Made by a program: the position numbers and the translations under genes. Source: Urechidicola croceus (GTDB taxonomy: Bacteria > Bacteroidota > Bacteroidia > Flavobacteriales > Flavobacteriaceae). Taken from it: 64,000 bases of DNA. The stretch is taken from positions 750,001 to 814,000 of the forward strand of contig NZ_CP017478.1 in the NCBI RefSeq assembly GCF_001761325.1, given 5' to 3'. Positions 1 to 64,000 of the stretch are shown here, one piece after another. How positions within the stretch are numbered: position 1 is the stretch's first letter; each line of letters opens with the position of its first letter. The notes under the pieces were generated by a model. The model ran no database searches. It was not told the origin of the DNA and saw nothing but the letters and a program-made list of their open reading frames with translations.

Positions 1-1905
1 AATTATAAAACAGATTTAGAAAATATAAGTTCCAACACAACCCATTTTATTAAATTAAATGACAATGTATCTTCAAATAATTATTTGAGTTTTACTAAAA
101 AGTTGACCTATTTTAATGATACTCGTAACATGTTTTTAGTTTCAATGATTGAACAAAATAAACTACTTCAAAGTGCTCAACAAGTGGGTGTTAACAGTTT
201 TAAAACTATGTTGGTAATTTGTCTTTTCTGTATTTTAGTTTCCTATTTTTTTACAAATTATTTTTCAAAGCAAATAAAACAAATAACAAAAGCAATTAGT
301 ATTTATGAAGACAATAATTCAAAGGATTTAAAACTTCCTACACATAGAAAGGATGAAATTGGAACGTTGGCAAAAACGTTTACAAAAATGAAAAGTAGAA
401 TTGATAAAAATGTAGACGAATTAAATATCGCTTTTCAAAAAGAACAACATGCTAAACAACAACGTGATAAGTTTTTGCAAAATATGAGTCATGAAATGAG
501 AACTCCTCTTAACGCTATAACTGGTTTGACTCAACTACTTTCTAAAAATTCACCTTTACCAAATCAAATACCAATAATTAATTCACTCGAAAGAAGTGCA
601 CAAAGTTTATCTGGATTGGTATATGATGTTCTAGATCATCAAAATTTAGTTGAAGGGAAAGTAAAAATTTTAAACAAACCTACTAATATTGCTCTGCTCC
701 TAAAAGGAATTCATGCTACTTATCAATTTGAAGCAATTCAAAAAGGATTGAAGTTTAATTTAGATATTGATGAAAATCTTAAAAATTCTGAGTATTTAAT
801 GGATGAATTAAGATTATCTCAAATTGTTATTAATCTAATTGTAAATGCAATAAAATTTACTGATAATGGAACTGTTCAGGTAAAGGCTTCAGTAATTAAA
901 GCACAAGGAATAATTGAGAATTTAGAAATTAAAGTTATTGATTCTGGTATTGGAATTTTACCAGAAAATCTAGATAAGATTAATGAACGCTTTTTTCAAG
1001 AAAAAGTAGATATAACAGGTAGATATGGTGGTTATGGATTAGGATTGTCTATTGTAAAGCAACTCACATTACTGTTTAATGGTAGTTTAAATGCGCAGTC
1101 AACCAAAGGAAAAGGTTCTACTTTTACTGTTTTAATACCATTGATAAAAGACGTATCAACAAAAGAAATTAAAATTAAGGATTCTAATAAGTATATTTTA
1201 CCCAAATTAAATAATACTTATACAGTACTACATATTGAAGATGATTTACCAACAGTAGATTTAATAAAGCATCTATTAAATTTTGATTGTATTCATTTAA
1301 TTCAAATATCAAAATTTAAGGAATTACAAAACAAAATTGAAACTTTAACTCCAGACCTATTAATAAGTGATTTACTACTTGATAATAATAATTTGAGTTC
1401 TAGTTTAAGTAATTGGATTACAACCAAGAAAATAACATGTCCTCTAGTTCTAATTTCTGGAATGGAAAAAGAAATAATGAATGAAATAAGTCCGATTTAC
1501 CTCCAAAAACCATTTGACATTAATGTTTTAAGAGATTTAGTTTTTAAAATATTAGGAGCTAATGAATACCAAGCTCCAGATTTTAAGAACATATATAAAA
1601 ATTATGATAACGATAGTAAGAAAATAACAAAAGTATTATCGCTAATTGAAAATGAATTTACCATTTACAATGATAGAATTAAAAAGACATCAGTTTCTAA
1701 AAATCAACAAGAATGGGAAGATATTATCCATAAACTAATTAATCATATTCATAATTTAAATTTGAATTCATTAAAAAAAGTACTGCCAAACGAAATTAAG
1801 AACATTAGTGAAGCGCAAATAAAAAGCATCCAAACAATATTTAATTATTATGGATGCTGTATAAGAACCGAAAAAAACCTTTTGAATTCTTCTATGGATT
1901 CGTAG
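1..1905 (+). CDS. Hybrid sensor histidine kinase (5' end outside window)
   Basis: The frame is open from the first base, so the N-terminus lies upstream; the TTG at 85 is probably not the real start. A membrane helix is encoded at about 200-260, followed by a HAMP-like linker, a HisKA dimerisation domain (motif [12 protein letters not shown], phospho-acceptor His codon at 490-492), an HATPase_c domain (N box [11 protein letters not shown] boxes DSGIGI and [10 protein letters not shown]) and a receiver domain (acidic pair EDD, phospho-acceptor Asp codon 1369-1371, Lys in LQKPF). The last ~100 residues are helical and resemble an HPt domain, with [12 protein letters not shown] near 1723-1758, but the usual HxxKG signature is not intact. 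The expected role is membrane-bound sensing with an internal phosphorelay; the ligand is unknown. The 3' end overlaps the convergent SDR gene by 14 bp. Confidence 0.9.
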
Positions 1906-2608
1906 ACCAAATACTAGATTCTTTAATAAAAACTCGTCTATTCAATTTTAATTGAGCAATTACCAATTCTGCAAAATCTTCTGATTGCATCACTTTGTCT
2001 GGGTTTCCATCAGTCAATTTTAATTTTATAGCCAAATCTGTTGCTATAGTACTTGGAGTTAAAGCTGTTACACGAATATTATGTTTGCGCACCTCTTGCA
2101 TTAATGATTCTGTAAGTCCTAAAACACCAAATTTTGAAGCGCTATAAGCACTAGTCATCGCATTTCCTTTTAATCCAGCAGTTGAAGAAATATTGATTAT
2201 ATCACCAGATTTTCTTTCAATCATTTGTGGTAAAAATGCTCTAGTAACATAATAAGTTCCCATCAAGTTAACTTGTATAACTTCTTCCCAATCTTTAGGC
2301 TCTAAGTCCATGAAGTTAGCAAACTTACCTATTCCAGCATTATTTATTAATATATCAATTGTATCAAATCTCTTATAAATTTTTTCAGCAGCTTTATTAA
2401 CTTCATTCATAGAGGAGACATCTGCTGTTACTATATATGATTGGACACCTAGAGATTCTATTTCCTGAGAAACTTCTTTTAAATCACTTTCTGTTCTCGA
2501 AAGTAGAGCAACATTTACTCCTTCATGTGCAAGAGCTATTGCCATTGCTCTACCTATTCCTTTACCTGCACCAGTAATTAGTGCATTTTTTCCTTTTAAT
2601 GATTCCAT
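1892..2608 (-). CDS. SDR-family NAD(P)-dependent oxidoreductase (3-ketoacyl-ACP reductase-like)
   Basis: A 238-aa classical short-chain dehydrogenase. Visible motifs are the nucleotide-binding TGAGKGIG (residues 12-19), NNAG near 90, the catalytic Ser in ISSTAG near 142 and the YSASK Tyr-Lys pair near 155-159. It is close to FabG-type 3-oxoacyl-ACP reductases in length and motifs, but a lone copy outside a fatty-acid cluster may act on another carbonyl substrate. It lies 28 bp after the exonuclease/GIY-YIG gene on the same strand, so the two may be co-transcribed. The N-terminal [15 protein letters not shown] is typical of the family and supports the ATG at 2608. Confidence 0.92.
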
Positions 2609-2636
2609 TTTGTTTAATTAATTTTTAAAATTGATT

Positions 2637-4046
2637 TTAGAACAACATTTCATTTGGAAGAAAATAGTTATTGAAATCTAAATCAATCATTTTATGATTT
2701 AAAGGATACAAATTATCCTCATTGTTTTTTAAATAATAATTTAAAATACGATTAACATCTCTATTATCTTTTTGCTGATTCAAATTTTGGAGATAATCAT
2801 TAATTGAATCAACCTTAACTTCATGATTTAAATAACCAAAACCTTTATAAATTCCATTATGAACTAGCACAAATGAATATTCCTTTTTATTTCTTCCTTT
2901 TTCTTTAATTATAAAATTTTCAGTTTGAAACGTTACTGAATCAATCGCTTCTTGTACTCGAAGATTATAATCATCAATACTTTCCTCATCCCTACACACA
3001 CCTTTACACTGCTTTATTTGGTAATGAAAACAATTTGATACGTTTGTTTGTAAATGGCAATATTTAGGACATAATTCGTACTCCTCACATAACTTCTCAA
3101 TAAAATTTCTACATTCAGTTGTGTTGTAAAATTTAATTAAGGGGTTTGGAACTAATTTTAATCTATTATATGCTAAATGTTTGATTCCAGATCTATCAAT
3201 GTATGTAAATAGGCCTATACTTTCATTTGATCTACGTTGCGCTCTATTATATTTAGGATAAAGCCTTTTTATTTCTGAAGATTCTAACAATAAAGCAAGT
3301 AACTCATTTCCAGTCTCTTCAAAACTAATATCAGAAGTTTCCATACACATTGTAATTTCCTTTTTAGCCTTATCATAAAAATGACTTAAAACCCTCTGTT
3401 TAATATTATTAGCTTTTCCGACATAGATTACTTCTTGCTTACTATTTTTAAAATAATAAACTCCTTCTTTTTCTGATAGTTCATCAAAATTTTTCTTTGG
3501 TAATAAAGGCGGAAGTGTCGCTTCACGTGAACGAGGATTTAAAAATGTATCAAACACACCATTTGTATCTAATTTTAGCAACTTTTCAAATAATATTACA
3601 GTTGCTTCAGCATCACCTTTGGCTCTATGCCTATCAACGATATTAATTCCTTGAGTTGAACATAGAGAACCTAAACTATAAGATTTCAACCCTGGAATTA
3701 ACTTTCTAGATAAACGAATTGTACACAATTTTTTACGCTTAAAATCTAATCCTAAAGACTTGAATTCTTTTTGAATAATGTTATAATCAAAATTGACATT
3801 GTGTGCTACAAATATATTGTATTCGGTCATTTCATAAACCTTCTTGGCAATTTCATAAAACTTTGGTGCATTGCCTACCATTGCGTTTGTAATACCTGTC
3901 AAATTAGTTATAAATGCAGGAATTAAACACTCTGGATTTACAAGTGTTGTATATTCATCAATTACTTTATTACCATCAAAAATAAAAATTGAAATTTCAG
4001 TGATTTTAGTACCTCCAGTTGTCTCTATGTCAATAATTGAATACAT
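2637..4046 (-). CDS. DEDDh exonuclease (DnaQ-like) fused to UvrC-type GIY-YIG domain
   Basis: 469 aa. Residues 1-165 form a DnaQ/Pol III epsilon-type 3'-5' exonuclease: D6 and E8 (DIETT), H82/D87 (HNVNFD), H140 and D145 (HRAKGD). Residues 193-275 form a GIY-YIG nuclease like the UvrC N-terminus (GVYYF, YVGKA, R218, a Glu near 256). Beyond it a cysteine cluster (C326, C330, C339, C347, C351) includes C-x7-C-x3-C in CFHYQIKQCKGVC, which matches the Fe-S region of UvrC (CLQYQIGRCLAPC in E. coli). Such fusions are known in Bacteroidota and are predicted to act in DNA repair; the exact substrate is not established. The ATG overlaps the stop of the upstream S24 repressor in TAATG, implying translational coupling and shared, possibly damage-induced, control. 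Confidence 0.9.
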   Translation of the reverse strand: MYSIIDIETTGGTKITEISIFIFDGNKVIDEYTTLVNPECLIPAFITNLTGITNAMVGNAPKFYEIAKKVYEMTEYNIFVAHNVNFDYNIIQKEFKSLGLDFKRKKLCTIRLSRKLIPGLKSYSLGSLCSTQGINIVDRHRAKGDAEATVILFEKLLKLDTNGVFDTFLNPRSREATLPPLLPKKNFDELSEKEGVYYFKNSKQEVIYVGKANNIKQRVLSHFYDKAKKEITMCMETSDISFEETGNELLALLLESSEIKRLYPKYNRAQRRSNESIGLFTYIDRSGIKHLAYNRLKLVPNPLIKFYNTTECRNFIEKLCEEYELCPKYCHLQTNVSNCFHYQIKQCKGVCRDEESIDDYNLRVQEAIDSVTFQTENFIIKEKGRNKKEYSFVLVHNGIYKGFGYLNHEVKVDSINDYLQNLNQQKDNRDVNRILNYYLKNNEDNLYPLNHKMIDLDFNNYFLPNEMLF

Positions 4047-4819
4047 TAACTCATTAATTTTTCTAATGATTTTAATTCTACTCCCAATTGATTTAACATA
4101 TTGGCAATACTGCTTATTTTTAACTCCTGTTCATCATATTCTTGAGTATTTATAACACAAGTAAATTCCCAAAGTTCTAATATTTCATCAATGGGAACAT
4201 GGTAAGGGTCATACTTTTTATTATCAGAAGCCAATAACAATGTTTTATGCTCTTCTATTTTATCATATACACGCTTATATACGATACCATCATTGGCTGT
4301 TAAAACAATATAAGTACATCCATTTTTTACATCTCGTACGTCTTCTACAAATTTTGCTACCACATAAGAACCACTTTTGACTGGTAACATTGAATCACCT
4401 TTAATAGGAAATGCTCTGTGTGTACCTGTTGGCAAAAATGGGAGTTTTATTTTATTTAAATGCTCAATATACTCAGGGTCAGCATAACCTCTTAAATAAC
4501 CTGCAGATGCTTCTACTGGAACAATTTCAATTAAATCTTCATTGTCTTCATCAACTGTAATTGGAAATAAAACTCTGCTATTGCCAATTTCAATAAAGGA
4601 TTCTTCTTTCGATTTTGATAAATCATTTTTTATCAGAACATCAATCGGAATTTTAAAATATTCTGATAAATCAATTAAAAAATCAATTGGTGGCACTGCT
4701 CTATTTTCTTCATAAGAACTTATTCTTGAACGAGATACATTCAAATCAATGGCATATTGTTCTTGAGTTAACCCTTTAATTGTTCGAATATGTTTAATGT
4801 TTTTTGATAAAAAATTCAT
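4046..4819 (-). CDS. LexA-like repressor: XRE helix-turn-helix plus S24 autoprotease
   Basis: 257 aa. Residues 5-60 are an XRE-type HTH (IRTIKGLTQEQYAIDLNVSR); residues 100-225 are a peptidase S24/LexA domain. The Ser-Lys dyad is visible as S143 (GDSMLP) and K182 (IVYKRVY), and an Ala-Gly bond at A106-G107 sits where LexA and phage CI repressors are cleaved. It is therefore expected to be a DNA-damage-responsive repressor inactivated by RecA-stimulated self-cleavage. It is the first gene of an apparent operon with the exonuclease/GIY-YIG fusion and the SDR gene. It is not canonical LexA, whose N-terminal domain is a winged helix. There are no phage genes nearby, so it is probably a chromosomal stress regulator. 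Confidence 0.9.
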   Translation of the reverse strand: MNFLSKNIKHIRTIKGLTQEQYAIDLNVSRSRISSYEENRAVPPIDFLIDLSEYFKIPIDVLIKNDLSKSKEESFIEIGNSRVLFPITVDEDNEDLIEIVPVEASAGYLRGYADPEYIEHLNKIKLPFLPTGTHRAFPIKGDSMLPVKSGSYVVAKFVEDVRDVKNGCTYIVLTANDGIVYKRVYDKIEEHKTLLLASDNKKYDPYHVPIDEILELWEFTCVINTQEYDEQELKISSIANMLNQLGVELKSLEKLMS

Positions 4820-4833
4820 TTTGCTAAATTATT

Positions 4834-4860
4834 GAGCGAATATTGCTTATATATTTGGCT
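4834..4860 (-). promoter_or_regulatory. Candidate operator upstream of the S24 repressor gene
   Basis: Read on the minus strand this stretch holds AGCCAAATAT followed 14 bp later by AGCAATATT-CGCT, i.e. repeated AGC/AATAT half-sites, one of them a near-palindrome (AGCGAATATTGCT on plus). It lies 15-41 bp before the repressor ATG, where an autoregulatory site would be expected. No sequence-specific knowledge of this repressor supports it, so it is only a candidate. Confidence 0.3.
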
Positions 4861-4910
4861 AATTTAATAAATTAAGTTTTACATCATATAATTTTTTTAA
4901 AAAAAGTGTT

Positions 4911-6371
4911 TTATAAATCGGATAAAAATGCTCCATATAAATCTTTAAACTCAAAACCTTTAGAAATTCGTTGTTTATTCAATTTTTTATATTCTACCAA
5001 AGCCCAAAGAACAAACTCTTTCATAAATAATTTATCATTTTTAGAAGTTTTAGGAACATAGTCATTGATTAAATTTTCTAATGGAGTAATTTTATTTAAA
5101 GCATTAGCATATTCAATTTCGCTTCCATCATCCATTAATTCAAATGAACTCTCTTCAAAAAACCAATTTAAAATATCATCATAAGCATCCTTTTCTGAAT
5201 CACGTTTTAATTTTTTGATTTCTGGGAAATAATTGTCAAATAAAGTTTTGGCAGCAGAACCTATTAATTTTTCGGCAACAAATGCTGCTCCTTCTTGCTC
5301 ACCTTCATATACTAACTCTACTTTTCCTGTGATTGAAGGAATCATTCCTAAAATATCAATAAATCGAATTGTTGTTTCGTTAGAACCAGAAGTAATACAC
5401 CTATGTTCAGCAGTACTCAATAAATTTTCATAAGCGGTAATACTCATACGAGCACTAATTCCACTTTTACTATCTACATACTCACTAGCTCTTGCTTCAA
5501 AACCAATTTGTTCTACTAAATCCTTCGCCAATTGAGGTACATGAATTTTACAAACTCTATCATGTTGTAATTTTGCTTCTTGTGCAGTAATAGTTTTAGC
5601 AATTTCAATATTTTCAGGATAATGTGTTAGTATTTGAGATCCTATTCTATCTTTTAAAGGAGTTACAATACTTCCTCTATTCGTATAATCCTCAGGATTG
5701 GCAGTAAAAACAAATTGTAAATCTAATGGTAATCTTAATTGAAAACCCCTAATTTGAATATCTCCCTCTTCCAAAATATTGAACAATGCTACCTGAATTC
5801 GTGCTTGTAAATCTGGCAATTCATTAATCACAAAAATACTTCTATTAGCACGAGGAATCATACCATAATGAATTACGCGCTCATCGGCATAACTCAATTT
5901 AAGATTTGCTGCTTTGATAGGGTCTATATCTCCAATTAAATCAGAAATAGTTACATCAGGAGTTGCTAATTTCTCAAAGAAACGGTAGTCTCTATGAATC
6001 CATTTAATTGGTGTTTTATCTCCTAATTCAGCTATTTTTTCTTTACCAAAAACACTAATCGGATTTAATGGATCATCATTTATTTCAGAACCATCAATCG
6101 CTGGCATATATTCATCTAACAATTGAACCATTAAACGTGCTAATCGAGTTTTAGCCTGACCTCTTAATCCTAATAAATTAATGTTATGTTTTGAAAGAAT
6201 TGCTCGCTCTAATTGTGGAATTACAGTATTTTCATACCCATGAATTCCAACAAATGATGGCTTTCCATTTTTTATATTTTTTATTAAATTTTCTCTTAAT
6301 TCTGTTTTAATACTTTTAGAAACATACCCTGCTTCTTTTAATTCTGCTAATGTTTTTATAGTTGTATCCAT
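4911..6371 (-). CDS. MoxR/magnesium-chelatase-like AAA+ ATPase
   Basis: 486 aa. A P-loop is visible at residues 68-76 as GLRGQAKTR, an unusual GxxGxAKT form of Walker A, and a Walker B-like strand reads IFVINELPDL. The region LQFVFTANPEDYTNRGSIVTPLKDRIGSQI is typical of the ChlI/MoxR clade (sensor 1 Asn, then the pre-sensor-2 region). MoxR-type ATPases work as chaperone-like remodelling motors together with a VWA protein. Here the VWA gene lies directly upstream with a 3-bp gap, so the two are an operon. Cobalt or magnesium chelatase activity is unlikely because no large chelatase subunit is nearby. The client is unknown. Confidence 0.88.
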   Translation of the reverse strand: MDTTIKTLAELKEAGYVSKSIKTELRENLIKNIKNGKPSFVGIHGYENTVIPQLERAILSKHNINLLGLRGQAKTRLARLMVQLLDEYMPAIDGSEINDDPLNPISVFGKEKIAELGDKTPIKWIHRDYRFFEKLATPDVTISDLIGDIDPIKAANLKLSYADERVIHYGMIPRANRSIFVINELPDLQARIQVALFNILEEGDIQIRGFQLRLPLDLQFVFTANPEDYTNRGSIVTPLKDRIGSQILTHYPENIEIAKTITAQEAKLQHDRVCKIHVPQLAKDLVEQIGFEARASEYVDSKSGISARMSITAYENLLSTAEHRCITSGSNETTIRFIDILGMIPSITGKVELVYEGEQEGAAFVAEKLIGSAAKTLFDNYFPEIKKLKRDSEKDAYDDILNWFFEESSFELMDDGSEIEYANALNKITPLENLINDYVPKTSKNDKLFMKEFVLWALVEYKKLNKQRISKGFEFKDLYGAFLSDL

Positions 6372-6374
6372 ATA

Positions 6375-7496
6375 TTATCGAATGCGTTTTTTTCTATTAC
6401 TTTCATAATCGTGAAATATCATTTCACCTAAACCCTGTAAGCCAGTATAAAAAGCCTTTCCTCTATTTGATTCTGTAAATTTCTCAACAAATGACTGCAA
6501 ATAAGGGTCTTGTGCAATCATAAACGTTGTTATTGGAATGTGTAATTTTCGTGCTTGTGCAGCCATATTGTAACACTTTTCAACAATATGTCTATCCAAT
6601 CCGTTACTGTTTTTATAATAACTACCATCTGGTAAACGCAAGCAACTCGGTTTACCATCGGTTATCATAAATATATTTTTATTGGTATTTCTTTTACGTC
6701 TAAGTAAATCCATTGCCAATTCTAAACCTGCAACTGTATTTGTGTGATAAGGGCCAACTTGTAAATAAGGTAAATCTTTAACTTTAATAGTCCATGCATC
6801 GTTACCAAACACCAAAATATCTAAAGTATCTTTTGGATATCTAGTCGTAATTAGTTCTGCTAATGCCATGGCTACTTTTTTAGCCGGAGTGATGCGGTCT
6901 TCACCATACAATATCATACTGTGGCTAATATCTATCATCAAAACAGTACTCATTTGAGCCTTATGATGTGTGTCTTCAACAATTAAATCATTTTCTGTTA
7001 ATTTAAAATTATCATAACCATGATTTATTTGAGCATTTTTAAGGCTTTCGGTAATTGAAATATTATCTAGCCCATCTCCAAATTGAAAATTCCTCAAATC
7101 CCCAGTTTGCTCATCTCCTATTCCACTAAATTTAGATTTATGATTTCCCGAACCATTTTTCTTTATTTTACCAAATATTTGATTTAGGGCATTTTTTCGA
7201 ATTGCTCTTTCTGTTTTGGCAGTTATATTGGAATTTGAAGTGCCATCTGGTTTTATTTCTTCTCGGATGTATCCTTTTTTCTTTAAATCTTCTACAAAAT
7301 CATCTAAAGTATAATTCTCGTCTGTAAGTTTATATTCTTTGTCTAATGATTTAAGCCAATCCATAGCCTCATCAAAGTCACCTGAAGTATGCGTAATTAA
7401 TTCCTTAAAAATATCAAATAACTTATCAAACGGACTCTTAACTTCATCTTCGTACGAACTAAATTTGAAGCCAGTTCTACTACGTTTTTTATTCAT
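6375..7496 (-). CDS. VWA-domain protein, partner of the MoxR-like ATPase
   Basis: 373 aa. The C-terminal half is a von Willebrand factor A domain with an intact MIDAS metal site: D189-x-S191-x-S193 in MIDISHSM, and a later ITDGKPS loop. The N-terminal ~170 residues are charged, with no signal peptide or membrane helix, so it is cytoplasmic. An RKKRIR tail ends the protein. It is the first gene of a two-gene operon with the AAA+ ATPase. In this family the VWA subunit recruits substrates to the ATPase ring (known for MoxR-VWA and the chelatase I/D subunits); what this pair remodels cannot be told from the sequence. Confidence 0.88.
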   Translation of the reverse strand: MNKKRSRTGFKFSSYEDEVKSPFDKLFDIFKELITHTSGDFDEAMDWLKSLDKEYKLTDENYTLDDFVEDLKKKGYIREEIKPDGTSNSNITAKTERAIRKNALNQIFGKIKKNGSGNHKSKFSGIGDEQTGDLRNFQFGDGLDNISITESLKNAQINHGYDNFKLTENDLIVEDTHHKAQMSTVLMIDISHSMILYGEDRITPAKKVAMALAELITTRYPKDTLDILVFGNDAWTIKVKDLPYLQVGPYHTNTVAGLELAMDLLRRKRNTNKNIFMITDGKPSCLRLPDGSYYKNSNGLDRHIVEKCYNMAAQARKLHIPITTFMIAQDPYLQSFVEKFTESNRGKAFYTGLQGLGEMIFHDYESNRKKRIR

Positions 7497-7615
7497 CTTA
7501 GTTGTTTTAAATCAGTTATTAAAATTCAAATTGTACTTTTTAAAACTATGTGTAGTTACTATTATAAAGTTATACATTCTATTAATAACTAAAATTTTAA
7601 ATAGTTAAAATAATA

Positions 7616-7975
7616 TTAATTACTTATCACTTTATTTCTATGTTCAACACCCCACTGAACCATCGTGTCAAGCACATTATTAAATGTTTTACCAGATTCG
7701 GTCAATTCATATTCTACCATTACAGGTGTTGAATCATATACTGTTCTCTTTACTATTCCATTATTTTCAAGATCTTTCAGTTCTTTAGAGAGCATTCTTG
7801 GCGTAATTTTAGTAATATCTCTTTGTAGTTCTTTAAATCTCTTTTTACCATATAGTAATGTACCAATTATTGGTAATTTCCACTTACCGTTAATTACATT
7901 TAATGTGTCATTAAGTGCCAAAATATATTGTGACGAACACCTTTTTATTTCTTCAATATTGAAATCTGTATTCAT
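7616..7975 (-). CDS. HxlR-family winged-helix transcriptional regulator
   Basis: 119 aa, the usual length for HxlR/MarR-like regulators. Family signatures are GKWKLPIIGTLLYGKKRFKEL, the recognition region ITPRMLSKELKDLENNGIVKR and a wing with YDSTPVMVEYELTESG. A Cys at position 13 sits in the N-terminal region (IKRCSSQYILAL), a position often used for redox or electrophile sensing in this family. The gene is divergent from the yceI-like gene, and a perfect 34-bp palindrome lies 15 bp before its start codon, so it probably controls both its own expression and the YceI gene. Confidence 0.92.
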   Translation of the reverse strand: MNTDFNIEEIKRCSSQYILALNDTLNVINGKWKLPIIGTLLYGKKRFKELQRDITKITPRMLSKELKDLENNGIVKRTVYDSTPVMVEYELTESGKTFNNVLDTMVQWGVEHRNKVISN

Positions 7976-7990
7976 AATTTTGTTGTTTGG

Positions 7991-8024
7991 TATACTTTAG
8001 TATATCGATATACTAAAGTATACT
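7991..8024. promoter_or_regulatory. Perfect 34-bp palindrome, likely double HxlR operator
   Basis: The left half is GTATACTTTAGTATATC and the right half is its exact reverse complement. Each half also holds a 14-bp dyad, TATAC-N4-GTATA, at 7992-8005 and 8010-8023, giving two sites with centres 18 bp apart. It lies between the divergent hxlR-type and yceI-type genes, 15 bp from the former's ATG and just upstream of the latter's TAATTTTG box. It has no T-run and sits between divergent genes, so it is an operator rather than a terminator. Confidence 0.8.
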
Positions 8025-8050
8025 AGTTACTTTTATATATCAAAAATACT

Positions 8051-8058
8051 TAATTTTG
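8051..8058 (+). promoter_or_regulatory. Bacteroidota -7 promoter box for the YceI gene
   Basis: TAATTTTG matches the TAnnTTTG consensus and lies 38 bp before the ATG at 8097. The -33 region would fall at the edge of the 34-bp palindrome, so a bound regulator would block polymerase. No clear TTG -33 element is seen. Confidence 0.5.
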
Positions 8059-8096
8059 TTGTATAAATAAATTAATTCTAAAAAATAATTAAAACA

Positions 8097-8675
8097 ATGA
8101 AAAATTCAATTAAAAGTATAGTACTATTAGTAACTATATCATTTTTAACATTATCGTTTACCAATCTAAAAACAGAAACTAAATCAGTAATAGTTGAAAA
8201 TAGTACTGTTGTTTGGAAAGGTTATAAAGTTACAGGTTCTCATGAAGGAACTATAGTTTTAAAATCAGGTTCATTAGAATTTGATGGTGAAATTTTAACT
8301 GGTGGTGAATTTGTTATTGATATGACAACAATATCAAGCACTGACTTAGAGGGTGAATATAAAGGTAAACTAGATGGGCATTTAAAATCTGATGATTTTT
8401 TTGGAACTGAATCATATCCTGAGGCATCATTAAAGTTTAACTCTGTAACTCCTAAAGGTAAAAATTCATACACTGTAGTTGGAGATTTAACTATAAAAGG
8501 CAAAACAAACCCTATTGAATTTGAAATTTCTATCTACGGTAGTAAGGCAACAGCATCTTTAAAAATTGATAGATCTAAATATGGGGTAAAATACAATTCA
8601 GCAAGTTTCTTTGAAAATTTAAAAGACAAAGTAATTTATGATGAATTTGATATTATTACTGACTTAGAATTCTAA
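8097..8675 (+). CDS. YceI-family periplasmic protein
   Basis: 192 aa with a signal peptide (KSIVLLVTISFLTLSFTN, residues 5-22) and a YceI lipocalin-like domain: VVWKGYKVTGSHEGTI, ITGGEFVIDMTTI-type strands, HLKSDDFFGTESYPEASLKF and the C-terminal DEFDIITDLEF. YceI proteins bind polyisoprenoids or other amphiphiles in the periplasm; the ligand here is unknown. The monocistronic gene is divergent from the HxlR regulator, which suggests inducible expression, and it ends in a strong bidirectional terminator. Confidence 0.93.
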   Translation: MKNSIKSIVLLVTISFLTLSFTNLKTETKSVIVENSTVVWKGYKVTGSHEGTIVLKSGSLEFDGEILTGGEFVIDMTTISSTDLEGEYKGKLDGHLKSDDFFGTESYPEASLKFNSVTPKGKNSYTVVGDLTIKGKTNPIEFEISIYGSKATASLKIDRSKYGVKYNSASFFENLKDKVIYDEFDIITDLEF

Positions 8676-8700
8676 ATTTAGAATTAATTATCATAAAAAA

Positions 8701-8724
8701 GCCGACAAAAATATTTTTGTCGGC
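8701..8724. terminator. Bidirectional intrinsic terminator
   Basis: A perfect 24-bp palindrome (GCCGACAAAAAT and its complement) is flanked by an A-run on the left (8695-8700) and a T-run on the right (8725-8729). It serves both the YceI gene (plus) and the NADH dehydrogenase gene (minus), which converge here. Confidence 0.93.
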
Positions 8725-8736
8725 TTTTTCTATTTT

Positions 8737-9996
8737 CTATTTTCTATTGAATGGTCTAATAATTAAACCAAGTGGTTTATCATACGTAAAATAATTGGCA
8801 AGCCAATCCATAAATGCAACTACTTTATTTCTATAGCCAACCAATGACATTATATGAACAAACATCCAAACTAACCAGGCAAAAGTTCCTTGAAATTTCC
8901 ATTTAGGCAAATCTACTACGGCTCTTCTTCTACCTATTGTTGCCATTACACCTCTATCTTTATAAACAAATGGCTCTAAAGGTTTATTATCAATAATTCT
9001 TAAAATATTTTTTGCCAATAGTTTTCCTTGTTTTTGAGCAACTGGTGCTAGCATTGGTAATCCTCTTGGGTTTTCTTTTGAAATACATGCCGCTACATCG
9101 CCTATTGCATATACACTTTCAACATTTATAACTTGATTGTATTCATTTACTGAAATTCTATTACCTCCTATAATACTTTCTTTAGGTAACCCTTCTATTG
9201 GTGCACCTTTAACTCCAGCAGTCCAAATAACAGTATCTGTTTCAAAAACAGTTCCATCTTTCAATATTAAATCATCATTTTCATACGATACAACTCTTGA
9301 GTTTAAGTAAACATTTACACCCAACTTTTGAAGATATTCTAAACTTTTAGCAGATGCTTCTTCTGACATTGTTTTAACTAATCTCGATGATGATTGATAT
9401 AAGTTTATACTCATTTTTGAAATATCAAGATCTGGAAAATCCTTTGGTATAACATGGGTTTTCATTTCTGCTAATGCTCCTGCAATTTCTAATCCTGCTG
9501 GGCCACCACCAACTATAGCAATACTTAAAATTTCATCTAACTCTTCTTCCTTTTGTTTTATAAGTGCTTTCTCTAGATTTTGAAAAATGAAACTTCGAAG
9601 ATTTAAAGCGTCAGGTATAGACTTTAAAGTAAGTAAATTATCTTTAGTAGGTTCAAAATTAAAAAAGTTAGTTTCACTACCTGTGGCAATAATTAAATGA
9701 TCAAAAGGGAAATTACCTATTGAAGTATTTACTGTTTTCATTGAAGTATCGACAAAATTTACTTTTGCCATACGAAAACGAACATTTTTAAACCCTCTAA
9801 AAACCCTTCTTACTGGATATGCTATACTGTAAGGCTCCAATCCTCCAGTAGCAACTTGATACATTAATGGTTGGAAATTATGGTAATTATATTGATCTAT
9901 TAAGAGTACATCTACATTTTTATTTTTGAAAGATTTAGCTAAGGAAAGCCCTCCAAAACCAGCACCAATTATTATAATTTTTTGTTTTTCAGCCAT
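8737..9996 (-). CDS. ndh: Type II NADH dehydrogenase (NDH-2), FAD-dependent
   Basis: 419 aa. The N-terminal FAD site is IIIGAGFGGLSLAKSF (residues 7-22), the second dinucleotide (NADH) site is AIVGGGPAGLEIAGALAEM near 160-178, and YAIGDVAACI near 295 is the usual FAD-contacting segment. A C-terminal hydrophobic stretch (WKFQGTFAWLVWMFVHIMSLVGYRNK) matches the membrane-anchoring end of NDH-2. It is expected to oxidise NADH and reduce menaquinone at the cytoplasmic face without pumping protons. The gene is single, with a terminator 13 bp past the stop. Confidence 0.92.
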   Translation of the reverse strand: MAEKQKIIIIGAGFGGLSLAKSFKNKNVDVLLIDQYNYHNFQPLMYQVATGGLEPYSIAYPVRRVFRGFKNVRFRMAKVNFVDTSMKTVNTSIGNFPFDHLIIATGSETNFFNFEPTKDNLLTLKSIPDALNLRSFIFQNLEKALIKQKEEELDEILSIAIVGGGPAGLEIAGALAEMKTHVIPKDFPDLDISKMSINLYQSSSRLVKTMSEEASAKSLEYLQKLGVNVYLNSRVVSYENDDLILKDGTVFETDTVIWTAGVKGAPIEGLPKESIIGGNRISVNEYNQVINVESVYAIGDVAACISKENPRGLPMLAPVAQKQGKLLAKNILRIIDNKPLEPFVYKDRGVMATIGRRRAVVDLPKWKFQGTFAWLVWMFVHIMSLVGYRNKVVAFMDWLANYFTYDKPLGLIIRPFNRK

Positions 9997-10233
9997 TAAT
10001 AAATATATTGGAAATTATATTTTAATAATTTATTATTCAGAAACAAAAATAACAAACTTTATAAGGTAATTAAAGATTTGATCGTAAACAATACCAACTT
10101 AATTTTAAAAAATATCAATTTAGAACAACAACTGTAAAGTATATTAAAGAAATCTATTATTAAATTACTTCAATACTCCTATAAGTTCATCTTGTTCTAA
10201 ATTGAGTTTTATTATATTTAAACTTTATGAATT

Positions 10234-10398
10234 TTATTTGACTACTTTTTTTCCTGTAAATAATGAAATAACAAACAGAATTATAAATATGAAAAATAAA
10301 ATTTTTGCGATACTTGCTGCTCCTGCTGCAATTCCTGAGAATCCAAGAACACCAGCTATTAAAGCTAACACGATAAATGTGATTGTCCAACGTAACAT
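10234..10398 (-). CDS. DUF1328 small membrane protein (YtjA-like), 54 aa
   Basis: The protein starts [20 protein letters not shown] and continues [20 protein letters not shown], then [14 protein letters not shown]. This is the characteristic DUF1328/YtjA pattern: two short hydrophobic helices with a Gly/Ala-rich turn. The family is widespread, its function is not known and it is often stress-associated. Longer overlapping frames on both strands here look like shadows, since only this frame gives a recognisable protein. A second tiny membrane-protein gene lies upstream on the same strand. Confidence 0.85.
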
Positions 10399-10544
10399 AA
10401 TATAAGATTTTAAAGGTTAATACTAATTTTAATTGTTAATATACATCAACACTTCAAAGGTATTGCAACCTTAAAATATAGTTTAACTCTATAGAAAATT
10501 ATGTTAACTCAATAGATATAAGATAGTTACTGATTTAAAAATAC

Positions 10545-10682
10545 TTATAATACTTTAAAGACATATCCTAATAACCAATATAAAATTAAAAAAACAATAA
10601 AAGTCCCAATACAACCACATTTCCCGCCACCAATTTTTTTAGCACCAAACCACGCTCCTATTACTCTTAAAATTTTTTCCAT
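10545..10682 (-). CDS. Small membrane protein, 45 aa, unknown function
   Basis: An ATG-started frame gives MEKILRVIGAWFGAKKIGGG then KCGCIGTFIVFLILYWLLGY then VFKVL. An amphipathic N-terminus, a glycine-rich turn with a CGC motif and one transmembrane helix make this a plausible real microprotein. It lies on the same strand as, and upstream of, the DUF1328 gene. I do not recognise the family. The composition (Trp, Cys, Gly-rich turn) is unlike random AT-rich translation. Confidence 0.6.
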   Translation of the reverse strand: MEKILRVIGAWFGAKKIGGGKCGCIGTFIVFLILYWLLGYVFKVL

Positions 10683-10730
10683 TGTTATTTGAATTTATGT
10701 AATAAAGATACTAAATTTTATACTAAAAAA

Positions 10731-10757
10731 AGCCTTTATTAAAATGTAATAAAGGCT
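10731..10757 (-). terminator. Intrinsic terminator of the GH3 gene
   Basis: Inverted repeat AGCCTTTATT / AATAAAGGCT with a 7-nt loop. On the minus strand it is followed by a U-run (A-run at 10724-10730 on plus). It lies 36 bp past the stop of the beta-glucosidase gene. Confidence 0.85.
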
Positions 10758-10792
10758 CTTTTGGGAAAATTAACAGTATATAAAACGATTTA

Positions 10793-13117
10793 TCATTTTT
10801 TTTCTAATTCTTGAATTTGATCTATAGGACTCAATAATTTTTTATTTTTTTCAATAATTTTTCCTTTTAGAGGAACTGTTATATGAAGTTTCATTAATTC
10901 TGAATTACTTGATACATAAAAAATATAATTACCTTCATCTAATTTCCATGAATTACTCACAGTATCATAATATCCTAAATCATTAACACTTGTTTTTATA
11001 GTGATTTTTTGTGATTCACCAATATTTAATAATTTTGTTTTAACAAACCCTTTCAATTCTTTTTTGGGCTTCTCTAAATTTCCTTTAGGGCTTTTAACAT
11101 ATAATTGAGCAACTTCCTTCCCATTAAAATTACCAATATTTTTTATAGTACATTCTATAAATATTTCATCACTATTTTTTATGATGTTTATATTTGAATA
11201 TTCAAAATTTGTATATGAAAGTCCGTATCCAAATGGATATGAAACGTCTATATCAAATGAATCAAAATAGCGATATCCAACATAAATTCCTTCTTCATAA
11301 ATTTCTTCGGCAGGAACACCAAATAATGGATTATTTGGTTTTGGCCCGTTTGGATCAATTACTTTTCCTGGAAAATTTTTGCTTGAAGCCACATTTTCTA
11401 ATGACATAGGAAATGTTACAGGCAATTTTCCTGAAGGGTTTATCTTTCCTGAAATAATATCAGCAATTGCATTTCCTGTTTCTTGACCAGCCTGCCAAGT
11501 TAGTAAAATTGCATCGGCATAATGTTTCCAACTTTGAGTCTCTATAACTCCACCAATATTCAAAATCACTATAAACTTTTTATTTTTAGCATGAAATACC
11601 TCACTGATATTCTTAATTAATACTAATTCATTCATAGTTAAGTTAAAGTCTCCATCTACTACTCTATCTTGAAATTCACCTGATGTTCTTCCTAAAGTAA
11701 AAATTGCAACATCATTATTATCTGCAATGACCTTTAAAGATTCTTTAGACCAAACTTTATCTTGAACCAAAACATCTTTTTCGAAGAACATTTTCTTAGG
11801 TGGAATCTTAGCCTTTTCTTCTTTAATAAATAATTCATAGTCGGATTCTACTACTTTATCAAGTATGAAATTAGCATTTTTTAATCCTTCATTTACTGAA
11901 ATCATATATGCTTTATTCACATCGCCACTACCTGTTCCTCCAGCTATAGTTTCAACAGAAGTTACTCCGAATAAAGCAATTTTAGTTTCTCTTTTCAATG
12001 GAAGTGTATTATTATCATTATTTAATAATATCATTCCCTCTGCAGCCGCATTCCTTGAAATGATTTTATGTGCTTCTAAATCTGGTTTACCCGTTGGAAC
12101 ATATTTTTTAAATGAAGGTGTTTTAAAATATTGCCTTAAAATGTATTTAACATTTCGATTTAAAACTACTTCGCTTAAATCACCATTTTTTAAGGCTTCT
12201 AATATACTTTTTGACTGTTGATTTGACCCTGGCATTAGTAAGTCATTCCCTGCTTTCATTTGAGCAACTGCATCTTTACCACCAAACCAATCGGTCATAA
12301 CAAATCCATTAAAGTTCCATTCATCTCTTAAAATTTTAGTTAATAAATCTTCACTTTCTGAAGTATAAACACCATTGATTTTATTGTAGGAAGACATTAC
12401 TGACCATGGCTGACTTTCTTTTACTGCTATTTCAAATCCTTTTAAATATATTTCTCTTAAAGCACGTTCACTAACAACTGTATTTAGTTCAGTACGATTT
12501 GTTTCAGAATTATTCGCAACAAAATGCTTTATTGTTGCACCTATTCCTTCTGATTGTACTCCATTTACAAATCCTGCAGTAATTTTTCCACCTAAAACAG
12601 GATCTTCAGAATAGTACTCAAAATTTCTACCTCCCAATGGATTTCGCTGAATATTCAATGCTGGGGCTAATAAAAAATCTACTCCATATTCCTTACCTTC
12701 TCTTCCAAATGCAGCACCAACTTCTTTGGCTAATTCTACATTCCAAGATGAAGAAATACTTGTACCTATTGGAAATGCTGTTGCATAAAATGTTTGATTA
12801 GGATACTCTTCTCGAATAGGACTTATCCTAATTCCTGCAGGACCATCTGCAAATACAACTGCTGGAAATCCTAACTTCTTATTAGTATAACTTGTTCCTG
12901 CAGCACCAGGAATCTTATCTTGAGTTGTACCTACTATTGCTTGTGGTGCGTTACTTTCTTCTGAAAAACCTGGAATATTCATTCCAGTACCTACTACTAA
13001 ATATACTTTTTCTTCTATTGAAAGTTGTTCAATAATTTCATTGAGTTTGTCATCCGTTATTTGTGCATTCAGTTGAATAGCAAGGGAAATAAAGAGACAT
13101 ATAATAATTTTCTTCAT
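10793..13117 (-). CDS. bglX: Glycoside hydrolase family 3 beta-glucosidase (BglX-like), exported
   Basis: 774 aa with signal peptide MKKIIICLFISLAIQLNAQ. The N-terminal GH3 barrel includes FADGPAGIRI, the substrate-binding KHFVANNSETNR segment and the nucleophile D276 in VMTDWFGG. The second alpha/beta domain (about 350-590) carries LLNNDNNTLPL and GGTGSGDVN. A fibronectin-III-like domain fills the C-terminus (EIYEEGIYVGYRYFDS, YPFGYGLSYT, then VAQLYVKSP). It is expected to release glucose or related units from beta-linked oligosaccharides in the periplasm. It lies just downstream of an exported sugar-isomerase-like gene, and both carry the same upstream element, so they probably form one regulon even though a terminator separates them. 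Confidence 0.93.
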   Translation of the reverse strand: MKKIIICLFISLAIQLNAQITDDKLNEIIEQLSIEEKVYLVVGTGMNIPGFSEESNAPQAIVGTTQDKIPGAAGTSYTNKKLGFPAVVFADGPAGIRISPIREEYPNQTFYATAFPIGTSISSSWNVELAKEVGAAFGREGKEYGVDFLLAPALNIQRNPLGGRNFEYYSEDPVLGGKITAGFVNGVQSEGIGATIKHFVANNSETNRTELNTVVSERALREIYLKGFEIAVKESQPWSVMSSYNKINGVYTSESEDLLTKILRDEWNFNGFVMTDWFGGKDAVAQMKAGNDLLMPGSNQQSKSILEALKNGDLSEVVLNRNVKYILRQYFKTPSFKKYVPTGKPDLEAHKIISRNAAAEGMILLNNDNNTLPLKRETKIALFGVTSVETIAGGTGSGDVNKAYMISVNEGLKNANFILDKVVESDYELFIKEEKAKIPPKKMFFEKDVLVQDKVWSKESLKVIADNNDVAIFTLGRTSGEFQDRVVDGDFNLTMNELVLIKNISEVFHAKNKKFIVILNIGGVIETQSWKHYADAILLTWQAGQETGNAIADIISGKINPSGKLPVTFPMSLENVASSKNFPGKVIDPNGPKPNNPLFGVPAEEIYEEGIYVGYRYFDSFDIDVSYPFGYGLSYTNFEYSNINIIKNSDEIFIECTIKNIGNFNGKEVAQLYVKSPKGNLEKPKKELKGFVKTKLLNIGESQKITIKTSVNDLGYYDTVSNSWKLDEGNYIFYVSSNSELMKLHITVPLKGKIIEKNKKLLSPIDQIQELEKK

Positions 13118-13149
13118 TTTGAGTATTGTTAAGTTTCATCAAAATTGAC

Positions 13150-13186
13150 GATAAATCTTAACAATGCATTTGACAATTGTCAAAAA
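13150..13186 (-). promoter_or_regulatory. Promoter/operator element of bglX, shared with the upstream isomerase gene
   Basis: Plus-strand order is GATAAATCTT (13150-13159), 10 nt, then TTGACAATTGTCAAAAA (13170-13186). The latter contains the perfect 16-bp palindrome TTTGACAATTGTCAAA at 13169-13184. The same arrangement with the same 10-nt spacing, and the same 33-bp distance to the ATG, occurs at 14173-14209. On the minus strand TTTTTG could act as a -33 element overlapping the palindrome. Confidence 0.7.
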
Positions 13187-13220
13187 GCAAATTATAATTT
13201 AGTAGTATATATAAACAATA

Positions 13221-13250
13221 AAGGCTTTCATTAAATTTAATGAAAGCCTT
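13221..13250. terminator. Intrinsic terminator of the isomerase-like gene
   Basis: A perfect 30-bp palindrome (AAGGCTTTCATTAAA and its complement) is followed by a U-run in either direction. It lies 21 bp past the stop of the minus-strand isomerase-like gene and separates it from bglX. Confidence 0.88.
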
Positions 13251-13270
13251 TTTATTATAATAATTTCAAA

Positions 13271-14140
13271 TTATTTAGTCTGTATGTTTTTCAAACCTTC
13301 ATGACTTATTTTTACTGCATCTAAGGGCTTCAAATCATCAAAAGTCTTGTCTTGCTCAACAAAAAAGTATTTCATTCCTGCTAACTCTTTATTTTCAAAT
13401 ATTCTATCAAAATCGATTGTCCCTGTTCCAACTGGAGCAAATCGCCCTTGATCATCCATATCTTTTACATGCCATGCTTTAAAACGACCAGGGTATTTTT
13501 TAAAGTAAGAAACAGGATCAACTCCTGCCTTAGTTACCCAGTATAAATCCATTTGAAAATTCACATACTCTGGATTGGTATTATTCAGAAAATAATCAAT
13601 AGGTGTAATTCCATTTACATTTTTCTTAAATTCAAAATCGTGGTTATGATATAATAATTCTAAACCTACATCGTGGCATTTTTTTCCAATTACATTAATA
13701 ATATTTGTTACTAACTCAATATCTTCACTCATACTCATTGAGCGAGTTTCTGAATCAAATTTAAAATGTCCCATTGGAGGAATTGGAATAACAAAATACG
13801 TAAAACCAGCAGCTTTTACTTGTGCAATCATTTCATCAGCATTTTCTAATGTAACCATAGATTGGTGAGTACTTAATGGTGTTAATCCTAATTCAAGAAC
13901 ATAACTTTTAAACTCTTCTGGAGCCATTCCGTAAAACTTACCATTATCATATCCTGCAGCTTCTATATATTTATACCCAATATCAGAAACTTTTTTAAGT
14001 ATTTCTTTTGGGTTTTTCGACATTTCATCTCTTAAAGTATATAGTGCTAAGCCTCCAGACTTATCAGGAACACTATTTTTACATGAACTTACTAGAACAA
14101 GTAAAACTATAGCAAATAAAATTTTAAATACGTATTTCAT
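13271..14140 (-). CDS. Exported sugar-phosphate isomerase/epimerase-like lipoprotein
   Basis: 289 aa with a lipoprotein signal peptide (lipobox VSSC, residue 20). It is an AP-endonuclease-2/xylose-isomerase-type TIM barrel: GLALYTLRDEM, GYKYIEAAGY, LLYHNHDFEF, VNFQMDLYWVTKAGVDPVSYF, FKAWHVKDMD and FFVEQDK carry the usual His, Glu and Asp metal ligands. Related exported Bacteroidota proteins are mostly uncharacterised; some members of this fold act on 3-keto-glycosides rather than free sugar phosphates, which would fit the cell-surface location. Its promoter element matches that of the adjacent beta-glucosidase. A paralogue with a Tat signal lies at 23845. Confidence 0.88.
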   Translation of the reverse strand: MKYVFKILFAIVLLVLVSSCKNSVPDKSGGLALYTLRDEMSKNPKEILKKVSDIGYKYIEAAGYDNGKFYGMAPEEFKSYVLELGLTPLSTHQSMVTLENADEMIAQVKAAGFTYFVIPIPPMGHFKFDSETRSMSMSEDIELVTNIINVIGKKCHDVGLELLYHNHDFEFKKNVNGITPIDYFLNNTNPEYVNFQMDLYWVTKAGVDPVSYFKKYPGRFKAWHVKDMDDQGRFAPVGTGTIDFDRIFENKELAGMKYFFVEQDKTFDDLKPLDAVKISHEGLKNIQTK

Positions 14141-14172
14141 AAGTAATTAGTTTAAGTTAATTCGAATATAGT

Positions 14173-14209
14173 GATAAATCTTTTCTATAAAATTGACAAA
14201 TATCAAAAA
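14173..14209 (-). promoter_or_regulatory. Promoter/operator element matching that of bglX
   Basis: GATAAATCTT (14173-14182), 10 nt, then TTGACAAATATCAAAAA (14193-14209). It shares all 10 bases of the first block and 15 of 17 of the second with the bglX element. The distance to the ATG is identical (33 bp). Confidence 0.7.
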
Positions 14210-14219
14210 ATTAAAAATT

Positions 14220-14750
14220 CTATATAAAAAGCAAAACTACTGTTAAAATTATTCCTGCAATTGTATAATATATTCCTTTTTTGAATATTGAAGATTTTGG
14301 TAAAAACATCCAAAATGAAGAAACAACAAAAAACAGTAATGATACTCCAAAGAAAATATTTAAATAAAATAAGGGATGTTTACTATTTGCTTTGTGAAGT
14401 TTAGTCATTTGTTTTAAAACAAAAGGAAGTTCTTTTCCTGTAAACTTGGCAAATCCAGTTACTTTATTGTATTCACCATTATTAAAAAAGATAATATCTC
14501 CTTCCTCTTTTAATACTTTAAAATTTCTACGTCTCAATGCTTTTCCAAGTTCTGATTGAGGAATGTTTGGTTCTAAAGTACGTTCAATTTGGACTTCTTT
14601 TTTTAGAAATTCTGTATCTCTAAAAATTAATACAATTCCACTTAGAGCATATACTGCCATTATTCCCACTAAAAAAAAACCTAAATAGCGATGGAAAATT
14701 CGCATATAAAAACTTGTACTTTTCATTGTTTTTTTATTTTTCTTATTCAT
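14220..14750 (-). CDS. PepSY-associated transmembrane protein
   Basis: 176 aa. Helix 1 (RIFHRYLGFFLVGIMAVYALSGIVLIF, about 18-44) has the His-containing start typical of PepSY-TM proteins. An extracytoplasmic segment follows, then two C-terminal helices (LFYLNIFFGVSLLFFVVSSFWMF and GIYYTIAGIILTVVLLFI). Such proteins often accompany iron or haem reduction and uptake, but nothing local confirms that. It follows the Crp/Fnr gene by 48 bp on the same strand. Translation might instead start at the second Met (residue 9). Confidence 0.8.
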   Translation of the reverse strand: MNKKNKKTMKSTSFYMRIFHRYLGFFLVGIMAVYALSGIVLIFRDTEFLKKEVQIERTLEPNIPQSELGKALRRRNFKVLKEEGDIIFFNNGEYNKVTGFAKFTGKELPFVLKQMTKLHKANSKHPLFYLNIFFGVSLLFFVVSSFWMFLPKSSIFKKGIYYTIAGIILTVVLLFI

Positions 14751-14798
14751 ACTATTAATTAACTTTTTAATTGAAATTGGTAATTGTTAAATAATTAT

Positions 14799-15365
14799 TT
14801 AAATTTTTGCTCTAATTCGACTCAATGTTTCATGAGTTATCCCCAAAAAAGAGGCAATATGTTGTAATGAAACTTTGTTTAATATTTTTGGTTGTTCTGC
14901 TAGAAGGTTATTATAGCGCTGAATGGCAGTTTCGAATTGGATAGAATCCATTCTTTTTTGGGAGAAAATAAGAGATCCCGAAATGCACTGTAATATTAAA
15001 TTGGCGATTTCAATATTTATATTTCTTAATTTATCTATACCATATTTAGATAATTGTATAATCTCACAATCTTCAACGGCTTCAATAATTAATCTACTTG
15101 GAGAATTTTCAAAATAACTTGCAATAGAAAAAAAGAATTGATTTTCATTGGCAAACCATTCCGTAATGTCTTTTCCATTTTTATAATAAAAAATTCGTAC
15201 AAAGCCTTTGTTTACGAAATAAATGTGCTTGCATACTTCTCCATTCTCTAAGATAAATTCTCCTTTATTTATTTTTCTAACAGAAGTGTATTCCAAAAGT
15301 TGTTCTTGACTTTCTTGACTTATCGAATTTATTTCATTTAGTCTATTGAGGTAATTTTGGAACAT
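14799..15365 (-). CDS. Crp/Fnr-family transcriptional regulator
   Basis: 188 aa. The N-terminal cyclic-nucleotide-binding-type beta-roll reads INKGEFILENGEVCKHIYFVNKGFVRIFYYKNGKDITEWF, typical of the many flavobacterial Crp/Fnr proteins that lack cAMP-binding residues. The C-terminal HTH is QHIASFLGITHETLSRIRAKI. No Cys cluster for Fe-S is present, so it is not an Fnr-type oxygen sensor. The effector is unknown. It is followed by the PepSY-type gene, a possible target. Confidence 0.9.
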   Translation of the reverse strand: MFQNYLNRLNEINSISQESQEQLLEYTSVRKINKGEFILENGEVCKHIYFVNKGFVRIFYYKNGKDITEWFANENQFFFSIASYFENSPSRLIIEAVEDCEIIQLSKYGIDKLRNINIEIANLILQCISGSLIFSQKRMDSIQFETAIQRYNNLLAEQPKILNKVSLQHIASFLGITHETLSRIRAKI

Positions 15366-15427
15366 TTATCTTATTTGAACAGCGTAAATATATAGATTAT
15401 ATTTTTTATTAAATCTTAATCTGATTA

Positions 15428-16231
15428 TCAATCACGATCTCTATCAATTCTGAATGCTGCAACGAATGGTAAATGGTCAGAAACTTCTTTTTTGTAATTT
15501 TCACGACCGATATCCATACTCCAGTGCATTGGAAAAAGTCTTAAACTTCCACGAATGTATTCTTTGCTAAAAGTTCTTGTTATAGCAAATCCATCTAATA
15601 GATTGGCTCTTCCTTTTTCAAGAATATGAGAAAAACGTGCTTGCAAGTCCCAAGATGATAAAAAATCTAACACGTCATCACCTCCAAGATGATGAAAATT
15701 ACTAATATCTTGACCTGGAATCATATTAAAATCTCCAGTTAAAATTATATCTTCTCTCCCATTAGTTCTAGTTTCCTGTATGAAATTAAAAATTATTTTT
15801 GCCTGCTCATCACGTACCCTTTGATTAAGAAGTGATCTACCAGATTTAAGGTGTACAACAACTAAAGTAAAGTCAAATTTTCCGATTTTAACATCAATTG
15901 TAAATCCTTTTCTCTTATTAGGATCTCCTAAATCAGAGCCTTCAATCAATCGAGGATTCGAAACTAAAACACCCTCTTTGTACAAAATTCCTAAATGTAA
16001 TTTCCCTGATTGAGGAATTATTGAAGAATGATAGGTAATCCCTTTCATTTGTAAACCATCCTTTATAGTCTCTAATGCGGATAAAGGATTTATTTCAACC
16101 AATGCAACAACTTCAGCGTCTAAAACTGCTAAACCTTCAATTTGTTTTTTAATTCTTTTTTCTGGGATACCATTGTAACCCTCTAAATTCCATGCAGCAA
16201 TATGTGCGGTAGTTCTTTGAAAAGTATGCAT
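15428..16231 (-). CDS. Endonuclease/exonuclease/phosphatase (EEP) family hydrolase
   Basis: 267 aa with the EEP metal-dependent phosphoesterase pattern: AAWNLEGYNG near 12, VALVEINP with the metal-binding Glu, VVVHLKSGR with the His, LTGDFNMIPG (Asp/Asn pair) and the C-terminal SDHLPFVAAF with the catalytic Asp-His. There is no signal peptide, so it is probably cytoplasmic. Members hydrolyse nucleic acids, phosphoinositides or other phosphodiesters; the substrate is not evident. The gene stands alone between the Crp/Fnr gene and hutG. Confidence 0.85.
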   Translation of the reverse strand: MHTFQRTTAHIAAWNLEGYNGIPEKRIKKQIEGLAVLDAEVVALVEINPLSALETIKDGLQMKGITYHSSIIPQSGKLHLGILYKEGVLVSNPRLIEGSDLGDPNKRKGFTIDVKIGKFDFTLVVVHLKSGRSLLNQRVRDEQAKIIFNFIQETRTNGREDIILTGDFNMIPGQDISNFHHLGGDDVLDFLSSWDLQARFSHILEKGRANLLDGFAITRTFSKEYIRGSLRLFPMHWSMDIGRENYKKEVSDHLPFVAAFRIDRDRD

Positions 16232-16357
16232 AACTTGTGTTTTAAAGTTCGGTTGAAATAATTTAATAAAAAAATCAAATGATTATTCCACTAATTTAAA
16301 ACATTCATTATCAGAATCAAAGAGTGTTTTCACCTTTGTTAAAATCAATTAAAAAAA

Positions 16358-17341
16358 TTATCGATTCATAACTATAAAATCTACCAGTTTTGCGGCTAAA
16401 TTTGCAGTCATTTCATCGGTATCATATTTAGGATTCAACTCAGCAATATCACACGAAATTACTTTATCAGAATTCATTAAGTAATCTATAACTTTAAAAA
16501 TGAAATTTGGAGAAAAGCCTAAAGGTGATGGTGCACTAACACCAGATACAAATGCTGAAGAAAACCCATCTAAATCAATTGTAATATAAATCCAATCGTT
16601 TTTTTCTAAAAATGGTTCTAATTGCCTAATTACATAATTGATGTTTGATGATTCACAATCAAAATTTTCAATGTAATTGACTCCAAATTTATCAGCAATT
16701 TCAAACAATTCTTTGGTATTTGACTGTTTTTGAATTCCTATCGGAAAATAATTCACATATTTATTAACTTCAGTATTACTTAAAATTTGATTAAATGGTG
16801 TACCTGAATTACCATTTTCAACAATTGGTCTTAAATCAAAATGAGCATCAAAATTTATGATTCCTATTCTTTTTTTCTCTGTATTTTTTACAGCATTCCA
16901 AATACCATTAAAATGAGTAAAAGCAATATCATGCCCACCTCCAATTGCAATTGGAAACGCTCCTTGATTTATTATTTTTTGAATTGCTTCTGAAAAAAGT
17001 TTTTGACTCGATTCCAAATCATTATCAAGACAAATAACATTTCCTGCATCAATGATATTTAGTTCCTCAAAATGTATCGGTATTTTCCCTAAACTTTGCC
17101 TAACTTTATCAGGTCCCTCTTTAGCACCAATTCTACCTTGATTTCTTTTGACTCCTTCGTCACATTCATAACCTATCAAAACAATATCTGGTTTTGAATA
17201 AAAATCAAAATCATCAATTAAATTAATTGTTTGATACCAGTACTGTTTTCCTAAACTAGAATCAGTATTTCTTCCCTTCCAATTATCCATCGAAGGAACC
17301 TTATACAATGGATTTACTTTATTTTGACTCCTCTTTTCCAT
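16358..17341 (-). CDS. hutG: Formimidoylglutamase HutG (arginase family)
   Basis: 327 aa ureohydrolase. The binuclear manganese site is visible as GGGHDIAFTHF, NFDAHFDLRP and TIDLDGFSSAFVSGVSAPSPLG. In the hut context it hydrolyses N-formimidoyl-L-glutamate to glutamate and formamide, the last step of histidine breakdown. It is the last gene of the operon and its first 28 bp overlap the end of hutI in another frame, implying coupled translation. A later Met (residue 18, codon at 17290) would remove the overlap. Confidence 0.92.
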   Translation of the reverse strand: MEKRSQNKVNPLYKVPSMDNWKGRNTDSSLGKQYWYQTINLIDDFDFYSKPDIVLIGYECDEGVKRNQGRIGAKEGPDKVRQSLGKIPIHFEELNIIDAGNVICLDNDLESSQKLFSEAIQKIINQGAFPIAIGGGHDIAFTHFNGIWNAVKNTEKKRIGIINFDAHFDLRPIVENGNSGTPFNQILSNTEVNKYVNYFPIGIQKQSNTKELFEIADKFGVNYIENFDCESSNINYVIRQLEPFLEKNDWIYITIDLDGFSSAFVSGVSAPSPLGFSPNFIFKVIDYLMNSDKVISCDIAELNPKYDTDEMTANLAAKLVDFIVMNR

Positions 17342-18561
17342 ACATTATTGACTTTTAATTCACCTTGATGATAAAGAATTTCTCTAAAATCATTCGTAGG
17401 AAAAGCAACAATATCAGCTAATTTTCCAGATTCTAAAACACCTCTATCTGTTAAATTAAGTGCTTTTGCTGCCCTAAAAGTTATTCCTGCAAACACTTCG
17501 GCATTTGATAATTTTTCGAAAGTTGCAAGTATTGAAGCCTGTGTAATTAAATTACCTTGAGGTGCACTTCCTGGATTCCAATCACTTGCAATTACCAATG
17601 AACAACCAGCATCAAGTAACTTTCTAGCCGGAGCAAAATTACATCCTAAACCAATTGATGCTCCAGGTAATACGACTGGAATTGTATCACTTTGAGAAAG
17701 TTTTTCAATTTCTTTTTCACCACTAACCTCTAAATGATCTACACTTGTAGCTCCAACCTCAACCGCTATTTGACTTCCTCCTCTAGAAAATTGATCACCA
17801 TGTATAGTAATTTTAAATCCTTTTTGTTGTAATTTTTCAATATAGTCTTTGGCCTTTGAAACGCTAAACGCTCCTTTTTCAATAAAAACATCAAATCTTT
17901 TAGTTAATTTTTCTTTTTGAATAGTTGGCACTAATTCATTTAAAATTACATCTAAATATTCGGTTTCATTATTAAATTCTTTTGGAACAATGTGTGCTGC
18001 TAAACACGTAGATATAATATCAATTTGATGCTTGTCATTTGCATTTTTAATTGTTCGTAATTGTTTTAATTCATTCTCTACACTTAATCCATAACCACTT
18101 TTGACTTCAACAGTTGTTACCCCAATAGCTGCTAATAAATTTAATCTTAGAATCATTAATTTTAATAATTCCTCTAAATCAGCGATTCGAGTTTTTTGAA
18201 CGGTATCCCAAATTCCACCTCCTTCTTCGGCAATTTCTAAATAACTTTTACCACTATTTCTCGCTGCAAAATCTTTGGCTCTACTGCCCGCAAAACATAT
18301 ATGTGTATGAGCATCAATAAAACCAGGCATTGCAACTAAATCATCATCTAAATAATCTATAGAAACATCATTATGTTTTTTTACTAAATCATTGAACGAA
18401 GCTACTTCTTTAATTATTTCACCTTCAATTAGAATACCACCATCAACTATTATTTCAAGATTTTCGTCACTTAACATACCTTTCAAAGGCATATTTCTCA
18501 TTGTGACAATTTGCTTAAATGGTCCTATTAACTTTTTATCTAATTCAAAAGTTTTATACAT
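17314..18561 (-). CDS. hutI: Imidazolonepropionase HutI
   Basis: 415-aa amidohydrolase. The metal-binding GFIDAHTHICFAGSR lies near residue 78, with further ligands in CLAAHIVPKEF and TIHGDQFSRGG, and IASDWNPGSAPQGNL near 330. It opens the imidazolone ring of 4-imidazolone-5-propanoate to give formimidoylglutamate. It overlaps the end of hutU by 8 bp and the start of hutG by 28 bp, giving a tightly packed operon. Confidence 0.95.
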   Translation of the reverse strand: MYKTFELDKKLIGPFKQIVTMRNMPLKGMLSDENLEIIVDGGILIEGEIIKEVASFNDLVKKHNDVSIDYLDDDLVAMPGFIDAHTHICFAGSRAKDFAARNSGKSYLEIAEEGGGIWDTVQKTRIADLEELLKLMILRLNLLAAIGVTTVEVKSGYGLSVENELKQLRTIKNANDKHQIDIISTCLAAHIVPKEFNNETEYLDVILNELVPTIQKEKLTKRFDVFIEKGAFSVSKAKDYIEKLQQKGFKITIHGDQFSRGGSQIAVEVGATSVDHLEVSGEKEIEKLSQSDTIPVVLPGASIGLGCNFAPARKLLDAGCSLVIASDWNPGSAPQGNLITQASILATFEKLSNAEVFAGITFRAAKALNLTDRGVLESGKLADIVAFPTNDFREILYHQGELKVNNVWKRGVKIK

Positions 18562-20572
18562 TTTCTTTAAATATTTGATTTAAAATTTCATCATCAACTA
18601 AATTAGGTAACGTAACTTTTAAGTTTGGTGTTCTTTCCATTTCTCTTTTTATAGCAAATATAGCTTCGTCATTCCGTGCCCAAGATCTTCTCGCTATACC
18701 ATTATTGACATCATAGAATAGCATATTCTTAATTTTCTTATCACATTCTTCAGAACCATCAAGTAGCATTCCAAATCCGCCATTAATAACTTCTCCCCAA
18801 CCTACTCCACCACCATTGTGGATAGAAACCCAAGTTGCTCCTCTAAAACTATCACCTATTACATTATGAATAGCCATATCTGCAGTAAACTTACTTCCAT
18901 CTTTTATATTACTAGTCTCTCTATATGGTGAGTCTGTACCACTTACATCATGATGATCTCTACCTAGAACTACACTACCAATTTTACTATTTTTTATTGC
19001 TTTATTAAAAGCAAGAGCAATTTTCATTCTACCTTCAGCATCTGCATATAAAATACGAGCTTTAGAACCAACAACAAGGTTATTCTTCTTCGCATTTTTT
19101 ATCCAAGTAATATTATCTTGCATTTGCAACTGAATTTCTTCTGGAGAATTGCCCATAATTTCTTTTAAAACTGTCATCGCAATTTGATCAGTTTTATCTA
19201 AATCTTCTTGTTTCCCAGAAGTACAAACCCACCTAAAAGGTCCAAACCCAAAATCAAAACACATAGGGCCTAAAATATCTTGAACATATGATGGATACTT
19301 AAAATCAATATTATTTTTAGCCATAATGTTAGCTCCAGCCCTTGAACATTCTAATAAAAAAGCATTACCATAATCGAAAAAATAAGTCCCTAAATTCGTG
19401 TGTTTTTCAATAGCAAGTGCATGACGTCTTAAAGATTCTTGTACTTTCTCTTTGAAAATTTTTGGATTTTCACTCATCAGTGAATTTGATTCTTTAAAAC
19501 TCAATCCCATTGGATAATAACCTCCAGACCATGGATTGTGTAGTGATGTTTGATCAGAACCAACATGAACAAAAATGTTGTTTTCATAAAATTGCTCCCA
19601 TACTTCAACAATATTACCAATGTAAGCTATTGAAACAACTTCAGAATTTATTTGAGCCGTTTTCACTCTTTGAATTAAATCATCAATAGTATCAATCAAT
19701 AAATCTACCCAGCCTTGGTTGTGTCTTTTTCTTGCAGCTTCTTCATTTACTTCTGCACAAACTGTAATACATCCAACAATGTTTCCTGCCTTTGGCTGTG
19801 CACCGCTCATACCACCTAGACCTGATGTTAAAAATATTTTTCCAGCTGATGACTCTTGTTTTTTCAATACTTTTCTAAAAGCATTCATTACAGTGATTGT
19901 AGTTCCATGCACAATACCTTGTGGGCCAATATACATATACGAACCAGCTGTCATTTGACCATATTGAGTAACACCCAAAGCGTTAAAACGCTCCCAATCA
20001 TCTTGTTTTGAGTAATTTGGAATCATCATTCCATTTGAAACTACAACTCTCGGAGCGTCTTTAGATGAAGGGAATAATCCCATTGGATGGCCAGAATACA
20101 TATGCAATGTTTGTTCATCTGTCATACTCGATAAATAATGCATTGTCAATAAATATTGTGCCCAATTTTGAAAAACAGCTCCATTGCCACCATAAGTAAT
20201 CAATTCATCTGGATGTTGAGCAACAGCAGGATTTAAATTATTTTGAATCATTAACATAATTGCTGCAGCCTGCTTAGATTTTGCTGGGTATTCGTTAATT
20301 GGTCTAGCATATATATCATATTCAGGTTTGAAACGATACATATATATTCTTCCAAAATCTTTCAATTCTTGTGCAAATTCAACTGCTAATTCAGAATGCC
20401 ATTGTTTTGGAAAATATCTAAGTGCATTTCGAACTGCCAATTGTTTTTCTTCTTTAGATAAAATATCTTTTCGTTTTGGTGCTCTTTGAGATTTAATTGT
20501 AGTATTTTTCTTTAAAGGTAATTCTGATGGAATACCTTTTAAAATTAACTTTTGAAATGACTGTTTTTTCAT
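18554..20572 (-). CDS. hutU: Urocanate hydratase HutU (long Bacteroidota form)
   Basis: 672 aa from the chosen ATG at 20572, which lies 10 bp after the hutH stop; a more upstream ATG at 20638 would add 22 unlikely residues inside hutH. Conserved urocanase segments are visible: ITYGGNGAVFQNWAQYLLTM, MYSGHPMGLFP, FLTSGLGGMSGAQPKA, GNIVGCITVCAEV, VHVGSDQTSLHNPWSGGYYPMG, PYRETSNIKDGS and SIHNGGGVGWGEVINGG. The protein is longer than the ~555-aa proteobacterial enzyme, as expected for this phylum. It uses tightly bound NAD+ to convert urocanate to imidazolonepropanoate. Confidence 0.95.
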   Translation of the reverse strand: MKKQSFQKLILKGIPSELPLKKNTTIKSQRAPKRKDILSKEEKQLAVRNALRYFPKQWHSELAVEFAQELKDFGRIYMYRFKPEYDIYARPINEYPAKSKQAAAIMLMIQNNLNPAVAQHPDELITYGGNGAVFQNWAQYLLTMHYLSSMTDEQTLHMYSGHPMGLFPSSKDAPRVVVSNGMMIPNYSKQDDWERFNALGVTQYGQMTAGSYMYIGPQGIVHGTTITVMNAFRKVLKKQESSAGKIFLTSGLGGMSGAQPKAGNIVGCITVCAEVNEEAARKRHNQGWVDLLIDTIDDLIQRVKTAQINSEVVSIAYIGNIVEVWEQFYENNIFVHVGSDQTSLHNPWSGGYYPMGLSFKESNSLMSENPKIFKEKVQESLRRHALAIEKHTNLGTYFFDYGNAFLLECSRAGANIMAKNNIDFKYPSYVQDILGPMCFDFGFGPFRWVCTSGKQEDLDKTDQIAMTVLKEIMGNSPEEIQLQMQDNITWIKNAKKNNLVVGSKARILYADAEGRMKIALAFNKAIKNSKIGSVVLGRDHHDVSGTDSPYRETSNIKDGSKFTADMAIHNVIGDSFRGATWVSIHNGGGVGWGEVINGGFGMLLDGSEECDKKIKNMLFYDVNNGIARRSWARNDEAIFAIKREMERTPNLKVTLPNLVDDEILNQIFKENV

Positions 20573-20582
20573 TGAAATTTGA

Positions 20583-22133
20583 TTAATAATTTTCAAATTG
20601 TTCATCGAATTCACTATAACCTTCAGAAATATTTTCATTTAGAATATGCAACAATTTCTTACTTTGAATTATTTCTGTTGCTTTTTCTATATCTAATGAA
20701 AATATTCTATCTTTTGTTGCGTGAGTTATAGACTTTCTTATGTGGTTATGAACAGTATCAAGTACTTTACTTGATTTTAAAGGTCGCTTAAAATCTAATG
20801 CTTGGGCAGCGCAAATCATTTCTACTGCCAAAATTTTCTCCAGATTTGTACAAACTCTCAATGCCTTTCTACTTCCTATAGAACCCATACTGACATGATC
20901 TTCTTGACCTAATGAAGTTGGAATACTATCAGCACTTGCAGGAAAACACAATCCTTTATTTTCACTAACCAAAGCTGCTGATGTATATTGAACTATCATA
21001 AACCCAGAATTGATTCCTATTTCTTTTAGTAACAATTTTGGTGTGTTAGGAGATTTTCCTTCTAATGAAAAATACGATCTTCTATCAGAAATACTTCCTA
21101 ATTCAGCGGCGGCCAAACAAGCATAATCAATCGGTAACGCCAATGGTTGACCATGAAAACTTCCTCCACTTATAGTAAACTCGCTAGAAAAAACAATTGG
21201 ATTATCTGTTACACTATTCATTTCTATCTCAACTGCTTCTTTTAAATGAAGCCAAGCATTGCGAGATGTACCATGAACTTGAGGTACACATCTTAATGAA
21301 TATGGATCCTGAACTCTATCACAATCTTTGTGAGAATCAACTATTTCAGAATTTTCTAAAAACTTACTTATTCTACTAGCAACATGAATATTTCCTTTAA
21401 ATGGTCTTGTCTTATGCAAATCTTTATGAAATGGCATTTTTGAAGCTAATAAACCTTCAATCATTAATGCAGCAATTAAATCGGCGTGTGCTAAACAATT
21501 GTGCAATTTTTCCACAAGAAAAACCGCATGAGCTAAAATAAATTGAGTGCCATTAATTAATGCTAATCCAGCCTTAGGGTGAAGTTCTATAGGTTTTAAT
21601 TCAAATGATTTTAAAACTTCACTTGAACTAAAAACTTTGCCTTTATAAAAAACTTTACTTTCACCTATTAAAGGTAAAAATAGATGCGATAATGGTGCTA
21701 AATCACCTGAAGCACCAACTGAACCTTGTTCTGGTACAACTGGAATAACATCATTTTCTATATGCCATAAAATCCTATCGATTATTTCAAGTGAAATTCC
21801 CGAAAATCCTTTTGATAAAGAATGAACTTTTAAAATAAGCATTAGTTTTGAAAGATCTTGATTGATAGGATTTCCAACACCAACACTATGACTTAATAAT
21901 AAATTACGCTGTAATTCACTTGTTTTATTTGAATCAATTTTAGTATTACATAAAGGACCAAAACCAGTATTAATTCCATAAACGGTCTTATCACTTTTGG
22001 ATATTTTTAAAACATCATTATGAGATTTTAAAATCTTTTGTTTTGTTTCTTCAACAAGACTAGTTTGAAGATCTCCATTTAATATTTTTAATGCTATACT
22101 TACATTTAACTCATCTAAGCCATATTTAAACAT
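20583..22133 (-). CDS. hutH: Histidine ammonia-lyase HutH
   Basis: 516 aa. The MIO prosthetic group forms from A141-S142-G143 in GSVGASGDLAPLSH; the catalytic Tyr lies in VYGINTGFGPL near 52, and QDxxS-type residues fall in LGQEDHVSMGSIGSRK. It deaminates L-histidine to urocanate. It is the first gene of the hutHUIG operon, and a TAACTTTG promoter box lies 24 bp before its ATG. No hut regulator gene is in the window. Confidence 0.95.
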   Translation of the reverse strand: MFKYGLDELNVSIALKILNGDLQTSLVEETKQKILKSHNDVLKISKSDKTVYGINTGFGPLCNTKIDSNKTSELQRNLLLSHSVGVGNPINQDLSKLMLILKVHSLSKGFSGISLEIIDRILWHIENDVIPVVPEQGSVGASGDLAPLSHLFLPLIGESKVFYKGKVFSSSEVLKSFELKPIELHPKAGLALINGTQFILAHAVFLVEKLHNCLAHADLIAALMIEGLLASKMPFHKDLHKTRPFKGNIHVASRISKFLENSEIVDSHKDCDRVQDPYSLRCVPQVHGTSRNAWLHLKEAVEIEMNSVTDNPIVFSSEFTISGGSFHGQPLALPIDYACLAAAELGSISDRRSYFSLEGKSPNTPKLLLKEIGINSGFMIVQYTSAALVSENKGLCFPASADSIPTSLGQEDHVSMGSIGSRKALRVCTNLEKILAVEMICAAQALDFKRPLKSSKVLDTVHNHIRKSITHATKDRIFSLDIEKATEIIQSKKLLHILNENISEGYSEFDEQFENY

Positions 22134-22156
22134 ACTTCAATTATTTTGCTTTTTCA

Positions 22157-22164
22157 CAAAGTTA
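22157..22164 (-). promoter_or_regulatory. Candidate -7 promoter box for the hut operon
   Basis: On the minus strand TAACTTTG matches TAnnTTTG exactly and is preceded by TTTG (22180-22183) with a 15-bp spacer, somewhat short compared with the usual ~17-23. It would start transcription about 15 nt before hutH. Confidence 0.45.
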
Positions 22165-22246
22165 TTCTTTTTATTGGTACAAAATACACTATTTTATTGT
22201 GAAATCATTAAAATATTGAAGTCTACAACTTTACAAACTTAAATTT

Positions 22247-23719
22247 TTAAACAAAATGTTTTTTAAAAAAATTCATTCCATTTGATGAAAAAATACGATC
22301 AATGATTTCATCAGCATCAATATTGTTTTGAGCATTTTTAAAACCGGTGTTTCTCATATGATTATAGGCATGTCTTTCGAGGTAATCTGCTAAAAAAGGT
22401 AATTCTTCTGAAGTCCAAAAACTATTTAAAGGGTCAATAATACCGTCAAAATCTGTCCCTAAAGCAATACAATCCCAAGCAAACATCTTTTTATCATCTA
22501 AAACTTGCAGAATGTGCTGAACCTGATTCCAAAGTAACTCTGACCTATAATGCATGATTTTACTTCGTTTTAAAGAATGTTTTGTATTTTTTATTGTTTG
22601 TTCATTTGCAATCCGTCTTTCATCTAACTGCAATCCAATGATTCCACCACTTTTAGCTATTCTAATTATTTCCTCATCATAGAAATTAATTTCTACAGGA
22701 TTCAATTTTTTAGACATACTAAAATTACCAACTGTTCTATCATCAAATGATTTTAATCCATTGGCTGCACCATGACTTACAATTATTGGAATATTGGCAT
22801 ATTCTGGAGTTGTATCAAGAATTTTATAATATTCTGACCTTGATTGGGGGCTCATGTGTTTAATATCAATAAGAATACGCTTCCCATTAGTAGTATTTAA
22901 AAGGCTTTTTATTACTTTTTTTCCAAGTGAAGTTATTCCTAACCCCATTCCTTCAGATTGATCCGCTTTTTTCTTAACAATACCAGAAAAACTCTCTGAA
23001 TGTCCGCATAAATAATTCCAAAAATGATGAGCAATAGTCACAAAAAACGGTGAATGTTGCCACGATTTAATTGCATTTAAGTTATTTAAAAACTTGGTTT
23101 CATCAGGAGATTTTTTTAAATCAGAATTCAAGACATGCATTCCTTCAATTGAAAGAACAACACATATAGTTGTTAACTTATTATTTTCAATTTCCTCTTT
23201 CTTTTTAATTTCTTCAATTTCAGCAAATGAATTTACAATTTTATACCTGAATTTTCCCTCGGGTAATAATACTTCATGTCCATCAAGTTGTTTATAAAAA
23301 TCATATTCATACTCTAAATCTTCAAAGTAATTATTAATTCCCTGAATATAATCAACACGTTTTCTACCTACTCCAGTTGCAAAATTTGAAGCGATATCTT
23401 TTAGAAATTCATTTTTAATTTTATTTCTGAAAAAGGGTTTTTCAATTGGATAAAGTGAAGCACAAATAACACTCACGCCTCCATTAGCCAAACTAGTGAA
23501 ATTTGATTGTGAAAATTTAGTTATTCCTGTAAGAAAATTAACTAATTTATCGCCAAGTGATGGTGGGTTATACCTCCAAATACTTCGACTTCTGTTTCTA
23601 TGAGTACTGTTATCTCTAACTGGCTTGAAATTATAACTTTTACCGTAAGGTTTTAAAGCCGGATGGCAATGAAAATCAATATAATCATTCCTTGATTTGA
23701 TATTTTTACCATTAGCCAT
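22247..23719 (-). CDS. M19-family (membrane dipeptidase-like) metallopeptidase
   Basis: 490 aa. Metal-binding segments of the renal-dipeptidase family are visible: IDFHCHPALK (residues 14-23), a bridging Glu in VVLSIEGMHVL, VTIAHHFWN, IIVSHGAANG and ALGTDFDGIIDP. The C-terminal TGFKNAQNNIDADEIIDRIFSSNGMNFFKK matches the family's usual end. No signal peptide is seen, so it is probably cytoplasmic. It is longer than typical M19 enzymes (~350-400 aa), with extra N-terminal and middle segments. A dipeptidase next to the hut operon fits growth on peptides. Confidence 0.88.
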   Translation of the reverse strand: MANGKNIKSRNDYIDFHCHPALKPYGKSYNFKPVRDNSTHRNRSRSIWRYNPPSLGDKLVNFLTGITKFSQSNFTSLANGGVSVICASLYPIEKPFFRNKIKNEFLKDIASNFATGVGRKRVDYIQGINNYFEDLEYEYDFYKQLDGHEVLLPEGKFRYKIVNSFAEIEEIKKKEEIENNKLTTICVVLSIEGMHVLNSDLKKSPDETKFLNNLNAIKSWQHSPFFVTIAHHFWNYLCGHSESFSGIVKKKADQSEGMGLGITSLGKKVIKSLLNTTNGKRILIDIKHMSPQSRSEYYKILDTTPEYANIPIIVSHGAANGLKSFDDRTVGNFSMSKKLNPVEINFYDEEIIRIAKSGGIIGLQLDERRIANEQTIKNTKHSLKRSKIMHYRSELLWNQVQHILQVLDDKKMFAWDCIALGTDFDGIIDPLNSFWTSEELPFLADYLERHAYNHMRNTGFKNAQNNIDADEIIDRIFSSNGMNFFKKHFV

Positions 23720-23844
23720 AACTTAAAATTTATTATTACAAAACAACCATCTCAAAATTAAACCATTCATTTACAGCGCACAACAGTTTTTTAATCCTAT
23801 TTTGAAAAGGGATTACACCTAATATAATATTGTGTGTTTTATCA

Positions 23845-24687
23845 TTAACCCAATTCTTGTAAGTATTTTAGATTATGTTTCATACTTTCTAAAGGTGAAA
23901 CTTCGTATTCTTCTTGTTCTATAAAAACATATTTCAAACCAGATTCTTTTGAATATTGAAGCATTTTCGAAATATCTAAACCACCTTTTCCAAACTCTGT
24001 ACTTTCTTTCTTTATCATATCCATATCTTTCAAATGCCAAAGAGGAAAACGTCCTGGATATTTTTTGAAATAATCTATAGGGTCTTTTCCACCGACAATA
24101 ACCCAACCTAAATCTAATTCCATATGAACTAAATCGGGATTGGTATAATCCATCAAAACATCATATAAAACTTGATTTTTATGCATTTCAAATTCATAAG
24201 CATGATTATGATATCCAAATTTTATATTGTGTTTTTTACAATCTTCTCCTGCTTTATTAAATACTTCTGCAACAGACTTGTAATTATCAACAGTCTGTCC
24301 ACGTGATGGCATAGTAGAACAAATCAAATATTCTTGACCAGATGCAGCGGCTTCTTCAACTGTTTTTTTCCAATTCTTATCAATATGTACATGTCCACTT
24401 CTTAAATTCATGCCCAAATCATCACAAACTTTTTTTATTGAAAATGGTGTTAAACCATAGTAATGCCCTTTTTCACTTCTTGCTGATTCAATTTGTTTAA
24501 AACCTAAATCGGCTATTTTTTTTAGTGTTCCAATTGCATCTTTGGTCATTTCATCACGAAAAGTATACAATTGCACACCAATATTTCCCAATTTAACACT
24601 CGAATTATACGTAATCCAGGAAGGTAAGATCATGGTCCCCACAGCCAATGCTCCTGATTTAACAAGGAAGTTTCTTCTAGTAGTCAT
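23845..24687 (-). CDS. Tat-exported sugar isomerase/epimerase-like TIM barrel protein
   Basis: 280 aa starting MTTRRNFLVKSGALAVGTM, a twin-arginine signal. It is a paralogue of the lipoprotein at 13271: GVQLYTFRDEM, LGFKQIESARS, GYHNHAYEFEM, HMELDLGWVIVGGKDPIDYF, PLWHLKDMD and VFIEQEEYE hold the equivalent metal-ligand positions. Tat use suggests that the protein folds, perhaps with its metal, in the cytoplasm before export. The substrate is unknown; extracytoplasmic keto-sugar or glycoside chemistry is a reasonable guess. Confidence 0.87.
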   Translation of the reverse strand: MTTRRNFLVKSGALAVGTMILPSWITYNSSVKLGNIGVQLYTFRDEMTKDAIGTLKKIADLGFKQIESARSEKGHYYGLTPFSIKKVCDDLGMNLRSGHVHIDKNWKKTVEEAAASGQEYLICSTMPSRGQTVDNYKSVAEVFNKAGEDCKKHNIKFGYHNHAYEFEMHKNQVLYDVLMDYTNPDLVHMELDLGWVIVGGKDPIDYFKKYPGRFPLWHLKDMDMIKKESTEFGKGGLDISKMLQYSKESGLKYVFIEQEEYEVSPLESMKHNLKYLQELG

Positions 24688-24752
24688 TATAGTTGATTTT
24701 TATTAATGTACTAATATACAGAATTTTAAAATTAATTTAAACATAAAAAAAA

Positions 24753-24768
24753 GCGGCAAAATTGCCGC
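24753..24768. terminator. Intrinsic terminator of the S8 peptidase gene
   Basis: A perfect 16-bp palindrome, GCGGCAAAATTGCCGC, is followed on the minus strand by eight U (A-run 24744-24752 on plus). It lies 25 bp past the subtilisin-like gene's stop. Confidence 0.88.
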
Positions 24769-24793
24769 CTTAGATTTAATAAAAATTATGTGA

Positions 24794-26305
24794 TTAAATA
24801 CCATTACCTGTTACTGCTTTTAAAGCATCAATATTTCCATAACCAAAATCTCCATCCTTACTTGGATAAAATTCTGATGATTCTTTTAATCTTTGTAAAA
24901 CTTGAGCTCTTGACCAAGTAGGGTTTTCTGACCAGACTAAAGCTGCAATTCCTGCAGTAACTGCTGTTGCTACAGAAGAACCTCCGAAATAACTAGAGTC
25001 ACCATTATTAAACCCTAAAACTGGTTGGTGATGATTGTTATTTCGTTCCATAATAATAGTAAAATCCATATCACTACCTGTATGACACACATCACATTCT
25101 TGGTAATTAGTTTGTTCTTCAACACCTGTTACTGCAACGGTTTCACTCATTGTAGCTGGAAATATTACTCCATACCAATTAGTAAAATCAGTTGAAGTTC
25201 CACCTGCGGCAAAAATTAATTTATTTTTTGAATATGCATATCTAATTGCATCTTTAATACTTCCTATTGACCAAGGATACCCAATTGACATAGAAATAAT
25301 TTTCACATCATTTCTATCACCCAATTCTACTAGTGCTTTTGAAACACCCTTTCTTTCATGATAACCATTAAGGACAACATCACTTGTTCCTCTATATGAA
25401 ACTAAATTACATTCATAAGCAACTCCAACAAATTGTGATGCTGTATTATTTGGTGCAGCAATAGTTGCAGATGCACTCGTACCATGACCACATTTATCAT
25501 CTGGACCATCGGTGTTTGTTTTCCAAGGCCAAATAGAATCTACATATGTTCCATATTTACTAATTGTTCTTCCTGAATAAGCATCATCAAATTTACTTCC
25601 TAAATATGACTGCTTTGAAGATACACCAGTATCAATAACACCAACTCCTATTCCTCTACCTGTACTATATGCCCAAGCATCATCAATGTTATGATCATAA
25701 AAATTCCATGGTACTTTTGCTCCAGATGGTAAAGTACCATAATCAGAAGAACTTATTGTCTCACCTGATTGACTACATCCAGAAGAAGATCTTTCTAAAT
25801 TTTCATTGGAAAAAGTGAAACCTTCTGGTTCAATGTATCGTATTTGATTATTTTTTCTTAATTCAACTACAGAATTAAAATCAGTAATTATTACATCAAT
25901 ATTATTCAAAATAGGATCATCATATAACAATATATCTTCCCTTTTTTTACTAGTATCAGAACTGGTTGTTAAAACAGTTTTAATAATCTCGTCTTTAATT
26001 TGAATTAGTTCATTACTTCTATTAGTACTGAAACTTTCACCTTCATTTCCATATCCTATTGTTAGAATGTTATCACCATTTATTGCAGCACTCCAGAGTA
26101 AATAATCACTGGCTTGCGACCAGTTAAAACTACCATTTTGTTCGAATAATGTATTAATTTGGTTGGATACTTCAATAGCCGACAATGGTTCTTCGTGAGT
26201 AACCACTTCAATTATTTGTTCTTTTTGAATTGGGGATTCATCGGTGGTACATGAGCTCAGAAAAGCCAATACCATAACAGATGAAATAAAACTTAGTTTT
26301 TTCAT
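24794..26305 (-). CDS. Subtilisin-like S8 serine protease lipoprotein
   Basis: 503 aa. A lipoprotein signal ends at LSSC (Cys19). A prodomain-like region (about 40-170) is followed by the S8 domain with catalytic D225 (VIDTGVS), H274 (GHGTSAS), the oxyanion region LIFAAGG and S444 (GGSSVATAVTAG). Three extra cysteines (C177, C404, C407) may form disulphides. It is probably anchored to the outer membrane and digests extracellular protein. No T9SS tail is present, unlike the two plus-strand neighbours. It is divergent from the dioxygenase-like gene. Confidence 0.93.
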   Translation of the reverse strand: MKKLSFISSVMVLAFLSSCTTDESPIQKEQIIEVVTHEEPLSAIEVSNQINTLFEQNGSFNWSQASDYLLWSAAINGDNILTIGYGNEGESFSTNRSNELIQIKDEIIKTVLTTSSDTSKKREDILLYDDPILNNIDVIITDFNSVVELRKNNQIRYIEPEGFTFSNENLERSSSGCSQSGETISSSDYGTLPSGAKVPWNFYDHNIDDAWAYSTGRGIGVGVIDTGVSSKQSYLGSKFDDAYSGRTISKYGTYVDSIWPWKTNTDGPDDKCGHGTSASATIAAPNNTASQFVGVAYECNLVSYRGTSDVVLNGYHERKGVSKALVELGDRNDVKIISMSIGYPWSIGSIKDAIRYAYSKNKLIFAAGGTSTDFTNWYGVIFPATMSETVAVTGVEEQTNYQECDVCHTGSDMDFTIIMERNNNHHQPVLGFNNGDSSYFGGSSVATAVTAGIAALVWSENPTWSRAQVLQRLKESSEFYPSKDGDFGYGNIDALKAVTGNGI

Positions 26306-26626
26306 TTGATGGGTTGATTTAGTTTAGTTAATTAATTTTATAGTTTTCACTATATTTCCCAAACATAATAAATTAATAACAAAAAAACTAATGATAATTT
26401 ATTATATGTGTAATGTAATTATAAAAACACGTTACAAATACAATTTCGCATTCTGAATTCGACAGATATCTAAATAGTTGAATAGATAGCAGCATCTTTT
26501 TTAACCTTCTGTTTAACAACAACTTAAATATTACCATATTTATCCATGTTTACTCATATATTTCTTAAACTACACATTAACAGTTGTTTATTTCTAATAT
26601 TTATCCTACTTTTAACTAAAAAAACC
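26306..26626. other. 321-bp divergent intergenic region
   Basis: There is no coding potential. On the minus strand TATGTTTG (26360-26367) matches the TAnnTTTG box and would start the S8 peptidase mRNA about 50 nt before its ATG. For the plus-strand gene no exact box is visible. AT-rich, no notable repeats. Confidence 0.55.
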
Positions 26627-27559
26627 ATGAAAAATAACAGAAGACAGTTCTTAAAGAACACTGTATTGGCTTCAATGTGGCTTGGAGTCTCACCAATGAT
26701 GGCTAAACCTTCAAATATTGATTTAAAATCTAATATAGATTGCTTTACTATTACTGAAGATTATTATGGTGAAGGCCCTTATTATACCGAAAACCCACCA
26801 ATTTTATCAGACAATAATTTAGCCAGTGATACTGAAGAAGGTATTCGCCTTAGTATAAGCGGGATTGTTAAAACTTTAGATTGTGCAGTAACGATTCCAA
26901 ATACTGAAATTGATATTTGGCATGCAAATCATGATGGTGAATATAGTAGAGGAACAAATTATAATTTACGTGGTAAAATTTATTCTAATTCAGAAGGGTT
27001 TTATTCGTTTAATACAATTTTTCCTGGTAAATATAAGAACGGAAACAGGTATAGACCTTGTCATATTCATATAAAAATTACACCTCCTGGTTATCCAACA
27101 TTAACAACACAGTTATATTTTGAAGGTGATGAAAATATACCAGGTGACCCTGCGGCTTCAATAACTGATGGTGAATTTGACGCAACCAATAGAATTATTT
27201 CATTAACCACAAACTATGATGGCTCAAAAGAAGGAACATGGGATATACAAATTGATGGTGATGGTGCATTAGGAGTTAATGATTTACACCTATCAAAAGG
27301 AATGATTTACAGCATTACTCCAAATCCTTTTTCTGATAAAATAGAGATTTATTATGGAGTTTTTAAACCTTCAAATGTAAATTTAGAAGTCTATGATTTA
27401 CAAGGTCGACTTGTTGCTAGTATAAATGAAAAACAACTTCCAGCAGAAAAATATACTGCTATATGGAAACCACAAAAAGAATTGCCTGCTGGAATATATT
27501 TTTGCACCTTAAAAATCAACAATTTACAAGTTCACAATAAGAAAATAATAAAAATTTAA
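26627..27559 (+). CDS. Intradiol-dioxygenase-like protein with Tat signal and T9SS tail
   Basis: 310 aa from the ATG at 26627; an upstream in-frame start at 26546 would place a hydrophobic segment before the clear twin-arginine signal NNRRQFLKNTVLASMWLG, so it is rejected. The core is an intradiol ring-cleavage dioxygenase fold with the expected Fe(III) ligands: Tyr in GEGPYYTE, Tyr in NRYRP and both His in CHIHIKI. IDIWHANHDGEYS and LRGKIYSNSEGFYSFNTIFPG are also typical. The last ~75 residues (SITPNPFSDKIEIYYG to HNKKIIKI) form a T9SS type A sorting domain. It should cross the inner membrane folded via Tat and be attached or secreted by T9SS; the substrate is unknown, and secreted members can act on aromatics or lack a known activity. 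Confidence 0.88.
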   Translation: MKNNRRQFLKNTVLASMWLGVSPMMAKPSNIDLKSNIDCFTITEDYYGEGPYYTENPPILSDNNLASDTEEGIRLSISGIVKTLDCAVTIPNTEIDIWHANHDGEYSRGTNYNLRGKIYSNSEGFYSFNTIFPGKYKNGNRYRPCHIHIKITPPGYPTLTTQLYFEGDENIPGDPAASITDGEFDATNRIISLTTNYDGSKEGTWDIQIDGDGALGVNDLHLSKGMIYSITPNPFSDKIEIYYGVFKPSNVNLEVYDLQGRLVASINEKQLPAEKYTAIWKPQKELPAGIYFCTLKINNLQVHNKKIIKI

Positions 27560-27821
27560 GTAGAAATAAATCAGCCCTTTTAAACTCAATTTTCTACAAA
27601 AAACATTCTTCTCTCCTAGTTATCAAACTTTTATCAGTTACTTTTAGTCGCTTTTTCACCCCTTTTACTTCATTTATATACTTTATTGAAACAATCTTAT
27701 TTAAAATATTATACCTTTTATTAACTTAAACTAACTATTTGTTGATTTTTATAGGCATTTTAAATATAATTTCAATAGTTAATTAAAATAAATTTATATT
27801 TATAAAAACTAACCTAAACCT

Positions 27822-30800
27822 ATGAAAAAGAAACTATTACTCACCGTTTCCCTGCTATTTATTAATTTTATTTTAACTGCTCAAAAACAATATTGGGAAA
27901 AACAAAATAACTTAATTGAATCTCAAAAAATATCTGAAGAACCAATAAATTTTGAACAATTTAAACTTGATATTCAAGAATTAAATAAATTATTAATTTT
28001 TGCGCCTTTAAGGAATGAAAGCAAAACATCAAGTGTCATTATTGATTTCCCAAATGGAAAAGGATACTATGAAAAATTTGAAGTTTTTGAAGCGCCAGTA
28101 ATTCATCCCAAACTATCGGCTAAATACCCAGATATTAAATCATATATCGGACGTGCAATAGATACTAAATCTATGGTTAGATTTAGTTATTCAAATTCAC
28201 AAGGTTTAAATGTTGCAATATCTGACAATAAAAACTCAACATATTTAATTAAACCCATTGGTAAAAACTTAGAATTGTATGTTGGCTTTTCTAGAAATGA
28301 AATTACTGAAGAATATGATTTAAATTGCGAAACAATTGAAGGATTTAAAAAGTCAACAATTGAAAATAGTGATAGAAATCAATTTAATGATGGTTTCTTA
28401 AGAAAATATAGAGTTGCCGTCTCCACAACAGGTGAGTTTTCTCAATATTTCTTAGATGGTTCTGAAGTTGATGATAATGAAAGAAAAGCAAAACTTACGG
28501 CTGTAATAAATGCATCACTAACAAGAATAAATGGAATATTTGAAAGAGACTTTTCTGTAACTATGGAATTGATTCCTGAAAACGAATCGGTTATTTTTTT
28601 AGATGGATCTAGTGATCCTTATAGTGAAGGTTCTCTTAACAGCCAACTTCAAAATACATTAGATTCAAATATTACAAACGACAATTATGATGTTGGACAT
28701 CTGTTTGCTTATGAAGACACGGTTCATGGAAATGCTGGTTGTATTGCTTGTATATGTACTTCTGGATCTAAAGGAAGTGGATATACTGCACATAATGCAC
28801 CTGACTCAGATAATTTTAACATGATAGCAAGTCATGAGTTTGGCCATCAATTTGGTGGTTGGCACGTGCAAAGTAGTTCAAATTGTAGAAGTGCCAATGG
28901 TTTAGCAGAAGTTGAACCAGGAAGTGGTAGTTCAATTATGGGTTATGCTGGAATTTGCCCAGCAAATGTTCAAAATGGACCAGATGATTACTTTAATTAT
29001 GTAGATATAAGAGATATAATTCAATGGACAAGAGAAGACAGCTCTTGCGCAGAATTAATAAGTTCAGGAAATAATGATCCTATTGCTAATGCAGGATTAG
29101 ATTATACAATACCTATTTCAACAGCCTTTATATTAGAAGGTTCAGGATCTGATGTAGATTCGGAAGACATTCTCACCTATTGTTGGGAAGAAAATGATCC
29201 TGAAAATCCGAATACTTCAAGCCCACCAACTTCTACTCAATTTCAAGGTCCAATGTTTAGATCTAGATTACCTATTGATACACCTGTTCGTTATATGCCA
29301 CAATTGAGTGATGTAATTTCAGGAAATCTTGAGCCAACTTGGGAAGTTCTACCTTCAATAGGTAGAACAATGGATTTTGCATTAACAGTTAGAGATAATG
29401 CTATTATAGGCCCAAAAACTGGATCTGATGAAATGACAGTTACAGTCAATAATGATAGTGGTCCATTTATTGTCACTTCACAAACTACAACAGAAACTTG
29501 GTTTGTAGGAGATTATGTGACTATTGAATGGGATGTTGCCAATACAAATCAAGCACCAATAAATGCTGAAAATGTTGATGTTTTTGTTTCAATTGATGGA
29601 GGTTATACATTTCCATATACTTTAGCAGAAAATATTGCAAATGATGGCAGTGAAACATTAATCTTACCAAACATGCCTTCATCATCACAAGGTAGAATTA
29701 TGATAAAAGCATCAGATAATATCTTTTATGCAATGAATTCTACAGATATTGATATTCAAACATCCGAATTCATAATGGTCTTTGATGAGGTAGAACAATC
29801 GGGCTGTAAACCAAATGATGTCGTATATAATTTTACATATACTACTTTCTTAGATTTTAATGAAACAACAGTTTTTTCTGCAGAAAATTTACCTTTAGGT
29901 GCTTCTATTGATTTCAATCCAGCATTTGCATCACTAAATGGTACAAATGTAGAGGTAACTATTAGTAACACAGCGGCAATTGATTTAGGTGAACACAATA
30001 TTATTATTAAAGGAAATTCCGATACTATTGAAAAGAGTGCAAATATCAAATTTACTTTATTTGATGATTCTTTAAACACACCTACTCTAGTTTCACCAAA
30101 TAATGATTCAACAAGTATTCAATTGAATCCAATTCTAAATTGGTCAGAAGATAATAATGCCCAAGCATTTATTATCGAAATTTCAACAGATAATGCATTT
30201 TCTAATATCATTATATCAGAAGAAATTTCAACTCCATATTTTGAACCAAATAATTTAGATTTCAATACAACATATTATTGGCATGTAAAATCAATTAATC
30301 CATGTGTTTCCACTTCTTTTTCAACAACTTTTAACTTTACAACTTTTTGTGTTTCTCCAGGTAATTTAAATGCTAGTAATATTACTACAGATTCGGCAGA
30401 AATTAGTTGGGTTGAAAATGGTAATGCAACTTCTTGGGAGATTGAAATTACTGAACAAGGGCAATCACCTATAGGCTCTGGCATTAGTATTTCTACTAAT
30501 GGTTATCAAGCAACCGAACTTAATTCATTAACAACTTATGATGTATATTTAAGGTCTGATTGTGATAACGGGAACACAAGTGATTGGATAGGCCCATATC
30601 AATTTACAACGGTTGCAGATTTTTGTAATGGTGATCACTTCTTTGATTCTGGAGGTGAATCTGGAGGCTATTCTGACAATGAATATATTACAACTGTTAT
30701 TTCACCGTTAGATGCAGATTTTGTAGAAGTAACGTTTACAAGTTTTAATACAGAAAGTGGGTATGATTATTTATATGTATATGATGGCCCTAATACTAAT

Positions 30801-32714
30801 GCAAATTTCTTAGGGTCATATTCAGGAAGTTTAAATCCTGGTACATTTACTTCTACACATTCTAGCGGAAGTTTAACATTCCTTTTTGTTTCAGATGAAA
30901 GTGTAACAACATCTGGATGGGATGCAACTGTAAATTGTATCACTGTAACTTGTCCTGTACCATTAGATTTCACTGCAACTGATATTGGATATACTACAGC
31001 CAGTTTTGATTGGAATTCTGGTGATTCTGAAACAAAATGGGAATTAGAGTATGGAGAATCTGGATTTATAACAGGAAATGGCTCTACAATTACTACAGAA
31101 ACTTCAAATTACCAAATACCTGATTTAGAATTAAACACTAGTTATGATGTTTACCTTAGGGCAGTCTGTGGAGATAATCCAGGTGAAGATGACAGTTTTT
31201 GGGTTGGTCCTATTTCATTTAGAACCTTAAATCTAAATAGCCCAGCAAATTTAACTGCTGATTTAAATCAAGAAAACGGTGAAGTTGAACTTAATTGGGA
31301 AGAAGGTTCAGGAAATGATGGTATTATTGGAGATTGGACGCTATATTTTGATCATGACTGTATTGGTAGTTATAGTTCTGTAATAATTACCTTTTATGAA
31401 GATAATACATTTTATATACCTTCTGAAGATACTAGTGGTACCTGGACACTTAATGAAAATATGGTTGTCTGGACTTACAGTAACGATTTTCAATACACTG
31501 GAACGATTTCTGGTGACTATATGGATGGAACTATGGATTCTGGAGGTTGTTGGTATGCTGATAAACTCACTGGTTATGGAAGAACTATTGAATATATTGT
31601 GAATGAAATTACAACCTATAATGAAATTTCAAGAAATCAAAATGAAATTTATCAATTTGAATTTAATCCTGCACAAAGAGCATTCATAAATTATAATGTA
31701 TATAGAAACAATACATTTATTACTGAAACAACTGAAACAACATATTTAGATAATTTACCTAATTATGGTACTTATGAATATTATGTTACTGCTGTTTACG
31801 ATGAAGGCGAATCTTCTCCTTCTAACATTGAGACAGTAGTTTGGGTATCTTGCCCACCTCCAACAGACTTTTCTTTTAATAATTTAACTGATTCTTCAGT
31901 AGATTTAACTTGGAATGTAGGTTATGATGAAACAAGTTGGGAAATAGAATATGGAACAACAGGATTTACTTTAGGAACAGGAATAGTCGTTAATGTAGAA
32001 TCAAATCCATATACACTACAAGATTTAAATTCTAACTCTTATTATGATGTGTATTTAAGAGCAAATTGCAACATTAATCCTGAAATTGATAATAGTGAAT
32101 GGATTGGCCCAATTTCATTTGCAACATTGATTAATTACTGCAATGGAGATTATTTTTACGATTCTGGTGGAGAAAATGGAAATTATTCTGATGACGAGAA
32201 TAATATAACAGTAATTTCTTCATTGGGCTCTGATCATGTTGAAATAACTTTTTTGGAATTTAGTTTAGAATATGGATATGATAATTTAAGAATATATGAT
32301 GGTCCAGATACAAGTTCTACTTTGATTGGTACATATACTGGAACTGACAATCCAGGTACAATTACTTCTACACATGAAAGTGGAAGTTTAACATTACATT
32401 TTACTTCTGATGGTTCTGTAACCTATAGCGGTTGGAAAGCATCCATAACTTGTAATACGTTAGGAATTGAAGATGTTTTCATTAAAGGATTTAACTATTA
32501 TCCAAATCCTGTTTCGAATATGTTAAACATAAAATCACTTGAACTTATTAAATCAATAAAAGTATTCAATCCTATTGGACAACTTATTATTTCTAAGGAA
32601 TTTGATAATAATCAAGACTTACAATTAGATTTGAATAATCTTACAACAGGAACTTATTACGTAAAAGTTTTTACAGATGAAAAAATTAAAGTCTTTAAGA
32701 TATTAAAACAATAA
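27822..32714 (+). CDS. Large secreted metalloprotease with FN3, CUB and T9SS domains
   Basis: 1630 aa. A signal peptide (KLLLTVSLLFINFILTAQ) is followed by a prodomain (to ~190) and a reprolysin-like metzincin domain (~195-405) with zinc site H338-E339-x2-H342-x5-H348 (HEFGHQFGGWH) and Met-turn M373 (SIMGYAG). Then come a PKD-like segment, several fibronectin-III domains and two CUB-like domains (about 937-1045 and 1439-1545, each opening CNGDxFxDSGGE). An FN3 near 1140-1345 appears split by an inserted lipocalin-like ~100-residue unit. The C-terminus (YYPNPVSNMLNIKS to IKVFKILKQ) is a T9SS type A sorting domain. It probably degrades extracellular protein at the cell surface. The gene is monocistronic, with a terminator right behind it. 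Confidence 0.92.
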   Translation: MKKKLLLTVSLLFINFILTAQKQYWEKQNNLIESQKISEEPINFEQFKLDIQELNKLLIFAPLRNESKTSSVIIDFPNGKGYYEKFEVFEAPVIHPKLSAKYPDIKSYIGRAIDTKSMVRFSYSNSQGLNVAISDNKNSTYLIKPIGKNLELYVGFSRNEITEEYDLNCETIEGFKKSTIENSDRNQFNDGFLRKYRVAVSTTGEFSQYFLDGSEVDDNERKAKLTAVINASLTRINGIFERDFSVTMELIPENESVIFLDGSSDPYSEGSLNSQLQNTLDSNITNDNYDVGHLFAYEDTVHGNAGCIACICTSGSKGSGYTAHNAPDSDNFNMIASHEFGHQFGGWHVQSSSNCRSANGLAEVEPGSGSSIMGYAGICPANVQNGPDDYFNYVDIRDIIQWTREDSSCAELISSGNNDPIANAGLDYTIPISTAFILEGSGSDVDSEDILTYCWEENDPENPNTSSPPTSTQFQGPMFRSRLPIDTPVRYMPQLSDVISGNLEPTWEVLPSIGRTMDFALTVRDNAIIGPKTGSDEMTVTVNNDSGPFIVTSQTTTETWFVGDYVTIEWDVANTNQAPINAENVDVFVSIDGGYTFPYTLAENIANDGSETLILPNMPSSSQGRIMIKASDNIFYAMNSTDIDIQTSEFIMVFDEVEQSGCKPNDVVYNFTYTTFLDFNETTVFSAENLPLGASIDFNPAFASLNGTNVEVTISNTAAIDLGEHNIIIKGNSDTIEKSANIKFTLFDDSLNTPTLVSPNNDSTSIQLNPILNWSEDNNAQAFIIEISTDNAFSNIIISEEISTPYFEPNNLDFNTTYYWHVKSINPCVSTSFSTTFNFTTFCVSPGNLNASNITTDSAEISWVENGNATSWEIEITEQGQSPIGSGISISTNGYQATELNSLTTYDVYLRSDCDNGNTSDWIGPYQFTTVADFCNGDHFFDSGGESGGYSDNEYITTVISPLDADFVEVTFTSFNTESGYDYLYVYDGPNTNANFLGSYSGSLNPGTFTSTHSSGSLTFLFVSDESVTTSGWDATVNCITVTCPVPLDFTATDIGYTTASFDWNSGDSETKWELEYGESGFITGNGSTITTETSNYQIPDLELNTSYDVYLRAVCGDNPGEDDSFWVGPISFRTLNLNSPANLTADLNQENGEVELNWEEGSGNDGIIGDWTLYFDHDCIGSYSSVIITFYEDNTFYIPSEDTSGTWTLNENMVVWTYSNDFQYTGTISGDYMDGTMDSGGCWYADKLTGYGRTIEYIVNEITTYNEISRNQNEIYQFEFNPAQRAFINYNVYRNNTFITETTETTYLDNLPNYGTYEYYVTAVYDEGESSPSNIETVVWVSCPPPTDFSFNNLTDSSVDLTWNVGYDETSWEIEYGTTGFTLGTGIVVNVESNPYTLQDLNSNSYYDVYLRANCNINPEIDNSEWIGPISFATLINYCNGDYFYDSGGENGNYSDDENNITVISSLGSDHVEITFLEFSLEYGYDNLRIYDGPDTSSTLIGTYTGTDNPGTITSTHESGSLTLHFTSDGSVTYSGWKASITCNTLGIEDVFIKGFNYYPNPVSNMLNIKSLELIKSIKVFNPIGQLIISKEFDNNQDLQLDLNNLTTGTYYVKVFTDEKIKVFKILKQ

Positions 32715-32731
32715 TCAGTAACCATATAAAA

Positions 32732-32750
32732 AGCCACCTAATGGGTGGCT
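32732..32750. terminator. Intrinsic terminator between convergent genes
   Basis: The hairpin AGCCACC-taatg-GGTGGCT is flanked by AAAAA on the left and TTTT on the right. It lies 17 bp past the metalloprotease stop and also serves the minus-strand beta-barrel gene ending at 32780. Confidence 0.88.
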
Positions 32751-32779
32751 TTTATATTTATAACTTTATTTTTTTTAGT

Positions 32780-33688
32780 TTAAAAAGAATAACTAACACC
32801 TATGTTAACTCCTGTACCACTTACATTAACATATTGAGTAGGTATGACTCTTGGTTCGTCCTCAGAATGTGGAATTATTGTGCTTTGAACATGACTATCT
32901 GAAAATATAAAATTCTTTTCAGATTTTGGTAAATCTTCCAATTGTTGTCCAGGTATTGGCGAAGATTGTTCCCCAGTTACTGCCATTGTTGAATATTCTA
33001 CAATTTCTGCACTTTTACTTTGTATACTAAATGTCTTAAACTCAACTTCACAAAAAAAATTCAACTTATCAGAAATTGGATATGTAACTCCTGCTGCACC
33101 TCCAAATCCAACACTAAATTTTGAAGTTACTTCTGATTTGGCTTTTACCTCAATATCTGTTCCTTGCCCTGCTCCATTAAATTGAGTAACTTCAGTTTCA
33201 ATATTTAATTTTCCACTAGCAGTTAAAATGGCACCTGCTCTTAAATATGGATTTATCTTTTCATAACCTGCATTAATAATAATACCTGGCATTACATCAA
33301 AACCTCTTATGTATGCATTTTCAACTGAAAACATATTTGGACTTCTAAATCTACCTATGAGTGTTTCCGCTCCATGAAAGTAAGTTATTCCGAACTCTGC
33401 CCCAAAATGTTTATTAAACATATATCCTCCAGTAATATTAAATTTTGCACCACCACCCATAGTTCCATTAAGTGCTTTTACTGTTGCAGAACTTCCATCT
33501 GCACTGATAGTAATATCGGTAGATTGTTCAATACCTGTGATACCATTTGGATCTACATTGTTAAATTCTGTTTTACCAGATTGTCCAATGAATCCTCCTC
33601 CAACTCTTATATAATATTCTTGAGAATAACTGTTGAAACTATTCACTAAAAACATTAAAACAAATACTGTTTTTAATATTGTTTTCAT
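32780..33688 (-). CDS. Outer-membrane beta-barrel protein
   Basis: 302 aa from the ATG at 33688, which begins the signal peptide MKTILKTVFVLMFLVNSFNSYSQ; an earlier frame start at 33781 lies upstream of the likely promoter and is rejected. The mature protein starts YYIRVGGGF and shows alternating-residue beta strands with Gly-rich turns (GGAKFNITGGYMFNKHFGAEFGITYF, INPYLRAGAILTASGKLNIETEV) and ends VNIGVSYSF with the aromatic C-terminal residue of outer-membrane barrels. It has the size of OmpX/OmpW/OprF-N-like barrels, with no OmpA peptidoglycan-binding domain. The function is unknown. Confidence 0.85.
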   Translation of the reverse strand: MKTILKTVFVLMFLVNSFNSYSQEYYIRVGGGFIGQSGKTEFNNVDPNGITGIEQSTDITISADGSSATVKALNGTMGGGAKFNITGGYMFNKHFGAEFGITYFHGAETLIGRFRSPNMFSVENAYIRGFDVMPGIIINAGYEKINPYLRAGAILTASGKLNIETEVTQFNGAGQGTDIEVKAKSEVTSKFSVGFGGAAGVTYPISDKLNFFCEVEFKTFSIQSKSAEIVEYSTMAVTGEQSSPIPGQQLEDLPKSEKNFIFSDSHVQSTIIPHSEDEPRVIPTQYVNVSGTGVNIGVSYSF

Positions 33689-33755
33689 AATATTATTATT
33701 AAACGTTAAAATTAATTTAGTGGGGACTTTTTTAAGATTTTCAATATCAAGACTA

Positions 33756-33763
33756 CAAAGGTA
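33756..33763 (-). promoter_or_regulatory. -7 promoter box for the beta-barrel gene
   Basis: On the minus strand TACCTTTG matches TAnnTTTG, with TTTG at 33779-33782 upstream (15-bp spacer). It predicts a leader of about 60 nt and supports the start at 33688. Confidence 0.5.
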
Positions 33764-33900
33764 ATTAATTAATATACTCAAAATAGATATTTAAACTTAT
33801 TAATTACACATAAAACCTGTAAAATACAATTGATTTTAAATACTGAATCTATTATCTTTTTAGTATAAACTTAATTCTATTTCTTTAAATTTACACTACT

Positions 33901-34716
33901 ATGAATACTAATCTAAAAGATATACTACTACAATATAAAGGCTTTCTAAAAACTCCTACTCTTTGGAAAAAAAATCCTGTTTATGAACTTCAACAAATTG
34001 ATTTGCCTAAAAAAAACGATAGTATATTTAATGATAAAGTAAATTCAGAATTACGACTTGGTAAACTAGTAGAACGTTTTGTACATCATGAATTAGCAAG
34101 TTATAAATCAATTCAAATTTTAGCAGAAAATGTTCAAATACAAAATGATAAAATTACTATTGGAGAAATAGATTTCATTTTAAGAATCAATAACATTCCT
34201 GTTCATTTAGAAGTTATATATAAATTTTATTTATATGATAAAAATATTGGTAATACCGAGTTAGAACATTGGATAGGTCCCAACAAAAAGGATAACTTAG
34301 TAAAAAAACTCACAAAACTAAAAGAAAAACAATTACCCATTATTTATAATAAGTTTTCGAGTAATATATTAAAAGATTTAGAAATTGATATTGTAGACCT
34401 AGAGCAATATGTGTATTTTAAAGCTCAATTATTTATCCCCTTTAAATCAATAAAACCTCAATTTAAAAATTTAAACGAAGATTGCATAAAAGGATTTTAC
34501 ATTCATTTTGATAAAATTAACGAATTGAATTCTTGTAAGTTTTATATTCCTTCAAAAGTAAATTGGCTACAAGAAATTCAAATTCATAAAGAATGGTTAA
34601 ACTTCGAAAAATTTTCTATTGAAATTCAAAAAATTATAAAAAATAAAAGTGCTCCATTATGCTGGTTAAAATATCCAAATGGAGAAACTGAAAAATTTTT
34701 TGTTATTTGGTGGTGA
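33901..34716 (+). CDS. DUF1853 family protein
   Basis: 271 aa. DUF1853 hallmarks are ELRLGKLVERFVHHEL, the acidic core IGEIDFILRINNIPVHLEVIYKFYLYD, WIGPNKKDNLVKKLTKLKEKQLPI and the late CWLKYPNGE. The E-x-D...E-x-K arrangement in the middle resembles the PD-(D/E)XK nuclease superfamily, but the biochemical role is not established. There is no signal peptide, so it is cytoplasmic. It converges on the acidic protein gene at 34728. Confidence 0.85.
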   Translation: MNTNLKDILLQYKGFLKTPTLWKKNPVYELQQIDLPKKNDSIFNDKVNSELRLGKLVERFVHHELASYKSIQILAENVQIQNDKITIGEIDFILRINNIPVHLEVIYKFYLYDKNIGNTELEHWIGPNKKDNLVKKLTKLKEKQLPIIYNKFSSNILKDLEIDIVDLEQYVYFKAQLFIPFKSIKPQFKNLNEDCIKGFYIHFDKINELNSCKFYIPSKVNWLQEIQIHKEWLNFEKFSIEIQKIIKNKSAPLCWLKYPNGETEKFFVIWW

Positions 34717-34727
34717 AAAATAAGTTA

Positions 34728-35207
34728 CTATTCTGGCCAATCAACTGTATCGTCGTCAACAAAGAAAGGAGACCATTGAATTTCATCTACCACGCCGTCA
34801 TTAATCCAAAAATTAATTGACTTCTCCTCTATTTCGATCAATTTATTTTCAAACTCATCATCTTCAGCCATAATTTCTAATTCTAAATCATCCATACCTA
34901 AAGCTTCTAAATGTTCAAGTACAGACTCTTCTGTAGAACCAATTAATGATTTTCCTTCCAATTCATAAAACGGACTAGTAATTGAAATTAACATTAATCT
35001 ATAATTATCTTCCTCATCAAAACTCAAGGATAATGACAATTCATCATAATCCCAAGATTCAGTTAAGTTTTCATCATCATCAGTATATGAATATTTTTCA
35101 ATATTACTTGGTTCTCCTAACATCATTTTCACATTTGCCCGACTCATTCCAAATTTTAAAGGACCTAAACCATATCCTAATTTTATACTTTTCAATTCGT
35201 TTTTCAT
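34728..35207 (-). CDS. Acidic hypothetical protein with BamE/SmpA-like N-terminus
   Basis: 159 aa, strongly acidic (runs such as YTDDDENLTESWDYDE and VDDDTVDWPE) and without a signal peptide. The N-terminal IKLGYGLGPLKFGMSRANVKMMLGEPSNI resembles the start of SmpA/BamE-like folds (FGMSxxxVxxxLGxP), which also occur in cytoplasmic and immunity-type proteins. I do not recognise a family with confidence. It is a single gene, divergent from topB. Confidence 0.7.
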   Translation of the reverse strand: MKNELKSIKLGYGLGPLKFGMSRANVKMMLGEPSNIEKYSYTDDDENLTESWDYDELSLSLSFDEEDNYRLMLISITSPFYELEGKSLIGSTEESVLEHLEALGMDDLELEIMAEDDEFENKLIEIEEKSINFWINDGVVDEIQWSPFFVDDDTVDWPE

Positions 35208-35341
35208 GATATATGTGATTTATTGGTTTACTAAACAAATACAATTAAAAATAACAGGTACAAATTACAAAATTCATTTCATTTTAATAACCTTCTTTTC
35301 ATCTAAATTAGTAATTTGCATGCCCTCAAAAAAGTGAATAA

Positions 35342-37636
35342 ATGAAGGTTTGTATTGCAGAAAAACCAAGTGTAGCACGTGAAATTGCCTCTGTTTTAGG
35401 AGCCAATACAAAGCGTGATGGTTACTTTGAAGGTAATGGATATGCAGTAACTTATACATTTGGTCATTTATGCACACTATTTGAACCTAATGATTATAAG
35501 CCCCATTGGAAAAGTTGGGATTTAAACAACTTACCAATGTTACCTAAAAAATTTAAAACTAAAGTTTCTGATAATCAAGGTATACAAAAGCAATTTAATA
35601 TAGTAAAGGGACTTTTTGATAAAGCCGACGTAATCATAAATTGTGGGGATGCAGGTCAAGAAGGAGAACTTATTCAGCGTTGGGTAATTGACCAAGCAGA
35701 ATATAAAGGTGATATTAAACGCCTTTGGATTTCGTCTTTGACCACTGAAGCAATTAAAGAAGGATTTGAAAATTTAAAACTGTCTTCAGATTATGATAAC
35801 CTTTATTACGCAGGCTTTTCAAGAGCAATTGGAGATTGGCTTTTAGGTATGAATGCAACACGTTTATACACAGTAAAACACGGAGGTTACAAACAGATGC
35901 TTTCCGTTGGTAGAGTTCAAACACCTACGTTAGCAATGGTTGTTAATCGTCATAAAGAAATTGAAAATTTTAGACCACAACCTTATTGGGAATTACAAAC
36001 TCTATATCGCGAAACCTTATTCAATTGTGAAGAAGGTCGTTTCTTAAAAAAAGAAGAAGGTGAAAATTTTGCTAATAAAGTAAAAGAAAGTGAATTTGAA
36101 ATTGTTTCTATTACTAAGAAAAAAGGAAATGAGTATGCTCCAAAACTTTTTGATTTAACAGGCCTACAGGTTTATTGCAATAATAAATTTGGCTTTTCTG
36201 CAGATGAAACACTAAAAATAGTTCAAAAATTATATGAACAAAAAGTAGTAACATATCCTAGAGTTGATACCACATTTTTACCAAATGATGTCTATCCTAA
36301 AGTTACAGGAATACTTCAAAACTTAAAAACATATTCTACTTTTACAGAACCTTTATTCGGTAAAAAAATAAAAAAATCATCAAGGGTCTTTAATGATAAA
36401 AAAGTAACCGATCACCATGCAATAATTCCAACTGGAGTTCAAATTAACTTACAGTACAATCAAAATTTAGTTTATGACATCATTACACGACGGTTTATTG
36501 CTGTATTTTATGATGATTGTAAAGTATCAAACACTGCAGTAATTGGAAAAGCGGATTCAGTAACTTTTAGGACAACTGGTAAAGAAATTATTGAAAAAGG
36601 TTGGAGAGTTGTTTTTGAAAATCCTAATAAAAATGAAAAGAAAGAAATAGGAATTTTACCCACTTTTACTAAAGGTGAAAAAGGCCCTCACGAACCATCC
36701 TTTCTAGAAAAAGAAACAAAACCTCCAAAAAACTTTACTGAAGCGACATTACTCCGTGCTATGGAAACAGCCGGTAAGCAAGTAGATGATGATGAAATGA
36801 GAGAAATAATGAAAGAAAATGGCATTGGAAGGCCTTCTACTCGTGCAAATATCATTGAAACATTATTTAAGAGAAAATATATAGTTAGAAATAAAAAATT
36901 AGTCATTCCAACAACTACAGGAATACAATTGATTGACACAATTCAAAATGAACTATTGAAATCTGCTGAATTAACGGGTCAATGGGAAAAACAATTAAAA
37001 GAAATTGAAAAAGGAAATTTCAACGCTGGAACTTTCATAAAAAATATGAAAAAAATGGTAGACGATTTAGTATATGAAGTTCGTAGTGAAAAAGTAAGGG
37101 CTAATATTTCTCATGTAGTAACAACAAATAGTAAACCCCAAAAAGCATCCAAAAAAGTAAAAGGCATAATCTCAAAAAAATGCCCTAAATGTAAAAAAGG
37201 TAGTATTTTAAAAGGTAAAACAGCCTTTGGTTGTAGTGAATTTAAAAGTGGATGTAACCTTAGATTACCGTTTTCTTTTTTAGATAAAAAAATATCTGAA
37301 AATCAATATATAAGATTGATAGATAAAGGATGTACTGTAAATTTAAAAGGATTTAAAATTAACAATTCAAAAGTTGAAGGATTAGTTAGGTTTAACGAAC
37401 AATTTGAATTGATTTTAGAACAAAAAAAGAATACACAACAACAAAACATTCCTGATGTAATAAAATGTCCTAAATGTAACCAAGGTACTATACTTAAAGG
37501 AAAAACTGCATATGGATGTAGTGAATATAAAAAGACTTGTGATTTTATTTACTCATTTGATACCATAAGAGATAAAGCACAAGGTAAACCCTTGAATAAA
37601 GAACTTGTATATAACATTTTGAATGGAAATAATTAA
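35342..37636 (+). CDS. topB: DNA topoisomerase III (type IA)
   Basis: 764 aa. The N-terminal TOPRIM domain has CIAEKPSVAREIASVLGA and the metal-binding INCGDAGQEGELIQRW. SVGRVQTPTLAMV precedes the active-site Tyr305 (VVTYPRVDTTFLP), which cuts and re-joins one DNA strand. GRPSTRANIIETL follows in the fourth domain. The C-terminus has two zinc-ribbon-like repeats, CPKCKKGSILKGKTAFGCSE and CPKCNQGTILKGKTAYGCSE. It relaxes negative supercoils and decatenates replication or recombination intermediates. The last 14 bp overlap the start of the pseudouridine-synthase gene. Confidence 0.95.
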   Translation: MKVCIAEKPSVAREIASVLGANTKRDGYFEGNGYAVTYTFGHLCTLFEPNDYKPHWKSWDLNNLPMLPKKFKTKVSDNQGIQKQFNIVKGLFDKADVIINCGDAGQEGELIQRWVIDQAEYKGDIKRLWISSLTTEAIKEGFENLKLSSDYDNLYYAGFSRAIGDWLLGMNATRLYTVKHGGYKQMLSVGRVQTPTLAMVVNRHKEIENFRPQPYWELQTLYRETLFNCEEGRFLKKEEGENFANKVKESEFEIVSITKKKGNEYAPKLFDLTGLQVYCNNKFGFSADETLKIVQKLYEQKVVTYPRVDTTFLPNDVYPKVTGILQNLKTYSTFTEPLFGKKIKKSSRVFNDKKVTDHHAIIPTGVQINLQYNQNLVYDIITRRFIAVFYDDCKVSNTAVIGKADSVTFRTTGKEIIEKGWRVVFENPNKNEKKEIGILPTFTKGEKGPHEPSFLEKETKPPKNFTEATLLRAMETAGKQVDDDEMREIMKENGIGRPSTRANIIETLFKRKYIVRNKKLVIPTTTGIQLIDTIQNELLKSAELTGQWEKQLKEIEKGNFNAGTFIKNMKKMVDDLVYEVRSEKVRANISHVVTTNSKPQKASKKVKGIISKKCPKCKKGSILKGKTAFGCSEFKSGCNLRLPFSFLDKKISENQYIRLIDKGCTVNLKGFKINNSKVEGLVRFNEQFELILEQKKNTQQQNIPDVIKCPKCNQGTILKGKTAYGCSEYKKTCDFIYSFDTIRDKAQGKPLNKELVYNILNGNN

Positions 37637-38213
37637 GAACCATCGTCATTTTATTGTCTGTAAACCTGATGGTTATTTAAGTCAGTTTATAAGTAACCAA
37701 ACAAAAAGAACGAACAAAAAAATGTTAGGTGAACTTTATAATTTCCCCAAAAACACTATGGCAATTGGTCGTTTAGACGAAGATTCTGAAGGTTTATTAT
37801 TTCTAACAACAGATGGAAAAACAAGTCAATTGATAAGAAGTAATAAAATAGAAAAAGAATATTATGCACAAGTTGATGGTATCATTACTGGTGATGCTAT
37901 AAATCAACTTTCCAAAGGTGTTGAAATAGGTTTTGATGGTAAAAAATATATAACTAAACCCTGTAAAACATTTAAAATAGAAAAATTACCTACTTTACCA
38001 ATAAGAAGAAAAAAAATCAGAGATGATCGTCATGGACCTACAAGTTGGGTATCAATCACTCTTACTGAGGGTAAATTTAGGCAAGTTCGCAAAATGACAT
38101 CTGCAGTGGGATTTCCTACTTTAAGATTAATTCGTTTTCGTATTGGAGATGTTGAACTAAATTCAATGAAAGCTGGAGACGTGATTGAGGTTCCAAATTT
38201 TAATATATCCTAA
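37623..38213 (+). CDS. rluE: RsuA/RluE-type rRNA pseudouridine synthase
   Basis: 196 aa without an S4 domain. The catalytic Asp lies in AIGRLDEDSEGLLFLTTDG, with KEYYAQVDG and the RNA-binding EGKFRQVRKMTSAVGFPTLRLIRFRIG. The length and start fit the RluE group, which modifies 23S rRNA, though the exact uridine is not provable from sequence. The start lies inside the end of topB. Confidence 0.87.
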   Translation: MEIIKNHRHFIVCKPDGYLSQFISNQTKRTNKKMLGELYNFPKNTMAIGRLDEDSEGLLFLTTDGKTSQLIRSNKIEKEYYAQVDGIITGDAINQLSKGVEIGFDGKKYITKPCKTFKIEKLPTLPIRRKKIRDDRHGPTSWVSITLTEGKFRQVRKMTSAVGFPTLRLIRFRIGDVELNSMKAGDVIEVPNFNIS

Positions 38214-38232
38214 AACTATAACTTTGCCATAT

Positions 38233-39465
38233 ATGTCAAAAAAAATACTCATTATTGGATTTGTATGGCCAGAGCCTAATTCTACTGCTGCTGGAAGCAG
38301 AATATTACAACTCATTGATATTTTCTTAAATCAAAATTATGAAATAAATTTTGCATGTGCTGCATCAAAAAATGATAAATCATTTCCTTTAGAAACTTTA
38401 GGCATCAAAACAGAAATCATAGAATTAAATAGTTCTAACTTCGATGTGTTTATAAAGAAATTAAAGCCCAATATTGTTCTATTTGATAGGTACCTAACGG
38501 AAGAACAATATGGATGGAGAGTAACTGAAAACTGTCCTGATTCATTAAAAATTTTAGATACTGAAGATTTACATTTTTTAAGACATGCAAGACAAGTAGC
38601 ATTTAAGATAGGTGAGAAAATATCAATTAAACACTTATCAAATGATATTGCCAAACGAGAAATTGCGAGTATATATCGTTGTGATTTAAGTTTGATTATT
38701 TCAAAATATGAGCATGAATTGCTAACTAATACTTTCAATATACCACCTACACTTTTATTTTACATTCCATTTTTATTAAATAAAATAGATTCTGATATTA
38801 TTAACTCCTATCCTACTTATGAAGAACGCCAACATTTTATGACTATTGGGAATATTAGACATGAACCAAATTGGAATGCTATTCAATATTTAAAAAAAGA
38901 TATTTGGCCATTAATACGTAAGGAATTACCTTCTGCTGAAATGCATATTTACGGTGCCTATATTACCGAAAAGGTATCTCAATTAAATAATGCTAAAGAA
39001 GGGTTTATTATAAAAGGTTGGGCTGAAAACACTGAAAAAGTATTTAAAACACATCGCGTTTGTTTGGCACCAATCAGATTTGGTGCTGGCTTAAAAGGAA
39101 AACTTATTGACTCAATGAAATATGGCACACCTAGTGTTACAACATCGATTGGCTCAGAAGGTATGGTTTTCAACTCACTTTGGAATGGCTTTGTTACTGA
39201 TGAACCTAAAGAATTTTCTAAAAAAGCAATTGAATTATTTAATAATAAAAATACTTGGGAAGTTGCTCAAAAAAATGGAGTAGATATTATAAATAATAAC
39301 TTTTTAAAAGAACAGTTCAATAGTTCTCTAATTAATAGTATTGATAGTCTACAAAAAAACATCTCAAAACATAGATTGAACAACTTTACTGGTCAAATGT
39401 TAAATCATCATACAATGAAAAGCACCAAATATTTCTCTAAATGGATTGAAGAAAAAAATTCATAA
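38233..39465 (+). CDS. Glycosyltransferase (GT4-like)
   Basis: 410 aa from the ATG at 38233 (MSKKILIIGFVWPEPNSTAA); an upstream frame start at 38185 would lie inside the previous gene. It shows a GT-B fold: an N-terminal domain with a GxRI loop near 20, and a C-terminal half with TIGNIRHEPNWNAIQYLKKDIWP, IYGAYITEKV, IKGWAENTEKVFKTHRVCLAPIRFGAGLKGKLIDSMKYGTPSVTTSIGSEG, the usual sugar-nucleotide-binding region of glycosyl transferase group 1. Donor and acceptor are unknown. It follows the rluE-type gene by 19 bp and may be co-transcribed with topB and rluE. Confidence 0.87.
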   Translation: MSKKILIIGFVWPEPNSTAAGSRILQLIDIFLNQNYEINFACAASKNDKSFPLETLGIKTEIIELNSSNFDVFIKKLKPNIVLFDRYLTEEQYGWRVTENCPDSLKILDTEDLHFLRHARQVAFKIGEKISIKHLSNDIAKREIASIYRCDLSLIISKYEHELLTNTFNIPPTLLFYIPFLLNKIDSDIINSYPTYEERQHFMTIGNIRHEPNWNAIQYLKKDIWPLIRKELPSAEMHIYGAYITEKVSQLNNAKEGFIIKGWAENTEKVFKTHRVCLAPIRFGAGLKGKLIDSMKYGTPSVTTSIGSEGMVFNSLWNGFVTDEPKEFSKKAIELFNNKNTWEVAQKNGVDIINNNFLKEQFNSSLINSIDSLQKNISKHRLNNFTGQMLNHHTMKSTKYFSKWIEEKNS

Positions 39466-39544
39466 AAAGTACACTCCACTGAAATAATTAAAAACTGTAT
39501 TTGTTTATTAATTAATTTTGGCGAAAATTAAAAATATACATTGA

Positions 39545-40066
39545 ATGCTTGAATACAAAATCCAATTATTATCAACAGCAATATTGTTACTGGTTTTATT
39601 AATCATTTTTCAATTAATAAAACGTGCAATAAAAAAGTTTACTTTAATAAAATCTATTGAAATCAATAGAAGAAAAATTATTCTAAACTTAACTTATTTA
39701 ATTCTATATTTAATTCTTGCAATAGGATTAGCAATAATTTGGGGAGTAGATTTAGATCAATTCATGCTATTCATTACTTCTATCTTAGCAGTTTTAGGAG
39801 TTGGTTTTTTTGCTCAATGGTCTATTTTATCTAACTTAACAGCAAGTGTTATACTTTTCTTTAACCATCCAGTACGTATTGGCGATAGAATTAAAATATT
39901 AGATAAAGATTTTAATTGGGTTGGAGAAGTAAAAGATATTACTGGTTTTTACTTATTCATGAAAACTGATGATGGCGAAAATATTACAATTCCAAATTCA
40001 TTAGTAATGCAAAAAGGTATTGAAATACTTGAAGGACAAAAAGAAACCTTTGAAGAAGAAATTTAA
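39545..40066 (+). CDS. MscS-type mechanosensitive ion channel (short form)
   Basis: 173 aa. Two N-terminal membrane helices (about 8-26 and 44-65) are followed by the pore-lining TM3 and upper beta domain signature ITSILAVLGVGFFAQWSILSNLTASVILFFNHPVRIGDRIKIL and by ITIPNSLVMQKGIEI. The cytoplasmic vestibule is truncated compared with E. coli MscS (286 aa), as in many small Bacteroidota members. Its role is to release solutes on hypo-osmotic shock. It sits 9 bp before the rlmF gene. Confidence 0.9.
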   Translation: MLEYKIQLLSTAILLLVLLIIFQLIKRAIKKFTLIKSIEINRRKIILNLTYLILYLILAIGLAIIWGVDLDQFMLFITSILAVLGVGFFAQWSILSNLTASVILFFNHPVRIGDRIKILDKDFNWVGEVKDITGFYLFMKTDDGENITIPNSLVMQKGIEILEGQKETFEEEI

Positions 40067-40075
40067 AAGATTGAT

Positions 40076-40921
40076 TTGCATCCAAACAATATACATAATA
40101 CGTCATACGATTTTAAAAACCTAATAAAAGTTCATGATGAATTAAAACGGTTTGTTTTCATTAATGATTATGGCAATGAAACTATAGATTTTTCAGATAA
40201 TGCATCAGTTTTACATTTGAACAAGGCTATTTTAATGTATTATTACAAAGTAAATGACTGGAATATACCAAAAAACTATTTATGCCCACCTATTCCTGGA
40301 AGAGCAGATTATATACATCATATTGCAGATTTATTTTCAAAAAAAGATTTAATTGGATTAGATATTGGCGTAGGCGCCAACTGCATATATCCTATTCTTG
40401 GTTCTCAAATTTATAACTGGAAAATGGTTGGAGCAGATATTAATATAGATTCTGTTAACGCAGCAAAGACTAATATTATATCAACTAAAAAATTAGAAGA
40501 CAATATAGAAATTCGCCATCAAGAAAATAATGCTAATATATTTGAAGGTATTATACATTCTGGAGAACACTTCAATTTTACAATGTGTAATCCTCCTTTT
40601 CATTCTTCAAAAGAAGAAGCTTCAAAAGGCTCACTTCGAAAATTAAAAAATTTACATAATACCAAAACACTTTCATTAAACTTTGGAGGTCAAGCAAATG
40701 AATTGTGGTGCAACGGTGGTGAAGCTTTATTTATAAAACGAATGATAAAGCAAAGTGTAACTTTTAAATCTCAAGTAGAATGGTTTACAACTTTAGTATC
40801 GCAAAAAAACAATTTACCAAAAATTTATAAGCAACTTGATAAATTAAAAACTACTCACAAAACTATTGAAATGAGCCAGGGTAGTAAAAAAAGTCGATTT
40901 ATCGCTTGGAAATTTAATTAA
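40076..40921 (+). CDS. rlmF: 23S rRNA (adenine-1618-N6)-methyltransferase RlmF
   Basis: 281 aa. Family-typical segments are the N-terminal HPNNIHNTSYDFKNLI, PIPGRADYIHHIADLF, the SAM-binding GLDIGVGANCIYPILG and the catalytic NPPF motif in FTMCNPPFHSSKEEA, then GGQANELWCNGGEALFIKRM. The start codon appears to be TTG at 40076: an in-frame stop lies 10 bp upstream and no ATG or GTG fits the conserved N-terminus. It methylates A1618 of 23S rRNA. It ends by overlapping the convergent helicase gene by 4 bp. Confidence 0.92.
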   Translation: MHPNNIHNTSYDFKNLIKVHDELKRFVFINDYGNETIDFSDNASVLHLNKAILMYYYKVNDWNIPKNYLCPPIPGRADYIHHIADLFSKKDLIGLDIGVGANCIYPILGSQIYNWKMVGADINIDSVNAAKTNIISTKKLEDNIEIRHQENNANIFEGIIHSGEHFNFTMCNPPFHSSKEEASKGSLRKLKNLHNTKTLSLNFGGQANELWCNGGEALFIKRMIKQSVTFKSQVEWFTTLVSQKNNLPKIYKQLDKLKTTHKTIEMSQGSKKSRFIAWKFN

Positions 40922-42471
40922 TCTTCTGGTGGGAAACCATTAATTTCTTCAAAAACTGTGTCAAAATTATCTCGTAAATATAGACGTAATTTTTTACGAT
41001 AGTCATCTCTTAGCCAATCAATAAAATTATGTGTACTTCTACAAATACACTTTGAATAACGATCAATTCTAAAATCAATATCATCACCCAATTTTTTAGC
41101 TAAATCATAAGCATCATAAACATCTTCACTATTTTCTACACATATTCTTGCATGTTGCGCAATTGATTTTTCCAGTACAACCTTTGAAGATTGACCACTA
41201 TTTATTGATGTGATATAAGTTTTTTTAATATCAAATGAAACATCTTCGGTCTTTGCAAATTCGGCTCTTAATGCATCAGGCATTTCATAAGCGAAATTAC
41301 TTTCTAGTTCTTCATCATTTAATAAACTATCTACATAATAATTAGGTGATCGGAATATCTTTTGCCAATCAAGATCCGCTCCCCAAGGTCCAAAACGATG
41401 AAAATTATTACCTAAGTCAATTACAGAAAAAGTAGACTTATCTTTCAAAATACGAGATCCTCGTCCAATCATTTGATAGTACAATGTCAAAGATTTTGTA
41501 GCTCTGTTTAAAATAATAGTATCTACAGTTGGCTCATCAAAACCAGTAGTCAAAATACTTACCGAAGTAAGAATTGCATTTGGTGTTACTTTAAACCATT
41601 TCAAAATCATTTTACGCTGTTTCTTAGTACATGTATTGTCTAAATGTGCAATTGGATAACCCGCTGCTTTAAAGGTTTCATATACATGTAAAGATGTGTT
41701 AATACCATTGTTAAAGATTAAAGTCTTCTTCCCTTTAGAACGTTCTTCATATGCTTGTAATAACTTTGAAAGCATATCATTATTGGTGTATAAATCTTCT
41801 GAAGACTTAACAGTATAATCACCATTTGATCCAATCTCTAATGAAGTCAAACCAACATTGTAAGAATATGTTTCTGCACGAGCCAAAAATCTATTTTCAA
41901 TCAATGACTCAATAGACTCACCAGTAATTAATTCATTATAATTATCTTTCATTGGGAGTTTCATATTAGAACTCAATGGAGTAGCTGTAACACCTAAGAG
42001 GAATGACTTATCAAAAAATTTGAATAATTTGGTAAATGAATTATAGTGTGCCTCATCAATAATTACTAAACCAATATCAGAAATATCAAGTTTATCATCA
42101 TTAAGTCGATTGTTCAAAGTTTCCACCATTGCAACAAAACAACTATAATCAAATTGATCGTCTAAGTTTGCTTTACTATCAACAACTTTGTTAGTTACAC
42201 CAAACTCGCTAAGCATTTTAGAAGTTTGTTTACACAACTCGATACGATGCGTAAGTACTAGAACTTTCTTTTTATGATGTTTTAAATACTGTCTTACAAT
42301 TTCAGAAAATATAACTGTTTTACCTCCTCCTGTTGGTAATTGATATAGCAAATGATAATCTTCTGGTGCTTCTTCAAAACATTTGAAAATTTTATTAATA
42401 GCACCTTTTTGATAACTATATAAATCTTTACCTGCTTTTCTTTCTTCTAATTCTGTAGTTGTTGTAGACAT
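40918..42471 (-). CDS. DEAD/DEAH-box superfamily II helicase
   Basis: 517 aa. Walker A LPTGGGKTVIF lies near 46-56, motif Ia HRIELCKQT, the DEAH box VIIDEAH, motif III GVTATPLSS, and the second RecA domain holds ILTTGFDEPTVDTIILNRATKSLTLYYQMIGRGSR with the arginine finger. It matches the SSL2/type-III-restriction-like helicases common as single genes in Flavobacteria; no methyltransferase or nuclease partner is adjacent. The role in repair or RNA metabolism is not fixed. TATTTTTG at 42491-42498 (minus) is a possible -7 box. Confidence 0.88.
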   Translation of the reverse strand: MSTTTTELEERKAGKDLYSYQKGAINKIFKCFEEAPEDYHLLYQLPTGGGKTVIFSEIVRQYLKHHKKKVLVLTHRIELCKQTSKMLSEFGVTNKVVDSKANLDDQFDYSCFVAMVETLNNRLNDDKLDISDIGLVIIDEAHYNSFTKLFKFFDKSFLLGVTATPLSSNMKLPMKDNYNELITGESIESLIENRFLARAETYSYNVGLTSLEIGSNGDYTVKSSEDLYTNNDMLSKLLQAYEERSKGKKTLIFNNGINTSLHVYETFKAAGYPIAHLDNTCTKKQRKMILKWFKVTPNAILTSVSILTTGFDEPTVDTIILNRATKSLTLYYQMIGRGSRILKDKSTFSVIDLGNNFHRFGPWGADLDWQKIFRSPNYYVDSLLNDEELESNFAYEMPDALRAEFAKTEDVSFDIKKTYITSINSGQSSKVVLEKSIAQHARICVENSEDVYDAYDLAKKLGDDIDFRIDRYSKCICRSTHNFIDWLRDDYRKKLRLYLRDNFDTVFEEINGFPPED

Positions 42472-42558
42472 AAATAAGTTGTGTAAAATGCAAAAATAAC
42501 ATCTTTATTGGGGTTTTAACGAATATAAACCGTGAAAGTTTTTAAGTATTGTTAACAA

Positions 42559-44085
42559 CTATTTTAATTTATTCTCAAGTATAAGTATATCAGCATTTTT
42601 ATTATTCCATAATTCTTTATTTTCATCAGGAACTGGTGTAAAACTATAAGTAAAAGAACTGAGAATAATATCTTTATCTCCATCTTGGTCTACATCACCT
42701 GAATCCATTAATAACCATCTTCCTAATTTTGAATCTTCTATAGTTTTAGGTTCAAACTCATATGTTTTATAATTTTTGTTTTCAAGATATACAAAGGATC
42801 TCTTTGGATGATTTTTATAATCTGGAAAAGTTGATATTATACCAAAATCAAAATCACCATCCATATCAAAATCTTCAGCAACTAATCTTGTTGATCCATT
42901 AATTGAGAAAAAATATTTTTCTTCAAAATTATTTTTTCCGTCGTTTATATGAATTCTCAAACCATGATATGGTTTATGTACATAAGTCTTATCTGCATTA
43001 TCGCCATTAACAGTTACTATATCTTGAAAACCATCATTATTAAAATCAATTAATTCAAACCAACTAAGTCCATAAATAGGACTAAATCGTATTACTTTTT
43101 CTGCATCAAATCGAAAATTATCTTTTTGATAAAGAATAGTAATCGATTCATCACCCTGAGCCATTAATGCTATTAAATCATCTTTTCCATCATTATCCAT
43201 ATCTTTGGCTAAAACTCGGATAGCGCCTGGTTGATTTAATAATACCTTTTTCTCAAAAACTCCATTTTTAAAATTATGTAGTAATGTTAATTTACCAGTA
43301 TGATGTCCAAACTCACTTATGACTAATTCATCTATTCCATCTTTATCAAGGTCATGAACTAAATTATTTACCGGTCTATGCAGTACTCCTGAAACATCAA
43401 ATTGCTCATTATCACGAGTCATTATAATTTTTCCAGAAGATAACTCTGAAGGGGTCAAAACTCCAACTGCTGTTGTATAAGAAATACTGTCATTTTCGGT
43501 ATATGCAGTTACTCCACTACCAAATGAACCAATCAAAGAATTACCTTCATTTAATTTATATGAATATAAATTTCCCGAAATATCACCTGTAAGAATTCTA
43601 TTTCTTTTTTCATCAAGGTCTAAGAACGTTATTAATGATCCTGGATTTTCATCAAGCGAAATGGTATTTGCAGTAAAACTAGTTAACTCATTTGATGTAT
43701 AATTATTTCCTTGAGACATAATAGAATCTGGAGCTTTATCTAAAATGTACTTCTTTAATATTTGCCAATCTTCACGCTCAATTACTGGCTTTAATGGAAA
43801 AATACCTGCTTTGTATATCAACTCAATTTCAGGAAATGATAAACCATCATACGGATTATATCCATCATATAAAACTCCTAAACGCGCACCAACTTCAGGT
43901 ATTACACCATCTTCCCATGCTTTTTTAGGTAGATCACTTATTGAAACTGGTATATGACAACTTGTACAATAGGTTTCATATAATACTTTTCCTCTTTCCT
44001 CCTCTTTAACTGCTTTAGAACATGAACTTAAAATTAAAATTATTAAAAGAGATACTACACACTTGACTATTTTATACTGACTCAT
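42559..44085 (-). CDS. Lipoprotein with cytochrome-c motif and FG-GAP/VCBS repeats
   Basis: 508 aa. The lipobox ILSSC gives a lipidated Cys22. Residues 30-120 resemble a cytochrome c domain: GKVLYETYCTSCH is a CxxCH haem-attachment site followed by a P-rich loop. The rest is a beta-propeller-like FG-GAP array with calcium-type repeats: DLDKDGIDELVISE, DMDNDGKDDLIALM, DFNNDGFQDIVTVN, DFDMDGDFDFGII and DVDQDGDKDIILSS. It is probably at the outer surface. The function is unknown: electron transfer to, or sensing of, an extracellular partner is possible, but the methionine ligand is not obvious. Confidence 0.85.
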   Translation of the reverse strand: MSQYKIVKCVVSLLIILILSSCSKAVKEEERGKVLYETYCTSCHIPVSISDLPKKAWEDGVIPEVGARLGVLYDGYNPYDGLSFPEIELIYKAGIFPLKPVIEREDWQILKKYILDKAPDSIMSQGNNYTSNELTSFTANTISLDENPGSLITFLDLDEKRNRILTGDISGNLYSYKLNEGNSLIGSFGSGVTAYTENDSISYTTAVGVLTPSELSSGKIIMTRDNEQFDVSGVLHRPVNNLVHDLDKDGIDELVISEFGHHTGKLTLLHNFKNGVFEKKVLLNQPGAIRVLAKDMDNDGKDDLIALMAQGDESITILYQKDNFRFDAEKVIRFSPIYGLSWFELIDFNNDGFQDIVTVNGDNADKTYVHKPYHGLRIHINDGKNNFEEKYFFSINGSTRLVAEDFDMDGDFDFGIISTFPDYKNHPKRSFVYLENKNYKTYEFEPKTIEDSKLGRWLLMDSGDVDQDGDKDIILSSFTYSFTPVPDENKELWNNKNADILILENKLK

Positions 44086-44515
44086 AAGTTTTAATTAGTT
44101 AGACTCTAAAGATATTAAAAAACACAACTCATCGATTACAATAAGAAAATTAGTTTTATTTAGAACTATTCAACTCTTCATTTCAAAGACTTTTTTACTA
44201 TAAAACAAAATAAATTATATTTTTTATTAAAAAAAATAGGCTCTATACATACTGTAAATACTAGGGTTATCATATTTTATTTTATTTATTTACTTTTTTT
44301 TTTATTTTTTTTTAAAACCATACGAAGTCTTTTATCGTATATAAATTGAAGACAACAAAAAATAGATAAAGTATAACATTATGAAAACAAGTAATAACAA
44401 TAAAATTGAAACTACAAAATGTAAAATTTCGATATATTTTATTCAGTTAAAATTTGTTTAATAATGATAAAGATGTTTTGACCCCAAGAATAGACAAACC
44501 CCTTACTGAAAAGAT

Positions 44516-44558
44516 AGCTGTAATTAAAAATTTATCAACCCCACAATTAATTACAGCT
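44516..44558. repeat. Inverted repeat, 12-bp arms
   Basis: The arms AGCTGTAATTAA and TTAATTACAGCT are exact complements with a 19-nt loop. A near-copy of the left arm (AGTTGTAATTAAAA) recurs at 44932-44945. Confidence 0.7.
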
Positions 44559-45043
44559 GCTTGAAGTAAATAGGTAATCAAAACAGAATTATATAAATAT
44601 AGTATTACAATGGGAAAATTGAATTGAAAAGAATAAAATACCAGAAGCTGATATCTAAATGATAATTTATTAAATATTGAAAAAACATTTATGATAATAT
44701 TGGTTATGTAGGAACATTTAGTTTCAGCTTCTTTTAAAATGAAAAGTAATAAGTATGATTAGTTAGTATTAGTTTAAACCCCAATGACAGATGAGGAATG
44801 TGTCTCATTTTTAGTTTTTAGTAAGTAAAAAGCGATCCGAAAATTAATTTTAATTTTCTAAAAAAATAAAGACACATCCTCTAAATCATTAAAATCATAC
44901 AATTGAAATATAAAAAACAATAATCATAAAAAGTTGTAATTAAAAGTGTATTGCCCCATAAAATAATAATTGAAAAAATAGTCCCCACGACTAAGTCCCC
45001 ACAATTATTCCCCACATGAAGTGAAGTTTGCTAGTTTGATTTT

Positions 45044-45131
45044 TTAGCAGTTGTAAAACTTAATCCATTAAAGTAATCCCCAAAATTATCTTTAAAATAA
45101 GTTATTATAACTGCTAATTTTTTTTACAACT
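45044..45131 (+). promoter_or_regulatory. Possible alternative-pairing RNA element
   Basis: TTAGCAGTTGTAA (45044-45056) can pair with TTATAACTGCTAA (45105-45117), and its 3' part AGTTGTAAAA can instead pair with TTTTACAACT (45122-45131). The pairings are mutually exclusive, as in attenuators or riboswitches. It lies about 200 bp before the DUF4331 gene. No known riboswitch class is recognised. Confidence 0.35.
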
Positions 45132-45337
45132 CTTAGAGTATTAAAACTCACACTGTAAACTTATAACTCATCTCAATAAATCTTAAAAATAATTCATTTA
45201 AAATACTCTGTAAACACAAGGGTTTGCGAGAAATTATTTTTTTTATTTCAACTTTTATAAAACCACCTCTTACTTTTTCTCGTAGGTATAAGTGAGAATC
45301 AAAACAAATAATTAATTAATAACAAAATTCTTTTACG

Positions 45338-45988
45338 ATGAAAAAAATGAAAATTCTTTTAGTAACTAGTACTCTTGCCCTTGCAAGTATAATTCTAGTA
45401 GCAGCCGATCATATTGATGCGCCTGCAGTTCAAGGTGGTACAAGTGATATCACAGATTATTATGCCTTTCAAGGAGAAAATACTGATAATATAGTATTTG
45501 TTGCAAATGTACAAGGACTTCTTAGTCCATCAGCAACTGCAAATGCTTCTTTTGATGAAAACACTTTAGTTGAATTTAATATTGACACGAATGCTGACAA
45601 TATAGAAGATTTAGTTATTCAAGCAGTAGCTAGAGATGGTGAAATGTACTTTTTTGGACCTACAACCCCAAGTTCAACAGGTTTAAATAGTATGATTGAA
45701 ACATCTGCTACACAATCTAAAGTAGCTATTTCTAATTATGGCTCACAACCAACGATTCAATCAACAAATGGTATGATGCTTTTTGCTGGACCACGTGATG
45801 ATCCATTTTTCATGGATTTTGCACAGTATAGCGAAATAATTGCTGGTAATGCAACAGCATTTAACAACCCAGGAAGTGACACATTCGCCGGGAGTAATGT
45901 AATGTCAATTGTAGTTGAAGTTCCAAAATCACTTATTGGTGGAAGTGGTACTATCAATACTTGGGTAGAATCAAAAACAAAACAATAA
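45338..45988 (+). CDS. DUF4331 protein, N-terminal half-type, exported
   Basis: 216 aa with a signal peptide (KMKILLVTSTLALASIILVAA). It begins ADHIDAPAVQGGTSDITDYYAFQGENTDNIVFVANVQGLL, the defining start of the DUF4331 family (HxDaP...DItDlYaF). Further conserved strands are TLVEFNIDTNADNIEDLVI, LFAGPRDDPFFMDFAQY and SNVMSIVVEVPKSLIGG. Usual family members are much longer; this one holds only the first part, and the missing portion seems to be supplied by the next gene. It is exported, probably periplasmic or at the surface. It heads an operon with a second DUF4331-like lipoprotein. Confidence 0.88.
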   Translation: MKKMKILLVTSTLALASIILVAADHIDAPAVQGGTSDITDYYAFQGENTDNIVFVANVQGLLSPSATANASFDENTLVEFNIDTNADNIEDLVIQAVARDGEMYFFGPTTPSSTGLNSMIETSATQSKVAISNYGSQPTIQSTNGMMLFAGPRDDPFFMDFAQYSEIIAGNATAFNNPGSDTFAGSNVMSIVVEVPKSLIGGSGTINTWVESKTKQ

Positions 45989-46013
45989 TAATTAAACTAA
46001 TAAAATTAAAATT

Positions 46014-46571
46014 ATGAAAACTTTTAAATATTCAATTTTAGCAATATTTGTATCATTGGTTACCATCAGTTGTTCAGACGATGATGATAATGTTTATATG
46101 ATGCCAACTGAACCAGATTTCTCTGGAAATTATTCGCAAGCAGATCAAATGGGAAGACCAGCAGTAAACACTGTATTTGTTTCGTCTGAAAGTAAAGATA
46201 TGTTTAACACAACAATACCTTCACAACAAGCTACTAATTTTCAAAGTATGTTTCAAACAAATTTAGAAGCATTAAGTCCTGCATATACAAATCCTGGAGA
46301 TACAAATGCTTTAGGTTTGGATTCTGCAACATTTACAGGATTGCTGGCAACTGATGTTCTAAATGTAAGTTTAGACGGTACTACTACTTTTTATGATGGA
46401 ACGAATGTGTTAACAGGTCGTGCATTAGCAGATGATGTTATTACCGTTGAACTTCTATTAATTTTTGGTGGAGAAGACTTTACTGAAAACCCAACTTTAT
46501 CAAATGATAATGTGGATGCAAATGATAAAGAATTTTCAACATCCTTTCCTTACTTGGCTTCGCCTTGGTAA
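46014..46571 (+). CDS. DUF4331-like lipoprotein, C-terminal half-type
   Basis: 185 aa. The lipobox TISC (Cys20) is followed by an acidic DDDDN stretch. QMGRPAVNTVFVSSESKDMFN corresponds to the strand that opens the second half of longer DUF4331 proteins (GxPxVNxV), and LAXDVLNVSLD-type and GRALADDVITVELLLIFGGED segments match their end. It lies 25 bp after the first DUF4331 gene, so the two probably act together as one split protein. A strong hairpin with a T-run follows it. Confidence 0.8.
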   Translation: MKTFKYSILAIFVSLVTISCSDDDDNVYMMPTEPDFSGNYSQADQMGRPAVNTVFVSSESKDMFNTTIPSQQATNFQSMFQTNLEALSPAYTNPGDTNALGLDSATFTGLLATDVLNVSLDGTTTFYDGTNVLTGRALADDVITVELLLIFGGEDFTENPTLSNDNVDANDKEFSTSFPYLASPW

Positions 46572-46580
46572 AATATCTTA

Positions 46581-46611
46581 AGTATTAGGGTATTTAAAAT
46601 ACCCTAATACT
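46581..46611 (+). terminator. Internal intrinsic terminator/attenuator within the DUF4331-TonB operon
   Basis: The 15-bp arms AGTATTAGGGTATTT and AAATACCCTAATACT are exact complements with one base between, followed by six T (46611-46616). It lies 9 bp past the second DUF4331 stop and 37 bp before the TPR gene, so it should make expression of the first two genes higher than that of the TPR and TonB genes. Confidence 0.85.
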
Positions 46612-46648
46612 TTTTTCAAAAACAAACAAAAACTAAAATCAAATATTT

Positions 46649-47944
46649 ATGTCAATCAAAACTAAAATATGTAGTTACCTATCTATCCTGATTATGATAG
46701 TCAGTTGTAATACAAGCACAAAAAGTATTACAAATTCTGAAGATTATAATAAATATCTGGTAAATACAACTAATAAAAATTACCAATTAGCAAGTAGCGA
46801 ATTCGAATTTTGGACTAAAAAATTTAAAGAAAATCCAACTCAATTTCCATATTTAAGTAAAATTGCATCTGCAAATTCCCAGTTATTTAATTCAACTGGT
46901 AAAATTGAATATTTAAAAGAGGCTGAAAATAACTTAAAATTAGTAAATACTAGAACTGGTTATAAAAACTCAAGATCATTAAGATCTTTAGCCAGAAACT
47001 ACATTTCTCAACATAAATTTAAAGCAGCATTAGATTTACTTAAAAAAGCCGAAATCAACGGTGAAAATTTAAAAGATACTCACAAAATGTTATTTGATAC
47101 CTATTTAGAATTAGGTGAATATGACAATGCATTTAACTACTTATCAAGAATCAAAAACACCAATGATTTTGATTATTTAATCCGATTAGCAAAATGGAGT
47201 GATCATGAAGGCAAACTAGAATCTGCAATATTATATATGGAAAAGGCAGCCAAAATAGCCGAAAGGTCAAAAAACAATTATTTAATGCAATGGTCATATA
47301 CTAATCTTGCTGATTTTTATGGACACGCAGGAAGAATTGAAGATTCATATAATTACTATTTAAAAACTTTAAACTTAAATCCTAATGATGCATATGCAAA
47401 AAAAGGAATTGCTTGGATTGTTTTTTCTAAAGAAAGAAATCCTCAAGAAGCAACCCGTATTTTGAATGCTATCACTCAAAAATACAATACACCTGATTAT
47501 TATTTATTAAAATCAGAAATCGCAGAATACTTAGGAAATAGTCTTGAAAAAGAAGAAAATTTAAACTTTTATTTTAAATTAATAGAAGATACAAGGTATG
47601 GTGATATGTACAACGCTTACAATGTGTTATTATTTAGTAAAAATCCTTTAAAAATAAATAGAGCTTTAGAAATTTCGCAACGAGAAATTAAAAATAGACC
47701 TACTCCTCTATCTTATGATTTATTAGCATGGTCTTACTTAAATAATGGTGAGAACAAAAAAGCTTTAGAAGTTGCAACAAAAAATGTTGTAGGTGAAACT
47801 TCAGAACCCATTGTATTATACCATATTGCAGAAATTTATAAAGCAAATGGATTAACGGAAAAAGCAAAAAATCTTAAAGTAGAATTACTTGAAAGCATCT
47901 ATGAATTAGGTCCTTTAATGGAAAATAAGATTAAAAACATATAA
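46649..47944 (+). CDS. Tetratricopeptide-repeat lipoprotein
   Basis: 431 aa. A lipoprotein signal ends in IVSC (Cys20). The rest is alpha-helical with TPR-like units, e.g. RSLARNYISQHKFKAALDLLKKAEI, KMLFDTYLELGEYDNAFNYLSRI, YTNLADFYGHAGRIEDSYNYYLKTLNLNPNDAYAKKGIAWI and YDLLAWSYLNNGENKKALEVATKN. It is probably anchored in the periplasm or outer membrane, where it could scaffold the receptor encoded next: the stop is one base before the TonB receptor's ATG, implying tight coupling. Confidence 0.87.
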   Translation: MSIKTKICSYLSILIMIVSCNTSTKSITNSEDYNKYLVNTTNKNYQLASSEFEFWTKKFKENPTQFPYLSKIASANSQLFNSTGKIEYLKEAENNLKLVNTRTGYKNSRSLRSLARNYISQHKFKAALDLLKKAEINGENLKDTHKMLFDTYLELGEYDNAFNYLSRIKNTNDFDYLIRLAKWSDHEGKLESAILYMEKAAKIAERSKNNYLMQWSYTNLADFYGHAGRIEDSYNYYLKTLNLNPNDAYAKKGIAWIVFSKERNPQEATRILNAITQKYNTPDYYLLKSEIAEYLGNSLEKEENLNFYFKLIEDTRYGDMYNAYNVLLFSKNPLKINRALEISQREIKNRPTPLSYDLLAWSYLNNGENKKALEVATKNVVGETSEPIVLYHIAEIYKANGLTEKAKNLKVELLESIYELGPLMENKIKNI

Positions 47945-47945
47945 T

Positions 47946-50171
47946 ATGAAGACTATTTTACTCATGTTGTTTTTATCTATTTGTACGTTTAGTCAAGCAC
48001 AAACTTCAATTATAAATGGAAAAATTAAGGATTCATTTAATCAACCTATTGAAAATGCTTATGTTTATAACAGCAATTCTAATAACCATACACATACATT
48101 AGAAAATGGCGTGTTCATCTTAAAAAATAATAGCATTGGTGATACACTAACAATAGGTATTCTTGGGTTTCAAGAGCGAAAAATCACTTTAAAAAATGAA
48201 GATTTAGAGACAAACTTATCTATTACTCTTGAGTCAAAAGTTTTTAATCTTCAAGAGCTTGTATTGACGAATGAATTCAATCCTAATGCTACTATTACTA
48301 AATTAGATCTCGAAAGTAATCCTGTAAATTCTTCTCAAGAAATTTTAAGAAAAGTTCCAGGTTTAGTAATTGGACAGCACGCTGGCGGCGGAAAAGCGGA
48401 ACAACTTTTCTTAAGAGGATTTGATATTGATCACGGAACAGATATTAGTATATCGGTTGATGGAATGCCTGTAAATATGGTTTCACATGCACACGGACAA
48501 GGTTATAGTGATTTACATTTTGTAATCCCAGAAACCATTAAAAACATCAATTTTGGAAAAGGTCCATACAATGCCACAAAAGGAGATTTCAACACAGCTG
48601 GTTTTGTTGATTTTTCAACTAAGGATAATATAGATAATAACAAAATATCTATTGGAATAGGAGATTTTAACTCCATAAGAACCTTGGGACTTTTTAATCT
48701 ATCTGATAAAAAGGATAACCAAAACATGTATACTGCTATTGAGTATATTGAAAATGATGGGCCATTTATTTCCCCACAAAATTTTAGTCGATTGAATATA
48801 ATGACTAAATATTCAACATTATTGAATGATACCGATAAATTGTCCTTAACTGCATCACATTTTACATCAAATTGGACTGCTTCTGGACAAATTCCAACCA
48901 GAGTAATTGATAGTATTTCAAGATTTGGCTCTATTGATGATACTGAAGGAGGAAATACTTCTAGAACCAATTTTAACATTGCTCATTCTCATACGATTAA
49001 TGACAATGAAAGGTTAAAAACAAATGTGTTTTACACACATTATGATTTTGAATTGTATTCAAATTTTACATTCTTTTTGGATGACCCAATAAATGGAGAT
49101 CAAATAAAACAGAAAGAAGACCGAAATATTTTTGGATTCAATACTCAATTGGTAAAAAACAAGGATTACAATACTATTTATGCAACCTATACAAGTGGTT
49201 TAGGTTTAAGGCATGATATTTCAAACAAAAATGAATTATCTCACACATTAAATAGAAAAACTACACTTGATTATTTAAAATATGGGAATATCTACCAAAC
49301 AAATTTATATGGATTTTACAGTGCTGAATTTGAAATAGGAAAATTTAAAATTAATCCTGCTATAAGATTTGACTACTTTAAATTCATGTATGAAAACAAG
49401 TTAAGTTCAGAATATAACTTAGAATCTAAAACAAAAAATATTTTTAGCCCTAAACTAAATATTTCATTCAGTCAGAATAAAAACTCACTTTGGTTTTTAA
49501 AATCAGGTATTGGATTTCATTCAAATGATACTCGAGTTGTTGTTAGTAAAAATGGAAAAGATATTTTACCTAAAGCATATGGAGTAGATTTTGGTAATAT
49601 TTGGAAACCAACTTCAAAACTTGTATTAAATACAGCATTTTGGTATCTATTATCAGAACAGGAGTTTGTATATGTTGGTGATGCAGGAATTGTAGAGCCA
49701 AGTGGTAAATCTCAAAGGTTTGGCCTTGATTTAGGTATTAGATATCAATTTAATGATTATCTCTATTTTGATACAGATGCCACATTAACCAACGCTAAAA
49801 ACCTTGATTTACCAAGTCGTGAAAACTATATACCCTTAGCACCAGATTTTACAGTATCAGGAGGGCTTTCATTAAATAATTATAAGAGTTTTTCTGGAGG
49901 AATAAGATATAGGTATATTGATGATAGACCTGCAAATGAAGATAATTCAATAAATGCTCAAGGCTATTTAATAACAGATTTTAACTTGAATTATACATTC
50001 GGAAAAACTACAATAGGAATAGCAATTGAGAACTTGTTTGATATTGAGTGGAATGAAACTCAGTTTGCAACTGAATCAAGATTAAGTTATGAAAGTCAAC
50101 CTGTTGAAGAAATACATTTCACTCCAGGAACACCTTTTTATTTTAAAACTTCAATAAACTATGCGTTCTAG
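47946..50171 (+). CDS. TonB-dependent outer-membrane receptor
   Basis: 741 aa. A signal peptide (KTILLMLFLSICTFSQAQ) is followed by a carboxypeptidase-regulatory-like domain (SIINGKIKDSFNQPIENAYVYNS, to ~95), a plug domain (SQEILRKVPGLVIGQHAGGGKAEQLFLRGFDIDHGTDISISVDGMPVNM) and a 22-strand-type barrel ending FYFKTSINYAF with a C-terminal Phe. The plug is unusually His-rich (VSHAHGQGYSDLHF), which may mean metal or haem binding; no SusD partner follows, so it is not a glycan SusC. It is the last gene of the DUF4331 module and is closed by a strong terminator. Confidence 0.93.
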   Translation: MKTILLMLFLSICTFSQAQTSIINGKIKDSFNQPIENAYVYNSNSNNHTHTLENGVFILKNNSIGDTLTIGILGFQERKITLKNEDLETNLSITLESKVFNLQELVLTNEFNPNATITKLDLESNPVNSSQEILRKVPGLVIGQHAGGGKAEQLFLRGFDIDHGTDISISVDGMPVNMVSHAHGQGYSDLHFVIPETIKNINFGKGPYNATKGDFNTAGFVDFSTKDNIDNNKISIGIGDFNSIRTLGLFNLSDKKDNQNMYTAIEYIENDGPFISPQNFSRLNIMTKYSTLLNDTDKLSLTASHFTSNWTASGQIPTRVIDSISRFGSIDDTEGGNTSRTNFNIAHSHTINDNERLKTNVFYTHYDFELYSNFTFFLDDPINGDQIKQKEDRNIFGFNTQLVKNKDYNTIYATYTSGLGLRHDISNKNELSHTLNRKTTLDYLKYGNIYQTNLYGFYSAEFEIGKFKINPAIRFDYFKFMYENKLSSEYNLESKTKNIFSPKLNISFSQNKNSLWFLKSGIGFHSNDTRVVVSKNGKDILPKAYGVDFGNIWKPTSKLVLNTAFWYLLSEQEFVYVGDAGIVEPSGKSQRFGLDLGIRYQFNDYLYFDTDATLTNAKNLDLPSRENYIPLAPDFTVSGGLSLNNYKSFSGGIRYRYIDDRPANEDNSINAQGYLITDFNLNYTFGKTTIGIAIENLFDIEWNETQFATESRLSYESQPVEEIHFTPGTPFYFKTSINYAF

Positions 50172-50194
50172 TTTTTTTTAGTTTTTTGTTTGGT

Positions 50195-50228
50195 GAAAGC
50201 GTTTATTTAATATTAAATAAACGCTTTC
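50195..50228 (+). terminator. Intrinsic terminator of the TonB receptor operon
   Basis: A perfect 34-bp palindrome (left half GAAAGCGTTTATTTAAT) is followed by a short T-rich tract, 23 bp past the receptor stop. Confidence 0.8.
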
Positions 50229-50420
50229 TTATTTAGTAATAACCTACTTATTTGATAACTTACCTTTAAAATTATTTGACTATCTTGATTTAACTATTGT
50301 AAATGAGTAAATCAAAAATAACATGAAGTTAAATTGAGATAATATATTGTATTAAAACTAATTTTAAATACTTTATCATTCTATAAATCGAATCCAAACA
50401 AACATTAGAACAAAAAAAAA

Positions 50421-50436
50421 GACGCTTAAAAGCGTC
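50421..50436 (-). terminator. Intrinsic terminator of the sigma/anti-sigma operon
   Basis: GACGCTT-aa-AAGCGTC is followed on the minus strand by a U-run (nine A at 50412-50420 on plus). It lies 23 bp beyond the anti-sigma stop. Confidence 0.88.
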
Positions 50437-50458
50437 TTTAATTATTATGTAAAATTTC

Positions 50459-51265
50459 TTATGAAGTACTTACTGCTCCTAAAGTATATAATTGCTCTAA
50501 AGTTGGTGATTCGCTTCCTCCAGCAGGTTCTAATGTGATACCAAATGCTTCTGAATCATTAATATTAGCTATATTAAATATTTTATTATCATCAGAAATG
50601 AAATCATCTATAGTTCCCAAACTTGTAGGTGTTAAAGGATCTAATTTCAACGACCAAACTTGATATACTTTACCTTTAGGTGGCTCTGGAAGTCCTTGAG
50701 CATCTAAATAAATACTTTTGGTCTTTTTATCCCAATAAACTTTTGCATAAGATTCAGGAGAGATTGCTTGTCCTCCTAATGGAATTTCAACTATATCTCT
50801 ATCTCTAAAAATAGCAACTAATTTTTCAGTTTCTTCTAAGTTTCCTTTAGCTTCTTCTATTTGCTGTTCTAATAATTGTTTATTGTCTTGAGCAATTTCA
50901 ACTTGTGATTTAAGTTTGCTATTTTCATTAATAAACCATAACAATCCTGCAGTCAAAAATATAGAGGCTGCCCAACCTGTATATCTAAACCAATTTGATT
51001 TTGGTTTGTTAATATCAATTACTTTTACTTCTTTATTATCTGATAAATTTAATTTACTTTTTAAATGTTCAAAAGTGTATTTACTATTGTTTGGTACTAC
51101 AGCAGCCGTTAATTTTACAATTGATGTTTCTATATCCAAAACTTCTTGTAAAATTTCTGGGTGTTTTTGCATCATTTCATATACTTCTTGACTTTCCTTT
51201 TCAGAAAGTGCTCCAGCAATATAAAGTTCTAAAACTCCAGATTCTATGTATTCTTTTTTCGTCAT
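50459..51265 (-). CDS. Membrane anti-sigma factor (RskA-like)
   Basis: 268 aa. The cytoplasmic N-terminal domain (YIESGVLELYIAGALSEKESQEVYEMMQKHPEI) matches the sigma-binding domain of RskA-type anti-sigma factors, without a zinc-binding HxxxCxxC. One transmembrane helix (WFRYTGWAASIFLTAGLLWFI, about 91-111) is followed by a periplasmic coiled coil and a C-terminal RskA domain (YWDKKTKSIYLDAQGLPEPPKGKVYQVWSL to FGITLEPAGGSESPTLEQLY). It should hold the adjacent ECF sigma factor at the membrane until an envelope signal triggers its release. It lies 6 bp after the sigma gene. Confidence 0.92.
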   Translation of the reverse strand: MTKKEYIESGVLELYIAGALSEKESQEVYEMMQKHPEILQEVLDIETSIVKLTAAVVPNNSKYTFEHLKSKLNLSDNKEVKVIDINKPKSNWFRYTGWAASIFLTAGLLWFINENSKLKSQVEIAQDNKQLLEQQIEEAKGNLEETEKLVAIFRDRDIVEIPLGGQAISPESYAKVYWDKKTKSIYLDAQGLPEPPKGKVYQVWSLKLDPLTPTSLGTIDDFISDDNKIFNIANINDSEAFGITLEPAGGSESPTLEQLYTLGAVSTS

Positions 51266-51271
51266 AGCCTT

Positions 51272-51802
51272 TTAAATATCAAGCATAGTTCTAAGTTCAC
51301 CAATACAGTTTCTGTTTCTTGTTTTTATTGTACCAAGTGGTATTAACAATTCTTCAGAAACTTCTTTTTGAGTATACCCTTTAAAATATAAAAGTTCAAT
51401 TACCTGCTTACATTTTTCTGCAAGTTTATTTACGAATCCTTTTAAACCTATGGTATTCATCTTATCACCTAAATTCTCGCTTGTCTCTAATATATCTACG
51501 AAAAATTGAGCATCAAGGTTTTTTTGAGAATTCTTAAATGATTTGGATCTTGTTTGATCAATAGCAGCATTTCTTGCTATATTCAATATCCAAGTAAAAA
51601 ATCGACCTTTATTTGGTGAGTAGGAACTAGAATTATTCCATACTTTAATAAAAACATCTTGCATTATTTCTTCTGCAATGTCATTATCTCTTACAATATT
51701 ATAAATGACGCCGAGAATACTTTTACTATACATACCGTAAAGTTTCTCGAATGCTTTAACATCTTTTTCTTGAAATTTTTTAATCAGAATATCTTGATCC
51801 AT
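51272..51802 (-). CDS. ECF-type RNA polymerase sigma factor
   Basis: 176 aa from the ATG at 51802 (MDQDILIKKFQEKDVKAFEKLY), the usual family N-terminus; an alternative start at 51844 would add 14 residues. Region 2 reads AEEIMQDVFIKVWNNSSSYSPNKGRFFTWILNIARNAAID and region 4 reads VIELLYFKGYTQKEVSEELLIPLGTIKTRNR, the -35-recognising HTH. Partnered with the downstream RskA-like anti-sigma gene. The two genes converge on the DUF4331/TonB operon, a plausible but unproven target. Confidence 0.93.
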   Translation of the reverse strand: MDQDILIKKFQEKDVKAFEKLYGMYSKSILGVIYNIVRDNDIAEEIMQDVFIKVWNNSSSYSPNKGRFFTWILNIARNAAIDQTRSKSFKNSQKNLDAQFFVDILETSENLGDKMNTIGLKGFVNKLAEKCKQVIELLYFKGYTQKEVSEELLIPLGTIKTRNRNCIGELRTMLDI

Positions 51803-52043
51803 ATATAATTTATCTAATGCTAAAATATATAATTTATCATTCAATTCATAACTCTACTCCTATTAAGATATATTGAAATAGAATTAATTTGAAATATCTA
51901 AACAAGAAATTACAAAACACATAAAAATATTAGAAAATACTAGATTAATCTATATCAATAGTATAGGTCGAGAAAAATTATGTAACATTAATACAAAATA
52001 CAATTGAAAATTTAGAATCGTACTTAGATAATAATGTATAAAA

Positions 52044-53168
52044 CTATTTCTTCATAAAAATTTCAGTGAATTTTATACCCAATTCTTTTTGAATATCATG
52101 AATTCTTTGAGTTTCTCTTGGTATAATTAACGCTAATGAAAAACCTGTTTTACCTGCTCTAGCCGTACGTCCGCTCCGGTGGGTGTAATATTCAACTTTC
52201 TCTGGTAATTGATGATGAATTACAAATGATAAATCATTTACATCAATACCTCTTGCAGAAACATCAGTAGAAATTAGTACTTGCAAACTTTCGTTCTTAA
52301 ATGCTCGCATAACTTTATCTCTATCTCGTTGCTGCATATCTCCTTCTAAGGCTCCAACCGAAAAGCCTTCTTCTTGTAATTTTTCAGTAAGAGCTTGAGT
52401 CCCTGCTTTGGTTCTACAAAAAATAATTCCTCTATCGTTTTGGCGTCTCTCAAGAAACTGTATCAATAAATCAAGTTTATCTTTGATGGTCGTTTTTACA
52501 AACTGATGAGTGATATTTGCGTTTACTAAAGAATTCTTATTTACTGCAACTTTAATTGCATTGGCAGACATGTAAGTTTTAACAATACGTTGAATCTCAT
52601 TTGGCATGGTTGCAGAAAATAACCATGTATTTCTGATACCGTTAGTATATTTTAAAATTCTATTCAAATCTTGCTTAAATCCCATACTAAGCATTTCATC
52701 GGCCTCATCTAGTACTAAAGTATTGATATTTTTAAGATCTACATCTCCCCTTTCAATTAAATCAATTAATCGTCCTGGAGTTGCAACAACAACATGTGTA
52801 GTTCTATTTAGGGAAGCAATTTGCTTTTCAATTTTCTCACCACCATAAACTCCTTCAACAAATATTTTTTCGTCAACATATTTAGTAAACTTAAATAATT
52901 GCTTTTTTATTTGCTGAACTAATTCTCTGGTTGGTGATAGAATTAAAGCTTGAATTTCATCTTTTGATGCATCAATATTTTGAAGCACAGGTAAGCCATA
53001 GGCAGCCGTTTTACCTGTACCTGTTTGAGCTAAGCCTATAAAATCAGTTTTTGAATTTAACAATACTGGAATTGCTTTTTCCTGTATTTCTGTTGGAAAT
53101 TTAATTCCTAATTCTTTGAGTCCTTTGATAAGATTTTTTTGAACTCCTAATTCTTTAAATGTTGACAT
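52044..53168 (-). CDS. DEAD-box ATP-dependent RNA helicase
   Basis: 374 aa with all core motifs: Q-motif near PTEIQEKAIP, Walker A AQTGTGKTAA, PTRELVQQ, TPGRL, DEAD, SAT (LFSATMP), RGIDV and HRSGRTARAGKTG. There is almost no C-terminal extension after the helicase core, so it resembles RhlE/CsdA cores without an RNA-binding tail. It is expected to unwind RNA duplexes in ribosome assembly or cold adaptation. It follows the cold-shock-domain gene by 55 bp on the same strand, a logical operon partner. Confidence 0.93.
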   Translation of the reverse strand: MSTFKELGVQKNLIKGLKELGIKFPTEIQEKAIPVLLNSKTDFIGLAQTGTGKTAAYGLPVLQNIDASKDEIQALILSPTRELVQQIKKQLFKFTKYVDEKIFVEGVYGGEKIEKQIASLNRTTHVVVATPGRLIDLIERGDVDLKNINTLVLDEADEMLSMGFKQDLNRILKYTNGIRNTWLFSATMPNEIQRIVKTYMSANAIKVAVNKNSLVNANITHQFVKTTIKDKLDLLIQFLERRQNDRGIIFCRTKAGTQALTEKLQEEGFSVGALEGDMQQRDRDKVMRAFKNESLQVLISTDVSARGIDVNDLSFVIHHQLPEKVEYYTHRSGRTARAGKTGFSLALIIPRETQRIHDIQKELGIKFTEIFMKK

Positions 53169-53223
53169 ACCTTGCTTTTATAATTTGCAAAGATACGATT
53201 ATTAAACGGCTAATAAGTATAAA

Positions 53224-53670
53224 TTATATCTTCTTTACACGAACAGCATTCATCCCTTTCATTCCTTTTTCAAGTTCAAAAGAAACCTTGTCATTTTCTT
53301 TAATCTCATCAATTAATCCACTTACATGAACAAAGTATTTTTCTTGATTTCCAGTATCTAAAATAAAACCAAAACCTTTTGAATCGTTAAAGAAATCAAC
53401 CTTTCCATTACGTATTGGATCTTCTTCTTCACCTTCTTCTTTTTTAGGGATGCCTAAAACGATGTCTTCTACATCAACAATTTTATTAGCAGGATCTGGT
53501 GGTGTATCTGTAAATCTTCCATATTCATCTACATAAACAATCATATTTTCTAAACCTCCACCTTTTGAGTTTGCTTTACGTTCTTCACGTTTTTTTTGTT
53601 TTTCTTCACGTTTCTTTAAACGTTTTTTTTCTTTTTCTTTTTTACCAAAAGTTTGTTGCGACTTCGCCAT
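53224..53670 (-). CDS. Cold-shock-domain protein with lysine-rich N-terminus
   Basis: 148 aa. The first 35 residues are a basic helix (KKEKKRLKKREEKQKKREERK), probably for nucleic-acid binding. A linker contains MIVYVDEYGRFTDTPPDP. The last 65 residues are a cold-shock domain with RNP1 KGFGFI and RNP2-like KYFVHVSGL (NGKVDFFNDSKGFGFILD). This extended form is common in Bacteroidota. It probably acts as an RNA chaperone together with the DEAD helicase encoded next. A TATCTTTG box about 160 nt upstream gives it a long leader. Confidence 0.92.
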   Translation of the reverse strand: MAKSQQTFGKKEKEKKRLKKREEKQKKREERKANSKGGGLENMIVYVDEYGRFTDTPPDPANKIVDVEDIVLGIPKKEEGEEEDPIRNGKVDFFNDSKGFGFILDTGNQEKYFVHVSGLIDEIKENDKVSFELEKGMKGMNAVRVKKI

Positions 53671-54053
53671 TAATAATACTAGTTAAAATGATATAAAATA
53701 AATTTTTCCCGAATATCAGTGGATTCGCAGAAATACTTGTTGGAAAGCAAATTCTCTTTATTATAACGACAGTTGTCGAATAGAGAGCGTATTAGAATTA
53801 CATGAAAGGTATTTGCACGATAACTGAACGTCAAAGATACAAATAAAAAATTAGATTATTTTATGAAAATATATGATCTACTCATTTATTTTCATAAAAC
53901 CCTCCTGATTTTTAATAAAATACACCCCTTATATCTATACATTTTATAAATCTAATACAAAGAAAGGTTATGTGAAGTAAATTCAAAAAATTATCATATT
54001 TATAATAATTAGTATCTTCGTAAAGATTAAAACTAAACTAAACCTATTAAATT
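53671..54053. promoter_or_regulatory. 383-bp divergent region with a long structured leader for the CSD gene
   Basis: No coding potential. On the minus strand TATCTTTG (53832-53839) matches the -7 consensus and predicts a leader of ~155 nt. Within it, 53753-53786 can form an extended hairpin: outer arms TCTCT/AGAGA and an inner CGACA-gt-TGTCG. The leader is more GC-rich than the surrounding intergenic DNA. Long structured leaders are known for cold-shock mRNAs in other bacteria. On the plus side TATCTTCG (54013-54020) is a one-mismatch -7 box for the gene at 54054. Confidence 0.5.
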
Positions 54054-54488
54054 ATGACAAATTCAACGAATAAACCAAACGTAGTCTTTTGGATTATAGG
54101 CATTATTGCTTTACTTTGGAATGCTATGGGAGTAAATCAATACATCCAACAAGCCTATAATTCAGAAAGTTATAGAGCCATGTATTCCGAAGAACAATTA
54201 GCAATTATTGATAAATTACCTTCTTGGTATACTGCCATATTTGCAATTGCAGTTTTTGCATCGTTAATTGGATGTATTTTATTACTGTTAAGAAAAAAAT
54301 CTGCTGTTTTACTATTTCAAATTGCCTTTATTGCTGTTGTGATACAGACTTCATACAATTTATTTATAAACGAAGGAAAAGAGTATTATGGAAATTTTGA
54401 ATACAGTATGTTAATTATGATACCTTTATTTGCTTTTTTCTTAGCCTGGTATTCTAAAAATTCAAAAATAAAAGGCTGGTTATCTTAA
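54054..54488 (+). CDS. Four-helix membrane protein of unknown function
   Basis: 144 aa. Four hydrophobic segments are visible: VVFWIIGIIALLWNAMGV, YTAIFAIAVFASLIGCILLLL, SAVLLFQIAFIAVVIQTSYNLF and YSMLIMIPLFAFFLAWYSK. The loop QYIQQAYNSESYRAMYSEEQLAIIDKLPSWYTA between helices 1 and 2 is typical of a conserved family of small inner-membrane proteins seen in Bacteroidota and Proteobacteria that I cannot name. It is monocistronic and closed by a shared bidirectional terminator. Confidence 0.8.
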   Translation: MTNSTNKPNVVFWIIGIIALLWNAMGVNQYIQQAYNSESYRAMYSEEQLAIIDKLPSWYTAIFAIAVFASLIGCILLLLRKKSAVLLFQIAFIAVVIQTSYNLFINEGKEYYGNFEYSMLIMIPLFAFFLAWYSKNSKIKGWLS

Positions 54489-54511
54489 TTAATAAAAATG
54501 AAAGTATAAAA

Positions 54512-54534
54512 AGCCCAATATAAATAATTGGGCT
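54512..54534. terminator. Bidirectional intrinsic terminator
   Basis: AGCCCAAT-(7 nt)-ATTGGGCT is flanked by an A-run to the left and a T-run to the right. It serves the membrane-protein gene (plus) and the DUF202 operon (minus), whose last stop is at 54538. Confidence 0.88.
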
Positions 54535-54537
54535 TTT

Positions 54538-54798
54538 TTATTTATAAAATTTTTTAATTTTTCGTTTTACATAAAAAAATCTAACAACACCAATAATCAA
54601 TAAAAAAGGTGCAATTACTACAAAATAGTAGCCTAAATTTCTAATATCATTTAGTATATCTAATTTTAAAATGGCAATACCTGAACTCAGAATCACAATA
54701 AACGTTCTAAAATACGCTAAAAATGTTCGTTCATTTGCCAATCTAGTTCTATCAATTGCTAATTGATCTCTCAATGTAATTTCTTCTTTAATTTCCAT
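54538..54798 (-). CDS. DUF202 small membrane protein
   Basis: 86 aa. The DUF202 signature RTRLANERTFLAYFRTFIVILSSGIAILKL precedes a second helix (LGYYFVVIAPFLLIIGVVRFFYVKRKIKKF). The family includes YidH-type and VTC-like inner-membrane proteins of unknown function. It is the last gene of a four-gene minus-strand operon, starting 5 bp after the TauE/SafE gene. Confidence 0.9.
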   Translation of the reverse strand: MEIKEEITLRDQLAIDRTRLANERTFLAYFRTFIVILSSGIAILKLDILNDIRNLGYYFVVIAPFLLIIGVVRFFYVKRKIKKFYK

Positions 54799-54803
54799 GT
54801 AAA

Positions 54804-55568
54804 CTATCTTATTAATAATATTAACGCTCCAATTGCTGTTACAAATAGAATGAACTTTCTGTAAAAATCATTTGAAATTAATTTAACTATTGATACTCCT
54901 ATAAAAAAACCTAAAATAACTGCCGGAACTAAAACCGAATTTAAAACCAATGTATCTACAGTCACTGTTTTCCATACAAAAATATGAAATGGAAGTTTAA
55001 ATAAGTTAACGATAAAAAATAACCAAGCGACAGTTCCAATAAATTCGTTTTTTGGAAATCGCATTGCCAAAAAATAGATATTTGCAACTGGACCTGCTAA
55101 ATTCCCTATCATAGTAGTAAATCCTGCTAAAAACCCCATTGAAGTAGCAAACCACTTACGATTAGGGATTTCATTAGATTTTTTATTTTCAAAGAAAGCC
55201 ATTATAAAAACAGAAAAAACAATAATAATTGCCATCAATTTTTTAAATAATCCTTCTGAAATATCATTTCCCAACCACACTCCTACTAACACACCAATAA
55301 TCATCCAAGGCAATAGTTTTTTAATATATTTCCATTGTGCATGTCTATTATAATACGTTACTGCTAGTATATCAGCACTTATTAACATAGGAAGTAAAAT
55401 ACCTGTAGAGGCTTTTTCTCCAAAAACAAAAGCCAAAATTAAAACAATAATAATTCCCATGCCTTTAATTCCTGATTTTGAAAAACCAAGTAAAAACACG
55501 GCAGAAAAAACAGAAACCCATTGAATTAAAGATAGATTGTAAGATTCTAAAATTTGAATGTACCCCAT
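54804..55568 (-). CDS. TauE/SafE-family sulfite or organic-anion exporter
   Basis: 254 aa with eight or so hydrophobic helices. Family patterns are the N-terminal AVFLLGFSKSGIKGMGIIIVLILAFVFGEKASTGILLPMLISADILAV and the repeated GFLAGFTTMIGNLAGPVANIYFLAMRF after the midpoint. Members move sulfite, sulfoacetate or related anions across the inner membrane; the substrate here is unknown. It starts within the stop of the CPXCG gene (TAATG), so translation is coupled. Confidence 0.9.
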   Translation of the reverse strand: MGYIQILESYNLSLIQWVSVFSAVFLLGFSKSGIKGMGIIIVLILAFVFGEKASTGILLPMLISADILAVTYYNRHAQWKYIKKLLPWMIIGVLVGVWLGNDISEGLFKKLMAIIIVFSVFIMAFFENKKSNEIPNRKWFATSMGFLAGFTTMIGNLAGPVANIYFLAMRFPKNEFIGTVAWLFFIVNLFKLPFHIFVWKTVTVDTLVLNSVLVPAVILGFFIGVSIVKLISNDFYRKFILFVTAIGALILLIR

Positions 55569-55750
55569 TATTGTTCTATACCTTGTGCATTAAAAGAAAT
55601 TAATATTTCTTCTTCGATTTTGGCAAATATTTCTATTGGATTACAGCAAACTTCACAATCTTCAATATAATTTATTTCTCTGATTGAAGTGTCTAACAAA
55701 AAAGATATTTCTTCTCCGCAGTACGGACATTGAAAAAAATGTTCAATCAT
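55568..55750 (-). CDS. CPXCG-motif cysteine-rich small protein
   Basis: 60 aa. Two Cys pairs, FQCPYCGEEI and EDCEVCCNPI, make a small zinc-ribbon. This conserved family (CPXCG motif-containing) has no assigned function. It is cytoplasmic and coupled by overlap to the TauE/SafE gene, 15 bp behind the TRIC-type gene. Confidence 0.9.
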   Translation of the reverse strand: MIEHFFQCPYCGEEISFLLDTSIREINYIEDCEVCCNPIEIFAKIEEEILISFNAQGIEQ

Positions 55751-55765
55751 AATTCTATTTTTATA

Positions 55766-56386
55766 TTATTTACTGAATAAATCATCTTTTATTTTAGGTA
55801 ATTCTAAATGAAACTTCACAGCAATTAACCTAAAAGAAATAATGGTTAGCATTGTTAAAGAAAACTGCACTAATTCTGCAGCATTTAAATAATTACAAAT
55901 TAAATAAACAAAACCTCCTGCTAAACATGCTGATGCATATATTTCCTTTTTAAATATTAATGGAACTTGATTGGTTAACACATCTCTTATAACCCCGCCC
56001 ATAACAGCAGAAACCATTCCCATAACCACTGCAATGAATGGGTGCAAGTCATAGTTCAGTCCCTTCTGAACACCTAATAAAGTAAACACTCCAATACCAA
56101 TAGTATCAAATAAAAACATTGTTTTACTTAAATGAATAATTTTACTTTTAAATAAGAAAGTAAAAACTACTGCAATTAAAATTGTCCATATATAATTTAA
56201 ATCTCCAATCCAATTGATTGGATGTGCATCTATAAGTACATCTCGCATCATACCACCACCAACAGCAGTTGCAAATGCAATTATTAGAACACCAAACAAG
56301 TCAAATTCTTTTTCGGCAGCTACCAATGCACCACTTATAGCAAAAGCAAATGTTCCAATTATGTCTAATGTGTAAATAAAATCCAT
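55766..56386 (-). CDS. TRIC-family trimeric cation channel (YicG/UPF0126)
   Basis: 206 aa, seven-helix protein with two internal repeats: DIIGTFAFAISGALVAAEKEFDLFGVLIIAFATAVGGGMMRDVLID and DTIGIGVFTLLGVQKGLNYDLHPFIAVVMGMVSAVMGGVIRDVLTN. The GGGMMRD and GGVIRD loops are the pore-lining kinked glycine motifs of bacterial TRIC channels, which pass K+ or other monovalent cations. It is the first gene of the operon with CPXCG, TauE/SafE and DUF202, and lies 32 bp after the E1 gene. Confidence 0.92.
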   Translation of the reverse strand: MDFIYTLDIIGTFAFAISGALVAAEKEFDLFGVLIIAFATAVGGGMMRDVLIDAHPINWIGDLNYIWTILIAVVFTFLFKSKIIHLSKTMFLFDTIGIGVFTLLGVQKGLNYDLHPFIAVVMGMVSAVMGGVIRDVLTNQVPLIFKKEIYASACLAGGFVYLICNYLNAAELVQFSLTMLTIISFRLIAVKFHLELPKIKDDLFSK

Positions 56387-56418
56387 TTTTTGAATTAATT
56401 TTTAAGGCTAAGGAAATA

Positions 56419-58338
56419 TCAAAATGATAGCAAATTATTTAAATCTGTGATAAATTTATTTTTTGACAAGTAATTATCTTCTAGTTTCTTAGAAAACGGA
56501 ATTGGTGTCTCAAGACTTGCACATCGTTTTACTGGTGCATCTAAAAATTCAAAACAATTTTCACTTATCAATGCTGATAAATCAGAGGCTATTCCACCAA
56601 AAAGGCTGTCTTCTTGTAAAATAATTACCTTTCCTGTTTTTTTAACTGATAAAAATATTGTTTCAGTATCTAATGGTTGTAAAGTTCTCAAATCAATAAT
56701 ATCGGCAGAAACATCAATTTTTTCTAGTTCCGACAACACCCAATGAACACCTGCACCATAAGAAATGATTGTTACTTGACTCCCCTCTTCTATCAAATTA
56801 GCCTTACCAAATGGAATTGTATAATAATCTTCAGAAACATTCTCTTTAACCGTTCTATAAAGTGCCTTATGTTCAAAAAATAAAACAGGATTTGGATCTT
56901 CAATCGCCGTTGCTAGTAATCCTTTGGCATCTGAAGGAAATGCTGGGTATACAACCTTTAATCCTGGCACCTTAGTAAACCACGCTTCATTTGTTTGACT
57001 ATGAAAAGGACCTGCACCCACATCTCCGCCACAAGGCATTCTCAGAACAATATCTGCATTTTGCCCCCATCGATAATAAGACTTTGCCAATAGGTTAACC
57101 ACCGGATTGAAACCAGAACTTATAAAATCTGCAAATTGTAATTCTACTATACTTTTATAACCATTTATAGACAAGCCATAAGCAGTTTCGATAATTCCAG
57201 ATTCACATATTGGTGTATTGCGAACTCTATCTTTACCAAATTCTTCTAAAAACCCTTCTGTGATTTTAAAAACTCCTCCGTATTCAGCAATATCTTGACC
57301 CATTATTATAGAATTATTGTAACGTTGCATTGACAAGCGAAGGCCATTTGATATTGCATCAATAAATCGCATTTCCGATTTATTATTAGATGGCTGTATT
57401 GTTTCAAAATTGTAAGACTTATAAACATCACCCAGTTCTAATTCCTTAGTTGATTCGTGAACTTCTTCGGTAAAAGCAATATTCAAATGCTCATTAATTT
57501 CATTTTTAAGTTCTTCTCTAATTATTTCGTCTTGACTTATTGTCAAAATATTTTCGGTTATCAAATAGTTTTTGTAATTCTCAATTGGATCTTTCAAGGA
57601 CCATTTATCTAATAACTCCTGAGGCACATATTTTGTTCCACTAGCCTCTTCATGCCCTCTCATTCTAAAGGTTTTAAATTCTAATAAAATTGGTCTTGGT
57701 TTTTTTCGAATATCTTTTACTAATTCCGAAATTTTAGAATAAACTTCTAATATATTATTTCCATCAATTATGTGACTTTCCATACCATAACCAATTCCTT
57801 TATCTGCTATATCTTGATTTAAAAATTGCTCAGTACTTCGTGTTGAAAGTCCATAACCGTTATTTTCAACACAGAATAAAACAGGTAAACTCCAAACAGA
57901 AGCAATATTAAGTGCTTCATGAAAATCACCTTCACTTGTTCCTCCTTCACCAGAAAATACTGCAGTAACTTTTTTATTTTTTTTCAACTTATTAGCCAAT
58001 GCTATCCCATCAGCAACCCCTAATTGTGGTCCCAAATGAGAAATCATACCAATAATATGAAATTCTTGTGTTCCAAAATGAAAAGAGCGATCTCTACCTT
58101 TAGTAAAACCACTCATTTTTCCTTGCCATTGCCCAAATAATCTATATAAAGGAATATTTCTTGTGGTAAATATTCCTAAATTTCGGTGCATTGGTAAAAT
58201 ATATTCATCTTTTTCTAATACAGCAGCAATCCCTACTGCTATTGCCTCTTGACCAATACCCGAAAACCATTTTGATATTTTACCTTGACGCAATAATACC
58301 AACATTTTTTCTTCAATCAAACGAGGTTTTAAAAGCAA
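56419..58338 (-). CDS. Fused E1 alpha-beta 2-oxoacid dehydrogenase
   Basis: At least 639 aa. The N-terminal half is an E1-alpha: SGIGQEAIAVG, MHRNLGIFTTRNIPLYRLFGQWQG, and the thiamine-diphosphate motif GEGGTSEGDFHEALNIASVWSLPVLFCVENNGYG. The C-terminal half is E1-beta: MGQDIAEYGGVFKITEGF, HSQTNEAWFTKVPGLKVVYPAFPSDAKGLL and the transketolase C-terminal DLRTLQPLDTETIF. It decarboxylates a branched-chain 2-oxoacid or pyruvate-like substrate; E2/E3 genes are not here. The codon used as start is TTG, but conserved-looking residues continue upstream (KDQLKLYK) to about 58371, where only ATT or ATA is available, so the true start is uncertain. Confidence 0.92.
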   Translation of the reverse strand: MLLKPRLIEEKMLVLLRQGKISKWFSGIGQEAIAVGIAAVLEKDEYILPMHRNLGIFTTRNIPLYRLFGQWQGKMSGFTKGRDRSFHFGTQEFHIIGMISHLGPQLGVADGIALANKLKKNKKVTAVFSGEGGTSEGDFHEALNIASVWSLPVLFCVENNGYGLSTRSTEQFLNQDIADKGIGYGMESHIIDGNNILEVYSKISELVKDIRKKPRPILLEFKTFRMRGHEEASGTKYVPQELLDKWSLKDPIENYKNYLITENILTISQDEIIREELKNEINEHLNIAFTEEVHESTKELELGDVYKSYNFETIQPSNNKSEMRFIDAISNGLRLSMQRYNNSIIMGQDIAEYGGVFKITEGFLEEFGKDRVRNTPICESGIIETAYGLSINGYKSIVELQFADFISSGFNPVVNLLAKSYYRWGQNADIVLRMPCGGDVGAGPFHSQTNEAWFTKVPGLKVVYPAFPSDAKGLLATAIEDPNPVLFFEHKALYRTVKENVSEDYYTIPFGKANLIEEGSQVTIISYGAGVHWVLSELEKIDVSADIIDLRTLQPLDTETIFLSVKKTGKVIILQEDSLFGGIASDLSALISENCFEFLDAPVKRCASLETPIPFSKKLEDNYLSKNKFITDLNNLLSF

Positions 58339-58454
58339 CTTATAAAGTTTAAGTTGGTCTTTTATTGAAATATTATTTGTATTATAATTGATTATGATTT
58401 CTATAATTTAGTCCTTAAAGATATGATAAATTAGATAAGTACTAAATAAAAAAA

Positions 58455-58482
58455 AATCCTTATCAAATTATTGATAAGGATT
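58455..58482 (-). terminator. Intrinsic terminator of the Lrp gene
   Basis: AATCCTTATCAA-atta-TTGATAAGGATT is followed on the minus strand by a U-run (A-run from 58448 on plus). It separates the Lrp-type gene from the E1 gene. Confidence 0.87.
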
Positions 58483-58505
58483 TATAAATTAGATTGAATT
58501 CTATA

Positions 58506-58985
58506 TTATAACTCTCTAAAAATAGAATGCATTAAACGTTTTTTGTCATTAATGCTTTCCTCTAAAGAAATCATTGTTTCTGTACGCGCCACTCCCTCTA
58601 TATCATCAACTTGAAATATAATTTCTTTTGCATGATTAGTGTCTTTTGCTCTAATTTTACAGAAAATATTATATTTACCTGCAGTAATATAGGCAACAGT
58701 AATGTTAGGTATTTTTCTTAGATCCTCAATAACTTGTTTAGATCTTGAAGTTTTTTCCAAGAATATTCCAGTATGAGCAATAAACGAATAGTTCATTTTT
58801 TCATAATCAATAGTTAATGTAGAACCTTTAATAATACCCTCTTCTTCCATTTTTTTTACTCTAACATGTATTGTTCCAGCCGAAACAACTAGTTTTTTAG
58901 CAATGTCAGTAAAAGGGGTTCTTGCATTTTCAATTAAAATGTCAAGAATTTGATGATCAATTTCATCTAAAACAAATTTTTTCAT
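58506..58985 (-). CDS. Lrp/AsnC-family transcriptional regulator
   Basis: 159 aa. The N-terminal HTH (LDEIDHQILDILIENARTPFTDIAKKLVVSAGTIHVRVKKMEEEGII) is followed by the effector-binding RAM domain (FIAHTGIFLEKTSRSKQVIEDLRKIPNITVAYITAGKYNIFCKIRAKDTNHAKEII). It is very likely an amino-acid-responsive regulator. It is the gene upstream of the E1 2-oxoacid dehydrogenase on the same strand, which would fit control of amino-acid catabolism, though a terminator lies between. Confidence 0.93.
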   Translation of the reverse strand: MKKFVLDEIDHQILDILIENARTPFTDIAKKLVVSAGTIHVRVKKMEEEGIIKGSTLTIDYEKMNYSFIAHTGIFLEKTSRSKQVIEDLRKIPNITVAYITAGKYNIFCKIRAKDTNHAKEIIFQVDDIEGVARTETMISLEESINDKKRLMHSIFREL

Positions 58986-59077
58986 AAATAGTGATAGTTA
59001 GTAAACAGTATTAACTTTGCAATAATAACAAAAAAATTCTAAAAAAAACGAATTTAATTTAATAAAAAGTCCAAAAA

Positions 59078-60169
59078 TTACAAATAAAATGATTTTTTCT
59101 CTAAATCGATTTCGGAATACCCATAGTAACTTTTCAAATCACCTATCATTTCAATATGGTCGTATTTAACTAATTCATTATCAATAACTTTGTATTTGAA
59201 TAATATTCCAATATCTACAATTTTTTCTACGGAGTTTTCAGAAATTTTCGCATTTTTATAAATAATATCGAAATATTTTTTATCATTATTAGGAATTTCA
59301 AAATAGGATTTGTGAATATTTACGTCATTTGAAGTTGCAATAAAATGAATTCCTTGCAACAAAGAGAAAAAATTAAATTTTCTAACTACTTCTCTTTCAT
59401 AATCATCTTTATAGTGACCTGCTTCTATCAAAATCGTATTATGACCTAATTTTTGAAAATTATCGCCAGTCGCAGTAGGATAAAATTCATCTGTATATCT
59501 ACCTATATGATTTGGTATTGTTTGCTGCAGTAAATTGTTCATTGCTACTATAACATTCATTGTTTTAGTTCTACCCTTGGTAATCTTACGTGTCACCTCT
59601 TCTGATGGGGCTAAAAAAGAAATAGTAGCTGGGTTTTTTGTACCCTCAACATTAAAAATTGTTCGCTGATCATGTAGATTAAAACAATATTCAGGGTTAA
59701 ATTCATCTAAAAGGCTTCGTAACATTTTACTCTCTATTGCTTTCTTATCAACTGCATCTCGATTAAGGTCAATATTATCAAAATTTTCTCGTGTGTAAGC
59801 AATTGCTCCATCTGGATTTAACATTGGTACAAATATCAATGTGCAGTTATTAAAAATATCATTTTTAATATCTACTAAATTTTCTGGTTTTTTAAAAAAA
59901 TTAAACAAATCAAAAAGTGCTTTGGTGCCCGTACTTTCATTACCATGCATTTGAGACCAAATTAATATTCTTTTTTTTCCAGAACCAAATGATACTTTAT
60001 AAATTGGAATTCCACTCACAGAATATCCTAAAACCTCTTTACCGAAAACCAAATCAAGATCTTCTAATAAAGGCTCTATATCTTTAAACAAAATTCTAAG
60101 CCCTGAAATTTTTGACTCATAATTTTGAACATACCATTGCTCTAATTTTTCTAAATTGATTGTTTGCAT
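59078..60169 (-). CDS. M14-family zinc carboxypeptidase
   Basis: 363 aa from the ATG at 60169 (MQTINLEKLEQWYVQNYES). An in-frame start at 60217 exists, but TATTTTTG at 60174-60181 looks like the promoter's -7 box, which would put the longer start upstream of transcription. Zinc ligands are in MHGNESTG (His, Glu) and FNLHDQR (His); LNRDA supplies the Arg for substrate binding and LIEAGHYKDDYE near the end the catalytic Glu. No signal peptide, so it acts on peptides in the cytoplasm, possibly cell-wall peptides. It may be made from a nearly leaderless mRNA. Confidence 0.88.
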   Translation of the reverse strand: MQTINLEKLEQWYVQNYESKISGLRILFKDIEPLLEDLDLVFGKEVLGYSVSGIPIYKVSFGSGKKRILIWSQMHGNESTGTKALFDLFNFFKKPENLVDIKNDIFNNCTLIFVPMLNPDGAIAYTRENFDNIDLNRDAVDKKAIESKMLRSLLDEFNPEYCFNLHDQRTIFNVEGTKNPATISFLAPSEEVTRKITKGRTKTMNVIVAMNNLLQQTIPNHIGRYTDEFYPTATGDNFQKLGHNTILIEAGHYKDDYEREVVRKFNFFSLLQGIHFIATSNDVNIHKSYFEIPNNDKKYFDIIYKNAKISENSVEKIVDIGILFKYKVIDNELVKYDHIEMIGDLKSYYGYSEIDLEKKSFYL

Positions 60170-60173
60170 AGAG

Positions 60174-60181
60174 CAAAAATA
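60174..60181 (-). promoter_or_regulatory. -7 promoter box abutting the M14 gene start
   Basis: On the minus strand TATTTTTG matches TAnnTTTG and ends 4 bp before the ATG, with a TTG 16 bp upstream. It suggests a leaderless or very short-leader transcript. Confidence 0.4.
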
Positions 60182-60388
60182 ATCAATAGAAAGTTTACAA
60201 CTGTAATAAAATAACAAATGATTTATTATGTTTAAAAAAGTAATAATTTACAAATGGAAATTTAAACTATAAAACAATTCAAGAGCATAAATAATATTTA
60301 TATTAAAATTATAAATTACTGTTATTTAAATAATTAAGAGGTCTTACATAAAGTTATTTATAATCTAAATGTCGAATCTTTAAAATAC

Positions 60389-60420
60389 TTTGGTTTTAAT
60401 ATTTTGATAGTTTACATTTG
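60389..60420 (+). promoter_or_regulatory. Promoter of the XRE regulator gene
   Basis: TTTG at 60389-60392, a 20-bp spacer and TACATTTG at 60413-60420 fit the Bacteroidota -33/-7 consensus. The start of transcription would lie about 15 nt before the ATG at 60443. Confidence 0.65.
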
Positions 60421-60443
60421 TAACTTAGTACATAGTGTTACAA
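60418..60443 (+). promoter_or_regulatory. Candidate autoregulatory operator of the XRE gene
   Basis: TTGTAAC and GTTACAA are 7-bp inverted arms with a 12-bp spacer lying between the -7 box and the start codon. A repressor bound there would block initiation. Confidence 0.5.
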
Positions 60444-60826
60444 TGGTAAACAATCTTGAATTCGCGGAGCGACTCAAAAAAGTAATGGATTTTTATGGAT
60501 TGACTGCAACTGCTCTTGCTGATTCAATAAGTATTCAGCGATCAAGTATTTCACATTTATTAAGCGGAAGAAATAAACCAAGTCTTGACTTTGTTTTAAA
60601 AGTACTTGATAAATATCCAGAAGTAGAATTGTATTGGTTATTAAATGGAAAAGGAGCGTTTCCAAAAAAGAGTATAGATCTACCTCCTACCAAACCAAAA
60701 ACTGATCAAAAAATAAAATTTGAAAAACCTGAATTAAACTTAAATACAAATTCAGGTGAAAATAATGAAATTGAGAAAATTGTAATTTTTTATAAAAACG
60801 GGACTTTCAAAAGTTACTTACCTTAA
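60443..60826 (+). CDS. XRE-family helix-turn-helix regulator
   Basis: 127 aa from the ATG at 60443. An upstream in-frame start (60404) would lie within the promoter and is rejected. The N-terminal HTH is FAERLKKVMDFYGLTATALADSISIQRSSISHLLSGRNKPSLDFVLKVLDKYPEVELYWLLNGKGAFP; the rest is a charged, low-complexity tail with Pro and Asn that ends in a short hydrophobic strand (IEKIVIFYKNGTFKSYLP). It is common as a single chromosomal regulator in Flavobacteria. The target is unknown; an inverted repeat in its own promoter suggests autorepression. Confidence 0.9.
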   Translation: MVNNLEFAERLKKVMDFYGLTATALADSISIQRSSISHLLSGRNKPSLDFVLKVLDKYPEVELYWLLNGKGAFPKKSIDLPPTKPKTDQKIKFEKPELNLNTNSGENNEIEKIVIFYKNGTFKSYLP

Positions 60827-60843
60827 ACCACTATTGAACCAAC

Positions 60844-63276
60844 CTATTTTAATAACGAAGCCATCCCCTTTCTAATAATCATTTCAATATCTTCTTTATT
60901 TGAATGATTTGCTATATCTTGAAATTCTAACATTTTTCTTAAAAAGTTTATTCCAGCCATATCAGCACCATATTTTTTATACTTAAGCCCTGCATCTGAT
61001 AGGCTCTTTACCAAATTAGCTATAGACTCTTCACTATCACTCTTAGAAACCCATTCAAATGCATCCATATATTGATTTGCAATTTTTGCATCTTGAATAA
61101 AAAATAAACCGTGAATAAGATGTTTAGACACATATGGCATATTTTTATCCTTTTTAGTTTCTAAATAATATCCTGTAAGAATACTTGATAAATTATCTTT
61201 TACATCTTCTGACAATGTATCAACCTTAAGCATTGTATTTTCTTTATCTAACTGATACAAACCAATAACAGCACTCTCAATAACTTTGTATGATTTACTA
61301 TTCATTGAATTTACAAAATGATTTATGTATTTAGGATCCATTAATTTTGCCAGCGTTATATTGGCTGCTGCCCGAACCAATGTGTAAGGATCATTCTGTG
61401 CTAACTTTTCTACAATTGAAATAGCATCTGCTTTACTGTATTTATTAACTAAATCTAATTTCTCCAAAGCTAAAATTCTTAGTTTATGCGAATTATCATT
61501 TAGCGCACTTGTCAACGCATCAAAGGCTTGTTTATTGCTTTGATTTTGAGCAATTATCTCAATGGCTTGCTTTCTATCTTTATAGCTTTGAGCATACTTA
61601 TATTGATAAATTGCTTCTTCCAAAGACTTTGTATGAAATATTTCAGCCAAAAGCGTTCCTGTAGGTTCGACCAAAACAAGATTTGGTTTCGAACTTATTG
61701 CAAATGTAAATGAGCGCTCTTTACCATCGACCCATACTTCATGCGATGCTTTTCTTCCATCACTTTCGTATATATCTATTATCAACGGAAATTCAAATAC
61801 ATTTTCTGCCTGATTGATATGTACAGTCACAATATCTTCAAACTCACCAACGGTATGAGAAACTTGTATTTTTGGATGTGCATTACTATAAAACCATTGG
61901 TTAAAAAACCAATTTAAATCCTTACCACTAACTGATTCAAGCGCCAATCTTAATTGATGCCCTTCTGAAGTTCCAAATTGATTATCAATTAAATATTTCT
62001 TTAATCCTGTAAAAAACACCTTATCACCAAGATAATTCCTCAACATATGTAGTATCAAACCACCTTTTTCATAACTCACCTGATCAAACATGTCATCTGC
62101 AGAGCTATATTGAAATCGAATTAAGTCTTTATGATAATTATTTCCGTTTATATAATTTTCTTTCTCTTTTAACAAATGGGCATCTGCATAATCCTTACCA
62201 TATTCATACTCAAACCACAAATACTCACCATAATTAGCAAAAGCCTCATTCATTGCTAAATTACTCCAACTCTCGGCAGTAACTAAATCGCCAAACCAAT
62301 GATGAATTACTTCATGTGCAATAACATTTTCTTGTTTGTTTTCATCAATTAGTTCTCCTGCTTTTTGATATGCAGCATCAGAATGAATTACTGCTGTTGT
62401 ATTTTCCATCGCTCCACTTACATAGTCTCTAACAACTATTTGGCTATATTTATCCCAAGGGTATGGAACACCTAATAAATCTTCATAAAACTGAAGCATT
62501 TTGGGAGTTTTACCGAAAATTTCTCTTGCTAAAGGTTCATATTCCTTCTCAACATAATAATCAATTGATTTTCCTTTCCAAGAATCACTTACAACACTAA
62601 ATTCACCTACACCCATAAAAAATAAATATGGTGCATGTTTTAAATCTTGTTTCCAATAATCAGTTCTTGTTCCGTCATTATTTTCTTCTTGACTTATTAA
62701 AATACCGTTAGAAAGCGTTTCAAAACTTTTAGGAACCGTTATTAAAAGTTCCTGAGAAGTTTTTTGATTTGGCGAGTCAATTGTTGGAAACCAATTGCTA
62801 TTATTTTCTGTTTCTCCTTCTGTCCAAATTTGAGTTGGTTTCGTTGGATCTTCATCTGTTGGATCAATAAAAAAGAGTCCTTTTTGATTAACATCCTCTC
62901 GCCCAAGACCTAATTCTGGTCTTGCTGTATAACTAATATATATTGTAAATTGTTCGTCTTTATTATAGGGTCTATCTAAATCAACAATAAGTTCTTTGTT
63001 TTCAAAATAATTATAAGGTCTTTTCTGGCCGTTTAGGGTAACTGAATGAATTATCATCCCTTTGGCATCCAAAGTAACTTTAGCTGTTGGTAAAAAATGA
63101 GGAGTTAAAGTAATCCAAGCCTCACCTATTAGTTGACTTTTTGGGATATCAAATTTTACATTTAGTTTGGTGTGTACTAAATCATTTACTTTTTCTTTTT
63201 CTGATCTATATTTACCAGTTTGAGCATTTACTAAAAGTGAAAAACAAATAGCAAGTGTTAGCAATATTTTATTCAT
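60844..63276 (-). CDS. M1-family aminopeptidase with HEAT repeats, exported
   Basis: 810 aa from the second Met (63276), which gives a clean signal peptide MNKILLTLAICFSLLVNAQ; the first Met lies two codons upstream. The exopeptidase motif SGAMENTTAVIH and the zinc site HEVIHHWFGDLVTAESWSNLAMNEAF (HExxH with a Glu 18 residues on) are intact. The C-terminal ~250 residues are HEAT-like helices (e.g. RILALEKLDLVNKYSKADAISIVEKLAQNDPYTLVRAAANITLAKL). It removes N-terminal residues from peptides in the periplasm. A TAATTTTG box lies at 63305-63312 on the minus strand. Confidence 0.93.
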   Translation of the reverse strand: MNKILLTLAICFSLLVNAQTGKYRSEKEKVNDLVHTKLNVKFDIPKSQLIGEAWITLTPHFLPTAKVTLDAKGMIIHSVTLNGQKRPYNYFENKELIVDLDRPYNKDEQFTIYISYTARPELGLGREDVNQKGLFFIDPTDEDPTKPTQIWTEGETENNSNWFPTIDSPNQKTSQELLITVPKSFETLSNGILISQEENNDGTRTDYWKQDLKHAPYLFFMGVGEFSVVSDSWKGKSIDYYVEKEYEPLAREIFGKTPKMLQFYEDLLGVPYPWDKYSQIVVRDYVSGAMENTTAVIHSDAAYQKAGELIDENKQENVIAHEVIHHWFGDLVTAESWSNLAMNEAFANYGEYLWFEYEYGKDYADAHLLKEKENYINGNNYHKDLIRFQYSSADDMFDQVSYEKGGLILHMLRNYLGDKVFFTGLKKYLIDNQFGTSEGHQLRLALESVSGKDLNWFFNQWFYSNAHPKIQVSHTVGEFEDIVTVHINQAENVFEFPLIIDIYESDGRKASHEVWVDGKERSFTFAISSKPNLVLVEPTGTLLAEIFHTKSLEEAIYQYKYAQSYKDRKQAIEIIAQNQSNKQAFDALTSALNDNSHKLRILALEKLDLVNKYSKADAISIVEKLAQNDPYTLVRAAANITLAKLMDPKYINHFVNSMNSKSYKVIESAVIGLYQLDKENTMLKVDTLSEDVKDNLSSILTGYYLETKKDKNMPYVSKHLIHGLFFIQDAKIANQYMDAFEWVSKSDSEESIANLVKSLSDAGLKYKKYGADMAGINFLRKMLEFQDIANHSNKEDIEMIIRKGMASLLK

Positions 63277-63350
63277 AAACATTTTTCCTTTACATAAGTA
63301 GCGACAAAATTAATTTTTTAATTTATTTTCGCCGTTAATATATAGTTAAA

Positions 63351-63379
63351 AAGGCGCTTAAACAAAATCTAAGCGCCTT
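63351..63379 (-). terminator. Intrinsic terminator of the DUF4252 gene
   Basis: AAGGCGCTTA-(9 nt)-TAAGCGCCTT is followed on the minus strand by a U-run (A-run 63348-63352 on plus). It lies 25 bp past the DUF4252 stop. Confidence 0.85.
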
Positions 63380-63403
63380 TAAAAATATATGTTTTAATAT
63401 GAG

Positions 63404-63949
63404 TTACTTCATGTTCTTCATGAAAGTTTCAATTTGTTTCAATGAATTATTATCACCTTCCATATTAATTTTACCAATTAAATTCATCATTTTTGATGGA
63501 TCCATTTTATCACCTAATATCCTAACTAAAGCAAACCCCATTTCTTTATCTGATCCATAGATTATAACTTCATCAATAGCATTATCTTCTCCTAAATATT
63601 TTACAGACAGCGATTGTTTTCCTCCCACGGAAATCAATTCTTGATATTTTGGATTTTTTAAAATCTCCTTGACCTTAAGTTTCTCCTCGTTATATTCTAT
63701 TAAATTATTTTCATTCAATTGAAATCCAAGAAAATTTACTTTTTTAATAGAATTTAATGCTTCAATTTCTTCTTTGGAAACATCTTCTTGTTTTAATTTT
63801 AAGATACTTGCAGGAATATCTAAAGCAATAAAGTCTGTGTTTTCCTGACTATCAACATAGTATTTTTGTAATGATGGATGTTGATTACAAGAAATAGTAA
63901 ACATTGCCATAATTACTAATATTCCAAAATATTTAATAAATCGTTTCAT
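63404..63949 (-). CDS. DUF4252 lipoprotein
   Basis: 181 aa. A lipoprotein signal ends in TISC (Cys21). The DUF4252 domain includes FIALDIPASILKL, ALNSIKKVNFLGF, VGGKQSLSVKYLGEDNAIDEVIIYGSDKEMGFALVRILGDKMDPSKMMNLI. The family is specific to Bacteroidota and of unknown function; members often sit next to ECF sigma/anti-sigma genes. Anything upstream lies beyond the window. Confidence 0.87.
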   Translation of the reverse strand: MKRFIKYFGILVIMAMFTISCNQHPSLQKYYVDSQENTDFIALDIPASILKLKQEDVSKEEIEALNSIKKVNFLGFQLNENNLIEYNEEKLKVKEILKNPKYQELISVGGKQSLSVKYLGEDNAIDEVIIYGSDKEMGFALVRILGDKMDPSKMMNLIGKINMEGDNNSLKQIETFMKNMK

Positions 63950-64000
63950 AATATTTCTTGATTTTAGTTTAGTAGATAAAAATCCCGACCACGCCTTAAT

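Follow-up and report, generated by a model that had tools for sequence, protein, structure and literature searches.

In Corynebacterium glutamicum, the genes of the sigma factor SigH and its anti-sigma factor RshA are transcribed from housekeeping promoters. A further promoter, situated within the sigma coding region and read by the sigma factor, drives the anti-sigma gene alone and was proposed to shut the response down (PMC3489674). The SigH promoter there is TGGAAGA / TGTTAAA, and the regulon is one of disulphide and heat stress (PMC3489674). The sigK gene of the SigK/RskA system of Mycobacterium tuberculosis (ECF18/ECF19) is autoregulated (PMC7509140, PMC7406223). The logic of an embedded anti-sigma promoter is known from SigH/RshA; searches of open-licence papers turned up no report of the present case or of its regulon, and full-text searches of these papers found none naming DUF4331 or PF14224.

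The locus described here lies in a window of 64,000 nucleotides of Urechidicola croceus DNA, the whole stretch that was analysed. On the forward strand, D1 (45338..45988, 216 amino acids), the exported N-terminal half of a DUF4331 protein, is followed by D2 (46014..46571, 185 amino acids), its lipoprotein-like C-terminal half, by a TPR lipoprotein matching TPR families (46649..47944, 431 amino acids) and, after a gap of 1 bp, by a TonB receptor with a His-rich N-terminal domain and a plug (47946..50171, 741 amino acids). An RskA-type anti-sigma factor (50459..51265, 268 amino acids) and a SigK-like ECF sigma factor (51272..51802, 176 amino acids; a TTG codon at 51844 is a further possible start) are encoded on the reverse strand. 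The gene positions and the 1 bp gap agree with an earlier note on this DNA, which had also recognized two consecutive exported DUF4331 halves and an RskA-type sigma system beside the operon, in line with the profile matches given below.

The evidence for the whole system is computational throughout. It comes from 249 sampled Flavobacteriaceae genomes (104 DUF4331-positive and 145 DUF4331-negative) and from 101 loci, namely the window and 100 from other genomes; G023, G052, G222 and G173 were left out, and G083 contributes two loci. The gene order is co-conserved, a point that the earlier note had proposed to check: D1 precedes D2 in 101/101 loci, a TPR homolog is clustered in 96/101, and an anti-sigma ortholog (E 1e-40 or better) is found in 97 of the 104 DUF4331-positive genomes versus 15 of the 145 negative ones.

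In the proposed mechanism, the ECF sigma factor would be held by the RskA-type membrane anti-sigma factor and freed by an envelope signal. It would then bind promoters of the AAAACC-N16-CGTA type, transcribing D1-D2-TPR-receptor directly and, from a promoter that lies within the sigma factor's own coding sequence, the anti-sigma gene alone. The anti-sigma factor made from the embedded promoter would shut the response off, a negative feedback. The probability that this regulatory part, a sigma-driven operon and an embedded anti-sigma promoter within an envelope regulon, is correct is put at about 0.75. The receptor would import or sense a small ligand, for which a transition metal or metal chelate is the leading candidate; this assignment is tentative, a little short of even odds.

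D1 matches positions 2-76 and 132-242 of the DUF4331 profile (Pfam PF14224) with 83.3 bits and D2 matches positions 245-421 with 60.8 bits, both above the cut-off of 27. Because the two match different, successive portions of the profile, they are regarded as the halves of DUF4331, differing from the Pfam family in being two proteins and not one. Neither chain holds the whole 421-position domain, and D1 and D2 are separate genes in 101/101 loci. D2 directly follows D1 in all 101 of these same-family loci, which exceeds chance, with a significance that is overstated since the loci share descent and are not independent counts. As the halves are separate neighbouring genes throughout, the split is not damage. 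D1 has an N-terminal hydrophobic helix followed by DHIDAP, and its AlphaFold2 model is a beta-sandwich with a mean pLDDT of 86.4. The lipobox-like Cys20 of D2 is present in 99% of 104 sequences. Homology of D1 to D2 was rejected (11% probability, no match to each other). A search for a known fold of D1 gave a best Foldseek E of 0.05, with TM-scores below 0.3 among the matches listed, and VIA-align gave Z of 6.4 or less, to antibody domains, a range that the tool calls common.

In other Bacteroidota, including other classes of the phylum, DUF4331 is found as one fused gene. D1 and D2 match successive stretches of the fused-homolog profile, and the existence of fused homologs suggests that the two may form one complex; they are probably two parts of one DUF4331 protein, working as a pair in the envelope. 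Modelling of the fused protein failed (pLDDT 48). A T9SS sorting domain is absent from the Pfam matches of D1 and D2 and was matched by the two fused homologs scanned, one above the cut-off and one just below. Among 17 fused loci, read up to 20 kb, a TPR homolog lies downstream in 14, sigma and anti-sigma genes are nearby in 3, HupE/UreJ is in the neighbourhood in 5 (one of the five confirmed by Pfam), and AAACC...CGTA precedes the DUF4331 gene in only 2. The genome studied here has one copy of HupE/UreJ, which by its contig coordinates lies about 1.8 Mb from the locus.

The Pfam matches of the receptor are two carboxypeptidase-regulatory-like models, CarbopepD_reg_2 among them, Plug and a sub-threshold CooC_C. 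Histidines 48, 50, 145, 163, 181, 183, 191, 525 and 724 are identical in 32/32 aligned receptors, and His 305 in 97% of the 32. The best PDB profiles are those of PQQ and B12 transporters, not of metal-ion receptors; PqqU/YncD and BtuB are the nearest solved sequences (E 5e-11 and 4e-7), at a very remote relation. A transition metal is favoured because of the nine invariant receptor histidines, the His-rich companion and the HupE/UreJ neighbours elsewhere. A wider reading is unlikely: an undescribed metal-handling system throughout the Bacteroidota, in which DUF4331 would be an envelope metal binder made of two parts and would work with the TPR lipoprotein, the His-rich TonB receptor and HupE/UreJ. 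One RskA-held sigma factor, whose gene has its inhibitor's promoter written into it as synonymous codons, would run this system and, in some of the genomes, would also make a small RNA from the operon tail.

The anti-sigma factor matches RskA_C with 64.2 bits (cut-off 29.4), and its gene adjoins that of the sigma factor, which matches sigma-70 regions 2 and 4. This arrangement resembles SigK/RskA. The closest PDB sequence to the sigma factor is SigK (4nqw, E 4.7e-21), and its best NCBIfam match is the SigK subfamily NF007228, at 130.5 bits, below the cut-off of 226. Of 76 sigma sequences, 75 share two invariant cysteines, which in the alignment to 4nqw, read by eye, do not fall in the columns of SigK C133/C183. 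The AAACC/CGTA motif, the one promoter type searched for, is upstream of 0/83 sigma-cluster genes, so that classical positive autoregulation through it appears to be missing, whereas the M. tuberculosis sigK gene is autoregulated.

The invariant cysteines would also fit an envelope-stress or adhesion regulon in place of uptake, a plausible alternative that nevertheless stands well under even odds. The sigma factor would then sense redox or envelope damage, D1/D2 and the fasciclin-like and ferritin-like proteins would be protective surface proteins, and the receptor would be an ordinary member. Genes encoding fasciclin, ferritin-like and LpxR proteins indeed each have a single motif site in front of them; the fasciclin family is SigK-regulated, so the fasciclin site is a further likeness to SigK/RskA. 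In 77/101 loci the divergent upstream gene belongs to a family of which one member was identified as a LETM1-related biofilm-associated protein, and 36/101 loci contain another family, of which one member was identified as a Cu/Zn superoxide dismutase. However, each such stress gene was seen behind one site only, and a ligand is suggested by the receptor, by the His-rich companion of the receptor and by the neighbouring HupE/UreJ genes.

A haem or siderophore receptor operon is distinctly unlikely. The receptor does match the haem TonB model (TIGR01785, TonB-hemin) and the TonB-siderophor model, but at 67 bits against a cut-off of 316.85 and 59.9 bits against 223.5, and the FRAP and NP[NDE]L motifs were not found in it.

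The predicted sigma-dependent promoter of D1-D2-TPR-receptor, AAAACC-N16-CGTAGGTA (45259..45288, forward strand), matches the motif consensus exactly and lies 49 nt ahead of the D1 start. The motif searched for, AAACC-N14-19-CGTA, occurs within 260 nt upstream of D1 in 85 of 97 loci, a survey that omits four loci in which D1 lacks the DHxDxP anchor. Within the same distance it precedes the anti-sigma gene in 58/75 cases, DUF547 genes in 10/13 and glycosyltransferase genes in 9/13 (each of these two families named from one scanned member), versus 5/1742 for all other genes. Among 20 upstream regions of receptors unlinked to such loci, 9 contain the motif (3/20 in strict form; reversed control 0) and 11 are without it. 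Through this shared motif the sigma factor appears to be linked to the operon, to the anti-sigma gene and to part of the unlinked receptors, which supports the idea that the sigma pair controls the operon. Genomes of such bacteria hold several ECF sigma factors, and a different one might read the motif while the adjacent pair is merely linked. This is improbable: in the later count covering all 101 loci, the motif precedes D1 in 91 of 96 loci of genomes with an anti-sigma ortholog (5/96 being without it) versus 0/5 in genomes without, and the motif tracks the ortholog even where DUF4331 is absent, its strict form occurring somewhere in 12/15 ortholog-positive, DUF4331-negative genomes versus 14/130 with neither. 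We infer that the adjacent sigma factor reads the motif. For DUF4331, present in 104/249 sampled genomes of the family, the analysis provides a probable regulator and a promoter sequence, together with a set of partners and a testable split-protein question.

The U. croceus genome has three strict motif matches in 3.43 Mb, all inside 7.2 kb. The reversed pattern is commoner (8 versus 3), also with one mismatch allowed (7 versus 3, one of these 3 lying elsewhere in the genome). The match at 44314-44343 has no gene behind it. A decayed D1-D2 copy at this site was rejected: 0/2527 ORFs match 44086-45337 (tblastn, E 1e-3), the same query set giving 127 matches on the D1 gene, and the best of seven family profiles reached E 0.054.

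The remaining match is inside the sigma gene, where AAAACC-N16-CGTAGATA (51493..51522, reverse strand) is the predicted anti-sigma promoter. The embedded site lies about 220-227 nt upstream of the anti-sigma start, and AACC-N16-CGTA is present within 70 of 76 sigma genes. In a synonymous-codon test, Phe TTC (75/75, background 0.24), Val GTA (75/75, background 0.41) and Asn AAC (74/75, background 0.39) were the three most constrained of 70 codon columns, all of them in the two elements of the motif. In the seven clustered sigma genes lacking an anti-sigma neighbour, the motif is missing at the aligned place. These observations suggest that the site may be an active promoter. A constraint on protein or mRNA, or a product containing sigma region 4 only, is very improbable as the reason for the motif: conservation extends to the encoded residues (N-L...F-V-D-I), but the constraint falls on synonymous codons, the -35/-10 spacing is that found at D1, and an in-frame ATG occurs within 120 nt downstream in only 9/60 genes. 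The likeness to SigH/RshA is a target-promoter motif inside the sigma gene and ahead of the anti-sigma gene; the phylum and the promoter sequence differ, and the case is experimental there and comparative here. Gene-by-gene annotation overlooks such sites, in which an inhibitor's promoter is hidden as conserved synonymous codons, and silent recoding of these codons makes the feedback loop directly testable.

Signalling of the FecI/FecR/FecA type, with the TonB receptor sensing a ligand and passing the signal to the sigma pair, would fit the side-by-side genes for ECF sigma factor, anti-sigma factor and receptor but is most improbable, as no STN domain is among the receptor's Pfam matches, the anti-sigma factor matches RskA_C with no FecR model among its Pfam matches, and the receptor is directly behind the TPR gene in only 32/101 loci. 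For the module as the earlier note conceived it, the co-conserved order is supported, and so, through the shared promoter motif, is its link to the sigma factor; the receptor as an obligate member and as the signalling input is not supported.

Behind the receptor gene, the 3' tail of the operon (50172..50231, forward strand) has a T-rich stretch (variant TTTTTTGTTTG) followed by a terminator-like hairpin. Rfam gave zero matches at E 1 in window positions 44000-52000 and, for six loci at the gathering threshold, one match only, an SRP RNA situated some 4 kb away from the tail in locus L051. No conserved RNA structure was predicted from 37 tail sequences (energy 0, gappy alignment), and pairing of the tail with the D1 leader was rejected, that leader ranking first in 2/37 loci versus 1.98 expected. 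Tails related to this element occur in other loci.

The four genes that start at 45338 on the forward strand encode D1 (45338-45988), D2 (46014-46571), a TPR lipoprotein (46649-47944) and a TonB receptor (47946-50171). They face an RskA-type anti-sigma gene (50459-51265) and an ECF sigma gene (51272-51802) on the reverse strand of this 3.43 Mb single-contig genome. Gene calls and Pfam profile matches thus bear out the order proposed in the earlier note, in which two consecutive exported DUF4331 halves are followed by the TPR protein, the receptor and the sigma/anti-sigma pair. D1 and D2 align without overlap to the DUF4331 profile, D1 to its first and D2 to its last part. D1 begins with a hydrophobic helix, and a lipobox-like Cys of D2 is conserved in 99% of 104 sequences. 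The predicted structure of D1 is a beta-sandwich (pLDDT 86.4), for which structure searches found no clear solved relative. Profile comparison detected no mutual homology between D1 and D2, which map onto successive parts of the fused protein. Because fused homologues cover D1 and then D2, a Rosetta-stone pattern, the two proteins are likely to form a pair. A D1-D2-D1-D2 tandem duplication precedes one TPR gene in three loci (L037, L042 and L111).

DUF4331 occurs in 104 of 249 sampled Flavobacteriaceae genomes, the present one included. The locus set consisted of the window and 100 further loci, each up to 20 kb long, taken from 99 DUF4331-positive genomes. D2 directly follows D1 in all 101, with a median intergenic gap of 24 bp, so that the split is real and conserved. 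TPR homologs are found in 96 loci, sigma-cluster genes in 79 and anti-sigma genes in 78, the last convergent and downstream in 77 and on the same strand upstream in one. In five loci from further genomes (L158-L161 and L164) the sigma/anti-sigma pair is divergent and upstream of D1, and the linkage therefore outlasts rearrangement. The receptor immediately follows the TPR gene in 32 of the 101 loci. A 151-169 aa protein occupies its position in L041, L042, L121 and L123; the one inspected resembles by eye only the terminal part of a TonB receptor barrel. Directly upstream of D1 and divergent from it, 77 of the 101 loci carry a gene of a LETM1-related biofilm-associated family (NF040639, one member identified), which is absent from that position in the window. 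Next to the operon the window encodes an FG-GAP repeat protein that carries a single CxxCH haem-binding motif (42559-44085, reverse strand), with no recurring family at its place in the other loci.

In a phylum-wide sample DUF4331 was found in 38 of 296 genomes, as a single whole-domain chain in 18 and split in 20 (list read by eye), the latter comprising 12 from the same family and eight from two others. Intact fused chains have 565-1024 aa, and there is one open frame of 1526 aa. Within up to 20 kb, 17 fused loci had a TPR homolog downstream in 14, a receptor homolog in seven, HupE/UreJ nearby in five, and both sigma and anti-sigma nearby in three.

A promoter-like motif, AAACC-N14-19-CGTA, lies ahead of D1 in 85 of 97 loci, with a spacer of exactly N16 in 76. 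Its consensus is TTAACAAAACC-N16-CGTAGGTA, and its CGTA ends at a median of 45 nt ahead of the start. As a control, the same motif was sought in the 260 nt that precede each of 1843 other genes in the loci, and 82 had it: 58 of 75 anti-sigma genes, 10 of 13 DUF547 and 9 of 13 glycosyltransferase genes (each of these two names resting on one scanned member), and 5 of the 1742 others. Matches in the loci to the extended pattern AAACC-N15-17-CGTANNTA numbered 178, against two for its reversal. In the genome of the window the strict form occurs three times, all inside 7.2 kb. Since the reversed pattern gives eight matches, the count by itself proves nothing, and the clustering is the point. With one mismatch allowed, N16 plus CGTAGGTA gave three matches there (two in the locus, one elsewhere) against seven reversed. 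The third strict match (44314-44343, forward strand) is 1 kb upstream of D1; the ORFs behind it do not exceed 44 aa, and no remnant of D1 or D2 could be detected there.

The motif was found upstream of none of 83 sigma-cluster genes. Within sigma genes, by contrast, 58 motif sites lie ahead of the anti-sigma gene, mostly about 220 nt before it. Of 76 sigma genes that adjoin an anti-sigma gene, 70 contain AACC-N16-CGTA; the seven clustered sigma genes without that neighbour have no site at the aligned place. Among 70 testable alignment columns, the three most biased codons are Phe TTC (75/75; background frequency 0.24), Val GTA (75/75; 0.41) and Asn AAC (74/75; 0.39), and these sit in the -35 and -10 elements with the spacing seen at D1. 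Their binomial P values range from 1e-47 to 5e-29, compared with 4e-9 for the next column. The calculation treats related sequences as independent, which they are not, but this fault is common to all columns. The embedded site is retained in three DUF4331-negative genomes inspected (L202, L204 and L205). An alternative internal protein start served by the site was rejected, being unconserved (9/60). The predicted anti-sigma promoter has a precedent in Corynebacterium glutamicum, where rshA alone is transcribed from a SigH-dependent promoter located in sigH, with quick shut-off of the response as its proposed role (PMC3489674).

The strict motif (AAAACC-N16-CGTARRTA) occurs in 86 of 104 DUF4331-positive and 26 of 145 DUF4331-negative genomes, whereas its reversal gave 99 and 124 matches, respectively. 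With anti-sigma orthologs called at E 1e-40 or better, it is present in 83 of 97 genomes having DUF4331 and anti-sigma and in 3 of 7 having DUF4331 but no anti-sigma; among genomes without DUF4331, it is present in 12 of 15 with anti-sigma and 14 of 130 lacking it. Sites embedded in the sigma gene account for part of these counts. The site upstream of D1 occurs in 91 of 96 loci from anti-sigma-positive genomes and in none of five from anti-sigma-negative ones. The simplest reading of this distribution would be that the adjacent sigma factor recognizes the motif. The genome of L205 (G184) has no DUF4331 match yet keeps genes for sigma, anti-sigma and TPR as well as motif sites, including one 222 nt ahead of TPR, which would fit a loss of D1-D2.

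Twenty motif places, picked among the matches listed, were read, three of which lie in sigma genes of genomes without DUF4331. Among the remaining 17, a receptor of the same family lies behind the site in L197, and in L199 and L207 the site is followed by a His-rich protein and then such a receptor. Elsewhere the site is followed by a fasciclin protein (L203), a ferritin-like protein (L200), LpxR (L191), DUF2064 (L206), lectin-domain proteins (L192, L198), a sensor kinase (L193) or lipoproteins similar by eye (L195, L196). The sites in L189, L190, L194, L201 and L208 are intragenic or not followed by any gene, and seem to be fortuitous. Receptor homologs (E 1e-40 or better, four candidates scored per genome) occur in at least 104 of the 249 genomes. 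Upstream of 20 unlinked receptors, all from anti-sigma-positive genomes, AAACC-N15-17-CGTANNTA was found in nine regions, three of them with the strict form, and the reversed control gave no match. Of the 20 matching control genomes, 15 have no strict motif anywhere, which is a weak control, since few receptors have the strict form upstream. A small ORF with at least eight His precedes the receptor in 16 of the 20 regions, and the motif is upstream of this ORF in eight of the nine that bear it. Five His are invariant among ten such companions, five of which, scanned against Pfam, matched no family at E 0.01.

Nine His are identical in all 32 aligned receptors. No haem-receptor motif was found. 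The solved relatives are all remote, PQQ and B12 transporters coming first. The receptor His, together with the His-rich companion and the HupE/UreJ genes found nearby in other Bacteroidota, suggest that the ligand may be a transition metal or its chelate, a first guess at slightly under even odds. The main rival to this reading is an envelope-stress regulon. Two Cys of the sigma factor are invariant in 75 of 76 sequences and do not align with the Cys pair of SigK.

The circuit type and the sigma class are already known. No paper naming DUF4331 or PF14224 was found in the open-licence literature searched, and among the matches listed for embedded promoters and flavobacterial ECF promoters none described this promoter. 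The protein family and the regulon are undescribed within that literature.

Downstream of the operon, a T-rich element is seen at 50172-50231 and in the tails of L038, L044, L051, L072 and others. Across 3.9 Mb strand-bases of the loci there are 47 copies of TTTTTTGTTAG, and 37 of 101 tails contain it. Counted from the last stop codon of the operon, 16 of these 101 have the sigma motif between -40 and +120, and 13 tails have both, as if a small RNA might be made from the motif-bearing ones.
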